Source: Ulota crispa
Taxonomy: Eukaryota; Streptophyta; Bryopsida; Orthotrichales; Orthotrichaceae
Direction of reading: 5' to 3'
Length of the DNA stretch: 64,000 bases
Assembly: GCA_963920765.1 (NCBI GenBank)
Contig: OY987247.1
Span: forward strand, 11,318,471 to 11,382,470
The position numbers were made by a program, and so were the translations under genes. This document shows positions 1 to 64,000 of this stretch, one piece after another. The notes below the pieces were generated by a model, which worked only from the letters and a program-made list of their open reading frames with translations, had not been told where the DNA came from and did no database searches. Each line of letters begins with the position of its first letter. The stretch's first letter is position 1.

Positions 1-116
1 TTGTTTGCCACAATATGTTCATTTTGAAGATAACATGTATAAGTTATGTGACAAGATTGAAAATTGACATATAAAAATGCATGTAGATCATATTTTTAAA
101 TTTTGTTTTATATTTA

Positions 117-673
117 AATGAAAGTCATCAAATCAAAAAAGTAAAAAAAGGGATTGAGGTAGGTTTGAAGTGGAGCTCAAAGTTGCCTCAAGCACACCTT
201 AAGGTATCTACATTTTAATTGAATACAAATGTGAAAGTATCCCCGGTTGTAAAAGTAGCCATGGCGGAAGGTTCCAGGGTGAGGACAACAATTTTGTAAA
301 GTCCATTTCTAGTTCCACTTAAAAATAGAGTAGAGTTAAAATTTAAAGTTATAAATGGAATGAAGTGAAATTTGGGGGACACAAGGATAGGAAGCATGGG
401 AACAAGGGACATGGGGATAGGGGACATGGGGGGAATGTGGCATAGAGTTGATGCATCACCCTGGCAATACAACAGGTATAGGGCTTGTTTTTATATTTTT
501 GTTTTGCATTTAGATGAAAGTCATCAAATCAAAAAAGTGAAAAAAAAGGATTGAGACATGCTTCAAGTGGAGCTCAAACCTAACTCAAGCACACCTCAAG
601 GTATTATTTTATACATTTTTTGCATTTAGTTGAAAGTTATCAGACCAAACCTACCTCAAGCACATTTCAAGGT
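117..673 (+). repeat. Direct repeat, about 95-bp unit, two copies plus a partial third
   Basis: A block starting ATGAAAGTCATCAAATC and running through GTGGAGCTCAAA to CAAGCACACCT is present at about 117-206 and again at about 512-604. A shortened third copy covers about 625-673. The sequence between copies is unrelated, so this is a spaced direct repeat, not a tight tandem. Nothing else is seen in 1-727 apart from AT-rich DNA. Confidence 0.7.
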
Positions 674-727
674 TATTTTATATTTTTGTATTTGCTTATT
701 TTTAATTAGGTATTTTTTATTTTTTCC

Positions 728-852
728 TTTTTGATTGGACTTCCTAAACGACTATATAATGACTCAATCATAGTAAAATTGAATCGTTTAGGACATTTGC
801 AATTGTTGTAAACGAGTCGTTTAGGACAAGATTTCTTCTAGTGCAAGTAGGC
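728..852. mobile_element. Degenerate hairpin MITE remnant, possibly CACTA-ended
   Basis: Inverted repeats TCCTAAACGACT (742-753) and AGTCGTTTAGGA (815-826) face each other. The right side ends in TTCTTCTAGTG, the same terminal motif as the hairpin MITEs at 1218-1412 and 50064-50215. The matching left tip is not recognisable, so the left border is approximate. Confidence 0.35.
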
Positions 853-1217
853 AAACAATTAGTTTATTCATTAGGAAAAATTTGAGCCCTCCAAGAGCCC
901 CCTAAGGTTTAGCAAACCAAGCTATTGATTAGTTAGCATGAGTACAAGAAAAGGGCACTCATACCTATTGCTACCTTCTATGAAATACCTAAGCCACGTG
1001 TACAATTCAAAACAATTAAAAAGGCATTGCACTCAAAAGTATGTTTATTTTTTTAATTTTCTATTCATTATCCAAGTACTTCATTCATCTATTTAAATAG
1101 AGTAAAGTAATTTTTGGTCCTATTGTACATTTATACCCATAGTTTTGTCCAATTGGGATAACATAATAATATAAGTTTCATGATTGCATTGAATTCAAAA
1201 GGTGAGCAGAAATAGAT

Positions 1218-1412
1218 CACTAGAAAAAAACTGCGTTAGAACCCACTAAAAAATGTAAGGTAGTTTATGTTGAGTTCCATGTTTCCAATGCAAAATTTTG
1301 TTGAACAACAAAAAAATTGCGTTGTACATCAAATTTTTTTGTTGTAAACATAGAACTCAACATAAACTACCTTACAATTTATAATGGGTTCTAACGCAAT
1401 TTTCTACTAGTG
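1218..1412. mobile_element. CACTA-ended hairpin MITE
   Basis: The element begins CACTAGAAAAAA and ends TTTTCTACTAGTG. Inverted arms of roughly 70 bp face each other, including GTAAGGTAGTTTATGTTGAG and its complement at about 1350-1370. AGAT flanks both sides (1214-1217 and 1413-1416). CACTA elements normally duplicate 3 bp, so a 4-bp AGAT is slightly off. No coding capacity. Confidence 0.75.
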
Positions 1413-1883
1413 AGATTAGTGATTTATTTGTTGTAGTATGTACATATATTAAATATCTTTTAGAGACTTTGTATGAGGCTCTTACCTCTTGGAGGGCTCA
1501 GAATTTTCTTAATGCAACTTGGCAGCTATGCTTGAAAGCATGAATTTTTTTTGGAGTCTTTTAGCTTGCCTTCAATAAGCTTTATAATAATTGTCCAATT
1601 TCCAATTCCATATGTTATTCATTTCATATAAAAGATTTATATATATATATATACACATATGCTCTCATCACATGTTTTGAGTTTACACTAGAAAAAAAAA
1701 GTAATATCTTAGGTGAGTTGTTTGGAGTGCTGAATTGATAATGCCCTTAATGAGTTTATGTGGGCGCCCTAGTGCTGAATTAAGAGGACTTAGGTTTCAG
1801 CCTTCAGTCAGGTGCTCACTCAGTTAGGATTCCAATTGCCACATCCTATCAGAGCTCCAAATCCCATCAGAGGCGCCATGATC

Positions 1884-2660
1884 AAGAACCCTTCTTCGCA
1901 TACACAGTCCATCGAGGTTACATGACTGGTCTCACGCAAATGCAAGAGACACCCCTCGCGTCCCAAATCCTCACAGCCTGTGGCTACAGCGTAGAAGATC
2001 AAACCAAGTTAAATAAATTCCTATGGCATAAGACGAGGCCACAGAAAATCGCAACCTTTCTCTGGTCACTTCTGAACAAAGTAATAGCAACAGGCGCATG
2101 GCTAACTCAAATCGGCATGCAGGAGGCGTTTGTATGTGACATGTGCAGGAACACGGAGGAGGAAACTAACGGACACTGTTTTGGACATGCTCGTTTGCGG
2201 CTGGCTGAGGCGTCGTGGATCAAGTAGCACAAGACTGCGCAACATCATGGAGGTCCAAGCTTCAACACTTGGGAGCAGACACTAGTTGGAAATTTTCGAG
2301 TAACTGTGATATTCATTAAAAAGGGAAAAAGTGACATTTTGGAACTTTTAGATTTTATGCTTTCTAAAAAGTATTCAATGAATACTCTTTAAAAAACACA
2401 AAATCCAAAAGTCCCAAAATGTCACTTTTTCCCTTTTTTAATGAAAAACAGGTGCTGTACCTGTTTTCTCGACTTTGCGCATAGACATCATCCATGGGAT
2501 ATCCTAGTTGGAACGAGAGATGTCGACGTCGCTTCGACAACGTGGAACCTGCCATTGATAAAGTTATGAGACAAGCCTATACGTCGACTAAACACACCGG
2601 CTTGGCCAGCTGGCGATCCCTTCATCAATTCCCTCCCACACGACTGGAGCTTGAGGGCCA
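1884..2660 (+). pseudogene. LINE (non-LTR retrotransposon) 3' ORF2 relic with zf-RVT-like domain
   Basis: One reading frame carries features of the zinc-binding region that follows reverse transcriptase in plant L1-type LINEs. At about 2030-2075 a Lys/Trp-rich block reads FLWHKTRPQKIATFLW. It is followed by a CxxC (CDMC, about 2137-2148) and a downstream His/Cys cluster ending in a conserved AxxSW (about 2206-2220). The frame has a stop at 2225-2227, then continues to about 2309. There a small foldback element interrupts it. On the far side (about 2509-2660) a frame with WNERCRRRFDN and LASWRSLHQF resembles the extreme C-terminus of such ORFs. No RT catalytic core is present, so this is a dead 5'-truncated copy. 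The family assignment rests on motif pattern only. Confidence 0.65.
2306..2458. mobile_element. Small foldback MITE inserted in the LINE relic
   Basis: Near-perfect inverted arms of about 48 bp face each other: TTCATTAAAAAGGGAAAAAG at 2312-2331, with its complement at about 2425-2445. Only about 50 bp lies between them. The tip resembles the AACACCATATTCATTAAATT family found elsewhere in the window (ATATTCATT followed by GGGAAAAA), so this may be a short derivative. Exact ends and the target duplication are not clear. Confidence 0.65.
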
Positions 2661-3093
2661 GTAAGTTCAAAGCAGAATGAATAACAGCACCTCCACTTAG
2701 CACCTCCATTTTTCTGCAGACTTGAAGGAAATCGACTAATATGGAACTAAATCCCACATCATTTTAGTTCCGTAGTATAATTATTCGGTTTTCTTCCTTG
2801 GAAAGGTTTCCGGAATTTTTCCGACAGGATTTTTTCTAAAAAGCTTGTACATTCAAGCTTTGAATTCATAAAATAAAATACCGCAGTCTCGGGCTGATCC
2901 CGGTATTTTCCCCGTAAGAGATGTTTTCCAAATCCCAACAGAGGTTGTAGATTAGCGATTGGTGGTTTCAAATGGGATTCGATACATGTCCACTGGGTTC
3001 TTGTCATACTTACACATGAGACAATTCAACCTTTTCACCAGCACTGAAGCCTTCCTCCCGGTTATTGCACATAAATCAACGTGGTTCCGAGGT

Positions 3094-3179
3094 GATCGTG
3101 CCATTACCCAACGTTGAGCAATACGCCAAATGGTCCTGCTGGGGGTCTCCTGATCGTGCCATTACCCAACGTGAGCAAT
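3094..3179 (+). repeat. 28-bp direct repeat in the terpene synthase promoter
   Basis: GATCGTGCCATTACCCAACG followed by (T)TGAGCAAT occurs at 3094-3122 and again at 3152-3179, 58 bp apart and differing by one base. It lies about 85-170 bp upstream of the TATA box. It could be a duplicated regulatory module or a chance local duplication. Confidence 0.85.
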
Positions 3180-3263
3180 GCTTTGTCACTGAATTGGGGC
3201 ATGACCGGGAATCAACCGGCTTCACACCACAGTAAGAGCTGAGAATGAACACAGAATTTAAGG

Positions 3264-3270
3264 TATATAA
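3264..3270 (+). promoter_or_regulatory. Probable TATA box of the terpene synthase gene
   Basis: TATATAA lies about 210 bp upstream of the chosen ATG. Transcription would start near 3295-3300 and give a 5' UTR of about 185 nt. That UTR contains a CT-rich stretch (about 3430-3443), which is common in plant leaders. Confidence 0.6.
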
Positions 3271-3481
3271 GGGACAGTGACGTTGCAGTCAAAGTGCCTG
3301 AACCAGAGTGAGAGAGTCTGTGAGTTGACAATAGGAGTGAAGTGGGCGATGTACCCCAAGTGGTACGTGCATTGACTGGCATCCAGGTATTGAGTTCTCG
3401 TGGACTTTGATTTCTATTTCCAGATTAAACTCTCTCTCTCTCATCCCAGATAGTTATCTAGATTTGCAGACTCTGGTGGCC

Positions 3482-4543
3482 ATGGCGTCCTTGAACGATG
3501 GCCAGCTTCCACCCTTGATGTCCATGATCGTACCAGGCCTGCCGCCAATGCGCCAGTCCAAGTACGTTCACGAGGCAGAAAAGGCCATAAAGCGGTACGT
3601 GGAGCACAACGGGAATATCCGTTCCTTCGGCAAGTACTGTATTCTGGGCCTTTCGTTTTCTAGCTATACGCACTGCACAGTAGTCAGCGTGGACCGCCTA
3701 GTAGCAATCTCCATTTATTACGCTATTGCGTTCGTGCTGGATGATGCCTTCGTCGACGAAGCTGACCACATAGACGAGGTTTTTCTGGACCAGTATGGCA
3801 TCGACCGCACTGCTCGTGAGAGCCCTCAGAAAATGCAACAATATCTCGATCATTTGCACTCGGTTCATGCTCAAAGGCAGCTACCACGTAGTCCTGCCAC
3901 CTTGATTGAGACCATGATGTGTGAGTTGGGTAGGGACATGTTGTCGTTGTCCAACCCAGAATGGTTCAAAGCCTACGTTGAGAGCCTCGATGAACACTAC
4001 CTCACAAGTGTTACCAGCCATGCTGACATCCTTGCAGGCCACAACAAATGCTTCGAAGAGTTGGATGCTTATACCGTCATGCGCGATGGCGACGTTGGTG
4101 GCAAGTTCATTCAGTTGGTGGCCGAGTTTGCCAGCAATATGTACATTCCAAAAGCACTGAGATCAGATCCGTTCATGCACAAACTAACCACTGCAGCATC
4201 CATCCATTTGGGATTATCAAATGACATCTACTCGTATCCCAAGGAGATCTCACATGAAAAAAATCCCCGCAACCTGATCACAGTGCTCATGAAATGCGAA
4301 GGGCAGTCCTTTCTTCCCACGGTGCGCCGAGCATTTGAGCTCGTGAACGAGTATGCTCGCACCATCGTAGATTTGGAGTCAGAAGCTTGGAACCCAGCTT
4401 TGCAGAATCACTTGCAGGAGATCAAAGCACTTGTTGCAGGCAACATGTACTTTGGTTTCATGGACCCGCGCTATCGGCAAGCTGATTCAGTGTTTCCTGA
4501 ACTGAGAGACATGACTTCCAGTTGGAAGATAGTTCCTCGTTGA
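3482..4543 (+). CDS. Microbial terpene synthase-like (MTPSL) class I terpene synthase
   Basis: A 353-residue single-exon class I terpene synthase, which ionises a prenyl diphosphate with Mg2+ and cyclises it, probably in the cytosol (no transit peptide seen). The metal-binding motif DDAFVD (DDxxxD) is at residues 87-92. The NSE triad is N247, S251 and E255 in NDIYSYPKE. R201 sits exactly 46 residues before N247, the spacing of the diphosphate-sensing arginine in this fold, followed by D204 and G206 as linker/effector candidates. An RY pair (R330, Y331) lies near the C-terminus. Length and single-domain form match bacterial/fungal-type enzymes and the plant MTPSL family, not the two- or three-domain seed-plant synthases. 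The ATG at 3482 is chosen because it has a strong plant context (GTGGCCATGGCG) and begins a normal N-terminus; upstream in-frame sequence has no ATG. No disabling change is seen. The product cannot be predicted; a sesquiterpene is a reasonable guess given the lack of a plastid signal. Confidence 0.93.
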   Translation: MASLNDGQLPPLMSMIVPGLPPMRQSKYVHEAEKAIKRYVEHNGNIRSFGKYCILGLSFSSYTHCTVVSVDRLVAISIYYAIAFVLDDAFVDEADHIDEVFLDQYGIDRTARESPQKMQQYLDHLHSVHAQRQLPRSPATLIETMMCELGRDMLSLSNPEWFKAYVESLDEHYLTSVTSHADILAGHNKCFEELDAYTVMRDGDVGGKFIQLVAEFASNMYIPKALRSDPFMHKLTTAASIHLGLSNDIYSYPKEISHEKNPRNLITVLMKCEGQSFLPTVRRAFELVNEYARTIVDLESEAWNPALQNHLQEIKALVAGNMYFGFMDPRYRQADSVFPELRDMTSSWKIVPR

Positions 4544-4919
4544 GGAGTTGCATGCAGCTGCGTGATTTCCTTCTCACGCAGGTGGCACAGTAGTGTCTAT
4601 CGATCTGATTCCAGAGCACCGAGAGTCGAACTACGTCAGAGGCGAGCAGACAGATAGTTTATCTAATAATGTAGTGCTAAATCTCAATTCTGATACCAGG
4701 GATGAGTGAGCAGACATGTTTAGTGGAAGAGGAGCCCATGCAAGTATAGCCGAGGTTTCGTCTGGTGCTGTGAACACCGACTTCATGACTATCTTGTTGT
4801 GATTCGTACTTGTGGAACCTTTTATGCCCTGCATGGCTGCATACGAAGCGTTTGAGCTCAAGCAACAGTGTAAACAGCACCAAATGCTATGGGTGTACTG
4901 CAAATGATGGGAATGATGT

Positions 4920-4925
4920 AATAAA
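4920..4925 (+). terminator. Poly(A) signal of the terpene synthase gene
   Basis: AATAAA about 377 bp after the stop codon, followed by T-rich sequence. It is the only canonical signal before the MITE that starts at 4970. Confidence 0.5.
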
Positions 4926-4969
4926 AGCTCTTTATTTTCTCAGTCCTTGGTTGTCACATTGGTTCAATC

Positions 4970-4974
4970 CAGTG

Positions 4975-5009
<35 letters not shown>

Positions 5010-5278
5010 GCGATTTGGAGCAGAAAAGCACCAATTTTTTTGACTGGCACCGAGCTTATAGAAAAAAAACATGAAATTGTCAAAAAGTTTCAAATTTTAA
5101 AAAAACTTGGATGAAATTGTCAAATTGTGAATGAAAATCAAATTATAGACATGTATTATGTGCTAATGTGATATTTTCTATCCAATATGTGGATGATTGT
5201 TGAAATATGGAGCACCACTATAACATTTTAAATCACCACTTTGGCACTTCTTAAAAAATGAAAAAAAAAAAATCCCTG
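4970..5278 (+). mobile_element. hAT-like MITE, copy 1
   Basis: The element starts CAGTGC plus a T run of about 30 and ends AAAATCCCTG, so the tips are CAGTG/CAGGG, typical of hAT elements. GTTCAATC is duplicated exactly on both sides (4962-4969 and 5279-5286), the 8 bp expected for hAT. The internal sequence matches copies 2 (30993-31293) and 3 (43678-44885) along its full length. No coding capacity. Confidence 0.9.
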
Positions 5279-5390
5279 GTTCAATCCTAAACCACCTGAT
5301 CATCCAACGCAAATAGCAAACAGAAATGGTTGTTTTTAATTTTTTAATTTTCAAGTGTAGGCATGGATGTACCCTTGCAATTGTTCATTG

Positions 5391-5637
5391 ATCACCATAT
5401 TCATTAAATTGGGAAAAAGGGTATATTTTGGGATTTTGGAGGTGATCACCTCAAACCAAGCTTGCAATGTTTTTTTGGTACACTTGTCTTCACCTGAGAG
5501 GAGGAATTTGCGAGGGAAAAATTCTTAGTGGCTTTGAGTGAATCTAGTATCTTCAAATTTGGTTTAAAGTAACTTTTTGGGTTTGAGGGGAAAACAAAGT
5601 GGGACGCCTTTTTTCCCAATTTAATGAATATGGTGTT
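5391..5637. mobile_element. AACACC-type MITE (4-bp TSD family)
   Basis: Terminal inverted repeats follow the family pattern (CACCATATTCATTAAATTGG plus AAAAA). Flanks are ATTG (left) and CTTG (right), a 3-of-4 match. The interior shares blocks with the other copies: GGTGATCACCT, a short A/T run, ACACTTG or ACATGTG and GAGAGGAGGAATTT. The A/T-rich stretch 5638-6284 holds nothing recognisable. Confidence 0.8.
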
Positions 5638-6284
5638 CTTGACATCTGCACCCCAATTCTAACATGGACAACCACTCCACCTAGTCTGGTCCATCCCCCT
5701 ATCTTGTTTAGCAACTAAATCTTGTCCAATGTAACAACTATGCTTTTCTCCATTTCACATATTTGTGAGCAGCAGTTTCAAGAAGAATGGCACTTGCATT
5801 TGCATTGCCATATTCTCTTTCATGTGTTGTTTAAAGTACTTGATGGTTGATGCTTGTTATAAAAAAATTAAAAACTCACTTTTTCTTGTGCAAAGTTGAG
5901 TACTTCCTTTGTCCCATTAGAAAGCTCCAAAAAACTTCTCCATGAGGGATTAACTGTACTTTTAGTCATTTAGCTAATGACACATGCATTCTAGAATCAA
6001 TATACCACCTACCAAGTGTTTGCAAAATCTCTAATTTTTATGTTGCCATTTATACACCCAAATTCCATGCAAAAAGTACCATGTTTGTGCACAAATTGTG
6101 AATGCTACCAACTCCTCATTATTTTATTCTTTGTACTAGTGACACATGCATTCTAGAATAAACATATCATCTACCAAATGTATACAAAATTGCAAGCTTT
6201 GATGTTGTTGTTTGGGCACCGAAATTCTATGCAAAAAACACCATATTTGTGCATGTTGTTAGTTCCTCATTATTGATGATTTAA

Positions 6285-6587
6285 AACAGCGCTGTTACTT
6301 TGGGCAAGTTGACACTATCGGACAACATGGACGGGCAGACAAATCAAACCAGACAAGTGGATACATCTGTCAACTCACGATGTTTAGGCCATTTTTAGGG
6401 TTTTTAACCTAAAAATGAAAGAATCAAATTATAATTTTTCATTTTTATTACTTGACATGGCTTTGAATCCATGTTTTGACTTCATGTTGGCAACAATGAG
6501 TGTCACTAGCATGTACAAAGTAAGTTTTTTTTATCATTTTGCACTTTTTTTTAATGTTAGCTATGAGTTGACTTCACCAGACGGACC
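6285..6587 (+). repeat. About 300-bp dispersed repeat, copy 1
   Basis: The block with CTTCATGTTGGCAACAATGA followed by GTGTCACTAGCATGT and a T run matches, on the opposite strand, the segment at about 18484-18830. Both contain a GGACGGG or GGACGTG motif near one end. The termini look like weak inverted repeats, but no clean target duplication is visible. Confidence 0.6.
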
Positions 6588-6591
6588 ATGA

Positions 6592-7466
6592 GGGTGATTG
6601 CAAGAAACACTTGTACTATTTCTGCCTCCACTACTAAAAAAATAGGTCCTAAAAGACTCAGTGAAAATGACTGCAATGACTATACAACAACTAAAAAATG
6701 ACTGTAAAATGACTATACAGTCATGGTTAAGTCATTGTCACTTAGTCATTTAGGACCTATTTTTTTACCTTGTGCCTTCACCTCTTGCAGGTCCTTTTTG
6801 GCTTGTAACTTTTGCACAACAAGTTCTTTTGAGTTGAAATTTCAGAGGAAGGTATATGTCATAGTTATAGACCTTTAATAATTTTTGTCATTTTTTTAAA
6901 TTTATATTACTATTTTTGAACAGCCCCCAAATAGGTGTCTACCTTGGCCATTTTGGGGGTTTTTGGTACTATTTTGGGTCTAAAAAAGCAAGTCTCATGC
7001 CACAAATCAAGGGAATTTGTTCATCATAGAGCATTACATGGATGTGTAGAAGAGTTCCATAAAATTCTAAATTCCATGCCGTGCACACACCCTCAAAGTG
7101 GGCATTCTTTCTTGAATGATTCATGAAATAAAAAAACTTCTTACAAAAACCACTTGCATGAGGTGAAGCTACTCAAAGAGATCAAAAATAGCCATGTTTT
7201 GCTTTATTTTTTTGAAATTTTTTACTATTTTTAAAAATAAAATAAAATAAATTGACTTTTTGTTGAAAACTGTCCCTCTTTTTTTGTGCATAGCTTTTAG
7301 AATAAAAAATTTCTAAGTTTGAATTTTTACAAGTATGCTATTTTAAGTGCTTTACAAATTTTTTGTATTTTATTTTATTTTTTTTAAAAATATTTCAAAA
7401 GCTCATAGTACTACCAGTTTTCAAGGTGTTTGAGACAAAACTGTGAAGTGTTTCTTGCAACTATCC
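6592..7466 (+). mobile_element. GGGTGATTGC family element, copy A
   Basis: Terminal inverted repeats of about 21 bp: GGGTGATTGCAAGAAACACT at the left, and its complement (AGTGTTTCTTGCAACTATCC) at the right. ATGA is duplicated at 6588-6591 and 7467-7470. Copies B (11463-12186) and C (13622-14342, inverted) share the interior, including GGTGTCTACCTTGGCCATTT. The copy is enlarged by a nested hairpin MITE at 6629-6775. Short open frames in it are not conserved as protein. Confidence 0.8.
6629..6775. mobile_element. Hairpin MITE nested in copy A
   Basis: Starts CACTACTAAAAAAATAGGTC and has a matching inverted end, GACCTATTTTTTTA. Repeated ATGACT/AGTCAT units lie between. Comparison with copy B (CTATTTTTTGTTCCCTTCAC, uninterrupted) shows that this stretch is an insertion. 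The right tip is degenerate, so the target duplication is uncertain. Confidence 0.65.
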
Positions 7467-7803
7467 ATGACCTCAATCGGGCACTTCAAATGCATGGGCA
7501 AACAGGCAGACATGCGGCCCAATGTGACAACCATGATTTAAAGAGTAGTAGCAATAATGATACCTCATGTCCTCATGTGGGCAAGGTCAAGCTTGCTATG
7601 AGAGGAATATTCCCTAGTCTCTTAACTTGCCCCCATGAGATCATTTAATATGACATACGCTTTCTTAGCGCTTGAAGTAGCAAAACATAGCCTTTTAGTG
7701 GGACAAGTGCTATGTCTAATTTGGAGCTTTATAATAGGACAGAGGGAATACAAGCTAATCACCAAAAAAAATCTCTAGTTCATTTAGAGGGTGGGGTTGT
7801 TGT

Positions 7804-8091
7804 AACACCATATTTGTTAATTTGGGAAGAAACCCCAATTTTGGGAATAAACTAGCTAGGTTTAAAGTGATCACCTTAAATAGAGCTTTAGGTTTAAGCA
7901 ACATTTTTTTTGGTACACATGCCCTCTTCTAGGAGGAAAATTTTGCAAGGGACAAAATCTCAGTGGCTCAGACCAAATCTATACCTTCAAATTTGGCGTT
8001 TAAACGCTAGAAAGAGAAACATTGAGTTTAAGGTGAACTAGTGAAGTACAACTTGAAAATCTAATTTTCCCAATTTAATGAATATGGCGTA
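7804..8091. mobile_element. AACACC-type MITE
   Basis: Left end AACACCATATTTGTTAATTT, right end TTAATGAATATGGCGTA. Flanks TTGT and ATGT match at 3 of 4 positions. The interior has the family's AGGTTTAAAGTGATCACCTT block. The flanking AT-rich DNA (7471-7803) shows nothing else. Confidence 0.75.
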
Positions 8092-8724
8092 ATGTGTAAA
8101 TTAGAGGGTTTGAGGACTTTAGGACCCTTTAATTGAGTCTTGAGTCAAGGCAAGAAAAGTTGTGTAAATTGGGATGATAGATTCTTTATCCTCAAAACTC
8201 ATCCATTTTCATGTACCTATTTTACATTGGACATGGCTTTTCTTATCCAGCATTGTGGAAAAAAACATAGACCCTTCATGTTTAGGCTTTGTCCAGCCTC
8301 TACTTTAGCTTGCTCTTTTTGCATAGAGCTTTCCTTGTGAAACATGACTATATTCATATTAGTCACTTACTTAGCTCTAAGATTGTGATTTTACTCATTA
8401 TTTTTTTCTAAATGCCCTTTAGAAGGATCATGACTTGGAATTTGATATAACACGTGTCACTAGTATGTAATTGTTTATACTAGCATGATTTAGAGTGTTG
8501 TATTTGATACCACAAACTTATGAAAAACAAAGTTGATTTAGATTGTGGTTTAAGAAGGCACGACTTACATTGGGTTATTTTTGTGAACATTGTTCACTTC
8601 AACAAGATTGACGTTTAGATTATTATTTTTGAATTCCCTTTAGTTTGCTTGTCTTCTTACACGTAAACAACGCAATATCAAATTAATTGGGAAAATAGTG
8701 GTACCATCTTGTACTCCCTCTTAA

Positions 8725-8960
8725 CCCCTGCCCAGCACAAGTTCACTCAAATCCAAACCCTTTGCAACTCATTACAATCAAACTATCACTTAAAAGAGAT
8801 TCACAAAAATTAACCGTACCGATTGGTAATGAACATAGGCCTAGAGCTCCAAGGAAAAGGACACGTCATTTCACCGTACCATTGAAAAGATTGTAACGGT
8901 CAAATAAGGAAATTTTTCAAAACCTAGAGGCCATATTTTGACCCCTTGGACACTCAGGGG
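8725..8960. mobile_element. TTAA element, CCCCTGAGCG family (about 240 bp)
   Basis: Flanked by TTAA on both sides (8721-8724 and 8961-8964). The left tip is CCCCTGCCC and the right tip is GGACACTCAGGGG. The preceding sequence (TTAATTGGGAAAA to TTGTACTCCCTC) resembles the left half of an AACACC MITE, which suggests insertion at a TTAA in a degraded MITE. 8965-10843 is AT-rich and shows nothing recognisable. Confidence 0.65.
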
Positions 8961-10843
8961 TTAACTCAAAAAAATCAACTTCATCCAATTCAATAAATTA
9001 CATATCAAAATTGAGTCAACTGCTCTTCACTTTATAGTTTAGAGTGGAATCTCTTTGTACTCGTTTTTAATCTTGAGATTACAGCTTCATCCATTTGAAT
9101 GAAATACATGTCCTCATTCAATAGGTTTTTGTTGATATGGGAAAATCACTTAATTCAATCTGTGCTTGAATTGATTTTAGTTCAAGAGTTGCGCTTTATT
9201 CTTTCTTAACAGATTACAAGTCAAAACTTGTAGTTTTCAAGTACATGCTTGAACTCCTTTTGTATACATAAAAGAAACCATATTGAATGAACTATGAACT
9301 ATAGAAGTACTATCTTGTACTCCTACTTAATCAAAAAAACACCGTAGTCCAATTTAGTAAATAACATGTTCATATAATACAAGATAAATTGAGAAAAAAT
9401 AAATTTTGGAACTCTTTACTATTTTGGCTCATACATGCACTCTAGTGCTCACTAATAGATCTGAAAATATCATTTTTATAATTTTTCACCATTTATAGTT
9501 TTTAGCTCTAAAAACAATCCACACAATTAGGATATAGCAATGAAACTCAAATAGCATGATCTAGCCACCACAAACATACAATGTCACACTCCACTTTTTA
9601 CGCATACATATGCATCTACGCAAAGACAATTGTATAAAATATTATGTCAAAATTAATGGTCTATACACATACAAGACTTTTAAAATGTAACTTCATCCAA
9701 AGTCCCTTGTTTTGTTAAAAAATGCTTGAGAAAATCTCTTCTTGTAAAGCTAAACATCCTCTATTATAATAGGCAAGCAACCTTTCAATAACCATGGCAA
9801 AGAATTAGAAATCAACCATCACCACTACTTTTTTTTTGAGGCGCTTTGTATGTTGATGAAGAATCTCAAAATGCTGCAATGCCCTTGCTTTCTCAAGAAT
9901 CTTCACAAGGATCATAGAATATTGTTTCTTGGTGCAAATCAAAAGCTTCTAATGACATTAATGCTAAACAATTTTATGGAGTAAATGTGATATCTAAATT
10001 GTTTACTACTACAAACTACACCATATTCTTTGTAATGAGAGTTTTCTAGTGAAATGAGAGGTAATTTAAAGGAAATACAATCAGAAATTAAAAAAATTTA
10101 GGTCAATTTGACAAAAGATTTTAGGTCAATTTGACATAAAACCTTTGACCTAAAATTCAGCTCAAACCAAAACTCTTATTTTAATGAAAATTGGTGATTT
10201 TGATCAATTTCAACATGTTTATTTTGAGAGGTCCCCATTCTCTCATTATAACAAATATGGTGTTAAAACCAAATTAAGGAGATTACCTCAATTCTACCAA
10301 TTTGAATTAAAATGACCTCCTAAAATTAAAATCTTTTAAAGTACAAGTGTTTTCTCTTGTTCTACTCAAAAGGGAGAAATCACACTATAAAATTCATGCT
10401 ATGCACAATCAACATCATTTGTTACAAGTTTTATAATAATTTTCATGCCTTCTTGTGCAATACATGTGCTCTAGCAATTTCTTTGCTTTTGCCATTTGAT
10501 TGTTGAATGACAAGCTTTCATGTCATTGTCATTAATATATATTAGAAGTGAAATCAACAACAACTACAATTTTGTACCCATTGTTCAACTTGTTCAACTA
10601 GTGTTGCTTGCAAGGTTTAAAGTACACACTCTAGTTTTGGACCAAATCTGGTTAATTGTACAATCGAGTATTTCCAAATCCATTGCATTTTTTCGATTAA
10701 ATCCATCTTCATAATATCTATTACGTTAATTTTCTTTTTTTGCATGGCCCAAAAAAATTCCAGCTTTGTTAAGCATAATGTTGTACTTTGGCTTATTGGT
10801 GTAAATTTTCATGCATGCATATAAGGACCTTCAGCAACGCTCT

Positions 10844-10993
10844 ACATGTAAAATGCAACAATTGTTTAAGATTACATGTAAAATGCAATAATTGTTTAAG
10901 ATTACATGTAAAATGCAATAATTGTTTAAGATTATATGTAAAATGCAACAATTGTTTAAGATTACATGTAAAATGTAACAATTGTTTAAGATT
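10844..10993 (+). repeat. Minisatellite, 5 x 30 bp
   Basis: Five consecutive 30-bp units starting ACATGTAAAATGCAACAATT, with one to three differences between units. Because 30 is a multiple of three and the unit lacks stops in some frames, both strands stay open across the array. That is a by-product of the period, not evidence of a protein. 10994-11458 is AT-rich with nothing recognised. Confidence 0.97.
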
Positions 10994-11462
10994 ATTACTC
11001 ACTCTTGAAACTTAGATGAGTCAGCTTTGTTATCTACAATAGAGTTTTTCCTTAAATATTTACATTTAATGAATTTGGACTATAATGGTCAAAAACTTTC
11101 AAAAGGCCTTAAACTACTTATAAATTGAGGTTTCTTGTATCAAAAACCACACGGCCGCAATACTCACACACTTGCACTTAATACAAAGCTTTAAGAACTC
11201 AACTTTCTTGCACTTGTTAAAATCACACTTAACCAAACAACCATCTTTTTTCATTGCAAATAAAATAAATAAAAATTTGGTTAACCTCCAAACTATAAAA
11301 ATATTTATTACAAAGTTTAATGTGTATGTGAAAATTACAAAACCAACAATATAGTAGAGATAAAACAATCATTACACTATGTAAATTGTTCATAGATAAA
11401 CACATTTGAAAAAAACAATCAATACATTAAACCAAAGAGCTCACTTTAAATAAACATCTAAA

Positions 11463-12186
11463 GGGTGATTGCAAAAACACTTGTACTATTTTTTGTTCCC
11501 TTCACCTCCTGCAAGTGCTTTTTGGCTTGTAATTTTTGCGCAACAAGTTCTTTTGAGTTGAAATTTCAAAGGAAAGTACATGTCATAATTAAATACCTTC
11601 CATAACTTTTGTGATTTTTTTTAATTATTTTACTATTTTTGAACAGCCCCCAAATAAGTGTCTACCTTGGCCATTTTGGGGTTTTTACTACTATTTTGGG
11701 TCCAAAAAAGCTTTTCTAGGGCTATAAATCAGGGATGTTGTTCATGGAGCATGCTTACACGCATTTGTGCAAGGGTTTGCAAAATTATAAATTCCATGGC
11801 ATCTTCATTGTCTCAAAGTGGGCATCCTATCTCCCTTCATTAGCAAAATACAAAGAAATTCCTCAACAAAGCAATTGTACAATGTGAATGTATTTAATGG
11901 GTTCTCAAATGACCAATTTTTATTTTATTTTATTGAATTATTTTACGATTTTCTAAAGGAAGAAAGAAATTGGCTTTTTGTTGGTGATTTTGTTTTGTGC
12001 ATAACTTTTAGAATAAAAAATTTCTAGGTCTGAATTTTCACAAGTATGTTATTTTAAGTGCTTTACAAATTATCCATATTTTATTTTATTTTTTAAAAAT
12101 TATTCCAAAAGCTCATAATACTACCTAGTAGTACCAATACTAAGGGTGTTTGAGACAAAATTGTGAAGTGTTTCTTACAACTACCC
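11463..12186 (+). mobile_element. GGGTGATTGC family element, copy B
   Basis: Uninterrupted 724-bp copy. It starts GGGTGATTGCAAAAACACTT, ends AAGTGTTTCTTACAACTACCC, and is flanked by TAAA on both sides (11459-11462 and 12187-12190). It is the reference for the size of the family. The next 630 bp are AT-rich with no feature. Confidence 0.85.
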
Positions 12187-12822
12187 TAAATCAAAATTTG
12201 CAAAGATAACAAAAAAAACTCTTATCAAGCACCTTCATCAACACAAAGAATCTCAAACCTCTAGCACTATATTTAAGGTAATCACCTTAAACCGACAATC
12301 AAATAAAAAGTACATGATTCACAATCATTACACTATATATTAGTCTTGATTTAAACTTTACATCTTCAACTTGTAACATCAAATTAAGATGATCACTTCA
12401 AATAAACACCCAAATAAAAAATCACACAACTTAATATTGTCCAAAATAATACCATTGTTTTAAATTGCACATCTTGAATTTGTAGCATCATTTTAAGGTG
12501 ATTACCTTAAACTAACACACAAATAGAAAATCACACAACTCACAATCTTTGTTCAATATAACAAACTTGTTTTAAGCCAATTCCCTCTATCTATATATAG
12601 TGTGAAGTTTTTTTAATGATGGAATGGTAAACATTTGGATAACAAGAATCACCTTAGTGAGTTTTTTATGCTTTCATTTACCTTAGCAATTCCTTAGAGA
12701 CACGTTAAACTAGTTGAGGATGCTATTGCTTGCTTTAAAAGAGATTTGTCTTAAGTAAGTGAAAACATGTACCATCAAATTTGTTGAAATGGCAACTTTT
12801 GGGGGTTATTTTTACAAAAAAA

Positions 12823-13227
12823 GGAAATTGCTAAAGCCACACCCAAAATTGCTAACGCCACACCCCAAGGTGTGCTTTGAGCATGAACTATGAGAATTTA
12901 ATGTTGATTTTTTAAATTTGGATCAAAAGATTTGTTTCACCTTTATCATCCTAATACTATATTCAAATAAATTGGAGGTGCTTGAATTTGAAACTAAAAA
13001 CATAAGACTTTTGAAATATTTAAAGCAAAAATTCATTAAGAACTTAACAATGGCACAATAATAGGTCAATGAAGATTTGTATTTGTTCTTATTTCTTTCA
13101 AGAAGGTGGTAATGCTTTGATTGAATGAATGATGGACCACTTGATTAAAAAATAGCTTTAAATTTGCAAAATAAATGCTTATGGGGGTGTGATGTCAGCA
13201 ATTTTGGGTGTGGCTTTAGCAATTCCC
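12823..13227. mobile_element. MITE with about 45-bp inverted ends
   Basis: The left end (GGAAATTGCTAAAGCCACAC through CACACCCC) and the right end (GGGGTGTG through GTGTGGCTTTAGCAATTCCC) are complementary over about 45 bp. Both flanks are A runs, so the target duplication cannot be measured. The superfamily cannot be decided from the tips. Confidence 0.75.
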
Positions 13228-13621
13228 TAAAAAAAACAAGAAGAGAAGAGGAGTCTATAAGTCCATTGATGGTTTGAAGTGCAAGACATGTTGCAATTTT
13301 AGTAGAATTGCACCTTTGTTACAATTTTCATTCCAACACTTCTTCCTCCTTGAAAAATCTCAACATTGTCTTTTGTAGATCCTTGTGTTGTATTGACAAA
13401 ATATGTTGTCAATCTAACCCCTAAAGGCTCAAAAATCTTCTTTGGCAGCATAAAAAACTTGGGCAAGGTAGTACTTGTAGAATAATAAATACATTTTCAA
13501 AAATAATCTAGAAAATGTATTTAAATGGAGTTGCTTTTCAATGCAACAATTTTCAAAACATTTCAATTTGTAGAAAAAAGTTATGATGAAATATGTAATT
13601 TTATTTGCACAAGGGGCAGCA

Positions 13622-14342
13622 AGGTAGTTGCAAGAATGATCTGCTAGTTTTGTCTCAAATAGCCATAGTACTAGTAATATTATGAGCTTTTGAAATAATT
13701 TTTTTAGTGAAATAAAATACGGACAATTTGAAAAGCACTTAAAGTAGCATAATTGTGAAAATTCAGACCTAGAAAAAAAAATGTAAAAGTTACGCACAAA
13801 AATGGAGGGACAAAAATTACCACAAAAAAAGATAATTTCCTTTTTGCGTTTTAGAAAATAGAAAAAATTCAATAATAAAAAATAAAAAATGGCCATTTTG
13901 GATCTCTCTCATTGGCTTGAATTGATGCAAGTGTTTTTTGGAGGAAGATTTTTGTCTTTCACCAATGGAGGGAAAAAAGATGCGCACTTTGAGACAATGT
14001 GCAGGGCAAGCTTTTTGAGTTTAGTAAAACTGGTCAATTAATCTAAGTAGTGATGCCTCCTAGACCACTTCCCTAATTTGTGGCTTTGGATTTGCTATTT
14101 TGGGCCCAAAATAGTATTGAAAACCACCAAAACCACAAAGGTAGATATGCAATTGGGATCCACTTAAAAATAGTAAGATAATTAAAAAAAACAAAAAAAT
14201 AATGAATGTCAATAACTTTCATGTTCACCTTACTCTAAAATTTCAGGTCACAATGATTAAAACCGCAAAAGATAGGACCCAAAAACCACCCACATGAGGC
14301 GAAGGGGACAGAAAGTAGGATAGGTCATTCTTGCAATCACCC
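13622..14342 (-). mobile_element. GGGTGATTGC family element, copy C (inverted)
   Basis: A 721-bp copy in the reverse orientation. It starts AGGTAGTTGCAAGAA and ends TTCTTGCAATCACCC, flanked by AGCA (13618-13621 and 14343-14346). A long minus-strand open frame inside it (about 13.43-13.90 kb) is low-complexity Phe/Leu/Lys sequence crossing the element border and is not a gene. 14347-15262 is AT-rich with no gene. Confidence 0.8.
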
Positions 14343-15266
14343 AGCACAAGCATAACTTTTTACTTTACACCTTAAATTGTGGTATCTTGCTCAAAGATTG
14401 AGGGAGATATTTCTTTGTCAAATGTGACTCAACCTCATTTCATGAAGGCAATTGTTTTTTCTTACTATTCTATACTTCACCTTTGTTGGAAGTGGCACTA
14501 TTTTAATCAAGCTTGTCAAAGCCATGGTTTTGGTTGATTTCCCTTTTTTTTCCCCTCCCCTAAAGCTAACTAAAATCTAAACCTTCATCATTCACATTTT
14601 GAAAATATTATTGTATGTGGAAGTTAAAAATTGTTGAGAAAAAAAAGCTCAAAAAACAGCTTTGAATGAGAATTTTCTTGAAGCTGGTTTTGTATTCTAT
14701 TTTTTTAGTATGTATTTCCCCATTCAAAATGTTATGAATTTTTTAAAGCATATGACTGGCTCTATTATGGATTCTATTTTGAAAAATAAAAATAAAAAAG
14801 TAAAATCTATGAATGCAAAAGCCTCCCAAATTAGAGGTGCCCAAAATCTAAATGCCCCCAAAAAAACTATTTTTCACTTCAAGCCTTATAATTTCACAAT
14901 CTATGCAATAAACATCTTTCATCTTTTTATTGAAACTTAATAAAGTAAGTTACTATTAGATCCTATAATCAACTGCACCAAAATTTCATTTTCAATTTCT
15001 TTTTTGCCTTTGCTATCAAAATAGCTCACTTTGAGTGATTTTTGGTGAAACATAGTCAAATGGCCTTTCGGGTCTAACTAAATTGACATACTCTTGAAAG
15101 TTTTGCAATTTTGGAAAGCATTGTTTTTATGTGGGGTGTTACTAAACAAATTCACACCTTGGTTAAGTAGAATTATTTTTGGGGCTACTAAATTTTCTGT
15201 TTGTAAAATCTAACCTAGAAACATGTGATTGTTAGCAATTTCTAACACCTGTTGATTTGGTCTTAA

Positions 15267-15910
15267 CCCCTCACCGCTCATGCTATTTTTGAGTATCTCA
15301 AAATTTGGTTGAAAGTGAACAAAATGTTGACATTTTGATCAATCTTAGCTATTTTTTCTGAAATGCAACTCTACAAATTCAAAGTAGATATGTTATACAT
15401 CACATAGGAAAAGAAACCACAACTATATCATTTATGGATTGAAAGATAATAATGTTTGATCATGAGGGTGTTAAAATTGCAAAAGTGATTTCAAATCTTT
15501 CAATCCTCTTTTTGCATCTCAAACCTAAAATTCAGGGTACTAAAAAAATATAAGTATGTAAAGTATAACATGCATAACCCCAATCAATTTACGGCTTCTC
15601 AAAATCTATTTTACAATTTTTTAAATTGAATTTTTAATATGATTTTTTCTCCAAGTTCTAGTGTATTTGAGGCTCATTTCCAAGAGCCTTCAACACTAGA
15701 AAGTGAAGATTTGCAATGGACACCCTTGCACAAAATCTTGAATAGACAAATTGTGTTAATTCATTTTCAAAATCAGATTCCTAATGCAAACTAGACTTCA
15801 ATAAGAATTGAAAAATAATAATAACCACTAAAAAAAATCTTAAAAAAAGGTCGCACATCTCTGAATAAAATTCAGAGGGGCCCAATTTGGGGCCCTTGGG
15901 CGGTGAGGGG
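15267..15910 (+). mobile_element. TTAA element, CCCCTCACCG family, copy 1
   Basis: A 644-bp element flanked by TTAA (15263-15266 and 15911-15914). Left tip CCCCTCACCGC, right tip GGGCGGTGAGGGG. It aligns over its full length with 30299-30944, with shared internal blocks such as CAAGAGCC...AACACTAGAAAGTGAAGATTTGCAAT (about 15680-15717). No open frame of note. 15915-16860 is AT-rich with no supported gene. Confidence 0.9.
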
Positions 15911-16859
15911 TTAATGTTGTATAGCAACCAGAACTTGCGAATAAGTCATAATTTTGGCCAAATGTAACTATGAGTTGCCAGAACTCACAGCCAAACATGT
16001 TTTCCTATTGTTTTTGTGCCCTAACTCGCCTAACAATGTATTTAACTAATTATTAACTATTCACTCTACACTATTCACGTTATTCTGGACTGCGTCTATC
16101 CCTAAACATTGGGAAATTTGCATAGACCTCCCAATGTTATGCAAAGATTCAATCAAATTCTCTTTTTGTATAATTATTTCTTGACTGTGGACAATTCAGA
16201 ATCAGATAAATACTCCCTTACAGACAACAAAGATAGAATTTTTGTTAAATATTTTGTGCTCTTAAACACGGCAAAGGAGAATTCGCACTACAAACAATAC
16301 TGACAGTTTACTATCATGAATATGTGCAACCTGCTACAAATTGTGTTATTTATATATTAAAGCTTGAGTTTAGCTTTGTGAGTAGGGGAACTGCACTCTT
16401 GTGCATTCTGCATATTATAACTTACTACGAGACATTTTTCGCACTGGTTTCACGAGTTTTTCATCGAGACTTTAAAAGTGTTGCCAACTATTTCACTAGC
16501 ACAACATTCCTACAAGCAGGGCTGGATCTTTGCGACAAAGAGATTTAAAACTGCTATTATGAGTGAGAATTGAGAAGGTCTTGATGTGTTTTCAAAAAAA
16601 CACGACATTGCTGATATTAGTATAATCAATAAGGAATGAACCTCTGAAGCCAATTCCGATTTATTGCAATAGTTTGGGATTATTTTGGACAAAGCTATTT
16701 TGTGAGCATGTAAAGGTGAACCATGGGGGTGAGTCAAGATTTTGTGAGCAAGAATGGATTTTGCGCTGAAAATCAGGGAAAAAACTAAAAAACATCAAAT
16801 TTTTTTAAGAGATGAAAGTTTTAAAATATAGGCCCTATGTACATTACAAAAAAGTCTAG

Positions 16860-18483
16860 GCTCATGGCTCACAGTTTCCAGATCCATGCTCACGATATAG
16901 CATTCCCCAAGTTATTTGCTCCAACCTGGTGCTCCCTGCATAATGAAGCGTAGAGTGTTCACAAATTTTAAACGACATCTCGAAGCTCTGCCATAGATGG
17001 TGAGGAGGAATTAGACAGAACTTACAAGGCAGAGTGAAAATAAGGCAACGATGCTTCTGAAAAGTACCGCAAGCTGGCTTGGCAATTGCCAGTTCGCCTT
17101 CAGTGCATGGGAATGAACACACTATGGCAGTAGACAGGTGTTGAGACTTCCTGAGTGGTGAAATGTTTGCTATCAAAAGCAAATACTACATGATTTGACT
17201 TGCGAAACAGTATGGTATGCAATTCTCCAATTCAAACGTGTTTACAATTGGGGTGTCAAACTTTGTGATTTCTGCTTTAAAATATGCAAGCTTTGGTATC
17301 AAATTGAGCACAATAAACTACGAGTTTTTTTATTCTACCTCAGAAAATAATACTACTTCAAATGCATTCCCTTTGTGCCCTCTCTTTTGAAGGAAAATTT
17401 GATATATACGCCTGAAGTTCAGATGCCCTTGGTATTTCAGAAATTGCACAAATACCCTTGGACCATAACTTTCAGATATTTGTTTTATTATGCACGCCAC
17501 TTCCTTCTTCCTTTCTGCGCAAGCAAAGTAAGAAAGAAGCAGACAAGCCCATAAAAAGAGGAGGAAGTGAAATGCACAAGAAATAGTGTGCACAACAAAA
17601 CAAATGCCTGAAAAATATGTTCCAAACTTAGGTATTTGTGCAACTTCTGAAAACCCATGGGCATCTGTACAAATATTGCAAACTTCAAGGATATCCATCA
17701 AATTATCCCTGGTTTCAACAAAGGCTTCATTCACGCTAGCTAATATCTTAGGAGCTGTTCTTCCTCTTTGCATGACATTCTAGGTTTTCACTGCAAACGA
17801 ACAGAGTTGCTGAGTCGTTGTGTTTGCTCCACAATAAAATATAGTGATAGAGAATATGAATCTTATGGTACCGAAAACCTTTCTCTTCAGAGGGCTGATT
17901 TGATGTCAAAAGTTGGGATTGACCAGTGGCTGTGTACACATCGTGCAGATAGTCTGTAGAAGACTGTCATATGGATGCAAACAAACATCAGCTTACCCAT
18001 TCCAAATCCCCGTGATGGTTGACGTCCGCCGATTTGATCATATGCAACAAATGTATTGAAAGAGAATCCGTCATCAATTGGTTGTCTCTTTTAAATGTAC
18101 TCAATGGGAGTGACCCACGGCTGAAAAAACTACTAGAAAAGTCGACCCACTTTTGTTACATAAGACCTAGTACTTTCAAAAAAACGACCCAAATTGATAG
18201 CCTACCTGAATTCATGTCCTCTTTCTGTACCAACACTACACAATCTAATCAAATATGTGAGTAAGAATTGGTGGATCAATTGACACAATATCCATTGCCA
18301 GTAATTGAATACAAATTTGCTAAACATGTAAAGCACGGTTGAATTCTTCTCTGTTCACATCAACGTTCCAAAACCACAGTGAGTAATGTCTAGAAATCTT
18401 AGAAGATGCGTACATTTTGACTAAGAGGATATGTATTACCTAAACATTAAAATAAACAGTATCGAGCATGGTTGTCACATTGG
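16860..18483. other. Low-repeat island without a recognised gene
   Basis: Base composition is more balanced than in the surroundings. None of the repeat families seen elsewhere occurs here. Open frames exist on both strands (longest about 147 codons, minus strand, 17330-17773), but they overlap each other on opposite strands and I recognise no domain. It may hold a non-coding transcript, decayed gene exons or unique intergenic DNA. Confidence 0.4.
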
Positions 18484-18830
18484 ACCACCCGCTCGTTTGC
18501 TTGCCCCTCTGTGTAGAGGGCCCAATTGAGCTCATGTCTGTCCAATGTAGTTAACGCATAGTTTACTTCAAAAAATGATAAAAAAAACTTATTTTGTAAA
18601 CGCTAGTGATACTCATTGTTGCCAATATGAAGTCCAAATGTGGAATTAATGTCAGATTACGTAGTGAAAATGAAAAATAGTATTATGATTCTTCTTTTGT
18701 TAGGTCAATAACTTTAAAAATGCCCTAAAAAGAAAAAGTAGGCAAACACGTCCGTCCATGCCTTTTATTTTGTGTATTTGCCTGTGTTGTCCAACAGCCA
18801 AATCTCACCTGAAGTAACAACCATGCTATC
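18484..18830 (-). repeat. About 300-bp dispersed repeat, copy 2 (inverted)
   Basis: Matches 6285-6587 on the opposite strand through the stretch ACTCATTGTTGCCAATATGA and flanking sequence. One end has TTGTCACATTGGACC and the other TTGTCCAACAG, a weak terminal inverted repeat. Confidence 0.6.
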
Positions 18831-20031
18831 CACAGTGTTGCATTTTCTAATACTGTACTAACATGTGAAAAATTGACCATTCTCACAAATAACTATGCTT
18901 CGCTAGCCAGCACTGACAGTGGGAACCTTGGATTTCTTCTACGTAATTCTCTACTACAAATCCAAGGCAGCACTCACCAGACCGTGTTTTCGAGTGGTGG
19001 TAGAAACTTACAGCTCGTCGAGTTGCTCGAAGATCTACTGTCTACCTTTGAAATTGCAAAAAGGAGAACTGACCGACAAACCCAATGTATCTTCCGGCGC
19101 CTCGTTTGTAGCGTTTGCAGGACACCTGAAAAAGGAGCCTCTGATTTTCAACCATAACTGCGCCCAAAGGTACGAATTTCTCTTTCTGGAGGGTGTTTGT
19201 AGTATACTAGTCCTACTCCTACCGTCAGCTACGGTTTGAAAATCAAAAACTTCAAGCTCAATACGACACGGAGTATTCGATCAGTAACCCAGAGATATGA
19301 ATCTCAACCTTGATTTGCGGTGGGTAAGTACGACGGACCCTATCACGTATCGATGCAGAGTCTGCACACGTCAAACCCTAATTCCCTTTTCCTGACAGAG
19401 GTGAAATTCTTTGCACTTGTTGCGTACCAAGCAAATCCGACTGTGATCATCAATGACGCAAACACGAAAGACGGCTATTACTAACCTAGGGTTTCATAGA
19501 AAGAGCACGTACCTACGAGGTATGCAAGCTGTACCAATCTGCTCGAAGAAGCAAGCCTGGAGTTGTGGTCCAGCAGCATGCAGAGTAACTTCGTTACGAT
19601 GAGGTGTACCTGACCAGTTTCAAGTTCTGTAAGCAACCTGCTACACTTGCAGAAACTGTACTGGAGAGTGGAGAATGTAGAGGTTTCTAGTAAGCAGAGA
19701 CTCACACGGTCGCTGCTGCTCTGCTCCGGCGTACTACGACTACCAGTTCGCCGCAACTGGCTGCTCCAGGTCACTGAGGTCAAGGCTTGGTGCCAGCGAC
19801 TTTATTATTATAATGATAAGCTCATAAGAGCTGCTGCAATGAGGATCCGGTCGGTGTAATAACCCTGTGATAATTACATTTAAGCCAGTCAGGTATCCCC
19901 CTCCTCACCGTGGGACATGGCACGTTTCCAGCACGTTGATATTGAAAACACTAACGTCAAGTGCGTCAATACTGCAGTAATTCCTGCGGATGCAGAGGCT
20001 ACGATCACTTGGTCAGGTACCGGCAGTGTTC
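18831..20031. other. GC-richer island, no recognised gene
   Basis: Composition approaches that of the genic regions at 3 kb and 56 kb. Two overlapping plus-strand frames (18873-19157 and 18919-19239) lack recognisable domains. No splice-consistent gene model was found. It could be a promoter or the end of a non-coding transcript. Confidence 0.35.
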
Positions 20032-20035
20032 ATAA

Positions 20036-20964
20036 CCCCTGAAGGCTCAAGTGTCCCCTCGGGGGACAAATGGACCTCGGGCATGTACCTGTGACTAAAC
20101 CAGTTTTATAATTTTTTTGAAACTTTTGAGGATTGTGGAGAATTCAAAGATGTGCGTGTACATCTAACTTTTTCTTCATTTTGACATTTATTGAAGAAGT
20201 TATGCATGAATTTCTGAACAACAAGGGAGTGTAGGCAGTCCGGGCAGCCCAAAAAACTTCTTTAAAAATTTGATTTTCAAAATTAAAAATCTGAAATTGA
20301 TTCTTTAGATTTTTACAAATGTGGGAAGCTGTGAATCATTCAATCCTAATTTATGAGTGAGGAGTTTTGGTTTTCGGGTAGGTATGGGATTCCCAAACCT
20401 CCATTCCTTTTGCCCCTTGTAAAATTTGGTCTTTGACTTTTTTTTTACTTTTTTTTTCCAAGTTGTAGTAAACTAAGATTCCTTGGTTTTCACCATTTGG
20501 ATCAAAGTTATTCAAATTTCTCAATTTTACATAAATCCTCCAAGTTTGCCTAGTATATATGCAAATTTCATGGCCTTCAGGCATTGCAAGATTTTACAAA
20601 GTATGTATCACACCTCCAATTCATTTGAGATATCTCCCACACATACCTAACTTGGTCTTCTACATGGGAAAAATAAACTTCAACTTTGCGTAGAGCAAAT
20701 TTTTTGATATAGGAGAGGTTGAAGGCTTCTGAATTATTTGGGCAGTAGGGAAAAAAACTTTTTTTATGACTTCAAATCTAAATATCTCACTCTTATATAT
20801 CTAGAATGAGATGACTTTTTCTCCCCAAGTACCTGTCATAGTTTAGGGCAAGATCCTACAATTGGATTTCCAATAAAAACAATTTTTCTTACCTTTTTAC
20901 TCATTCCTCCAAAAGTGGCAGTTTTGAGTGACTTTCACAGAAAAAGGGCTTGGGCCTTTAGGGG
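20036..20964 (-). mobile_element. CCCCTAAAGG-family element, ATAA target
   Basis: A 929-bp element, left tip CCCCTGAAGGCTC, right tip GGGCCTTTAGGGG. It is flanked by ATAA, not TTAA, on both sides (20032-20035 and 20965-20968). The left tip is the palindrome-bearing end of the family (GTCCCCTCGGGGGAC at about 20050-20064). The right tip is the end that carries CAAAAGTGGCAGTTTTGAG. A short open frame on the minus strand is not conserved between copies. Confidence 0.85.
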
Positions 20965-21162
20965 ATAACAGTGAAGTGTGAACTGTGGTTGTTTAGTAAT
21001 ATTTATTATCAAGTGTGTCTCTGCACCCTAAACCCTAAACCCTTTCAAATTGAAATATGCTTGTATTGTTTTCCTATATGGTAGCAGTATGATTGTAGTG
21101 TTTAAAAATCTCCTAAAATGGTTTTGTCATTTCATTTTCAAAATGTGACATACTACATTTAA

Positions 21163-22076
21163 CCCCTAAAGGACCAAGCAAAGTTTTCACCAAAAACTCT
21201 TCAAAACTGCTAGTCTTAGAGCATGAACCAAATTTGAAAAAAATCCATTTTTATGCGTATGTGACCATAGGATCTTGTGAAAGAATGATTATAGAAGACA
21301 TGGAAAAAAATTCAGAGTTTCCACCACATGAATTAGAAGTTAGAATGGTTTGAATATTCAAAAATGTCTTGTGAAAAATCGGGCAGCTACCCTTTAGAAG
21401 GTGAAATTCCTAAGGAAAAAAGGCCATGTGGGTGGTACTTCTCTAAATTCCTTATTCCACCTCAATAAAGCACATGTCAAAAAAGTTTCAAATCATTTGG
21501 AGTTGTATAACATATGGAAAAAAATTAGTAAGTGAAAAGAAGTAGAGAATGATTCAAAACACTAATTTGTTAAGAATATAATCATGGAAATGAAAAATGC
21601 CAATCCCAATGGTCATAATGCTGTCATAAACAATCGTTATCCTTTGGTTTTGTTTTGTTTTTCCAAAATGTTGAAAATTGAGTAAAATAAAGGACTTCAA
21701 AGTTTATTTTGGAGTAGAGAATTCATAATTGCCTGCAAACAAAAAAAATCCTTATAACTTTCATCTCATTGATCCAAACGGAATGATTCAAAGCTTCCTA
21801 CATTCACATAAATTTCCTAAACCAACTTTAAAATTTTGTTTTTGAAAAAAGTGATTTTTAAAATCTTCCCAGGCTGCCCAACAAACAAAAAAAACAACAT
21901 ATGAGGCCACAACTTTTTACTCATAATTCCAAATGTCATGAAATTTAGTGCATATGAAAGATAAACCTTGTCCCCACATTTTGTTAAAATTTCAGCCTAA
22001 AATATGAAAAGCTCTAATCACATGTACCTGCCTAAAATTGCTATGTTTTTATAAAGGGGGTCTAGTCCTTTAGGGA
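21163..22076 (+). mobile_element. CCCCTAAAGG-family element
   Basis: A 914-bp copy flanked by TTAA (21159-21162 and 22077-22080). Left tip CCCCTAAAGGACCAAG, right tip AGTCCTTTAGGGA. Between this element and the previous one (about 21028-21043) is a lone CCCTAAACCCTAAACCC, the plant telomere motif. It is too short to be a telomere. 22081-22719 is AT-rich with no gene. Confidence 0.88.
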
Positions 22077-22719
22077 TTAAGGCCAATTCTTGATTGTTTT
22101 CACCAATCAAAGATTCCATAACAGTTATTAAATTTCTTGTAGAACATTTTAAGGGTAGCCAAGAAAATGGGATTTTTGACCCTTTTTGTCCACTTAGCTA
22201 CACTTTGTGATTGTTATTTTTATCTATTTTGTGTGAAACTAGTCTTATTGGAAAGGTGGGAAATTGGAAACCTTGGCTTTTTAGAAATGCAAGGTTCTTT
22301 TCAATCAAAGCTTGCATGAAGCGTTAACATCCAAAACCACACAAGCATGAAAAACTAGAGATTCTCCACATACGGCTCACTCAATCATTATAGTATTTCA
22401 CCTCCAACGGTAGATCTAGCTAAAATTTTGATATGTGACAACAAACAAGGTGTCCTTCACATTTGTATGGTTGGATTGTTCAAATTGGGTCCATATTTGA
22501 TTCAACTGCACATCTAAATTTATCATCCTTGTTAGTGGGTATTTTGAAAATGGATGTGTTCCTTAAAAAGTTAACAAGGTAAGGCAGCCTAATTGTCAAG
22601 CCAACCTAAGTGCAATATTCATTGTAGGCTTTGCAGTGATAATGAATGTGAAACATGCTCTAGTTTGATGCATATTTTAAGTAGACTCTTCAACTTTGGT
22701 ATATACAATCAGTATCTAA

Positions 22720-23122
22720 GGCAGAAGCACCCATACTCAATAATTTAAGCGATTCTGCAAAAATTACGTAGTGTTTAAAGCAAAAAGAACATTTTTCCCC
22801 TATAGGAAGATAAGAAATATTGAGATTGCAAAATTTTCATAATTTTATGTGCAAAAATAAAAACTACTATGAATTTTGGGAAACAAAAAGTGTTCCAAAC
22901 CCACAAGCCACGGCCAATGTCTAGATGTATGCAATTTTGATACTAGCCAAACTAATTTCAGCTCATTGCTTTCTACCTCACTTTGGGACATGTGGCTTGA
23001 TGTGGCCCCAACCTTGAAAAAAGCAGAAAAACACATACCTAAGCACCTATCATTGCTCATGGTGGAAATAGCACCCCCTACTAGTTGGGAATGGGGCGTT
23101 ATCAGCTATGGGTGCTTCCACC
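22720..23122 (+). mobile_element. GGTGGAAGCACCCATA repeat element, copy 1
   Basis: Inverted ends GGCAGAAGCACCCATA (left) and TATGGGTGCTTCCACC (right). It aligns with 40718-41113 over its full length, including CTTAAGCGATTCTGCAA-like and AAGATAAGAAATATTG blocks. Target duplication is unclear. Confidence 0.7.
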
Positions 23123-23650
23123 TTACTGTACAAAAATATCACCTGGCTCTTAGGCTGTTGAAAGACCCCGGGAAAAGGAGGCTTTGCCAATCCTAAATGG
23201 AGGTTGTGATGAACATCCATTGAAAGTAACCTAATTTATAGTAAGGTACACACCCATTCCCAATTGCTCCCCAATACTGCACTCTATTTTTGGGGTGTTC
23301 ACCGTCCACTTTTGCACCCAAAGTGGAGCGGTGAATGTTGCTTGCACAAGCAGTTTTGCAACATGTCAGTTGGTAAGTTACCATGAGAGGATTGGAATTG
23401 GGACCGTCAAGTGCTATTATAGGAACACATCCAAGCGATTTCAAGGTTAGTCTAGAGTTGTTAATAGGGACCATATGAGCTGCAATTTTGCCCTTTAACA
23501 CAATATAATTTGCAATACTTTTTTTCACAAACATTACATTCCATGATAGCTTGTTGAAAGGCTAACCCTCTGGATTTTTCTTTGGAATTTTCCAAAACCT
23601 AGAGGTACCCCAATCCCTTAAACAATTGGGTACATGTCTGTCTACCTTAA

Positions 23651-24579
23651 CCACTAAAGGACCAAGCCCTTTCTTTTGCCAAAATCACACAAAATTGCAA
23701 CTTCTAGGAGATGAGTAAGAATGTAGATTTTTTTTTTTTGAAAATCCAATCGTAGGATCTTGCCTTAGAAGAGAAGGAGTACTTGTGCAAAAATAATCAG
23801 GTCATTCTAGATGGAGAAGAGGGAGATATTTACATCTAAAGTGAAGGGAAAAGTTTTTTTCTGTGCTGTCCGTAAATTTTAGAAGCCTTTGACCACTCTT
23901 ACATGAAAAAAATTGCTCTACCCAAAGTTGTGCTTTTATTTTCCATGTAGGAGATCAAGTTAGGTATATGTGGGAGAACTTTCATATCAACTAGAACTGT
24001 ACAACACATAGGAAAAAAATAGTAAATAAAAAAAAAGTAAAGAATGATTCAAACCACTAAATTGTTAAGAATTTATTTATTGAAATGAAAAATGCAAATC
24101 CCAGCGGTCAAAACGTTGTAGTAAACAATATACTTCCTTTGGTTTAATTTTTTTTTCAAAATATTGAGAATTGAGTAAAATAAAGGATTTCAAAGTTTGT
24201 TTTAGAGTAGAGAATCCATACCTGCTTGCAAACAAAAACTCCTCATAACTTTCATCTCATGGATTGAAATTACATGATTCAAAGCTTCCACCCTATAAAA
24301 AAAAATCTAAAGAACCAATTCCAATTTTTTATTTTTAAAATTTGTGATTTTTAAAGATTTTTTTTGGGTTGCCCAAATTACCACTCCTGCCCAATTTTTG
24401 ATAAATTATTGCATAACTTCTTTGTTAAATGTTAGAATGAAGAAAATATTAGATGCCCACCTAGATCTCTAAATTCTCCACCTCCAAAAAAAGTTTCAAA
24501 ATATAACATAAAGAGGCTTATCAAAAGGTACGTGCCCAAAATCCCATTTCATCCCAAAGGGACAATGGTCCTTTAGGGG
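23651..24579 (+). mobile_element. CCCCTAAAGG-family element
   Basis: A 929-bp copy, left tip CCACTAAAGGACCAAGCCC, right tip AATGGTCCTTTAGGGG. Left flank TTAA (23647-23650). The right flank TTGA (24580-24583) is one change away. It carries the internal block CAATCGTAGGATCTTG shared by most copies. 24584-25500 has no gene. Confidence 0.85.
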
Positions 24580-24772
24580 TTGAGGTCCCCTTTACACTAG
24601 AGCCAAGAAGCCGTGGAGAGCAAAATTTCAACTAATGAAAACTTCAAGAATTGAGAAGACCAAGAAATGTTACTTTAGATGTGAATTTTTTTTCAAGAGA
24701 ACAAGGAAAGGAGAAAATGAGGTGGACAACACTTTTGTCTTGTCTTGCATGGCAATAAAAAAGTACAAGGTT

Positions 24773-24838
24773 GGGTCCCCCGGAATTATAGGCAGACCCA
24801 CCTAAAGAGGTGGGCCTGACTATAATTTCAAGGGACCA
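24773..24838. repeat. Short hairpin (about 29-bp arms)
   Basis: GGGTCCCCCGGAATTATAGG and CAGACCCACCT are followed, after a few bases, by their imperfect complement ending AATTTCAAGGGACC. It may be a very small MITE, but no target duplication is evident. Confidence 0.6.
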
Positions 24839-25499
24839 TTGCCAAAAAAAGCTTTATTTAGGTTTAGGGAAAAAAAATCCTTGAAAAAAAAACTTAAATT
24901 TTTTTTCTTAAAATTAAAAAAAATATATATTTTTTATTTTTTTATTCTACACTACAACTAGAAGCTTCTACCTCTAAAGGCCGGCCTCTTGAAAGCAAGC
25001 CATGGCCCATGGAGGGTTTTCTTCACGGCCTCTGGGCTCTAGTGCAAAGCGGGCCTAAGTTATAGGGAATTTGTGGTATTTTTTCCTACAAGGTATGTCT
25101 ACCTTACAAGCAGTGTTTAAATTTTTGACAAATTTTTGCCAAAAACTTACCTAGATTTGTGCCACCTAGCAACAGCAACATTAGAAAATCAAGGCCAAAA
25201 ACTAAATGAATTTGCCAGGTGCCTGCCCGAGCAATAACTAAATTCATTAGGATATGGATGAAAACTATTAATATCAAAATTTGTATGGATGAATGGGTAC
25301 TTGTCATGAATTCTCTCCATTTCTATCCAATTTTTCCTTACCTGCTGGCATTGGTGGGTGCCGGTCGCTCGATCAGTGAAAAAACAAAATTTAAACGCTG
25401 CTTACAAGTTACAAGTGGGCTGTTTGGGGCGACGTCCTTCCTGCCAAGATGGTTGACAAACTGGGAACAATAAAGCTGACAGGTGTAACTTAGCATTGT

Positions 25500-25878
25500 A
25501 GCCTTTCTTCGGCAGAGACAAACATGCTATTCTATTCCTGTCCTGTTGGCGTTTCCGCCTTTCGCTTTGCTGTTACGTCAGAGCCTTGCGTCAGAGTCCA
25601 GTCCGGGTCATCCGCCGCTCTCTCTGGATAATTCTCCCTTGGATGATTTTTTTCGTCTGAACCTTAGTTAAATTACCTCGTGTTTCAGTTGTATATAGTA
25701 AGAAAGCCGCCACTGGGGAACCAAGCTATGGTCTCAAAACTTGGTTCCACGATTACTTGGTTTCACGAAGACTTGGTGCTTCGAGCTCTGGTGACCAAAT
25801 GGGTGTAGGAAACATAATCTCTGTCACTATAGCTTGATTTCTCAAGATTGCTTTCTTATTACACAAGTTTTTCAATTA
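25500..25878. other. Unique GC-richer stretch before a MITE
   Basis: This segment has balanced composition, a GTATATAG motif near 25691 and no repeat-family match. It resembles promoter or exon DNA but has no recognisable open frame. Confidence 0.3.
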
Positions 25879-26186
25879 GGCCCGGTTCAAACTAGTGACT
25901 GACCGTGACACAAAAATTGGCACAATGTCCGATATTTTGCCCGCTAGAATTTTTTCATGTCATTGTGTGTCATTCAAGAGTTTGTCCCTATCGAACAAGA
26001 TTGGTATCACTCTTGGAGCAAGTCTCAAAATTTCACTATCTTGGTCACTGACATGACTGTATTGGTTGGTGAACATGGATGTTAAAGTATCGGATAAACC
26101 CTCAGTCTAAACCCTGCAGTGGACAAAAGCCATTTCAACCAATCACATTTGAGAAATTTTGGCTTGTCACTAGTATAAAGCGGGCC
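25879..26186. mobile_element. Tourist-like MITE, TTA target
   Basis: A 308-bp element starting GGCCCGGTTCAAACTAGTGA and ending GTCACTAGTATAAAGCGGGCC, flanked by TTA (25876-25878 and 26187-26189). Tip type and 3-bp TTA duplication fit PIF/Harbinger-mobilised Tourist MITEs. Confidence 0.8.
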
Positions 26187-26195
26187 TTAGTTTAA

Positions 26196-27108
26196 CCTTT
26201 AAAGAATCAAGCCCATTATTTTGGGGTAAAAATCACTCAAAAGTGCCATTTTTAGGGAAATGACTAAAAAGGGAGGAAAAGAAGTTTTTTAGAAGATCAA
26301 AACCATGTAATCTTGCCCAAGACTATTAGAGGTGCTTTTGGAAAAAAAACAGCTCATTTTAGATGAAGAAGAGTGAGATATTGACATCCAAACTATAAAA
26401 AAATGTTTTTTTCTTTCACACCCAAAACTTTCAAAAGTCTTTGACCACTCTTATAATAAAAAATTTGTTTTACAGAAACTTCAGGTTTAATTCCTCCATG
26501 TAGAAGACTATATTATGTATGAGTGGTAGAATTTTCAAATGAATTGGAGGAGTACAACATACTATATAAATTCTTGCAATGCCAGAAGGTCATTAAATTT
26601 GCAAATGCACGAAGCAAAATTGGAGGCATTATGTGCAGTTCAAAAATCTGAATTATATTGATCCATATGGTGAAAACCAAGGAAGCTTAGTTTAGTACTA
26701 TTTGGAAAAAAAATACATGAATTGCTCAAAAGAGTTAGCTTCCAAATTCTACAAGGGGTAGATGGAATGGAGGGTTGGGGGTCCCCCAAGACATGCCCCT
26801 TCCATTCCACTCCCCTTTGCCCAATTAAGTAGCCATGCCTTGTGCCCCTAAAAGCTAATTGGCTTTAAAGTTAACACCCGTTTACAAAAGAAAGGCCTTG
26901 CCCAAACTACCCCTTCTATCCTAGTTTTGATAAATTATTGCATAATTTCTTTCTTGAATGTTGGAATGAAGAAAAGTAAGAACGCCACATAGGTATTTGA
27001 ATTCTCCACTTTCCATAAAAGTTTCAAAAAATCTTACAAACTAGTACAATTGTAGATACATGCCCAAAATTCCATTTGTCTCCCAAAGGGACATTGATCC
27101 TTTAGGAG
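26196..27108 (+). mobile_element. CCCCTAAAGG-family element
   Basis: A 913-bp copy flanked by TTAA (26192-26195 and 27109-27112). Tips CCTTTAAAGAATCAAGCCC and TTGATCCTTTAGGA, more diverged than average. The right end keeps the CTCCCAAAGGGACA palindrome-like block. Confidence 0.82.
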
Positions 27109-27169
27109 TTAAAGCTTTGAACACTACAAGACTTCTTTGCACATTTGGGCACTTTTTTGTCTAATTATT

Positions 27170-27443
27170 CCCTAAAGGACTGTTGTCCCCTACGGGCAAA
27201 AATGGGATTTTGGGCATGTACTTACAACTAAACTATTTTGTGTGATTTTTTGAAACTATATAAGATGAGAAATTCAAATATTTACTTGGCCATCTAATTT
27301 TTTCTTCATTCCAACATTTATTGAAAAAATTATACATGGGTTTTTGGAAAATAAGGGAGGGCAGGCACTCCAATTTATTTATTTATTTTAATTACATTTA
27401 AAATCCCAATTGTCCCCCCAAGGGGACAGTGGTCCTTTAGGAA
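27170..27443. mobile_element. Internally deleted CCCCTAAAGG-family element
   Basis: About 274 bp. Both ends are of the palindrome-bearing type: CCCTAAAGGACTGTTGTCCC at the left and GGGGACAGTGGTCCTTTAGG at the right. The middle of the 0.9-kb element is missing. TTAA follows directly on the right; the left flank TTAT is altered. 27448-28084 is AT-rich with no gene. Confidence 0.7.
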
Positions 27444-28354
27444 TTAATGTGAAGGTGTGGCACCTGTCTCCCCCTTGTTTTTCAAAGATGGTGTTAGCCA
27501 AAATCTTTTGTTGATTCTCAAATAACAACTTGGCTGCTTAGTCTTGCTAATGCAACATCTTTTGCACAATTTCTAGTTGAGAGAGGTGCTTGCAAGTTCT
27601 CCTCAAAGTTTTGGATACTTGTTTCACACTATTTGAATTAATGTTTAAATGTTGTAGTCTTTAATATACTAACTAAATTATTGTGATTTGATTCATTGGA
27701 GTGCATGAAAAATCCACTTATTTCTGGAAAAATTGCAAATTATCATACTAATGCAAAGTGCGATAATCGAGAAAACTTGTGCCTTGCTAACATTGGCTAC
27801 CTTAACTTCTAGATGGTCCATCCGATATGTTTTGTTTATGATATTATTTAAAAGCCAAAAGCATTCATGTCTCCATATGCATTTGAATTTTTGTTGAATT
27901 ACATAAAGGATGAAACTTAAACAAATTGAGCAAAAAAAAAGGATGAAATTGACAACTGCCACAAAAAGGATCATGAGGTTTTTAATATTTGAATGAAAGT
28001 TACTGGCAATAGAGAATGTTATGAATGAACATGCTAATGTGAATTTTCCTATTCATTTTTCTTTTACGCACTTATATGTGGTTCTTAACCCCTAAAGACT
28101 AGGCTAGTCACTATGACCAGCCCCTCCATAGTGGGCTCTATAATGCTCTAGAGTGGTGTGGCAAGTGCCCACCCATTATAATGTTGTTTTTGAAAGTTGC
28201 AATACTCTGTTTTTAAAAATTTCAATACTCAACAATGCATGTTGACCTTGTGAAAATTTCAAACCATGGGTAGCATGGAACCTAACACCGTGCTACTAAA
28301 TCTTCTCACAAATTGGGTTACCTATAAATATGAGTGTATTTAGTGATGTAATTT

Positions 28355-28929
28355 TTGCCTTCCACTATGGATCATGTGTTTATGATTGCTTCTGAAAAAA
28401 TGAAAACAACTTTTTTTTCCATTTTGCAAAGTCTTTTTTGTTCTTCGTCAGGCAAAAAGAACGTCCGCCTCCGCGTTCATGGGTTAGATGTAATCTTCAT
28501 AATTAGCTCAAAGTGCCTAAACACTGCTAAATTTGCTAAACGTTCAAATATAACACTGTGGTATTCACTGTAGTGTACATTCTTGGGTGTGATTTTGTTG
28601 GGTATATTTTTTCCCTATATTTAGCTGCGTGTGTGAACACTGCATTCGAGATGAGGATCGCTCGACCAAGTAGAATACAAAAGGAATTCCCTATGGAGGC
28701 CGACCAACCGGTGAAGTTTCTTTCTCCTCAAGACACGGCTTGCGTGGCTTGCGCAGAGTTTCTTGTGCTTTATAATATGCCAGTACTCCCAAGTCAAAGT
28801 CTCACTTTCGGATTACGGAATAACATACTTCACCGATCACCACAGTTAATGCAGGAAAAGACAATGTTCAGAAAACTGCAATATTCCACAACTTGCCCAC
28901 TTGGACGCAGCACGGAACAAGTGAACTGA
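28355..28929 (+). other. Island with an unassigned open frame
   Basis: From about 28430 the base composition rises, and an open frame of 123 codons (28558-28929) is present. It begins with a hydrophobic stretch and then a mixed segment with MEADQPVKFLSPQDTAC. I recognise no domain and see no clear promoter. It may be a decayed exon or chance. A lone TTAACCCCTAAAGAC end lies upstream at 28085 without a visible partner. Confidence 0.2.
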
Positions 28930-29154
28930 AATTGCAGTTTCTACCGAGCGCATAAAAAGTTGGAAACTCAGCCTTGTGGATGGAAAAGTATGAATTTATT
29001 GCTTGGGACCGTTGTCAAATTTTCTTTATGTCCCTATAATAAAAAGTAACGTCTAACATAGACTATTTTCTTCTTTTCTATCGATAAGAGGCCTCAAAAA
29101 ATAATGATATGCTTTATGCTCTAGCACACATGAAGACTTTCACTGGGTAATTAA

Positions 29155-29380
29155 CCCTTAAAGGACCATAGGGCATAATATATATGTTGTCGTATGATTG
29201 GTATTTGCTACCTGTAAGAAGTTGTAATTTGGGATTTCAAGTAGCTCACTAGAACTTCTTTGATCTATTCTCTAACTTCTTTGTTGATCTCAAATGTAGT
29301 AGAGGTGTAGATCCATTCCAAATACAACAAAAATATCCCATATTGTACTGGTCACAACGGCATGCTCAATCCTTTCGGGG
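29155..29380 (+). mobile_element. Short TTAA MITE, copy 1
   Basis: A 226-bp element flanked by TTAA (29151-29154 and 29381-29384). Left tip CCCTTAAAGGACCATAGGGC, right tip CAATCCTTTCGGGG. It aligns over its full length with 50980-51195 and so forms a separate short subfamily within the CCCCT/TTAA group. Confidence 0.85.
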
Positions 29381-30298
29381 TTAAACAAGGGTGTGTGTAT
29401 GTATGAGTGTGCAAAGAAAAACTAAACTAAAGTAAGTATCTTCAAACTTTGGGAAGAAAACAAGAGTGAGCAATGTTTGCGACCACTTTTGTGCATCTAC
29501 AGAAGCAAAAAGGGTATGCAACACAATTTTAAGGAAGAACTTTGCAACGCCACCTATCATTGAGAATATTTTCCAAGTGGCTCCATCACCCAATTCACCC
29601 ATACATGCTTTGACTTAATCTAAATATGGTGGTTTGTGATTTTGACAATGTGGTTTGTTTTTTTATTTAAATATATATATAAAACAAGGTAAATAAAAGC
29701 AATATAAGATGTGTTTTTTATTTTGCTAAAAGTATTGGTAGCTACAACTGATATTGAATGAATGCTATGATATTTTTAGTTATTTACTAATTAATACAAA
29801 CACAAATTTAAAAATGATATGTACTTATCATTATCCTTTTTATAATAATTGCAATTATATTGATTTTAAACTTTATTGATGTTTATATTCATATTTATGT
29901 TTTTACTTATGCTTATATTCATGTTTGTTTTATATGTGTTAACTCCTAAAGTCTTCACTTGTGTCCGAATTGGGCATTTTTGTAAAGTGTATTTATAAAA
30001 TGCTCATAAATTGAAACTAAAAGGGAAATTTCTAACTCACTCTTTGAATAAAAACTGTAATAGTTTTAATTTTAGATTCTATCCACATGGCAAAATCAGC
30101 CATTCCTATCACCAATATAAAAAATTCAAGTTTTGCAGCTTGATATCCTAAAATATTTTGTGATTCCATTATAGACAAGATAATGACAATTGTAAATGAA
30201 TTTTGTTGTGATGGATAAAAATGTAACACTCTAAATGTAATGATTTGTGGAGATTATCGTGTAATTGATTATGTTTAGAAAAATTATTGTTATGCTTA

Positions 30299-30944
30299 AC
30301 CCCTCACCGCCAAAGGCAGATCTTGAGCATCTCAGAATCTGCTCTAATGTGAACAAAATACCAATATTATGATAAATTTTTTCAATTTTTTTGAAATGTA
30401 ACTATACAAATTCAAGCTAGACATGTTAGAGATTACATGGGAAAAGAAAGCATAACAACATCACTTATGGATTAAGAGATCATAAGATTTGATCATGAGG
30501 GCGTTAAAATTGTGAAATTGATTTGAGGTTTTTCAATCCTCTTTTCACATCTCAAATCTAAAATTGAGGGTACTTAAAAAATATGAGTATGTAAAATATA
30601 ATATGCATAACTCCTATCAATTTATAACTTCTCAAAATCTATTTTACAATTTTTTAATTCAATTTCTAATGTAGTGTTTTCTCCAAGTTCTAGTATACTT
30701 GAGGCTCATGTCCAAGAGCCCTTAACACTAGAAAGTGAAGATTTGCAATTGACACCCTTTCACAAAATCTTGAATAGACAAATCATAATTAGTCATTTTC
30801 AATATCATACTTTTGATACTAAAACAAGACCTCAACAAGAACTTTAAAAAAATAAAATATCATTGTAATTAATTTTGAAGGAAATTTATAAATCCCAAAT
30901 TACAAACAAGCGGGGACAATTTTGATCCCTTGGGCAGTGAGGGG
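30299..30944 (+). mobile_element. TTAA element, CCCCTCACCG family, copy 2, nested
   Basis: A 646-bp element flanked by TTAA (30295-30298 and 30945-30948). Tips CCCCTCACCGCC and GGGCAGTGAGGGG. It is inserted in the left arm of the foldback. The uninterrupted site in the right arm, read on the minus strand at about 37359-37388, is TTATGCTTAAAAACAATTTA, so insertion duplicated exactly TTAA. Confidence 0.93.
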
Positions 30945-30992
30945 TTAAAATCAATTTATCATGGTGGTCTTCACTGTGAATTACACCCATGG

Positions 30993-31293
30993 CAATGTTT
31001 TTTTTTGGCGATTTGGAGCAAAAGAGCACCAAATGTTTTTGACTGGCACCAAGCCTACAGAAAATAAAAACATGATTATTTGGATGAAATCGCCAAAAAG
31101 CTTCAAATTTTTTAAAAAAAACTTGGATGAAATCGCCAATTTGTGGATGAAAACCAAATTATAGACATGTATTATGTGCTAATGTGATATTTTCTATCTG
31201 ATATGTGGATGATTGTTGAAATTTGGAGCACCACTATAACATTTTAAATTGCCACTTTGGCACTTCTTAAAAAATGAAAGAAAAAAAGCCCTA
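30993..31293 (+). mobile_element. hAT-like MITE, copy 2, nested
   Basis: A 301-bp copy starting CAATGTTTTTTTTTGGCGAT and ending AAAAAAAGCCCTA. ACCCATGG is duplicated at 30985-30992 and 31294-31301. The right foldback arm still carries the single-copy empty site (ATTCAACCATGGGTGTAATT, 37321-37340), which confirms an 8-bp duplication. Confidence 0.93.
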
Positions 31294-31311
31294 ACCCATG
31301 GTTGAATTTCT

Positions 31312-31314
<3 letters not shown>

Positions 31315-31348
<34 letters not shown>
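31315..31348. repeat. (AT)n microsatellite in the left foldback arm
   Basis: About 17 AT units. The right arm has a much shorter AT run at the matching place (about 37302-37311), so the tract expanded or contracted after the arms diverged. Confidence 0.95.
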
Positions 31349-31352
<4 letters not shown>

Positions 31353-32074
31353 AATGTTATGTGTGTTTTTATGAGTACCTTCAAAAAATTAGAATGCTTT
31401 TAAATCCTTTTTATTAATAATTTATGTGATTATGTTTTGGTAAATGTTGTTATTAACTTTGTATTTAAACAATGCCATAAATGACGTTGCAATTGTGGTA
31501 TACTAATGTAGTATATTATATTTTGACAAATCTCAATTTAGTCCATGTGGAATTTTTGTAACTATAGTCACAACAAGTGGTTTTCATGATAAAATATCCT
31601 TTTGTTATAGTACTACATGCAGTCAATTGCAATTGTAAGAAGAATACTAATATTTTTTGATAGTTCACATTTTAAATTATGAGCTTGTATAGTAGCATAT
31701 ACTAAACATTCATCTTTGCCTTAGAATAAACTTTTGAACATATTCAATAATTATAAACATGCAAGAATTGTAAACATCATTTTCGGATACTTGCAAATGA
31801 TTTCTCTTCATACTCTAGTTTTTAGTGTCTAAATGAGCTAAATGTTATTGAGAATTTTTATATTGTAAAATGCCTTCATAGAAAATAGATATGCAAAATT
31901 TAGATGTCCTTCATTCAACCAATCATCTTCATTCGATAGATCATTTTCATCTTCTGTTGTCAACATTTGTTGTTGTAGCCAAAATTTAAGTGGATTCTTT
32001 TAGAGCCTTTTCGAACCCAAAATATATTTTTTCTAAGCCTTCTTTGGATTTGAGGGGTTGTTTGCCTTTGTCAT

Positions 32075-33190
32075 TTAGATTTCAACCATTTGAATATCCT
32101 CTTTATTAGCATTATTGTCAAATTTTATATTCTTTGATGTAGCTATTAGTTCTTTTATAAGTTTAATGAATTTTTTTTCCACCTTGTCCTTGTTTATTTT
32201 TTGTGTAGTTTCAAATGCTGTGGTGAATCCCAAAACAACTTTACAAAGTAGGTTATAGGTGTTTTCTTTTTCATGTCTTTTAGAGTCTTGAATACTTTTA
32301 CCCGTGAAATTGGAGCGCTTCTTTCCATCATTATCTTGATTCTCTTTGCTACTTTGGTATTCCTTAAGATTGGCACTCAAGTTTTTTGTAAGATTTGTAT
32401 TCAAATCAATTTTCAAATTCATTTACTAACTTTCTCTTTATGTCATTTTTACCACTATCTATTGCTCCAAGAGTACCTTGCACTTTTAGGAACAAACACA
32501 ATATTCATTAAATTGGGAAAAAAATTCCCAAACTATATTTCACCTAAAACCACTCAAGTCAACTTAAACGTTTAAGGAGGTCAACTTAAATGTTTAAAGT
32601 GGTTAACTTAAACGTAATTAATGAGCTTTGTGTCCAAAATCTCAGAAATATTGTTATTTTGTGGAACAAATAGGTCTTGTTTTTGGCTTTTTGGATAATA
32701 AAGAGCAAATTTCTAGAAGATTCTCAGCTTTTTGGGTAAAAAAGAGCGTATTTCTGAAATATTCTTAGCTTTTTGGGTAATAGAGTTAGTATTTTTGAAA
32801 GACATATATCTCATTTCATTGGAAAACAATCAAGTGCACACCTAACAAAAAAGGGCCAGAATTCCCAAAATATCTATTTTTCCCCAATTTAATGAATATT
32901 GTGTTAACAATCATGTGATTTTATCAATTGTTTCAAATAAAGGCCACTATAAATTGTCCTCCTATTTAATTTTTTTGGTCTTCTTTCCTATATATGTCTT
33001 TTTTGATAAATACCATTTTGACTTGCATTGTTTGCTTTTTTTTTATTTTGATCTTTTGACTTTTTATTGTATCTGTTTTTTGCAAATTTCATGCCAATAC
33101 CCTCTCCCTAAACTACTTTTATTTTTTATTTTTATTATGCTTGTAGTAATTCCTCTTCCTCTTCCTCTTCATTTGACCACTTTGCATTAT
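32075..33190 (-). pseudogene. PIF/Harbinger Myb/SANT-like protein, decayed and interrupted
   Basis: Minus-strand remnants of the DNA-binding partner protein that PIF/Harbinger elements encode beside their nuclease. The start of a Myb/SANT fold is visible as KWSNEEEEEELLQ (about 33145-33185). GRGYWHEICKK (about 33080-33112) follows, and the third-helix signature KQCKSKWY (about 33010-33035), spread over two frames with stops. After the AACACC MITE at 32495-32905 a 115-codon open stretch (32075-32422) rich in Lys, Asn and Glu continues in the same direction and is probably the C-terminal part. The role in an intact element would be binding the subterminal DNA and helping the nuclease. Frameshifts and stops make it non-functional. 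Confidence 0.65.
32495..32905. mobile_element. AACACC-type MITE (long form) inside the Harbinger fossil
   Basis: A 411-bp copy starting AACACAATATTCATTAAATT and ending AATTTAATGAATATTGTGTT. AACA is duplicated exactly (32491-32494 and 32906-32909). It separates the Myb/SANT-like region from the downstream coding remnant, so it inserted after or during decay of the Harbinger element. Confidence 0.85.
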
Positions 33191-33794
33191 CTTAAGTGAA
33201 AATTGGTGTTTCTTTAGATTGATTCTTCTCACAACATATGTTTAATCATAATTCTTTTATACTCAAAATTAAATAGTGGGTATGTAAAACTACTTTGTAA
33301 AGCAAAATAAACATATAATAATAAAGAATAGTATTCTAACATATATCAAAAATGAAATAAATACTCTTGGAAATTGATTGATATCAATAATAAAAATAAA
33401 ATAAATAAAATAAAATGAAATAACACAAATATTGATAAGAATGAAATAATATGCAAAAATAACTCAAAATGCAAGAACACAATAGTACACATGCATAAAC
33501 TAACACAATTTTATAAAATAGAATTTGCCAATCCAAAAACATGTATTAATAAAATGTATCGGTAAATTCAATTTGTATAAATAAATATTAGTTTGAATGT
33601 AAACTACTAAAAGTACAAGTTGTTTTATTTCATTCACTAGAAAATTATGAGTATACACTATATCCACATACTACATAATTAGATTAATTTCCTTCAGATA
33701 TCTAAAGATTACACTTTCTCTCTTTGTTTTTACATGTTTTTTACCTAGTCATTAAATACAACAGCCTCTACTCTTTTGCAAAATTCTCAAAACC

Positions 33795-35140
33795 TTCTCA
33801 AAAAACTTCTCTTATGTAGTTTGCAATTTGATATGCAAAAGTTTCATAACGTTATGTTCTTCATCTAATTCATCTCCACCAATATCCCCTTCTTCAATTA
33901 AAAAGTCATGTAGGATACCAAAAAAATAACTTAATGTAGATGTATACTTCAAGCCCGCATTTAAATTTTGAAGTTTTTTTTAAAAAAATATTCATAATTT
34001 CAGAAGGATTTTTGAATTTCACTTCATAACATTCAATAGCATTCACTAGGCCTACCCTCCTTCCAACTGAAGAGTGTGGAATATTTCACACCCATTAGCA
34101 GCTAAGAGGACACTTGGCTGAATTTGTCAAAAAGTTCATGAAAGAGAGGCTCAGTTTAGTGCACATACGTTGATGTGGAGTCTAGTCATGTTAGAAAATT
34201 TTAAATAAAAAATAAATAAATAAAATTTTCTTTTTCTTTTTTTTTGGTGTCAGGATGAAGTTCGTGGGTGATACCTGAAGAGAGGGAAAGGCAACCTCTC
34301 TTCAGGCTACTGAATGTTATGTTGTTACTGAATGTAATATTGTTCAGCTCTTCACCTTCTATCAAATAGATTTGTTTGAAGTATAATGGTTCTTTTTGCA
34401 ATAAAGCACTTCATAAGATTTATACATAGAGGAAATGCAAAATCTCCTAATAAATAAGGTTGTATATGTTTACCTTTTATCATATAAGGATTATGATGGG
34501 ATATTTCAACACTTTGTAGTCTTTGTCATAAAGTGGAATTTTAATGATGGGCAATGTTATGGCTCCCTCTAGGTGCTTTGGCACAAACATTCAAAAAGCT
34601 TATTTCATAGTCACATACAACTTTCAAAAATAGTTTGAAAAATGTCAATTAGTTAATGTAATATGCTGGTACTTGATTGACATTTGATTTCTTTATTGAT
34701 CAAATATGACAACCATCAAATGCTTTTCACATATAAAGTGTTTTTATGAAGTTTTCAAAACTCTTCATAATTTCTTACAACAAATCTCCTTTTAAAACTT
34801 GAATATATTTATAGTAAAAATGAGTCACTAGAACTTTGCATATATCAATTGTGAATGTCGATCTTGAGCTGCTAACACTCCCAAGAAATTTTCACTATCA
34901 ACTTAATATTTTTAATAAAATAGTCACCTTATCTATATGAAATACTTGTTTCACATTGATATCTTGTTTTTGAAAAAAAAAATAGCGTAGTAATCAATTT
35001 AAAAAATTGTGAATATGTCATTCTAAATTCTTTATACTATCAATTCCCTAAGAAAACAAGTTCACTAAACCAATAACTTAGGCAAATTTCTTTCTAAAGT
35101 GTTTTTTCTTGTCATTCCAATCATATGCATCTATTTGAAA
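33795..35140 (-). pseudogene. PIF/Harbinger DDE nuclease (HARBI1/DDE_Tnp_4-like), decayed
   Basis: The minus strand carries the ordered signatures of the Harbinger nuclease with in-frame stops and frameshifts. From N to C: a helix-turn-helix-like region with GSVSSSRSTFTIDICKVL (about 34840-34890); KGDLL.EIMKSFENF; and FDGCHI with the first catalytic Asp (about 34703-34720). Next come NQVPAYYIN, then VVCDYEISFLNVCAKAPRGS (about 34565-34625), then YLLGDFAFPLCINLMK with the second catalytic Asp (about 34409-34459). Last is ILHDFLIEEGDIGGDE (about 33859-33919), matching the family's terminal ILHN block. The segment that should hold the third catalytic Glu is disrupted around 34.1-34.35 kb. An intact enzyme would cut and insert DNA at TWA targets; this one cannot be active. 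Confidence 0.8.
34274..34306. repeat. Perfect 12-bp hairpin in a probable small insertion
   Basis: CCTGAAGAGAGG and its complement are separated by 9 bases. It lies in a stretch (about 34225-34335) that interrupts the Harbinger nuclease remnant. Read on the minus strand this stretch ends in an A-rich tail (about 34200-34245). A small retroposon is possible, but no duplication was confirmed. Confidence 0.6.
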
Positions 35141-35367
35141 AACAACATTTAGAAATAGGATACCCATTATTATAAAAAGAAAACAATAATATATCATCCA
35201 TAACCTCATCACTTATTATTTTCTACAAAATCTCAAAAGTAAAGACATAGTTTAATTTTGATTTGTTGATTTTACTTTGGATATTTTCATTTTTGCCAAT
35301 ACTTCATTTTACAAATAACATATCAAAATAATACAAAATTTTCAAATTGTACTAAGAAACCCACTTG

Positions 35368-35370
<3 letters not shown>

Positions 35371-35408
<38 letters not shown>
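35371..35408. repeat. (TA)n microsatellite
   Basis: About 19 TA units, followed by ACATAC repeats to about 35428. Neighbouring 35430-36026 is AT-rich. A short sequence at 35440-35560 (ATATGTACCA...AGTAATGTTGAC) recurs inverted at about 35775-35850. Confidence 0.95.
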
Positions 35409-35414
<6 letters not shown>

Positions 35415-36030
35415 ACATATACATACATATGGAATTGATATATGTACCAGCCTTTATCAACTATTCAATCACACCTACTATATGTGGTTAATATTTACAA
35501 TATTAAAGTAATGTTGACTATAAGAAAAACATCACTAATTTGGAAATACAAATTTGACAAAGAAATTGCAACTTTGGGTTTTTCTTTTCAGCTCATGATC
35601 TCGCTCATAGTATCAATTTCAAAGAATTTAAATTAAACAAAGCATAATTCATATATTTTTAAATTGGTAATATGAGCAGGATCCAAAGCTGAAAAATAAA
35701 ATAAAGTTGTAACCTCAATGTCAAGCTGTATTTTCAAATTACCTAGTATTTTGCCCATGGTCAAAACATACTTTAATGTTGTACATATTGACCATATATA
35801 ATAGGTGTAGTATAATAGTTGAAAAGAGGTGGTACATATATCAATTCTCACATACATATACACATACAATCAATGTCATATATTGCTACTTAATATTATT
35901 TATTTTAATAAACTTAAAAGTAGAAGCAAAAAAAATTTAACATAAAAATTAAAGAAAAATTTAAAAATACATCAAATAAATAAACTTTCCAAGTACCAAA
36001 CGTCCATATTGTGGATGATGTGCAATATAA

Positions 36031-36983
36031 CTCCTAAAGGCCCAAGCCTTTATTTCTAAGAAAGTCATTCAAAACACTCACTATTGGGGGAATGAGTAGA
36101 AAGGTAAGAAAATTTGTTTTTTTTGGAAATCCAGCCGTAGGATCTTGCCCTAGACTATGGGAGGTATTTTTGTGAAAAAAACTCAGCTCATTCTAGATGT
36201 AGAGGAGTGAGATATTGACATCTAAAGTAAAAAGAAAAAAAAAAATTCCCTACTTCCCAAAAATTTCAAAAGCCTTTAATGGCTCTTGTATCAAGAAAAT
36301 TGCTCTATCCAAAGTTGAGGTTTATTTTTCCCATGTAGAAGACCAAGTTAGGTATGTATGGGAGAATTTTCAAATGAATTGGAGGTGTGGATCATATTTT
36401 GTAAAATTTTGCAATGCTGTAAGGCCATGAAATTTGCATATATGCTAGGCAAAATTGGAGAATTTATGTAAAATTCAAAAATCTGAGTTACTTTGATCTG
36501 AATGGTGAAAACCAAGGGACCTTAGTCTACTACAACTTGGGAAAAAAAGAAGTAAAAAAAAAATACACAAAGAGCTAAAATTATTAAAGCAACAAATTCT
36601 ATAAGAGGCAAAAAGAATGGAGGTTTGGGAGTCCCATACCTACCCGCAAACTAAAACTTCTCATAACTTTCATCTCATCAATCAAAATTAAATGAATAAA
36701 AAATTTCTACATTTGCATAAATCTAAAGAACCAATTTCAGATTTTTTTTTTTTAAATTGCAATTTTGATTTTCTTTTTAGGCTGCCTGCCCTCCCCCTTT
36801 TTCAAAAATTCATGCATAACTTCTTCAATAAATGTTGGAATGAAGAAAAAGTTAAATGCCCACGTAGATCTTTGAATTCCCCACCTCCAATGAAAGTTTC
36901 AATAAATCACAAAAAATAAATTAGATGTAGGTACATGACCGAAATCCATTTGTCCCCTCCGGGGACAATTGGTCCTTCAGGGG
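36031..36983 (+). mobile_element. CCCCTAAAGG-family element, ATAA target
   Basis: A 953-bp copy flanked by ATAA on both sides (36027-36030 and 36984-36987). Tips CTCCTAAAGGCCCAAGCC and TTGGTCCTTCAGGGG. It is the second copy showing an ATAA instead of a TTAA duplication. It lies inside the 8.7-kb foldback interior. Confidence 0.85.
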
Positions 36984-39007
36984 ATAATATTATGTTTTTT
37001 CATCAAGTATTCACTTTTTGCAATGTGGATTTTAATCACAATTTTACTAAAACTTCAATTCACATATGGGAACCAATGAACCTCAATAGAGAGGGCCTTT
37101 CAGAATGAAATCACTGTGGAATTATATTCACATTCCACAAATTATTTCGCACCGTAATTAACATTAGTGTTCAGTATTACAATTTTAACACAAAAAGAAA
37201 TGTAAATATTACATTTCAAAGCTCCTTTGTACATTTGGTGAAAACTTGAAGTATTCTAATTTTTTTTGTAGGTACTCATCAAAAAACACATATCAATTAC
37301 TATATATATATGTGCAAAAAATTCAACCATGGGTGTAATTCACAATGAAGATCACCACGATAAATTGTTTTTAAGCATAACAATAAATTTTCTAAACATA
37401 ATCGATTACACGATAATCTCCACAAATCATTACATTCAGAGTGTTATATTTTTATCCATCACAACAAAATTCATTTACAATTGTCATTATCTTGTCTATA
37501 ATGGAATCACAAAATATTTTAGGATATCAAGTTGCAAAACTTGAATTTTTTATATTGGTGATAGAAATGGCTGATTTTGCCAAGTGGATGGAATCTAAAA
37601 TTAAAACTATTAAAATTTTTATTCAAAGAGTGAGTTAGAAATTTCCCTTTTAGTTTCAATTTATGAGCATTTTATAAATACACTTTACAAAAATGCCCAA
37701 TTCGGACACAAGTGAAGACTTTAGGAGTTAATACATATAAAAACAAACATGAATAGAGTCTTGGACATAAAGTCATACTCTTTTTTTAAACCCCTCCCAC
37801 ACATTCAGTTCTTTATCAAATTTAAAAGTGATTATGTTTGAAAAGCTAGCTAAGGGAGACAAAAAAGTATTAGAATTTAAAAACTAGATTATTCTTATTC
37901 TATGCTTTTAATCCATGCCAAATGCAATTTTGCATAAATGGGTATGCCGTATTTACCAACTTTTATCAACATCGTCAGCATTTGTGTGGTTTTCATAGCC
38001 TTTAAAACTTGAAATTGTCCCAATTCATGAAAGCTTATTGTGCATTGAGAATAGATTGAAAAAGTACTAGTGGTAAATTCTTGACAAACTTGTAATGATA
38101 TTAAATACATTTAATCATAACTAGTTTTTGTTTTTAAATGTCTTTTTTCTTTGAAAACTTCTCCTAATTAAATCTAAGTCAAACATTATTGAGATTTGCT
38201 CCTTTTTCTTAACTTTTCAAATATGTATTTAATTTTGAATTTGATAAAGTATTGACTGCTTGAGAGAATTATAAAAACAGGACTACAAATTTCTGTCCAT
38301 GATTCTATAAACACAAACACAAATATGAATATAAACATCAATAAAAATTTAAAATAGACACAAATACAAGTGTCATAAGAAAAATAATTATACTCATATA
38401 TTATCATTTAATTTAGATTTCAATAATTGGTAAAGAACTAAAAATAACATAGCAGTCATTCAATTGAGCTATCAAAAACTACGACTTGTATTGTTAATTA
38501 TATATTGCAATATATATCAAGTATGAAAATTCTAGTATTAAATTTGTAGAAAATAGTGCTATTCTAAAACATAATTTAAGCCACTTAATATTACTTGAAG
38601 TTGATTGTGTATTGAGAGTCTTTATTTTCAGAAATTATTGTCATTAAAAGTAAAAGCAACTCTTGTATTGCATCTAATGAGCAAAAAGAGTAGCACAATA
38701 CAAACAAAATGTGTGAGCAAGTGCGTGCATGTGTGTGTGGGTTTTCCAAAACTGCTTCCGCATATGTACACCCTCATCTAAATGAGCTTTTTCAGTTGTT
38801 TAAAAATTAGACTAGTGAGTTGCTCTAGCAAAGCAAACAAGTGACCTTGCTTCCAAAATCAACACTTTTACTTGTATGAATGTTTTCACACGCTGATGGA
38901 AAACCCACAAGGCATGTGTGCTTTTATGCTAGGAATGGTGTTGGCAAAGTACTGAATGTAGTTCAAAAGGTTGATCTAAATTTGCTCCTTGTCAACACTG
39001 CTCTTAA

Positions 39008-39959
39008 CCTCTAAAGGCCCATTGTCCCCTCAAGGGACAAAATGGATTTTGGATACATTCATGTGACCTCATTTTTTAGTGAAACATTTTGAAGCTTTTT
39101 CATAAGATAGAAAAACTGATTAGCTTTGTGAGAGTATAATTTTAATTTCCAATTGGTGTCTAAATGCAAAAGTTATACCACAAAAGGCCAAAAACTGAAC
39201 TTAACAGGTAGCACAAAAGAAATCATAAAAAGTCAAAAAAAAATTTTTTTTCCTAAAATATAATTTTCTAATAAATTACATATTTGTGTATAATGGAAGC
39301 TTTGATTCATTCTATTTGAACTGTTAATGAGAACTTTATGAGCAATATTGTTTTTTGGGCAAAGTAAGCATCATTTTGAATAAATAACTTATAAGATTCA
39401 TTTTTGAACGTAATTTCCACAATTTTTCAAAATATTGCTTGACAAGGTCAAGTTTGTTTGATAGAATAATCTCACCATTGAGATTGTTGTGTTTCAACCC
39501 CATCTTAAAGCTATTAACGTGTAGATTTTTGTTCATCTTGGACATACTTCTACTTTTAACAAATTTTTAAAGAATGAATATGAAATGTTTTTTTTGTATG
39601 TTTTTTTCCTAGATTTCCAACTTAGCCCTTCAACACAAAAAATTCTAAATTCAATGTCTATAGTGTAGTTTTTCTTTCAAATGGCTATCAAAATCAGCTG
39701 AAACTACAAAAGCAGTGTTCAAAAGTATTACTTTTTCAAATTTTGAATGTCAATATCTTCCAATCTATATAATCAAATTTGATGAAGTCTTTACCACATG
39801 GTCTCAGACAAATAAAGTGCAAGATTCTACAATTAGATCCTAAAAGAAATGTTTTGTTTTATTTATTTTTTGACAAACGCAGCAAAAATGACAGTTTTGA
39901 ATGGTTTTTGGCAAACAAAAATTAAGAAAAAAGAAGAAAGAGGCCCTGTGCCTTAGGGG
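39008..39959 (-). mobile_element. CCCCTAAAGG-family element
   Basis: A 952-bp copy flanked by TTAA (39004-39007 and 39960-39963). The left tip CCTCTAAAGGCCCATTGTCC is of the palindrome-bearing type (CCCCTCAAGGGACA). The right tip is GTGCCTTAGGGG. 39964-40717 is AT-rich without a recognised gene. Confidence 0.87.
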
Positions 39960-40717
39960 TTAACACCTCATAGCTATGGTATAGTTGTATTTGTTGCATC
40001 GAAGGAAGTACATAAAACTGGTGTCCAAAGTATAAAAGGCTTATAACGAGTAACTGGCACACTGTTGAGTTGCTCTTGAACTGGAGAATGTGAATAGTTT
40101 CGAGTTACCCAATGCAAGTCAGCTGCACCTGAAGTCTATAAGGTAGAAGCATCTTATATGGACACTTTTGTGAAATCAATTCAAGAGGAAGGTGCACTGA
40201 GATTTTGAAATCAAATTTTGGTTAGCAAATGGGCATAGATGAGTAAAATTTTCTCATATTATTTTGCAGTTTTATGAACAAAATGTGAATTTTTGAAAAC
40301 AAGGTTGTAGATACATCTATTGTGGCTCTTAGACCTACAGTAAACTGGTCATTGAACCTTGGGAAAACAAACAAGGAGAAAACCAAATGAGTGAGCATGA
40401 GAGTTTAAGAAAAATCACTTTAATGCTTAAAATGGTCAGTGCAACTTGAATACGGAGCAACACTTGTCATATTTGCTTGCAATAAGGGTTTGATTTGCAT
40501 GCAACTAAGATTTACTTTGAAGGAAATCTAGAGGTTGAAAAGAGCTGGTGTCCATATAAGATGCTTCTAGCTTAACTATCATAGATTTCAAAAGCTCTGC
40601 CAAAACTTGCCATTCTGTTAACCAACACGACCATCGGTGGAATTATACCATTACTAATCGATATCAATGGTCAACCTCAAATGAAGATTTTTTTGCATTT
40701 ATATAGCCAGGGATAAT

Positions 40718-41113
40718 GTGGAAGCACTTATACCCGATAACTTAAGCGATTCTGCAATAAACTACAAAGAGTTTGATGCAAAGTATATTTTTCTTGAGTA
40801 CGAAGATAAGAAATATTGGGATTGCAATTTTTTTGTAATTCTGTTTGTAAAACTAAAATTATTGTGAATTTTGGGAGTTAAAAGTGCTTTGAATCCATTG
40901 TCAACTTCTAAACTCATGTAATTCAATTAATAACCAAATTACTTTCAGCTCATTACTTTCTATTTCACTTTGGGACAAGTGGCATGACTTGAGTGGTCTT
41001 AACCTTGAAAAGGACAAAATATCACATTCTAAAAGCACCTATCCTTATTGGGATTGAAAATAGCCCGCCCTAATGGTTGGGTATGGGCGTTGTTGGCTAT
41101 GGGTGCTTCCACC
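40718..41113 (+). mobile_element. GGTGGAAGCACCCATA repeat element, copy 2
   Basis: Starts GTGGAAGCACTTATACCC and ends GCTATGGGTGCTTCCACC. It matches 22720-23122 over its full length, so this is an independent dispersed copy. Confidence 0.7.
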
Positions 41114-41121
41114 CTCAATTA

Positions 41122-41281
41122 GGGCCTCCTTCCATGTGAAGGGGGTGACCGGTGGTTCTATTTTCAAACGGCCAATAATCGATTGGATCAAGGTTCCAAT
41201 TTTCTGAAACCCCAATCCGACCAATTATTGGTTGTTTGAAAATAGAACCACCGGCCACCTCCCTCACATGGAAGGAGGCCC
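41122..41281. mobile_element. Tourist-like hairpin MITE, TTA target
   Basis: A 160-bp element with arms of about 65 bp, starting GGGCCTCCTTCCATGTGAAG and ending in the near-exact complement. TTA is duplicated (41119-41121 and 41282-41284). Nearly the whole element folds back on itself. TSD and tip fit PIF/Harbinger mobilisation. Confidence 0.85.
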
Positions 41282-41338
41282 TTACTAGAGTTGAAGAAGG
41301 TCATGTTTGGGGACTTTGGGCATGTCCAAAACCTTTAA

Positions 41339-42262
41339 CCCCTAAAGGACTGAGCCCTTTTTTCTGTCAAAATCACTGAAAACTGCCACTTCTAGGGGAT
41401 GAGTAAGAAGGTAGGTTCTTTTTTCTTTTTTGGGAAATCCAACCGTAGGATCTTGCCGTAAACTAGAAGAGGTACTTATAGGAAAAAAATCAGATCATTC
41501 TAGATAGAGATAAGGGAGATATTTACATTTGAAATGAAAATTAAGGTTTTTTTCCGTGCTGTCCAAAAAATTTAGAAGCCTTTGACCACTCTTACATGAA
41601 AAAAAAAGCTCTACACAAAGTTGAGGTTTTTTTTTTCCATGTAGAAGACCAAGTTAGGCATGTGTGGGAGAATTTTCCAATTAATTGGAACTATACAACA
41701 CATGGGGAAAAAATAGTAAGTAAGAAGAAGTACAGGATGAGTCAAATCACTAAAATGGTAAGAATTTAATTATTGAAATGAAGAATGCAAATCCCAACGG
41801 TTGTAATGTTGTGATAAACAATCTACTTCTTTTGGTTTAGTTATTTTTTCCAAAATATTGAAAATTGTGGCAAAATATAGGACTTCAAAGTTTATTTTAG
41901 AGTAGAGGATCCGTAATTGCCCACAAACTAAAACATCTCATAACTTTCATCTCATTGATTGAAATGGAATGATTCAAAGCTTCCCAAGTGTAAAAAAATC
42001 TAAAGAACCAATTTCAATTTTTAATTTTAGAAAAATGGAAAATTTAAAGAAGTTTTTGGGTTGCCCAAATTGCCCTCCCACCCTTGGGCAGCAAAAATTC
42101 TTGCATAACTTCTTTGTCAAATGTCAAAATGAGGAAAAAATTAGATGCCCACATAGATCTTTGAATTCCCCATCTTCCATAAAAGTTTCAGAAAATTACG
42201 CAAAGTAGTTTAGCCATAGGTACATGCCCGAAATTTCCATTGTCCCTTGAAGGGACAACAGT
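41339..42262 (+). mobile_element. CCCCTAAAGG-family element with rearranged right end
   Basis: Left flank TTAA (41335-41338), left tip CCCCTAAAGGACTGAGCCC, internal block CCAACCGTAGGATCTTG. The right end reaches the ATTGTCCCTTGAAGGGACAA palindrome, but the last CCTTTAGGGG is replaced by a 62-bp unit that is then repeated. The right border is therefore approximate. Confidence 0.75.
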
Positions 42263-42375
42263 AGCTTGCTTGAAAAGAGTCAGTTTAACACCTAAAGGAC
42301 CATTGTCCCCCGAAGGGACAATAGTAGCTTGCTTGAAAAGAGTCAATTTAACCTCTAAAGGACCATTGTCCCTTC
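42238..42375 (+). repeat. 62-bp tandem repeat joining two TTAA elements
   Basis: Two full units and part of a third. Each unit contains a palindrome of the GTCCCTTGAAGGGAC type, AGTAGCTTGCTTGAAAAGAG and a TTAACaCCTAAAGG element tip. The array lies exactly where the right end of one TTAA element meets the left end of the next. Confidence 0.9.
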
Positions 42376-43289
42376 AAGGGACATCTGGGATTTTGGGCAT
42401 GTACCTATGGCTAAACTACTTTGCTTGATTTTCTAACACTTTTATTGAAGATGAAGAATTATAAGATCTGTGTGGGCATCTAATTTTTTCCTCATTTTGA
42501 TATTTATTGAAGAAGTTTTGCATGAATAACTAAAAAACAAGAGAGAATTGGGCAAAAAAAAAAATTACAATTTTTTAAAAATAAAATTTGAGATTGGTTT
42601 TTTTAATTTTTATGTATTTGGGAAGCTTTGAATCATTCAATTCTGATAGATGAGATGAAAGTTATGAGAAGTTTTAGTTTGCGGGTAGGTATGGGACTCC
42701 CAAACCTCTATTCATTTTCCCCCTTGTAAAACTTGTTACTTTACCTTTTTGAGCTCTTTGTGTATTTGTTTTTTGACCTTGTTTCTGTAACTTGTAGTAG
42801 ACTACAATTCCTTGGTTTTTACCATTTGGATCAAAGTAATTCAAGTTTCTAATTTTTACATAAATCCTCCAATTTTGCCTAGTGTATATGCAAATTTCAT
42901 AACCTGATGGCATTGCAAGATTTTACAAAGTATGATCCACACCTCCGTTTTATTTGGAAATTCTCCCACACATACCTAACCTGGTCTTCTACATGAAAAA
43001 ATAAAGCTCAACTTTGTATAGAGCAATTTTTTGGATATAGGAGTGGTCAAAGGCTTCTGAAATTTTTGGGCAGTGATTTTTTATTTATTTTTTCACTTTA
43101 GATGTGAATATCTCACTCCTCTACAACTAAAATGAGCTGATTTTTTTCCCACAAGTACCTCCTATAGTCTAGGACAAGATCCTATGGTTGGATTTCCCAA
43201 AAACTTTATTTCCTACATTTCTATTCATTCCCCCAAAAGTGGCAGTTTTTGGTGATTTTCACATAAAGAAGGGCTTGGTCCTTTAGGGG
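42352..43289 (-). mobile_element. CCCCTAAAGG-family element
   Basis: A 938-bp copy flanked by TTAA (42348-42351 and 43290-43293). Left tip CCTCTAAAGGACCATTGTCC (palindrome end), right tip TTGGTCCTTTAGGGG. It is in opposite orientation to its left neighbour. Confidence 0.87.
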
Positions 43290-43677
43290 TTAAGGATTGA
43301 TCTGCTTTTTTTCATGACCTATTCAAGACATGGAGAATTTTGGACTAATTTCCAAACAAAGAGAAATGGATATTAAATGAAACACAATTTTTTTCATAAT
43401 TTTTGAAGCATTAATAAATTGTTGATGAGTTTTTAAAGTTTTCTATAGTAGGAACCTATTTGTGACTCTAGATTTTCCATAAACAGTCCCCTTGCAAGTT
43501 ATAAAGAGATGAGGTGAAATCAAGGAGTGTGATTGACTCTTGCAATAAAAAACACATTGTCTCATATCCATTCTTGGGCTACCTGTGCTACCTGTGAGAC
43601 TCATTATTTGACAAAGGTTGCTTTTTGAGCAGAGTACCTTAGCAAAGATCTTCTGCAAGAAATTAATCCATCAGATC

Positions 43678-44885
43678 CAATGTTTTTTTTTTGGCAATTT
43701 GGAGCAAAAAAGCACCAATTTTTTTTGACCGGCACCAAGCCTATAGAAAAGTAAACATGATTATTTGGATGAAATTGCCAAAAAGCTTCAAAATTTAAAA
43801 AAAACTTGGATGAAATCGCCAAATTGTGGATGAAATCCTAATTATAGACATGTATTGTGTGCTAATGTGATATTTTCTATCCAATATGTGGATGATTGTT
43901 GAAATTTGGAGCACCACTATAACACTTAATCCCTAAAGGACCATGGCCTTTATTTTGTCAAAAGACACTCAAAACTGCCACCTCTATGGCAAAGAGTAAA
44001 AAGGTTTGAAAATTAGGCATTTTGCATATTTAACCATAGGATCTTATTCTAGACTACTATAAGAAGGTGTCATACAAAACTCAAGAACTTTGATCGCATA
44101 AATTGGAAGATATATGCAGCTAAAGTGTAAAAAAAAACTTTTTTTGCACCTTGCTTGACTAGATTTTTTAACTTTGAACATTTTTAACTTAAATTTTGCA
44201 CCACAGAGTTTGGAGTTCTATTTTTGCATGGTGGGAAGTTGAGTTGGGAATCTCAGGAATTTAAAAAAAAAAAGAATACTTAATTTTCATTCCTTAAAAA
44301 AACATTAGGTAGAAGAAGGTATGAGATTGAACAAGAACTTAAATTGCTAATAACCCTGCAATGGAATTGAAACGCAATAATCCCAATGGTGAGATTGTTC
44401 TAAAAAGCAAACTTCACCCTCTCCAACAATTTTTTTTGAAAAAATGTTAAACCTCCATTCAAAAATGAAGTTTATAAGTTATTTTTTCAAGTAGATGCTT
44501 GAGTAGCTCAAAAAACAAGATTGTCCATAACTTTCTCATAACTAGTCCAAATGGAATGAATCAAAGCTTCAGGTGTAGACAAAGATATAATCTATAAGAA
44601 AAAAAAATTTAAGTTTTTATAAGAATTTTTTTTGCTGCCCCTAATCCCCAAATTTGTGCTTATTTGGGAATAACTTTTGCTCCTTGGCATTGATTGGAAT
44701 AAAAGTTATATTTCCCAAAAGCTAATGTGTTTTTCTATTTTCAAAAAAAGTTTCAAAAAATTAAGACAAAAATTGAGACTGTAGATACCTGCCCGAAATC
44801 CCATTTGTCCCGCGTAAGCACAATGGTCTTTAGGGGTTAAAATCGCCACTTTGGCATTTCTTAAAAAATGAAAAAAAAAAACCTG
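43678..44885 (+). mobile_element. hAT-like MITE, copy 3, split by a TTAA element
   Basis: Starts CAATGTTTTTTTTTTGGCAA, ends AAAAAACCTG, flanked by ATCAGATC (43670-43677 and 44886-44893). After removing the nested element at 43930-44836 the length is about 300 bp, as in the other two copies. Confidence 0.93.
43930..44836 (+). mobile_element. CCCCTAAAGG-family element nested in the hAT-like MITE
   Basis: A 907-bp copy flanked by TTAA (43926-43929 and 44837-44840). Tips TCCCTAAAGGACCATGGCC and AATGGTCTTTAGGGG. The other two MITE copies read ACATTTTAAATCRCC or ACATTTTAAATTGCC across this site, so insertion occurred in TTAA. Confidence 0.93.
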
Positions 44886-44893
44886 ATCAGATC

Positions 44894-45417
44894 AAGATGC
44901 AATTCCACTCAGAAAACAATTAACCCTCTTTACCACTTACCAGAGAAGCACCTGCCACCTACTGACAGAACTAGACAATCATCGTAAATTCGTAACAAGT
45001 AAGTTATCATTGGATAATAGATTGGGTCACGACGGTATTACTCCTGGCTACTACTACAAATTGTGCAGTGCAAGTATCTGTTGAGGGAATTGAAGAATGT
45101 AATGATACTCTAATGATTCTATGGCAAAGCTGGCTCTGTCCCACATGCACACGACTTGCAACATGCGCCGTGCGGCATCGACATCACCCCATTTATGGTG
45201 ACAGTAGTTCAGCCACTACAGGATCTCTTGGTATCCTATTAGCTCCCGTACTCTCTCACTCTCATTGCTGCTTCAATTGTAGGTCACGTGTCACACTCTC
45301 GTTTTCCCCGAGCTCCTTCAAGCCACATCGATCAGCTATGCCAGCCCAGCGGCAATTCCTTCAGCATGCCAACCCCCTGTCTGTACAGAAGTAACCCTAA
45401 TATTCGTCAAAATGGTT
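44894..45417. other. Balanced-composition stretch, no recognised gene
   Basis: A 108-codon plus-strand open frame (45068-45394), rich in Cys, Ser and His, has no recognisable domain. No promoter or splice pattern supports it. It could be a decayed exon. Confidence 0.25.
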
Positions 45418-45507
45418 AATTCCATACTAGATAACACGCCGGGTGGGGCGCATTTTACGTACTAATTCCATACTAGATAACACGCCAGGTGGGGTGCATT
45501 TTACGTA
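45418..45507 (+). repeat. Two-unit tandem repeat, 46 bp
   Basis: AATTCCATACTAGATAACAC is followed by GCCGGGTGGGGCGCATTTTACGTA. It occurs at 45418-45463 and 45464-45507 with two substitutions. A related inverted GAGCAAAATGCGCCCCAC lies at about 45558-45575. Confidence 0.9.
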
Positions 45508-45596
45508 AGAGCAAGTCTGTGGGCGAGCTTGGCAAGGCAAGCTCATGTGCAAGCTCTTGAGCAAAATGCGCCCCACTCGGAGCATTCTTTAGCATT

Positions 45597-45756
45597 AAGA
45601 GCAGTGCCCATCGATTTAGGATGTTCCCCAAGATGTTCCCATGGCAAAATTGGCCTTTGTGACAGAATCGGCCCCTTGTGATAGAATTGGCCATCGTTGC
45701 GCATTCTGCTATCTAACTTGTCCTCGAGAATGCTTGAATTGGCGGGCACTGCTCTT
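45597..45756. mobile_element. Small MITE with GAGCAGTGCCC ends
   Basis: Inverted ends AAGAGCAGTGCCC and GGGCACTGCTCTT enclose about 130 bp. TTA or TAA lies at each border, compatible with a Tourist-like insertion. 45760-46502 shows nothing further except AT-rich DNA. Confidence 0.6.
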
Positions 45757-46506
45757 ACCGGTAATAAACTCGATCAACGTGGAGTTGTATTTTACCTATG
45801 GAGTGTGTTTGAACATTGCATTGGTCCATATACACTCCATATATAATGTACATCTCCACATTGATCAATATTCACATTTATAGTTCTCATCTATCTCTTT
45901 CACCTCTATTACATATGCTTGTGTCTATAAAATATAATCTAGAACACACATTCAAGCTTCACTAGGTCCCCTTTACTTTTAGAAGGATTTTACTTGTAGA
46001 CTTTAGTGCAAATCTTCCTAAATTCAAGTGATTCAATGATATTCACAAGAATATGACACCAACGTCCACAAATCAATTACAAATGAAGGAATAAGATTAG
46101 ATGTTGACACTTCAATTATAAGTAAAAAGATGCTCATCCTTATTTTTAGAATTCTTGTGGATCATTGTAATTTAAGGGTTAAAATACTCATCTTTAAATT
46201 TTAGGTGTTAGACCTAGTTTGAGGTGCAAGATTTTCATAGAATTTCCATTTGTGCAATATTTTCATAGAATCTCCATTTGTGCAAGATTTCTATTTAGAT
46301 GTGGTAACCTAAGCAAGGGTCCTTCTATTTAACTCAATGCAGATCATGCTGACTAGCAATGTGCACAGAAGAGATTTGAAAGATTATTTGATACTTGCCC
46401 AAGTTTTGATTTGGTACTCACGTACTTGTTTTCTTTTATTGTGATAGATTGTATAGCCATGACCAGACTCTATCAGTTTGCTTCTTATTATTTATGTGAT
46501 TCTTAA

Positions 46507-47116
46507 CCCCTAAACGTCTAGACTTGAAACCAAAAAAGCCTGACCTACTTGCAATCAAAGTGTCCCTTATGGACCAAACAATACAATCTACAAGATTGGA
46601 TAGTACAAATTGTTAATAGAAAGCATCTCCATCATGATGGGCTTGATTGAAGGTTATTTCACCAAAGGAGTAATGAGGGCGGCTTCACATTATGGCCGAA
46701 GGTCGAGAGGTCGTCGGTCTACACCAATCAAATTGCACAAAACTAAGAGTCTGGCCGCTCAAGCTTTCACACTAGAGGCCAAACTCCAAAGGCCGTCATC
46801 CACCATTTGCTTACATGGCAGCACTTTATCATCCAAAGTTGACGGCCTCTCAAAAGGAAGTTTGGGTTCAACAAAAATGGAGACCCAAACTATGTGCGAG
46901 AGGCCATCAGTTTCAGCATTTATTTTTGTCAATTTTAACATATATTGTCTATTTTCAAGAAATTTTTTTGGCCTCTTGACAAAGTTTGGTCACTCAATTT
47001 GAGGGCTTCTTGACTTGACCGGTCATAATGTGAAGCGACCCTGAGATTATATTAGGAAAACTTGGGTTGACCAAGCGTTTGGAGAGACAGTATACTGTCT
47101 TCTGGGCGCTCAGGGG
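46507..47116. mobile_element. TTAA element, CCCCTGAGCG family, carrying a nested MITE
   Basis: Flanked by TTAA (46503-46506 and 47117-47120). Left tip CCCCTAAACGTCTAG, right tip GGGCGCTCAGGGG. Removing the insert at 46677-47041 and one copy of its 3-bp duplication leaves about 242 bp, the size of the copy at 8725-8960. Confidence 0.75.
46677..47041. mobile_element. MITE with GGGYGGCTTCACATTATG ends
   Basis: A 365-bp insert. The left tip GGGCGGCTTCACATTATGGC and the right tip GGTCATAATGTGAAGCGACCC are inverted copies. TGA flanks both sides (46674-46676 and 47042-47044). The interior is GC-richer than the surrounding DNA and has short open frames on both strands with no known domain. Confidence 0.75.
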
Positions 47117-47120
47117 TTAA

Positions 47121-48015
47121 GTGTGTCCCAATAGGACCTAAAATGACCTTGAAGGGTAAACGAATAAAGAGTATGTTCCGTTTGCTTAGCTTGATCACAG
47201 TAATTCTACCTTGCAGTGCTCTTTCGAATTCATGTGTTTTCAACTGTAAGAACGCTTTACAGGGAATGAAAGCCTGGTGCAGCTGGATACCAACTTGACG
47301 GGTTCCAAACTTCGAACTAAGGTAATAGGCTCATGAATGGAGCGTCTCAGGGCTGAAACTGAGTTTTGGATAGGTGAAACTTCTTGACATATAATTTTTA
47401 GTAACCATTTTTTGAAAGAAAAAAGATTTCACATCCAATTTAATTTGTTTCATATTTTTTGAAACTTTGTGGAATTAGTTATGAAATTTTGAAGTGGAAA
47501 AGTCATAGGGCTCTAAATGGAGCATTTTCTCAAATGCAAATCACATGTACATTGTTGAAGGGTTATGAAAAACAACATGTACAAACAAAGTACATTTGAG
47601 GAGGTGCTCCATTTAAGAGCTTGCTCCAAATTAGAACCTCCTACCTTACTAAAAACCAAGTGTGAAAGGAGGAAAGAAATGAATTGAGTATATGGACCAA
47701 CTTCTGGAATATTATGGCATCCTCAATGCACCATGTAAACAGGCCCTGAATACAATGACTGAGCTTATAATGGACAAGAAAATCAAAATATAACATAGTT
47801 TTCATGAAGGGTATGAGGAGATTGTATTGTGAAAACATAAGAAAATTTGGGTTTGGACAATGGTTGTTTTAAACACATTCCATTGAGAGTTTGAATAGAT
47901 AATTAACTACCAAAAATATTATAGGGCTCTCCAAATCAAGCCCAATAAAAGAAAATTCAACAAAGAATTGGCACACTTGTCATTTTTGAGATCTCTTTGG
48001 CTCAAACTTCCTTCT
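47121..48015. other. AT-rich DNA with nothing recognised
   Basis: No repeat-family member, RNA gene or convincing coding frame is visible between the two TTAA elements. Confidence 0.5.
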
Positions 48016-48027
48016 TTAACCCTTAAG

Positions 48028-49199
48028 AACACCATATTCGTTAAATTGAGAAAAACAAAGGTACCATTTTGTACTCCACCTTAAACCCAAAAGTTACCTT
48101 AACCCCTAAAATTCTTTTGTGTTTAGAGGCCCAAAATTGCTTCAATATACTAGTCCCCAATCTAGGGTCAAAATCTTCATCAAAACTTACTTTTTAACAA
48201 ATCCAACCGTAGGATCCTTTGGTTGACTTGCACAAGTACATTGTCCCAAAATTTCAAAATGAATAACCCCACCAATTGCAAGATCAATGTGCCTAAACTT
48301 CAAAATGTAGGCTTTTCTAGTTCTTCCAAAAGGTGAAGTTTTGATTTTCAAACTTTTTAGAGAAAAACACGTATGTTGTGTTTCTTGTGCAATTTTGGCA
48401 ATATGTTGGAAAATGGGTTGAAAGCATAAATTTAAAAATTTAACCAAAAAAAAAAGGATTCATTTTTATAAAAATTGTAAAGTGAAAGGTATTGATAAAT
48501 GAAAGATATAACTAATATGCTAACAAGTTTTGGAAGAATTTGGAAATTGTTAATCCCAATGGTGAGAATGCTCTAGGAGACAATCAATAACTTTCATATT
48601 AATTTTCATTTGAAAATTTTCAAATTTTAGAGTAAAAGATAACTTTATATGTTTTTTCTACCCCCTTCCTACCTTCATTGCCCGCAAAATAAAACTCCTT
48701 GTAACTCTTACCTCATTATTTGGAATTGAGTGATTCAATTTTTTTTGAGTAGGTATCAATTTATAAAATTTTATAAATAAAAAAATAAAAAATTTAGAAT
48801 ATGTTTTTTGCTGCCCGATTTGACATTAAAATTGAAAAAGCCTTATAACTTTTGCATTACTTATTGGAACGCCATGAAATAAAGCTTCACATGTAGATTA
48901 TGATGAGTAGCATCCATCCTAAAAGTTTCATGAAAAATTTCCAAATTATGAAGTCAATAGAGCCTACCCAAGTTCTCATAAAGCCCAAAGTGGGCTCCTT
49001 GGTCTTTTAGGGGTTAAACCAGATTCGAAGGTATCAGATTCAACCTAAGCCACTGAGATTTTATCCCTCGCAAATTCCTCTTCTCAAATGAGGGCATGTG
49101 TACCAAAAAAAACATTGCAAGCTCAATTTTAGGTGATCAGCTAAAACCTTCAGAAGTCCCAAAATGTACAGTTTTTCCCAATTTAACAAATATGGTGTT
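48028..49199. mobile_element. AACACC-type MITE, split by a TTAA element
   Basis: Starts AACACCATATTCGTTAAATT and ends AATTTAACAAATATGGTGTT, flanked by TAAG (48024-48027 and 49200-49203). It is inserted 8 bp inside the left tip of the larger TTAA element. Without its own insert it is about 257 bp. Confidence 0.88.
48103..49013 (+). mobile_element. CCCCTAAAGG-family element nested in the MITE
   Basis: A 911-bp copy flanked by TTAA (48099-48102 and 49014-49017). In the intact MITE at 62842-63122 (read in reverse) the same place is GTTACCTTAAACCATATTTG. Here it reads GTTACCTTAA, then the element, then TTAAACCAGATTCG. This is a clean empty-site comparison showing a 4-bp TTAA duplication. Confidence 0.95.
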
Positions 49200-49332
49200 T
49201 AAGGGTCCTAAGTCCCTATGGGGAACAAGACAAATTTTGGGCAAGCTTATTCTATTGGGATTTTTGATAATTTTCTTTGACTTATTGTTTTGAATAGGGT
49301 TTTGCAAGGGCTAGATACGGGTGTATTTTTTT

Positions 49333-49766
49333 GGGGAAATTAAAAATAGGGGCATGAAAACGTAAAATATTACAAATAGGGGTGCAGTTTCAAAATAATT
49401 ACAAATAGGGGCACAATTTCAAAAAAAGTTGGAATTTTATTGTAATTTTTTTGGTTTGGACATTGGTTGACTTAGGCACATCACATTAAATGTTAGCTAA
49501 GTTCACAAATTTTTAAAAGTCTTCAAAAATTGCCATTTCCTATACCAAAATTTCTTTATTTAGGCTTGATTTGGAGAGACCTTTAAGTTTTTTGGAAGTT
49601 AGCTAACATTTAATGCAATGTGTCAAAGTCAACCACTGTCCAAACCAAAAAAAATTACAAAAAATTAGAACTTTTTTTGAAATTGTGCCCCTATTTGTAA
49701 TTATTTCAAAATAGCTCCCCTATTTGTAATATTTTACGTTTTCATGCCCTTATTTGTAATTTCTCC
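49333..49766. mobile_element. Foldback element with about 190-bp inverted arms
   Basis: The left arm starts GGGGAAATTAAAAATAGGGG and the right arm ends in the near complement. Each arm has three spaced TACAAATAGGGG-like units. T runs on both sides hide the duplication. A fragment resembling its interior (GATTTGGAGAG...) recurs at 51216-51280, just past the enclosing element. Confidence 0.75.
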
Positions 49767-50063
49767 TTTTTTTCTAAATAAAATTGGAGTTACAATTCAA
49801 AAGTTTTTAGAATTTTAAGGATTATTTTGTTTAAGGGGCAATTTTGGCAAATCATTTCTCATGGAGTTTTCCCAAAAGCAACCAATGAAGGCTTGACTCT
49901 TCATTGGAGCACATCTAAAGAAATTGTGTACAAGAAAAACACATTATTATTTATGATAGATACAATAGAATTTGAAATGCAATAGCTATTAGAGATTTGG
50001 TTTTTTTCAATTTTTTTTTGGGTTTTCCATAATTTAAAATCTTTCAATATATGGTTTGAATTT

Positions 50064-50215
50064 CACTAGAAGAAAAATGGCAATAAACAACTAAGTAATT
50101 TAGTTGTTGTGCAGTTATTGTGACCATATGTAGTTGTTTCATAGTTGTTATATGGTCACAATAACTACACAACAACTAAATTACTTAGTTGTTTATTGCC
50201 GTTTTTCTTCTAGTG
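50064..50215. mobile_element. CACTA-ended hairpin MITE
   Basis: A 152-bp element starting CACTAGAAGAAAAATGGCAA and ending TTCTTCTAGTG, flanked by TTT (50061-50063 and 50216-50218). The arms are complementary over about 65 bp with only a couple of mismatches. A transcript would form a long stem. Confidence 0.88.
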
Positions 50216-50364
50216 TTTTTGTCACTCAAAACTAGCCCTCAAAAAATTGATTTGTAAAAAATCCCAATGTAGTGTGAATTATAAGCACATGTTTGCAATG
50301 CAAAGCCACATAGGGTGTGTTCCACATCTTTGCTGATCTTGAAAAGTTGTGAAAATCTGCCTAA

Positions 50365-50667
50365 GAGCATCTCCACCGGTTCAAACTTGCTCAAAGTTTT
50401 CCATCTGGTTTGGCGAGGCCAAAAGGCTCTCAAACTCCACCCATGCTCTTTGAAAAGGTGGCCTTACACTCAAACACACCCCATAAATAAGTAGTTGACC
50501 ACTTATCTAGGGAAGTAGAAAATAAAACTCACTAAACTTAGGGTGAATAGTGCATGAATAGTGGCTTGGAGAGTGGCTTGCTAGACTTGCCAAATAAGAA
50601 AGTTTGAGAAGGGCTTGGCTACTTTTCATCCACTTTGAGCGAGCTAGAGCCGCTAGTGGAGATGCTC
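50365..50667. mobile_element. Tourist-like MITE, TAA target
   Basis: A 303-bp element starting GAGCATCTCCACCGG and ending CTAGTGGAGATGCTC, flanked by TAA (50362-50364 and 50668-50670). GAGCATCTCCA tips are common on plant MITEs. Confidence 0.85.
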
Positions 50668-50979
50668 TAACATAATTTAGAGCATGTTGGATAACTCTCT
50701 ACAACATTCATGTAGCAAATAATGTTCATAATGTGATGATAGGGGACTGAAAATTTTGGGTAGAGTTAAATTTTTTTATATATTCCAACTTCAGTTGATC
50801 CTATCTCTCAATTCGTACATTCAAACTTCATGAAATTTTCACAATGGCTTCTTGCATAAGTTTTATGTAAGATCCTACTGTTAAATTTGTAGAAAAAAGA
50901 AAAATATTTCTTTTGGAAACTCATATCTAAAATTGCAATTTTGAGTGTTTTCTGAGAAAAAATGGCCTTGGGTGTTTAA

Positions 50980-51195
50980 CCCTTAAAGGACAATAGGGCA
51001 TAGTATATATAATTGGTATTTGCTACCAGCAAGAAGTTATAATTTGGGATCTCAAGTACCTCACTGGACTCGCTTTGATCTATTCTCCAACTTCTTCGTT
51101 GATCTCAAATGTAGTAAAGGTGTGAATTTATTCCAAATATAAGAAAAACACCTTGTATTCTACTGGTCGCAATGGCACGCTTTGTCCTTTAGGGA
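50980..51195 (+). mobile_element. Short TTAA MITE, copy 2, nested
   Basis: A 216-bp element flanked by TTAA (50976-50979 and 51196-51199). It aligns with 29155-29380 throughout (ATTGGTATTTGCTACC, CTCAAATGTAGTA). It inserted about 10 bp from the right tip of the enclosing 0.9-kb TTAA element. Confidence 0.88.
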
Positions 51196-51213
51196 TTAAG
51201 CTTTAGGGGTTAA

Positions 51214-51951
51214 GCTCGATTTGGAGAGCTTTCAATTTCTTTGGGAGTTACCTATTATTTATTGCAATGTATCTAAAAAAAGTAAAGGGGAAACCCCAAA
51301 TTTTTTTATGTTTTCACAAGAAAGTTTTCAAATGCCCTTCATGAAAAAGAAAGTCATATTCTAAACTCTTGTCCATATTACGATCAGTCATGGACTCATG
51401 GTATTCAGGGCCTGTATACGGGGGTGCATTGAGAAAGCCCTGAGATTAGGTTTAAATACTCAACAATACACGGAATAGGAATGGTACGAGGAAAGAGGGG
51501 AAAGGGAGTGGGTCAGAAAGTAACCTAAAATAACCAGTGGGGGGCAAATAATGATGCTAGATTGCTAGGGTTGATAACTGCAGAATAGGATTGGCTAGCT
51601 AGAGTGCCCTTGATGTGCGTAATTTAGGTTTTGTTCCATGTCGCAGGGGATGGAGGTACGGTGGAAACCGTGGAATTCGAACAAGGGAATGCAAAGGTGC
51701 GGGCGTGACGGACGGATTGAGTAGTCTACAGTCGACACACGGCTCACCCTGGATTCTAGATTCCTCTTTTGCGGATCTTCAGAGAATCGGAGATCGGTAT
51801 TTGTCCGAGTTCTATCGTAAACAGTAATACAGTGTTTTGCCTCCCGGTTTCACTCCACACGCCACCCGAATTCAGTGAAGTTTACAATCAGCCAATATGC
51901 TAATGCCTTTTCTCTTTAGCGGGTAGTAGCTAATTCTGGGATCATAATATC
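51214..51951. other. Balanced-composition island between two TTAA elements
   Basis: From about 51400 the sequence is GC-richer. A 70-codon open frame (51615-51827) starts with Arg/Gly-rich residues and has no recognised domain. No promoter or splice pattern was seen. Confidence 0.25.
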
Positions 51952-51955
51952 TTAA

Positions 51956-53153
51956 CCCCTAAAGGACTGCGCCATTTTTTCAGTGAAAAATCACTCAACA
52001 AAAAACTGCCACTTTTGGGGGTTAGTAAGAAGGTAAATTTTTTTTGAAAATTTGGAAAATTCAACCGTAGGATCTTGTCCTAGACTGTCTTAGGTACTTG
52101 TGGAAAAAAAATCAGGTCATTTCACATAGACATGAGTGAGATATTTACATCTAAAGTGAAAAGAAAAGTTTTTTTTCATGCTGTCCAAAATTTCAGAAGC
52201 CTTTGACCATTCTTACATGAAAATAATTGCTCTACGCAACTTTGCGCTTTATTTTTCCCATAACACCATATTTGTTAATTTGGGAAAAATAAAGGTACTA
52301 TTTTGTACTCCACCTCAAACCCAAAAAGTTACTTTAAATTAAATTTGAAGGTATCAAATTTAGTTTGAGCCACTTAGATTTTTTCCCTTGCAAATCCCTC
52401 CTCTCAAGTAAGGGCACGTGTACAAAAAAAAAAATGCTGAGCTTGGTTTGAGGTGATCACCTCAAACTTCTTGAAAGTTCCAAAATATACTGTTTTTCCC
52501 AAATTAATGAATGTGGTGATCCATGTAGGAGATCAAGTTAGCTATGTGTGGGAGAATTTTCAAATCAATTGGAACTACACAACACATGGGAAAAATCAAT
52601 AAGTAAAAAGAAGTAGAGAATGAGTCAAATCACTAAATTGTTAAGAATTTAATTATTAAAATGAAAATTGCAAATCCTAATGGTCAAAATGTTGTGATAA
52701 ACAATCTACTTCATTTCGTTTAATTCTTTTTCCTAAATAATTAAAATTGAGTAAAATAAAGGACTTCAAAGTTTATTTTAGAGTAGAGAATCCATAATTG
52801 CCCGCAAACAAAAACTCCTCATAACTTTGATCTCATTGATTGAAATTGAATGATTCAAAGCTTCTCACCTATTAAAAAAATCTAAAGAACCAATTTCAAA
52901 TTTTAATTTAAAAAAAAATTAAATTTTAAAGAAGTTTTTGGGCCGCTTGGGCGGGCAATCCTTCCCAACTTTCAGAAATTCTTGTGTAACTTCTTCAATA
53001 ATTATTGGAATGAGGAAAAAATTAGATGCTTGCATAGATCTTTGAATTCCTCACCTTCAATAAAAGTTTCAAAAAATCACACAAAGTAGCTTATCAAATG
53101 GTACATGCCCAAACTCCCACCCGTCCCCCAAAGGGACAACAGTCCTTTTGGGG
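51956..53153 (+). mobile_element. CCCCTAAAGG-family element, split by an AACACC MITE
   Basis: Flanked by TTAA (51952-51955 and 53154-53157). Left tip CCCCTAAAGGACTGCGCC, right tip CAGTCCTTTTGGGG. Without the MITE at 52262-52520 it is about 935 bp. It carries the internal CAACCGTAGGATCTTGTCC block. Confidence 0.9.
52262..52520. mobile_element. AACACC-type MITE nested in a TTAA element
   Basis: Starts AACACCATATTTGTTAATTT and ends AATTAATGAATGTGGTGAT. CCAT is present on both sides (52258-52261 and 52521-52524). Uninterrupted TTAA elements read TTTTCCATGTAGGAGA-like sequence here, so the 4-bp duplication CCAT is supported by an empty site. Confidence 0.9.
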
Positions 53154-53157
53154 TTAA

Positions 53158-54989
53158 GATTGCAAAGCAGAAAGCATTAGCTAATTGCTCTCAAAGATTT
53201 TTTGAGGAGATCAGCCAAGCCATATTTGTGGTGAAAGATATGCTCACAAGTTGGAAAAGTTAATATTTTACTATGATTCTCCATTAGTCCTGATCAATTT
53301 AGAAAAAGACATTAGGCACAAACATCCAAGCTTTGAATTCATTTATGGCACGCTTAATGTTGCATACAGTAACTTACAGTAACAAAGCCAAACATGGATG
53401 CCTGTGGAATACTTATTCATTGCAGCTATGGAAAATCTGTGGCCTTTGCCATGCTTTTTGTAACGAAAGCTGTTTTTTCACGTGCTACTTTTACTTTATC
53501 TTAACACCTGTGTTGTTTGTAGTGTAAAAGGACTTTTTTGGATGTTGGAAATGTGTGTGGAAGCATCCAGAACACTCCCCAGAGTCCAGAGAGCATTGAT
53601 GGACAGGGGCTATTGAGGTTTCACTGCTACCCAGGTTGTTCCAGCAGGACTGTACAGTTAGAAGGTCAACGACAATACAGTAGAGGTTCCAGACAATGCG
53701 TCTGGTACTGTCTACGTCCTTCAATCTCGTGTATACCCAAAACTTATGGCTTTTCAATAGGGTATAATTGGCTGTAAAATAAGACTGTGCAGTCCATTCT
53801 CTGTAGAGCATCATTGCCAACTCGGAGCTTGTTTGCTTGTGAAAGTCGATGATGCGTTCCATTAGCTAAATTTGCGGTTATAATGATCAGCTGTTCATTT
53901 CATTTATGATGGAAGAAAATCTGAGTGAGTTACAAGCAACTGTAATATTCGTTTTAGGGCAGAACAACCCTCCCCCCCCCTACCACCAAGGCACCAACCA
54001 GCGATTAATGCTTAAGAACACAAACAACAATCAGAATTTGAATTTAATTATGTATACATTTGTAAAAAACAACACTAACTAGAGTTAAAATGGCGTGCTA
54101 CAAAATGCCAAAATTGCGACATGCACAGATCTCTTAATAGTAAAATTTATGTAGATATCAGTCTCCAAACTCCTCGAAAAGTGAAAAATTCTTGAAATTT
54201 TGCTATTTATTCGAATATGATGATCCGATTTTCCATCGAACTTAGGAGTACACAAAAGCCTCCTAACTTACAAAAGCCTCCTAACTTACAAAAGCCTCCT
54301 AACTTGCAATAGAAGCTGACCACGAGGAAACACTCAACTGGAACACAACATAACTAGTTAACTACGAACCAAGCTGTATTTCCAATGCCGCAAAACTTAT
54401 TACTCGTATCGTCCATATTGTGTTGTAAAACTTTATTGGCACTCCGAGAGTAGAGTGAACATCAAGTTCATAGCAGGAGTAGAAAACCACAGGTGTAGTG
54501 CCATAAGTATCAGAATTACTGAGGTTTTTCACCTACAAAGTTAACTGTAAAAGCGAGAACTCTGATTCTTTCATGAACTCAGCTGATCACATGCTAAGAA
54601 GACACGTCGCCATCAAAGACAGGGACGGAGCAGAGCAATTTTTATCAGACAGTGTAGACGCGACAACGAAAGTCTATAATTAATGCGTGAGCTCTGGTGG
54701 GTTCAAGATTCACCTAATCCTACTCGGTAACGACGCGTGAGTACTGCTCGGAGGAAATGGCACGAAACACGTAGCGATAGGAATTAGCTACATATCTAGG
54801 CATGTCTGATGTCTCATTGGGTAACTCGTTTCCGTAATATCGCAAATTCTATGTAACGAGTAAGCACTAGCTTTTGCTTGACCAGAGTTTACTAGACTTA
54901 CTGTAGTCAAAAATTGGTACAATCAGAACTAGCTTAGGCGTAATCAGATATTAAGCAGACTGAGGCTAATGAGCTAGAGGTGATCATTG
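53158..54989. other. Unique AT/GC-mixed DNA, no supported gene
   Basis: Opposite-strand open frames overlap at 53491-53862 (minus, 123 codons) and 53538-53777 (plus); neither has a recognisable domain. A C run lies at about 53972-53981. The stretch may include distal regulatory DNA of the GARP gene downstream. Confidence 0.3.
54252..54308 (+). repeat. Three-unit tandem repeat, 18 bp
   Basis: ACAAAAGCCTCCTAACTT occurs three times in succession with a single change in the last unit. Confidence 0.9.
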
Positions 54990-56475
54990 AACAAATTATA
55001 AATTTTATCGTCTTCGTTAGCTAATAGTATGAGATGCTTAACCTAGAGCCAATGAGCAACGTATGTCATCCTGGTAGGGTCGTTCCATCAAATCGGGCAC
55101 TTCAGTCCCAGGTCAAAACGGTGTCAGGCTTCGGCGTTGCCCAGGGTCGTGGACATGTTAAAAGGCCTGCAGGTGGTGGGGTCGAGAAGGAGGCAGGACA
55201 TCATCACCAAACCAAAGCATTTTCCAACATCTTCTTGCTCCCTAGCTATCGCTGTTGCCATTCACACACGCCCTGGCCTGCCAGTTCGCCTCACACCCAC
55301 CTTCCTTGCACGTTTTGATCTCGGCTTCTAGCTCGCCCAACCCGCATCTTCGCCATCATTCTCATCTCGAATTGTACCTCAGGTGTTAGCTAGCTTTTCA
55401 ACTAGCTAGCTCCTCCTCTTCATGGCCCGCAATACCGCCCTGTTTGGTATGTGAAACGCCTCCCTGCCTGCCACAGGGCAATTGCAAAGACGGGCTCCAC
55501 CGGAGGTAGCTTGCGACGCGGCAATAGTGGAGGGCCGGCTGCCTATCAAGAAGCGGCATCCGCACACGATTAGGGTGGACTTTGTAGATGCACCTCCCGG
55601 AGGTCAACGGTGTAACCCTTCCAGTGCAGTGGCTAGAATCCTGCTGCAAGCTGAGGTTGCCGGCGGGGGTGCATGATCAATCGTGCTCTTTAGTGGTCGG
55701 TGCAGCCGATTGTAGCTCTGTGGGAGCTGGGGTAGGGAGTCTTTCTTGCCTCGGGGGTGGGTGAACACCGCCTTGTCGGCGACGCGCGCGGCGCTCATCA
55801 AGCGTGGGGGAGAAGGCAGCCGATCTGAAGGTGGCCCTGATGTTGATCCCCTCTAGCTTCAGAGATCATTCGACAGCCGCGAATCAGGGTTAGGCAGATC
55901 AGAGTAAGTTTAGTAGTCTCTAATGATGGCGGCTGCGCGGATTAACCCTGCTAATGGACGTGGTTTAAGGTAAGGGGTGCGGTAATATACTCTCTCTGGT
56001 CGACTGGTCGGGAACTCGGGTACCTTCGCACCCATGCTAGGCCAGGCACCGACTTCGGACATGCCCCAAAATAGATGCCAAGGCCGGACAAACCCACCTC
56101 GTGCAATGTTAGCCAGCGTGCACCACCACTTGCATGGCATGCTATTCCGAAATAATATCTGTGGCTCCCCGCTTGGATGTGTCTGTTGGGATCCCCTTCG
56201 TCCTTGCGCTTCAGTTGCAAGTCTCCCTTTCGGATTTCCTCGCGCGCCCCGTTTCAACCCCCTTGCTAGATCTAGATATATCTATTCTGAAAATGTCAAC
56301 CACAACACTAGAAGCTTTAATGTATAGTTTGGGAGGGACTGGTTGTGCAAAAGTAGTGCGTCCAGGGATTGGAGCACTCCGCCGTGACCACAGACGAGAT
56401 TGACCGATCAGCCGATTCTAGCGAGTGCGATCAACCAAGTAGATATATAGAGCTGCATGCTTGAACAGGGAGAAC
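54990..56475 (+). promoter_or_regulatory. GC-rich 5' flank and probable leader of the GARP gene
   Basis: This is the most GC-rich part of the window, with overlapping short open frames on both strands and no recognised domain. That is typical of a promoter plus long leader. TATA-like motifs occur at about 56276 (TATATC) and 56444 (TATATAG); the latter is only about 30 bp before the ATG and so is unlikely to position the start site. Several upstream ATGs would precede the main frame if transcription starts before about 56100. The exact start site cannot be set. Confidence 0.4.
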
Positions 56476-59400
56476 ATGGATTTATTAGGGAAACAGCGGG
56501 AGCCGGATGGCGATGAGGTGGACACTGAGTTTGAATTAGCGGGGGAGGGAAGCCGAGCCAGTCCGCAAGGAGGCTCACCGGAGAGCTTGTCTTCCGAGAG
56601 CAACACCTCGTCTGCGACGAACGCGCAGGATGCGTCCGAGAGCGGCGCCAGCAGGAGTCGGCAGGGTGGCAGTAATCGAGGAAAGGTGCGGCAGTACATC
56701 CGCTCCAGGTTGCCGCGGCTGCGGTGGACGGCGGACCTACACCATTGCTTTGTGCTTGCCGTGGAGAGATGCGGCGGGCAAGAGAGTAAGTATACGATTA
56801 TGACACTTGTAGCCTCAGTGCCGGATGATCAGAAAGTTTTGACCATCCCGAGTAAGTGACGTTGAGTGTTCCACGTCGTCAATCAATCCAGCTTATTCAG
56901 CAAACTCTGCAGTCTTTTTGAATATTTCCCTTTCTTTGTGATCGGAGACTATCATCCTGACTGCCTAGTCTAAGCTAGTCATCCTCCAAACTAGAAGTAG
57001 GACAGCCTTTTACACAGTTTTCATGGTTTTTATCAGTACTGCTCATAAGAGTCTCACCAGCGATTCCTTCTGTGAGTCTCTTAGTTTTTTCCCTGGTCCA
57101 TTCATGTGCATACTAAGACATCCGTCTAGATCACCTGCTAAGTGAACAAGAGGTGGCAAAAAGTTGAGGTTCCTGGTTAGATGTGAGACTCGCAAAGAAA
57201 CGTATTCTGATAACCATCAGGAAGGAAATCCATTGTCAGAACCTGTTAGTATGTTCGAAGATTTACATGTCACCACTCATCAGTACTGTAAAGGTTTGGG
57301 TGCCGCATTCCTATTTTTCTTCAGGATATGCAGATTAATTGCAAATGATAGTCTGTTGTTTCCTCTAATGCGTCCTGTCCACATGGTAGCTGGCCGCTTC
57401 ACATTTCGGAACGTAGTGTAACTGTTATTGAGGGGTTTGTTATCTAACAATACCGAAGAAACTGATGTCCTTGATTGTCCAGTTTTTCATACTGTCTCTC
57501 TTACTAGCAGAAAACACAATTTTTAGTGGTAAATTTTATTGACGTTCTGATAGACTGATACCTTGTTGTTTCTTTCATTTCGACTTCAGAAGCAACACCA
57601 AAAATGGTACTGCAGCTCATGGATGTTAAGGGGCTCACCATAGCCCATGTGAAAAGCCATCTACAGGTCCTCAAACAATATACTTCGTTTCAAGTTGGAA
57701 TTTTTAGGATTTTTTCAAGGGTAGTATGGATGCAGATTGCTAGTAAATTAAAGCTCTTAAGCTCCCCGTTTGTTTACAGTTGAAATTGGTCACTGTCTCG
57801 AGCCGGCACTGATGATGACGTGGATACCAACCATTTTGCAGATGTACAGGAGCATGAAGAACGACGAGAGTGTTCAATCAGGTTGGTCATCTATTCAGCT
57901 GCTTCGAACTATAGTTTTAATGAGGAGGCCATAATGCAAACAGCAATTCAAGTTTGGTTTCCATGGCAAATAGTGGTTTCCAAAAGTAACTAGCGCACCT
58001 TAGGAACTCATATAGACTAGTACTTAATCGGCAAACGACTGTGAAGGTTTAATTTCTAGCATGAGCTGCACCTCGTTGGTATTCTACTGGAATTGCAAAT
58101 ACCAATCATGCTAGATCAATTTGTATGAGTGACCTATCAGATCTCAGCTTTTGGCGTGGAGGACAATTTCAACACAACAACATTCTCTGGCTCCAGTCGA
58201 CAGCTTCGGAGCCAAGTAGAAGCAACCATCTCATTAATGACCTTCAGGCCGAGTTGCGGCCAGCCAGCAGCTTCAGCTCCGCGAAGAAGAAACTGGAGGC
58301 GGAGTGGGAGATGTGCAGACGAGAGTACGATGCCAGAATAGCGTTGATGATGTTGACGGAGGGCAACATCGCCGGAAACAGAAATGATCCAACTTCCTCG
58401 CCCACACCGACAGTGGAATCCCGACCTCCTGTCCAGATTCATAATCTGAAGCGTCTGGATGACCGTTCCAGTGAGTCCACCGCAACTCCGGGCACTCGAG
58501 AGCGCACCGATGCTTGGCATTCTCTTTTCGAGAACCCCAAGGGACCGCAGGTGTGTTTCGTGCACTTGAAAGTTCATGCCTAGTTCCCGGAGTACGTCCC
58601 AGCAACTCGTACTATTAACTAAGTCTGTGCTCTTTACACTAGTAACTTTACTTATGACTAGTCCCCGGACTAGTCTTAAAACACCGAAATCTCTTACAGT
58701 GGTTTCAACTTTCAAGAGCTCAATCTGATTCCAAGCGCATTGCATCTAATGCAGTTCCAATAATGTGCACTCAAATATTTTGACTTCAGAATCTTTAAGA
58801 TGCAGCTCTGATTTAAGATCCTATAGCCTGGACAATAGTCGTGTGAGTTACATTTGCAAAGTTTCAAGCATTTGGTACTTTTCCAGGCGCTCAAATGTAA
58901 ACCAGTCCAAGCTTTAGAATCTGAGTAGATGAATGTTATTTCAAGTACATAAGTAAACGCAATTAGTGCAAGACGCACTAATTGTTTTATCTCCCATATT
59001 TCTAGCTAATTTAAAAAGATTTAACTTGACACCGGCAAGAAGATATTACTTTCTTTACATGAACAAAAGAAAAAGAAAAAGAATTCTAGAAGAAAAGTGC
59101 AACATGAATCCAGTAGTACGACTTGCAGTTATGGATTTATCCCTAGTATATAAGTAGTAAGAGCCAGCGTCCAGTCGTCCACTGGGCGGACGATGTGTGA
59201 ATTCAAACGCGTACAGTTGGAGCTGTAAGAAATGGATGTAGTACATACTTAGAAACCAATTTCTGTCTATAACACCATATTCGTTAAATTGAGAAAAACG
59301 GAGGTACCATTTTGTATTCCACCTTAAACCCAAAAAGTTACCTTCAACTTGAAGATTTCAATTCAGACATTCAATATAAGCCACTAAGATATAAGCCACT

Positions 59401-60668
59401 AAGATGTTTTCCCTCACAAATTTTGCAAATTCCTCCTCTCAAGTCAGGGCACATGTACCAAAAAAAAATGTTGCAAGCACTTAAAACTTTCAGAAGTCCC
59501 AAAATGTTCTATTTTTCTATTATGTGATTAGTTTGATCTAGGGGTGTCTCATAATTACTTTTGTGCAAGGCTCTGAATTGGTTTCATGTAAGGATGGAAC
59601 AATAACAAAAACATGCAAAAATGAAATGAAGATATAATATCTTATTATATCTTTTGGGAAAAGAGCTCATTTTGAGAGTAAACTAGGTTTAAGGTGATCA
59701 CCTAAATTGAGTTTTAGGTTTCAGCAACATTTTTTTTGGTATACATGCCTTCACTTGAGAGAAGTAATTTGTGAGGGACGAAATCTCAGTGGCTTAGACC
59801 GAATTTGATACCTTCAAATCTGATGTTTAAACAATTCAAGGAGAAAAAATGGGTTTAAGGTGAAGTACAACTTGGGAATCTGATTTTCGCTATTTAATGA
59901 ATACGGCGTTTATTGTGTTTGGATTCTTTTTAGGTTGTACTTTATTTTGCCTCAAATGCTCCAGGTCTGCATGCTTGATCTTCCCAGAATCCCAGACACA
60001 GTCGATCTGAGAGGTTTTCCTGAGTTACATGGTCATGATACTAAACGCAGGAGTTCCAGGCCAGTCAAGCGGGGAAAGTAGCACACTCAGTATCAGCCTC
60101 GAGGCCACTACTCGAAAGAGCGTCAAGCCATGCCAACATTTACAGTAGGTTCCAAGCAGGCAATGTGATGGACGACGAGTTTTACACGTCAGCGTCGCAC
60201 CACCACCACCTGGTCAAACGCCTCACGGAGCAAGAGGCCACACGGTACATGTATGAGCGTGATGCAGAAGTGGAGAAATCATGGGGGAGATCCAGAGAAG
60301 TCAATTATGTGAATCAGCACATGTCGACGTCGTCAGAGCTTGACAATTCTGGTCTCTCGCTGTGGTCTCGCCCGCATTCCTGGCCGGGCAGCTGCACCAT
60401 GGCTGTGAATAGTCAAAGCAACTCACGTTACAGTACAACAGACATGGAGATGGAGGGGCACGCTCATTTGGTGGACTTCTTGTCACTGGCGCAGTCCAGT
60501 CGAGGAGGGCATGGGCACATGGGCACAGGCCCTGCAGACGGGCTCCAGCTCGACTTGACCATGTCGACTGGACCAGGACCAGCTGCCGTTGATGAGCCTT
60601 CACGGAGTTCACACCCCATGACCGTTGAGTTGGACCTGACATTAGACCTTTCAATGTCCACAAGGTAA
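56476..60668 (+). CDS. GARP/G2-like Myb-type transcription factor with C-terminal EAR-like motif
   Basis: A nuclear DNA-binding protein of about 464 residues. Exons: 56476-56785, 57590-57666, 57842-57881, 58141-58550, 59965-60013 and 60160-60668. The first three junctions and the acceptor of exon 5 are GT-AG with matching phase. The exon 5-6 junction is the least certain. Residues 81-135 form the single Myb-like GARP domain (LPRLRWTADLHHCF, then GGQEKATPKMV, then LTIAHVKSHLQMYRSMKNDE). The SHLQMY signature is at 126-131, and introns interrupt after GGQE and after SHLQ, positions common in this family. The long form RQYIRSRLPRLRW plus MYRSMKNDE points to the KANADI-related / At2g38300-type G2-like group. 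The N-terminus is acidic and Ser-rich. The C-terminus has LQLDL and LDLTLDL shortly before the stop, EAR-type repression motifs, so it is probably a repressor. A His-rich start (HHHH) and Ser/Gly-rich linker fill the last exon. Confidence 0.85.
59271..59518. mobile_element. AACACC-type MITE in GARP intron 4, right end lost
   Basis: The left tip AACACCATATTCGTTAAATT and the interior match the family. The terminal inverted repeat expected on the right is missing and the sequence changes at about 59518, so the copy is truncated. Confidence 0.75.
59653..59910. mobile_element. Second AACACC-type MITE in GARP intron 4, left end degraded
   Basis: Right tip TATTTAATGAATACGGCGTT and interior (GTTTAAGGTGATCACCTAAA) match the family in the orientation opposite to its neighbour. 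The left tip is only partly preserved (TTTTGGGAAAAG). Confidence 0.7.
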
Positions 60669-62837
60669 CGACTGTGCTCAGTATACAGCCAGGCTAGTTT
60701 CTCTTCTAGCACAGTAGTAGATCAGTCAGTGTGTAACTATCTACTATCTACCATTCTACCCTGTGGTGTCTAGTCCATTATTTAGCATACTGTAAGAATT
60801 TGCGTTATTCTACTAATTAGACCTTGACTCTAGTTTCAGAATAACGTTGATTCTTCACTAAGAGTGTTGGATGAGAACCACTCAAAAGCTAGATATCAGG
60901 TTTTTGGTAACTAGAATGAGATAGTGGTTGCCGAAACTGCAAGTTAATTTAAAGCTAGCGTGTAGAATAATTAATACCGAGACAGTGCCTTGCAGTTGGG
61001 ATCGGACATGGACTAGTGGCTTGCACGCCCTTGGCTGCTTGCTTGTGTGGAGGAAAGGATCACGTACCCTATTGTGAATCTGTACATAATTGCTAAACCA
61101 TAACAGCTGGTGAGCTGCTTTCTATGGTCAGCTAGGGATTTCAATTAGCCAGCTGCTGGATTACTTTTAGGGAGGCTGGGTGGACATAGTCGACAAATTA
61201 ATTGGCGCGTTTCATAGTGCCTAATATTGTGGTGCTCAGGGATTATTTAAAATTTTCAGTGGTAACGCCACTAAATTCCTGTCATTAGGTTAAATGTTGC
61301 TATCGGGTCTTGAATGCCTGCTTTGAGTTGCAAAGCGACTTTCGGCTTTTTGGTATAAGTGCTATTAAACCAAATATTAAATAAAAAAAGGGACTTCAAC
61401 TGCTTCATACAGCTTCTTTTTGTGGAGATTCTCTGCAGATTCTTTGCTGGATTGTTTTGAATTAGCAGATTGAAACAGAGAATTTTATGGAGTCCCCTTG
61501 AACAATATCGCGTCAGAATTTCTTCACTTTTCATGTCCATAGGAAATTTCCAGCCATTGGTTTCGTATTAAATGCTGGCTGAGGTGTTCACTAGAAACTT
61601 CCAGTAGTGATTTCCACGACTTTGCTGTTTTAATTACTTTATCCACGCTTTCGGTGGTTCACAAATTGTTTCAATCGAAATCGCAAAGTATAATTGTACA
61701 ACTACTCCTTACATCATACTTCTAGAAAGCTGGCTCGATGTTGTCAGAAACCCATTCAATTAGCAAAGAAGAATTTGTTCCAACCTTTCTGGTGGAGTCT
61801 CAGTCTGTCAGGCTTTTTAGTCGCCCACAATTTCAAGCATATCGATCCATTTGCATGCACTCATAATAAGTCCGCCAGTAAGGTTAAAATTAGACAATCC
61901 TGCTCACTCAAGAACAGGTTGACTACATTCGCTAACAAGTTCACCTTGGAATCATATATACGAATGGTGGTTGCTGCGTTCCCCTCAAACCAGAGTAGTC
62001 ATGGCCTGATAAAGAACGGCCATAGCAGCAAAGCAAACTGCAAAAAGGACCGCACGTCCAAGCCTGCAGCAGGTTTCCCTGTCATTTGGCGAAGTTCCTC
62101 TTTCGTGTTCCAGCATAGTTTGTACGACTCCCACGCACACGCATATTCCGCCTAGTAGAGTTAGTCTAGTACGACTTAACGTTACACTCAGCAAAATACG
62201 TTAAACGTATACAGAGGGCTTCCGCTTCTGGTGGATGTACTGCTGTACTGTACACTGTACTGTACACAAAGTTCCCCTCACAGGCAGCAAGAATCAAAGG
62301 ACCTCTTGCGAGCAAAACGAAAGTAAGGAAGTTTCATTTAACCTGCAAATGGCAAAGTTCAGTACAAATATACTACACTTAAGTCTGTACTGGGCTTTAC
62401 AATTTTATTGAAATTTGCCAACCGGTTCTGTTCCAGTCAAGGAGTCCAAGAGACCAAGCTGCACGCCCATGCGGCCCAGCTTTCAGTTTGCAGGTTCACA
62501 TCACAAGAGCAATCCAAGTACATTGGAGGATTGGTCAACTACCATGGTCGCATCTGCAGAGATCCTGAAGTCCATCCCTCTCATATTCTGTCCTTGTGGA
62601 TTCACACACTCGAGCTTTATTTTAGTTCTATATTGAATTTAGATGATTGCCGAAATGGTCAACTGAGTGACAGAGCAAGCCCTGAATAAAGTAGTTTTTG
62701 AGGAGCAATCAGAGAGTTGATATCGCTGGCTCTGCCGCAGGAGTGGGAACGGCTGTATACATGATTTTAGAGTCAAACTTGTCAAGTTCGTCGAATTCGT
62801 GGTGCGACATGTGGAATGCTAAAAGTGACATATTAAC
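60669..62837 (+). other. 3' flank of the GARP gene; no further gene supported
   Basis: AATAAA motifs at 61380-61385 and 62685-62690 are candidate poly(A) signals. The first would give a 3' UTR of about 0.7 kb. A 153-codon plus-strand frame (61694-62155) and overlapping frames at 62408-62689 have no recognisable domain. The latter begins after a pyrimidine-rich TTCCAG at about 62436, so an unrecognised exon is conceivable. Confidence 0.35.
62238..62270. repeat. Short TGTACTGTACAC palindromic repeat
   Basis: Overlapping GTACTGTACACTGTACTGTA units form a small palindrome-rich block of about 33 bp. Confidence 0.7.
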
Positions 62838-62841
62838 TACA

Positions 62842-63122
62842 AACACCATATTCGTTAATTTGGGAAAAACGGTACATTTTGGGACTTTCAAATTTTGAGG
62901 TGAAACCGTGAAGGTCTTAGGTGATCACCTAAAATCGAGTTCAATGTTATTTTTGTACACGTATGACGTGTCCTTACTTGAGAGGAGGAATTTATGGGAA
63001 AAAAATCTTAATGGCTCATATTGAATTTGATACCTTCAAATATGGTTTAAGGTAACTTTTTGGGTTTAAGGTGGAGTACAAAGTGGGACACTTGTTTTTC
63101 CCAAATTAATGAATATGGTGTT
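62842..63122. mobile_element. AACACC-type MITE, intact reference copy
   Basis: A 281-bp copy with tips AACACCATATTCGTTAATTT and AAATTAATGAATATGGTGTT, complementary over about 30 bp. TACA is duplicated exactly (62838-62841 and 63123-63126). This copy supplies the uninterrupted sequence used to date the TTAA insertion at 48103. Confidence 0.93.
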
Positions 63123-63307
63123 TACAAAAAATAGTGCATTTACGTTGCCCTATACTAATTTCTCAACATTTTGCACTATTTAAACAGTTTACCATGACTA
63201 CGATAACTTTTGTCAATAATTTTTGTGATGTTAAGGCAACTTAATTGTTAAGGCAACCTAAACACATTATTTGGTGTACACTAAATAGTGCATTTAGGTT
63301 GCCTTAA

Positions 63308-64000
63308 CCTCTAAAGTTCAAAGCTAACCAAAGTTGTTCACCAAAACCACTCCAAAACTACCATATCTAGTACAAGTACCAAGTTTTAGATTTTTTTTTC
63401 ACATAATTATGTAGCCGTAACTTTGTAAGATCTTGTACTACACTAGTATAAAAAGATGTGAAAAAAATTCAGAAATTTTCACCATGTAAACTGTAAGAAA
63501 TTTGAGTTTGAATTGACAAAAAGCCATTTTTTGTCTTTGCAAAAATTTGGGCAATTGCATTTCACAAGGTCATATTTGTATGAAGTTATTTTCCAAAATG
63601 GTTGTAACTCTTTGGATTTGTTCTTCAAAGCAAGTTGAATACACACTTGAAAACTTTCAAATCATTGGGAGTTATACAACATATCAAAAAAAAAAAGGAA
63701 GAAAAAAAATTAGAAAATGATTCAAAGCACTAAAATTGTTTAAAAAAATCAATTTTGAAAATGAAAAATTCCAATCCCAATGGTTGTAATGTTGCAACTC
63801 ATGAAGTTTTGTTTTTTTTCCATAATATTGAAGTTGAGTAAAATAAAGGACTTCAAAGTTTTATTTAAGAGTAGAGAATTCATAATTGCCCACAAACAAT
63901 AATTTCTCATAAATTTCATATCATTGATAAAAAATAAATGATTCCAAGCGTTCCATGTATACATAGATCTAAAGAACCAATTTAAAAAATAAAATGAAAT
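63308..64000 (+). mobile_element. CCCCTAAAGG-family element, runs off the window
   Basis: Left flank TTAA (63304-63307), tip CCTCTAAAGTTCAAAGC. Internal blocks (TCAAATCATTGGGAGTTATA, AGGACTTCAAAGTTTTA) match the other copies. The right end lies outside the window. Confidence 0.82.

Follow-up and report, generated by a model that had tools for sequence, protein, structure and literature searches.

A 911-bp TTAA-flanked element in a moss genome is very probably a nonautonomous piggyBac transposon

We conclude, with a probability of roughly 0.93, that a 911-bp element in a 64,000-nucleotide stretch of moss DNA (hereafter the window) represents a nonautonomous piggyBac transposon, MITE-like in character, of a plant genome. 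The element occupies positions 48103 to 49013, has the tips CCCCTAAAA...TTTTAGGGG, and was characterized from its sequence, from its copies and from a profile built on 40 copies. It is a known kind of transposon, and what is notable is the moss host and the large numbers.

Results

The sequence-only reading of this stretch had placed the element between two copies of TTAA inside another repeat, and when we read the window sequence the coordinates and flanks proved exact. The element runs from CCCC at 48103 to GGGG at 49013, is bordered by TTAA target site duplications at 48099-48102 on the left and 49014-49017 on the right, and carries a CCCCTAAA tip at both ends; the terminal inverted repeat of the window copy is 9 bases when counted by eye. 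It splits an AACACC MITE that spans 48028 to 49199. An intact AACACC MITE at 62842-63122, which in a minus-strand reading shows GTTACC-TTAA-ACC with TTAA present once, represents the related empty site. When the flanks of the split MITE were joined and compared with the intact MITE, 225 of 286 columns aligned and the junction was free of gaps, which bears out both the interruption and the intact relative. The earlier reading had called this comparison proof of a TTAA duplication, which is too strong for one related empty site: TTAA is palindromic, so a single empty site cannot separate a duplication of TA from one of TTAA, and it is the ATAA-flanked elements described below that settle the four bases.

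The AACACC MITE has inverted repeats of ~29 bp and duplicates 4 bp of target sequence that follow no consensus. A genome search scored 40 of its copies among 3912 candidates, and an exact 4-base repeat lies beside the tips in 15 of the 20 copies that were fetched (L084-L103) as well as in both window copies, where it reads TAAG and TACA. A 4-bp duplication of this kind is not what hAT, Mutator, Harbinger or mariner elements produce; the candidates are presumably superfamilies that duplicate 4 bp, Sola1/2 or Chapaev among them.

We searched the genome from which the window derives (274.8 Mb in 157 contigs, ten of them 15.8-41.4 Mb in length and an eleventh of at least 5 Mb) and found, from 1258 first-look candidates, at least 40 nearly full-length copies of the 911-bp element, window copy included, at 90-100% identity. 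With the window copy left out, 34 of the 39 further copies are flanked by TTAA on both sides; the others have TTAA/TTGA (two copies) and TTAA/TTAT, TAAA/TTAA and ATAA/ATAA (one each). The T at -4 and the A at +4 are each retained in 38 of the 39 copies while positions further out vary, indicating that the whole of TTAA, rather than TA or TAA, is targeted. This retention bears on two alternative assignments. The first is a mariner-like element with a TA duplication and ACCCC...GGGGT ends that was inserted at TTAA, an assignment for which the ambiguity of a single-TTAA empty site leaves room. Bases outside the TA should then vary, yet each side retains them in 38 of 39 copies, and where the target starts with A it does so on both sides; we give this assignment next to no chance. 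The second is a PIF/Harbinger (Tourist-like) MITE that makes a 3-bp TAA/TTA duplication and lands in TTAA by preference. Harbinger nucleases are abundant in this genome (150 scored of 278 candidates for PF13359), but the outermost T and A are each retained in 38 of the 39 copies, three elements have ATAA on both sides in place of a 3-bp TWA duplication, and the same ends are found on piggyBac elements. The sequence-only reading had named a Harbinger partner with the same tips as evidence that would speak against TTAA duplication; inward-facing CCCC tips enclose the nuclease at none of the three Harbinger loci that were read, from the 150 scored and with ~2.5 kb of flank, and one of the three has two CCC tips nearby that face outward. 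A Harbinger origin is extremely improbable.

The three ATAA elements are one copy of the 911-bp element (L045) and two related elements in the window (20032-20968 and 36027-36987). Since ATAA is not palindromic, its presence as a direct repeat shows a four-base duplication and excludes TA or TAA as the whole of it. Paired matching mutations in each of the three elements are unlikely, and the 911-bp family and its relatives apparently use ATAA as a minor target. An empty relative of the L045 site is 72% identical, and the bases there do not settle the ATAA. Further empty sites were sought by comparing the joined flanks of the 39 copies with the window and the fetched loci, a comparison that yields related repeats and not the same loci. 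Eleven joined-flank queries gave 21 junction-spanning alignments. A clean single TTAA is present for four of the 11, namely L020 (at two places in the window), L025 (in L068), L027 (in the window) and L042 (in L066 and L008, with one of its three alignments, to L006, having no TTAA). Four more (L013, L019, L036 and L047) have a slot with no readable TTAA, and three (L016, L021 and L043) were dropped for a self-match or a junction gap. Related empty sites with one TTAA thus total five when the original MITE is included, and a 3-base duplication, which the earlier reading had likewise set against its claim, is clearly shown at none of the 11. Together with the flanks of the 34 copies and the ATAA elements, these sites sustain the claim that the element duplicates TTAA. 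The copies differ from the column majority by a mean of 5.1% (range 3.2-7.0%; window copy 5.4%), indicating that the 911-bp family is not very young.

The same genome is rich in piggyBac transposase genes. The piggyBac transposase profile PF13843 gave 120 matches at 116 scored loci from 528 candidates, with a best E value of 1.3e-73; it matched in none of 14 control genomes, a weak control in that these genomes appear to be prokaryotic. Stops lie inside 110 of the 120 matches, so an active source is not seen among them. PF13843 was found in pieces of L066, L067, L072, L068, L065 and L060. One open reading frame piece of L066 matches the transposases of piggyBat (9c0f) at E 1.7e-16 and of piggyBac (6x67) at E 3e-13, and an open reading frame of L067 matches 6x67 at E 1.8e-17 and 9c0f at E 1.2e-11. 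The catalytic aspartate stretches all align in L067 (DE, DN and GVD..DQ), and the first two align in the single piece of L066; we take the aligned positions to be D268, D346 and D447/D450 of piggyBac. Cys-rich tails are visible by eye in the L066 and L067 open reading frames, where no profile reported them. Two stop-free, two-part transposase matches (L079 and L080) were considered as host genes and set aside, as by eye they resemble broken transposase copies. Two stop-free matches of equal score and opposite orientation lie 14 kb apart (C2:36765124-36766008 and C2:36779670-36780554) and are possibly a recent inverted duplication. A TACA-type microsatellite of ~600 bp (L067:4530-5117) directly follows the transposase gene of L067.

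We then looked at the ends of the transposase-bearing elements, reading 24 loci for a survey of tips and two more later. In the DNA first read, TTAA with inward CCCC or CTCC tips is present at both ends of four of the 24 loci. These are L066 (L066:28-5773; 5746 bp), which has CCCCTAAATGCCTA at both ends with identical 14-bp tips; L065 (L065:719-5948) and L061 (L061:792-6099), which are ~90% alike and have CCCCTTGAGGACTA-type tips, one of the L061 tips being CTCC; and L070 (L070:975-6498), which has CCCCAAAGTGACA tips. Two longer elements emerged when loci were extended upstream. The L072 element, extended by L076, occupies C5:24506226-24515054 (8829 bp) with a 5' tip of TTAACCCCTAAAGGACCATTG and a 3' tip of TTAACCCCTAAAAGACCAAG, and the L068 element, extended by L077, occupies C9:12440860-12449389 (8530 bp) with a 5' tip of TTAACCCCTAAAGGACCGTTG and a 3' tip of TTAACCCCTAAAGGATTGAG. 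All four ends of these two elements read TTAA-CCCCTAAA(A/G)GA, and each element encloses a piggyBac transposase gene that has decayed. The similarity between L072 and L068 covers the gene, the 3' end and the first 200-300 bases of the 5' end, and the stretch between the gene and the 5' end is not colinear throughout. Within 2 kb inward of all four ends there is no end of the opposite type, whereas a MITE of the window has both, so the L072 and L068 tips do not come from the insertion of a standard MITE. Counted by eye, the inverted repeats match at 14 of 14 positions in L066, 13 of 14 in the L072 element and 12 of 14 in the L068 element.

Other loci were less complete. L067 has a right tip; L067:75-6095 was rejected as a full element upon finding a right tip at position 1000, which makes 75-1000 probably a separate MITE, and L067 was used for its right end and its protein only. 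A one-sided CCC(C/T)T-type tip, a possible end, is present at L048, L057, L053, L059, L060, L064 and L069, and a less typical one-sided tip, also a possible end, at L063, L071 and L073. In the DNA read at the remaining seven of the 24 loci (L049, L052, L054, L055, L056, L058 and L062) a CCC-type tip was not found. Candidate tips of other types (CCCTTCA, CCCTTTA, CCCTAGA, CCCTTGAGCG and CCCCAAAG) occur at L048, L057, L053, L060, L063, L064, L070 and L073. Judged from sequence, this variety of tips would suggest that a single genome hosts several piggyBac lineages. A search for TTAACCCCTAAA-type tips in the 1.5 kb around each of the ten best transposase loci found no pair and one chance-like match inside a gene; longer flanks are needed for such a search. 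Tips near a transposase by themselves prove little, as they are so common: the exact 20-base tip pattern TTAACCCCTAAAGGNCCAAG occurs 4746 times in the genome, one per ~58 kb, and its reversed control 0 times. Likewise, a loose tip pattern occurs 46 times in the window, ~2.5 times the shuffled number (mean 18.75 and maximum 27 in 20 block shuffles), so a tip by itself was not taken as an element.

The connection between the 911-bp family and the transposase-bearing elements is made by homologous ends. The 3' tip of L072 equals the right tip of the window 911-bp element over 16 bases after the TTAA. Moreover, six window elements of 0.92-1.2 kb match both ends of L072, with 75-78% identity over 316-455 columns to its 3' end, reaching the tip, and 78-85% over 162-203 columns to its 5' end, reaching the tip in all except 41335-42258. 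Specifically, the element at 42348-43293 (TTAA flanks included) matches the L072 5' end on its left (85%) and the 3' end on its right (77%), both to the tip. The element at 41335-42258 is in the opposite order, with its left end matching the L072 3' end (78%) and its right end stopping ~18 bases short of the 5' tip (85%); the profile of the 911-bp family matches it at 41423-42232 (E 1.6e-20). The other four are 51952-53157, flanked by TTAA/TTAA and matched by the profile in its right half (E 1.1e-23), 36027-36987 and 20032-20968, each with ATAA on both sides, and 23647-24583, flanked by TTAA/TTGA. By their sequence these six look like internally deleted derivatives. All six are also recognized by the profile built from 40 copies of the 911-bp family, with E values of 1.1e-23 to 1.8e-5, and on these matches the 911-bp family is judged to be their diverged relative.

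Three further window elements are flanked by TTAA on both sides. That at 43926-44840 is matched by the 911 profile (E 7.6e-19) and, at its right end, by the L072 5' end; in that at 26192-27112 the match to the L072 3' end stops before the tip; and that at 21159-22080 is a probable relative, matched by the profile at 21190-21793 (E 2e-21). With the 911-bp element included, the flanks of the ten window elements are TTAA/TTAA in six, ATAA/ATAA in two and TTAA/TTGA in one, and the right tip is lost in one. These roughly ten related TTAA or ATAA elements lie within 33 kb (20032-53157) and make up near 15% of the window length. At 42236-42330, immediately before the element that starts at 42348, a short stretch that carries the L072 5'-end tip sequence is present nearly as a tandem repeat.

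Compared directly at the DNA level, the 911-bp element and the transposase loci showed weak matches only. When eight loci were searched, the 911 profile reached the 5' tips of L076 (E 9e-5) and L077 (E 0.004), and the left end of the 911-bp element has a weak match, in register with the tip, to the 3' ends of L067 (E 0.003) and L068 (E 0.01). With the 16 tip bases excluded, the match of the right end to the L072 and L068 5' ends was equalled by 3 of 600 background segments; other piggyBac ends also scored fairly well with it, their matches being equalled by 17 of 600 (L066) and 21 of 600 (L072 3' end), and those of the left end were equalled by 8 of 600 for L068, 9 of 600 for L067 and 127 of 600 for L072. 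These counts are conservative, as true copies of the element are present among the loci that supplied the background. Given the weakness of the direct left-end match, the link to the transposase elements leans on the intermediate elements of the window. The remaining alternative is that the 911-bp element belongs to Kolobok or Sola3, superfamilies that also target TTAA, and merely coexists with piggyBac elements. Use of TTAA is common to those superfamilies, and the internal sequence of the 911-bp element is in no transposase-bearing element that was read, the transposase profiles searched in the genome being PF13843 (piggyBac) and PF13359 (Harbinger nuclease). The CCCCTAAA tip and the terminal homology, on the other hand, lead to elements with a piggyBac transposase, and we regard Kolobok or Sola3 as very unlikely. 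The piggyBac assignment, which the sequence-only reading had reached from the terminus, is thereby strengthened by transposase elements of the same genome that have the same tips and homologous ends.

Some observations concern the host. Its genome matches the chlorophyll a/b-binding profile 56 times, indicating a photosynthetic organism. One of these genes has its best single-protein matches, among the 60 listed, in 8htu and 7xqp, complexes of Physcomitrium patens, with a longer chain (9vfj, 620 residues) scoring higher; a moss host is consistent with this. At window positions 3341-4543 there is an open reading frame matching Terpene_syn_C_2 (PF19086; E 1e-23), which we take to be of the microbial-like terpene synthase type known from non-seed plants.

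Discussion

As a nonautonomous piggyBac transposon, the 911-bp element would depend on longer relatives in the same genome to make the transposase. This transposase would bind the CCCCTAAA tips in trans, cut the element out and insert it at TTAA, or sometimes at ATAA, with the target TTAA being duplicated upon insertion. By analogy with piggyBac chemistry, the reaction may pass through a hairpin intermediate and excision may be seamless. We infer that the 911-bp family is now old or inactive.

More tentatively, and at slightly less than even odds in our judgement, piggyBac may have radiated widely in this moss lineage, with long transposase elements that fall into several tip types, and nonautonomous copies in the thousands, making it a main DNA transposon group of the genome that either entered by horizontal transfer or was kept since early land plants. 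If true, this prominence in a moss would contrast with the near absence of piggyBac from accounts of plant transposons. PiggyBac, known mainly from animals, is a much-used tool of genome engineering, and a plant genome with more than 100 transposase loci and thousands of TTAA insertions would offer plant-adapted ends and transposases for comparison. Such a result would also help to correct plant repeat annotation, in which TTAA elements could end up under Harbinger or among the unknowns.

The claim that TTAA elements of this kind are little described in land plants fits the literature that we searched, with the qualification that piggyBac has been named in plants. In the available passages, it is listed among angiosperm MITE superfamilies (PMC10004981) and among plant DNA superfamilies (PMC10794571), and the fern Ceratopteris has 1230 piggyBac-labelled copies that amount to 0.00% of the assembly (PMC6890710). 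The corresponding passages of PMC10813416 state that piggyBac has been isolated from plants, and those of PMC5505980 that moth piggyBac has been used in rice and is yet to be tested in P. patens. For mosses, we found no description of piggyBac elements in the portions seen of the open-licence literature, which excludes subscription journals and Repbase. The sole occurrence shown from a moss genome paper (PMC10619864) is the word 'piggybacking', PMC11704416 contains no occurrence of piggyBac, and 0 occurrences are listed for PMC13120521.

The elements described here resemble the piggyBac superfamily, as represented by Trichoplusia ni piggyBac (6x67) and piggyBat (9c0f), in their TTAA target and its duplication, in their CCC(C/T)T tips and in a DDD transposase related by sequence. 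They are unlike moth piggyBac in having a land-plant host, in the 5.2-8.8 kb length of the transposase-bearing elements and in the decay of the copies read. The moth element is roughly 2.5 kb. In the passages of PMC2872659 that were available, the piggyBac terminal motif is given as CC(C/T)T, which CCCCTAAA contains at both ends of the 911-bp element, and piggyBac terminal inverted repeats are generally 12-19 bp. The available passages on angiosperm piggyBac-type MITEs (PMC10004981) include neither a transposase link nor an empty site, both of which are presented here. Likeness is also seen to the coral CMITE families, as portrayed in those parts of PMC2872659: these too are piggyBac-type MITEs with a TTAA duplication and tips that match the local piggyBac, and they share with the 911-bp family a weak internal similarity to the local piggyBac element, the difference being that their host is a coral.
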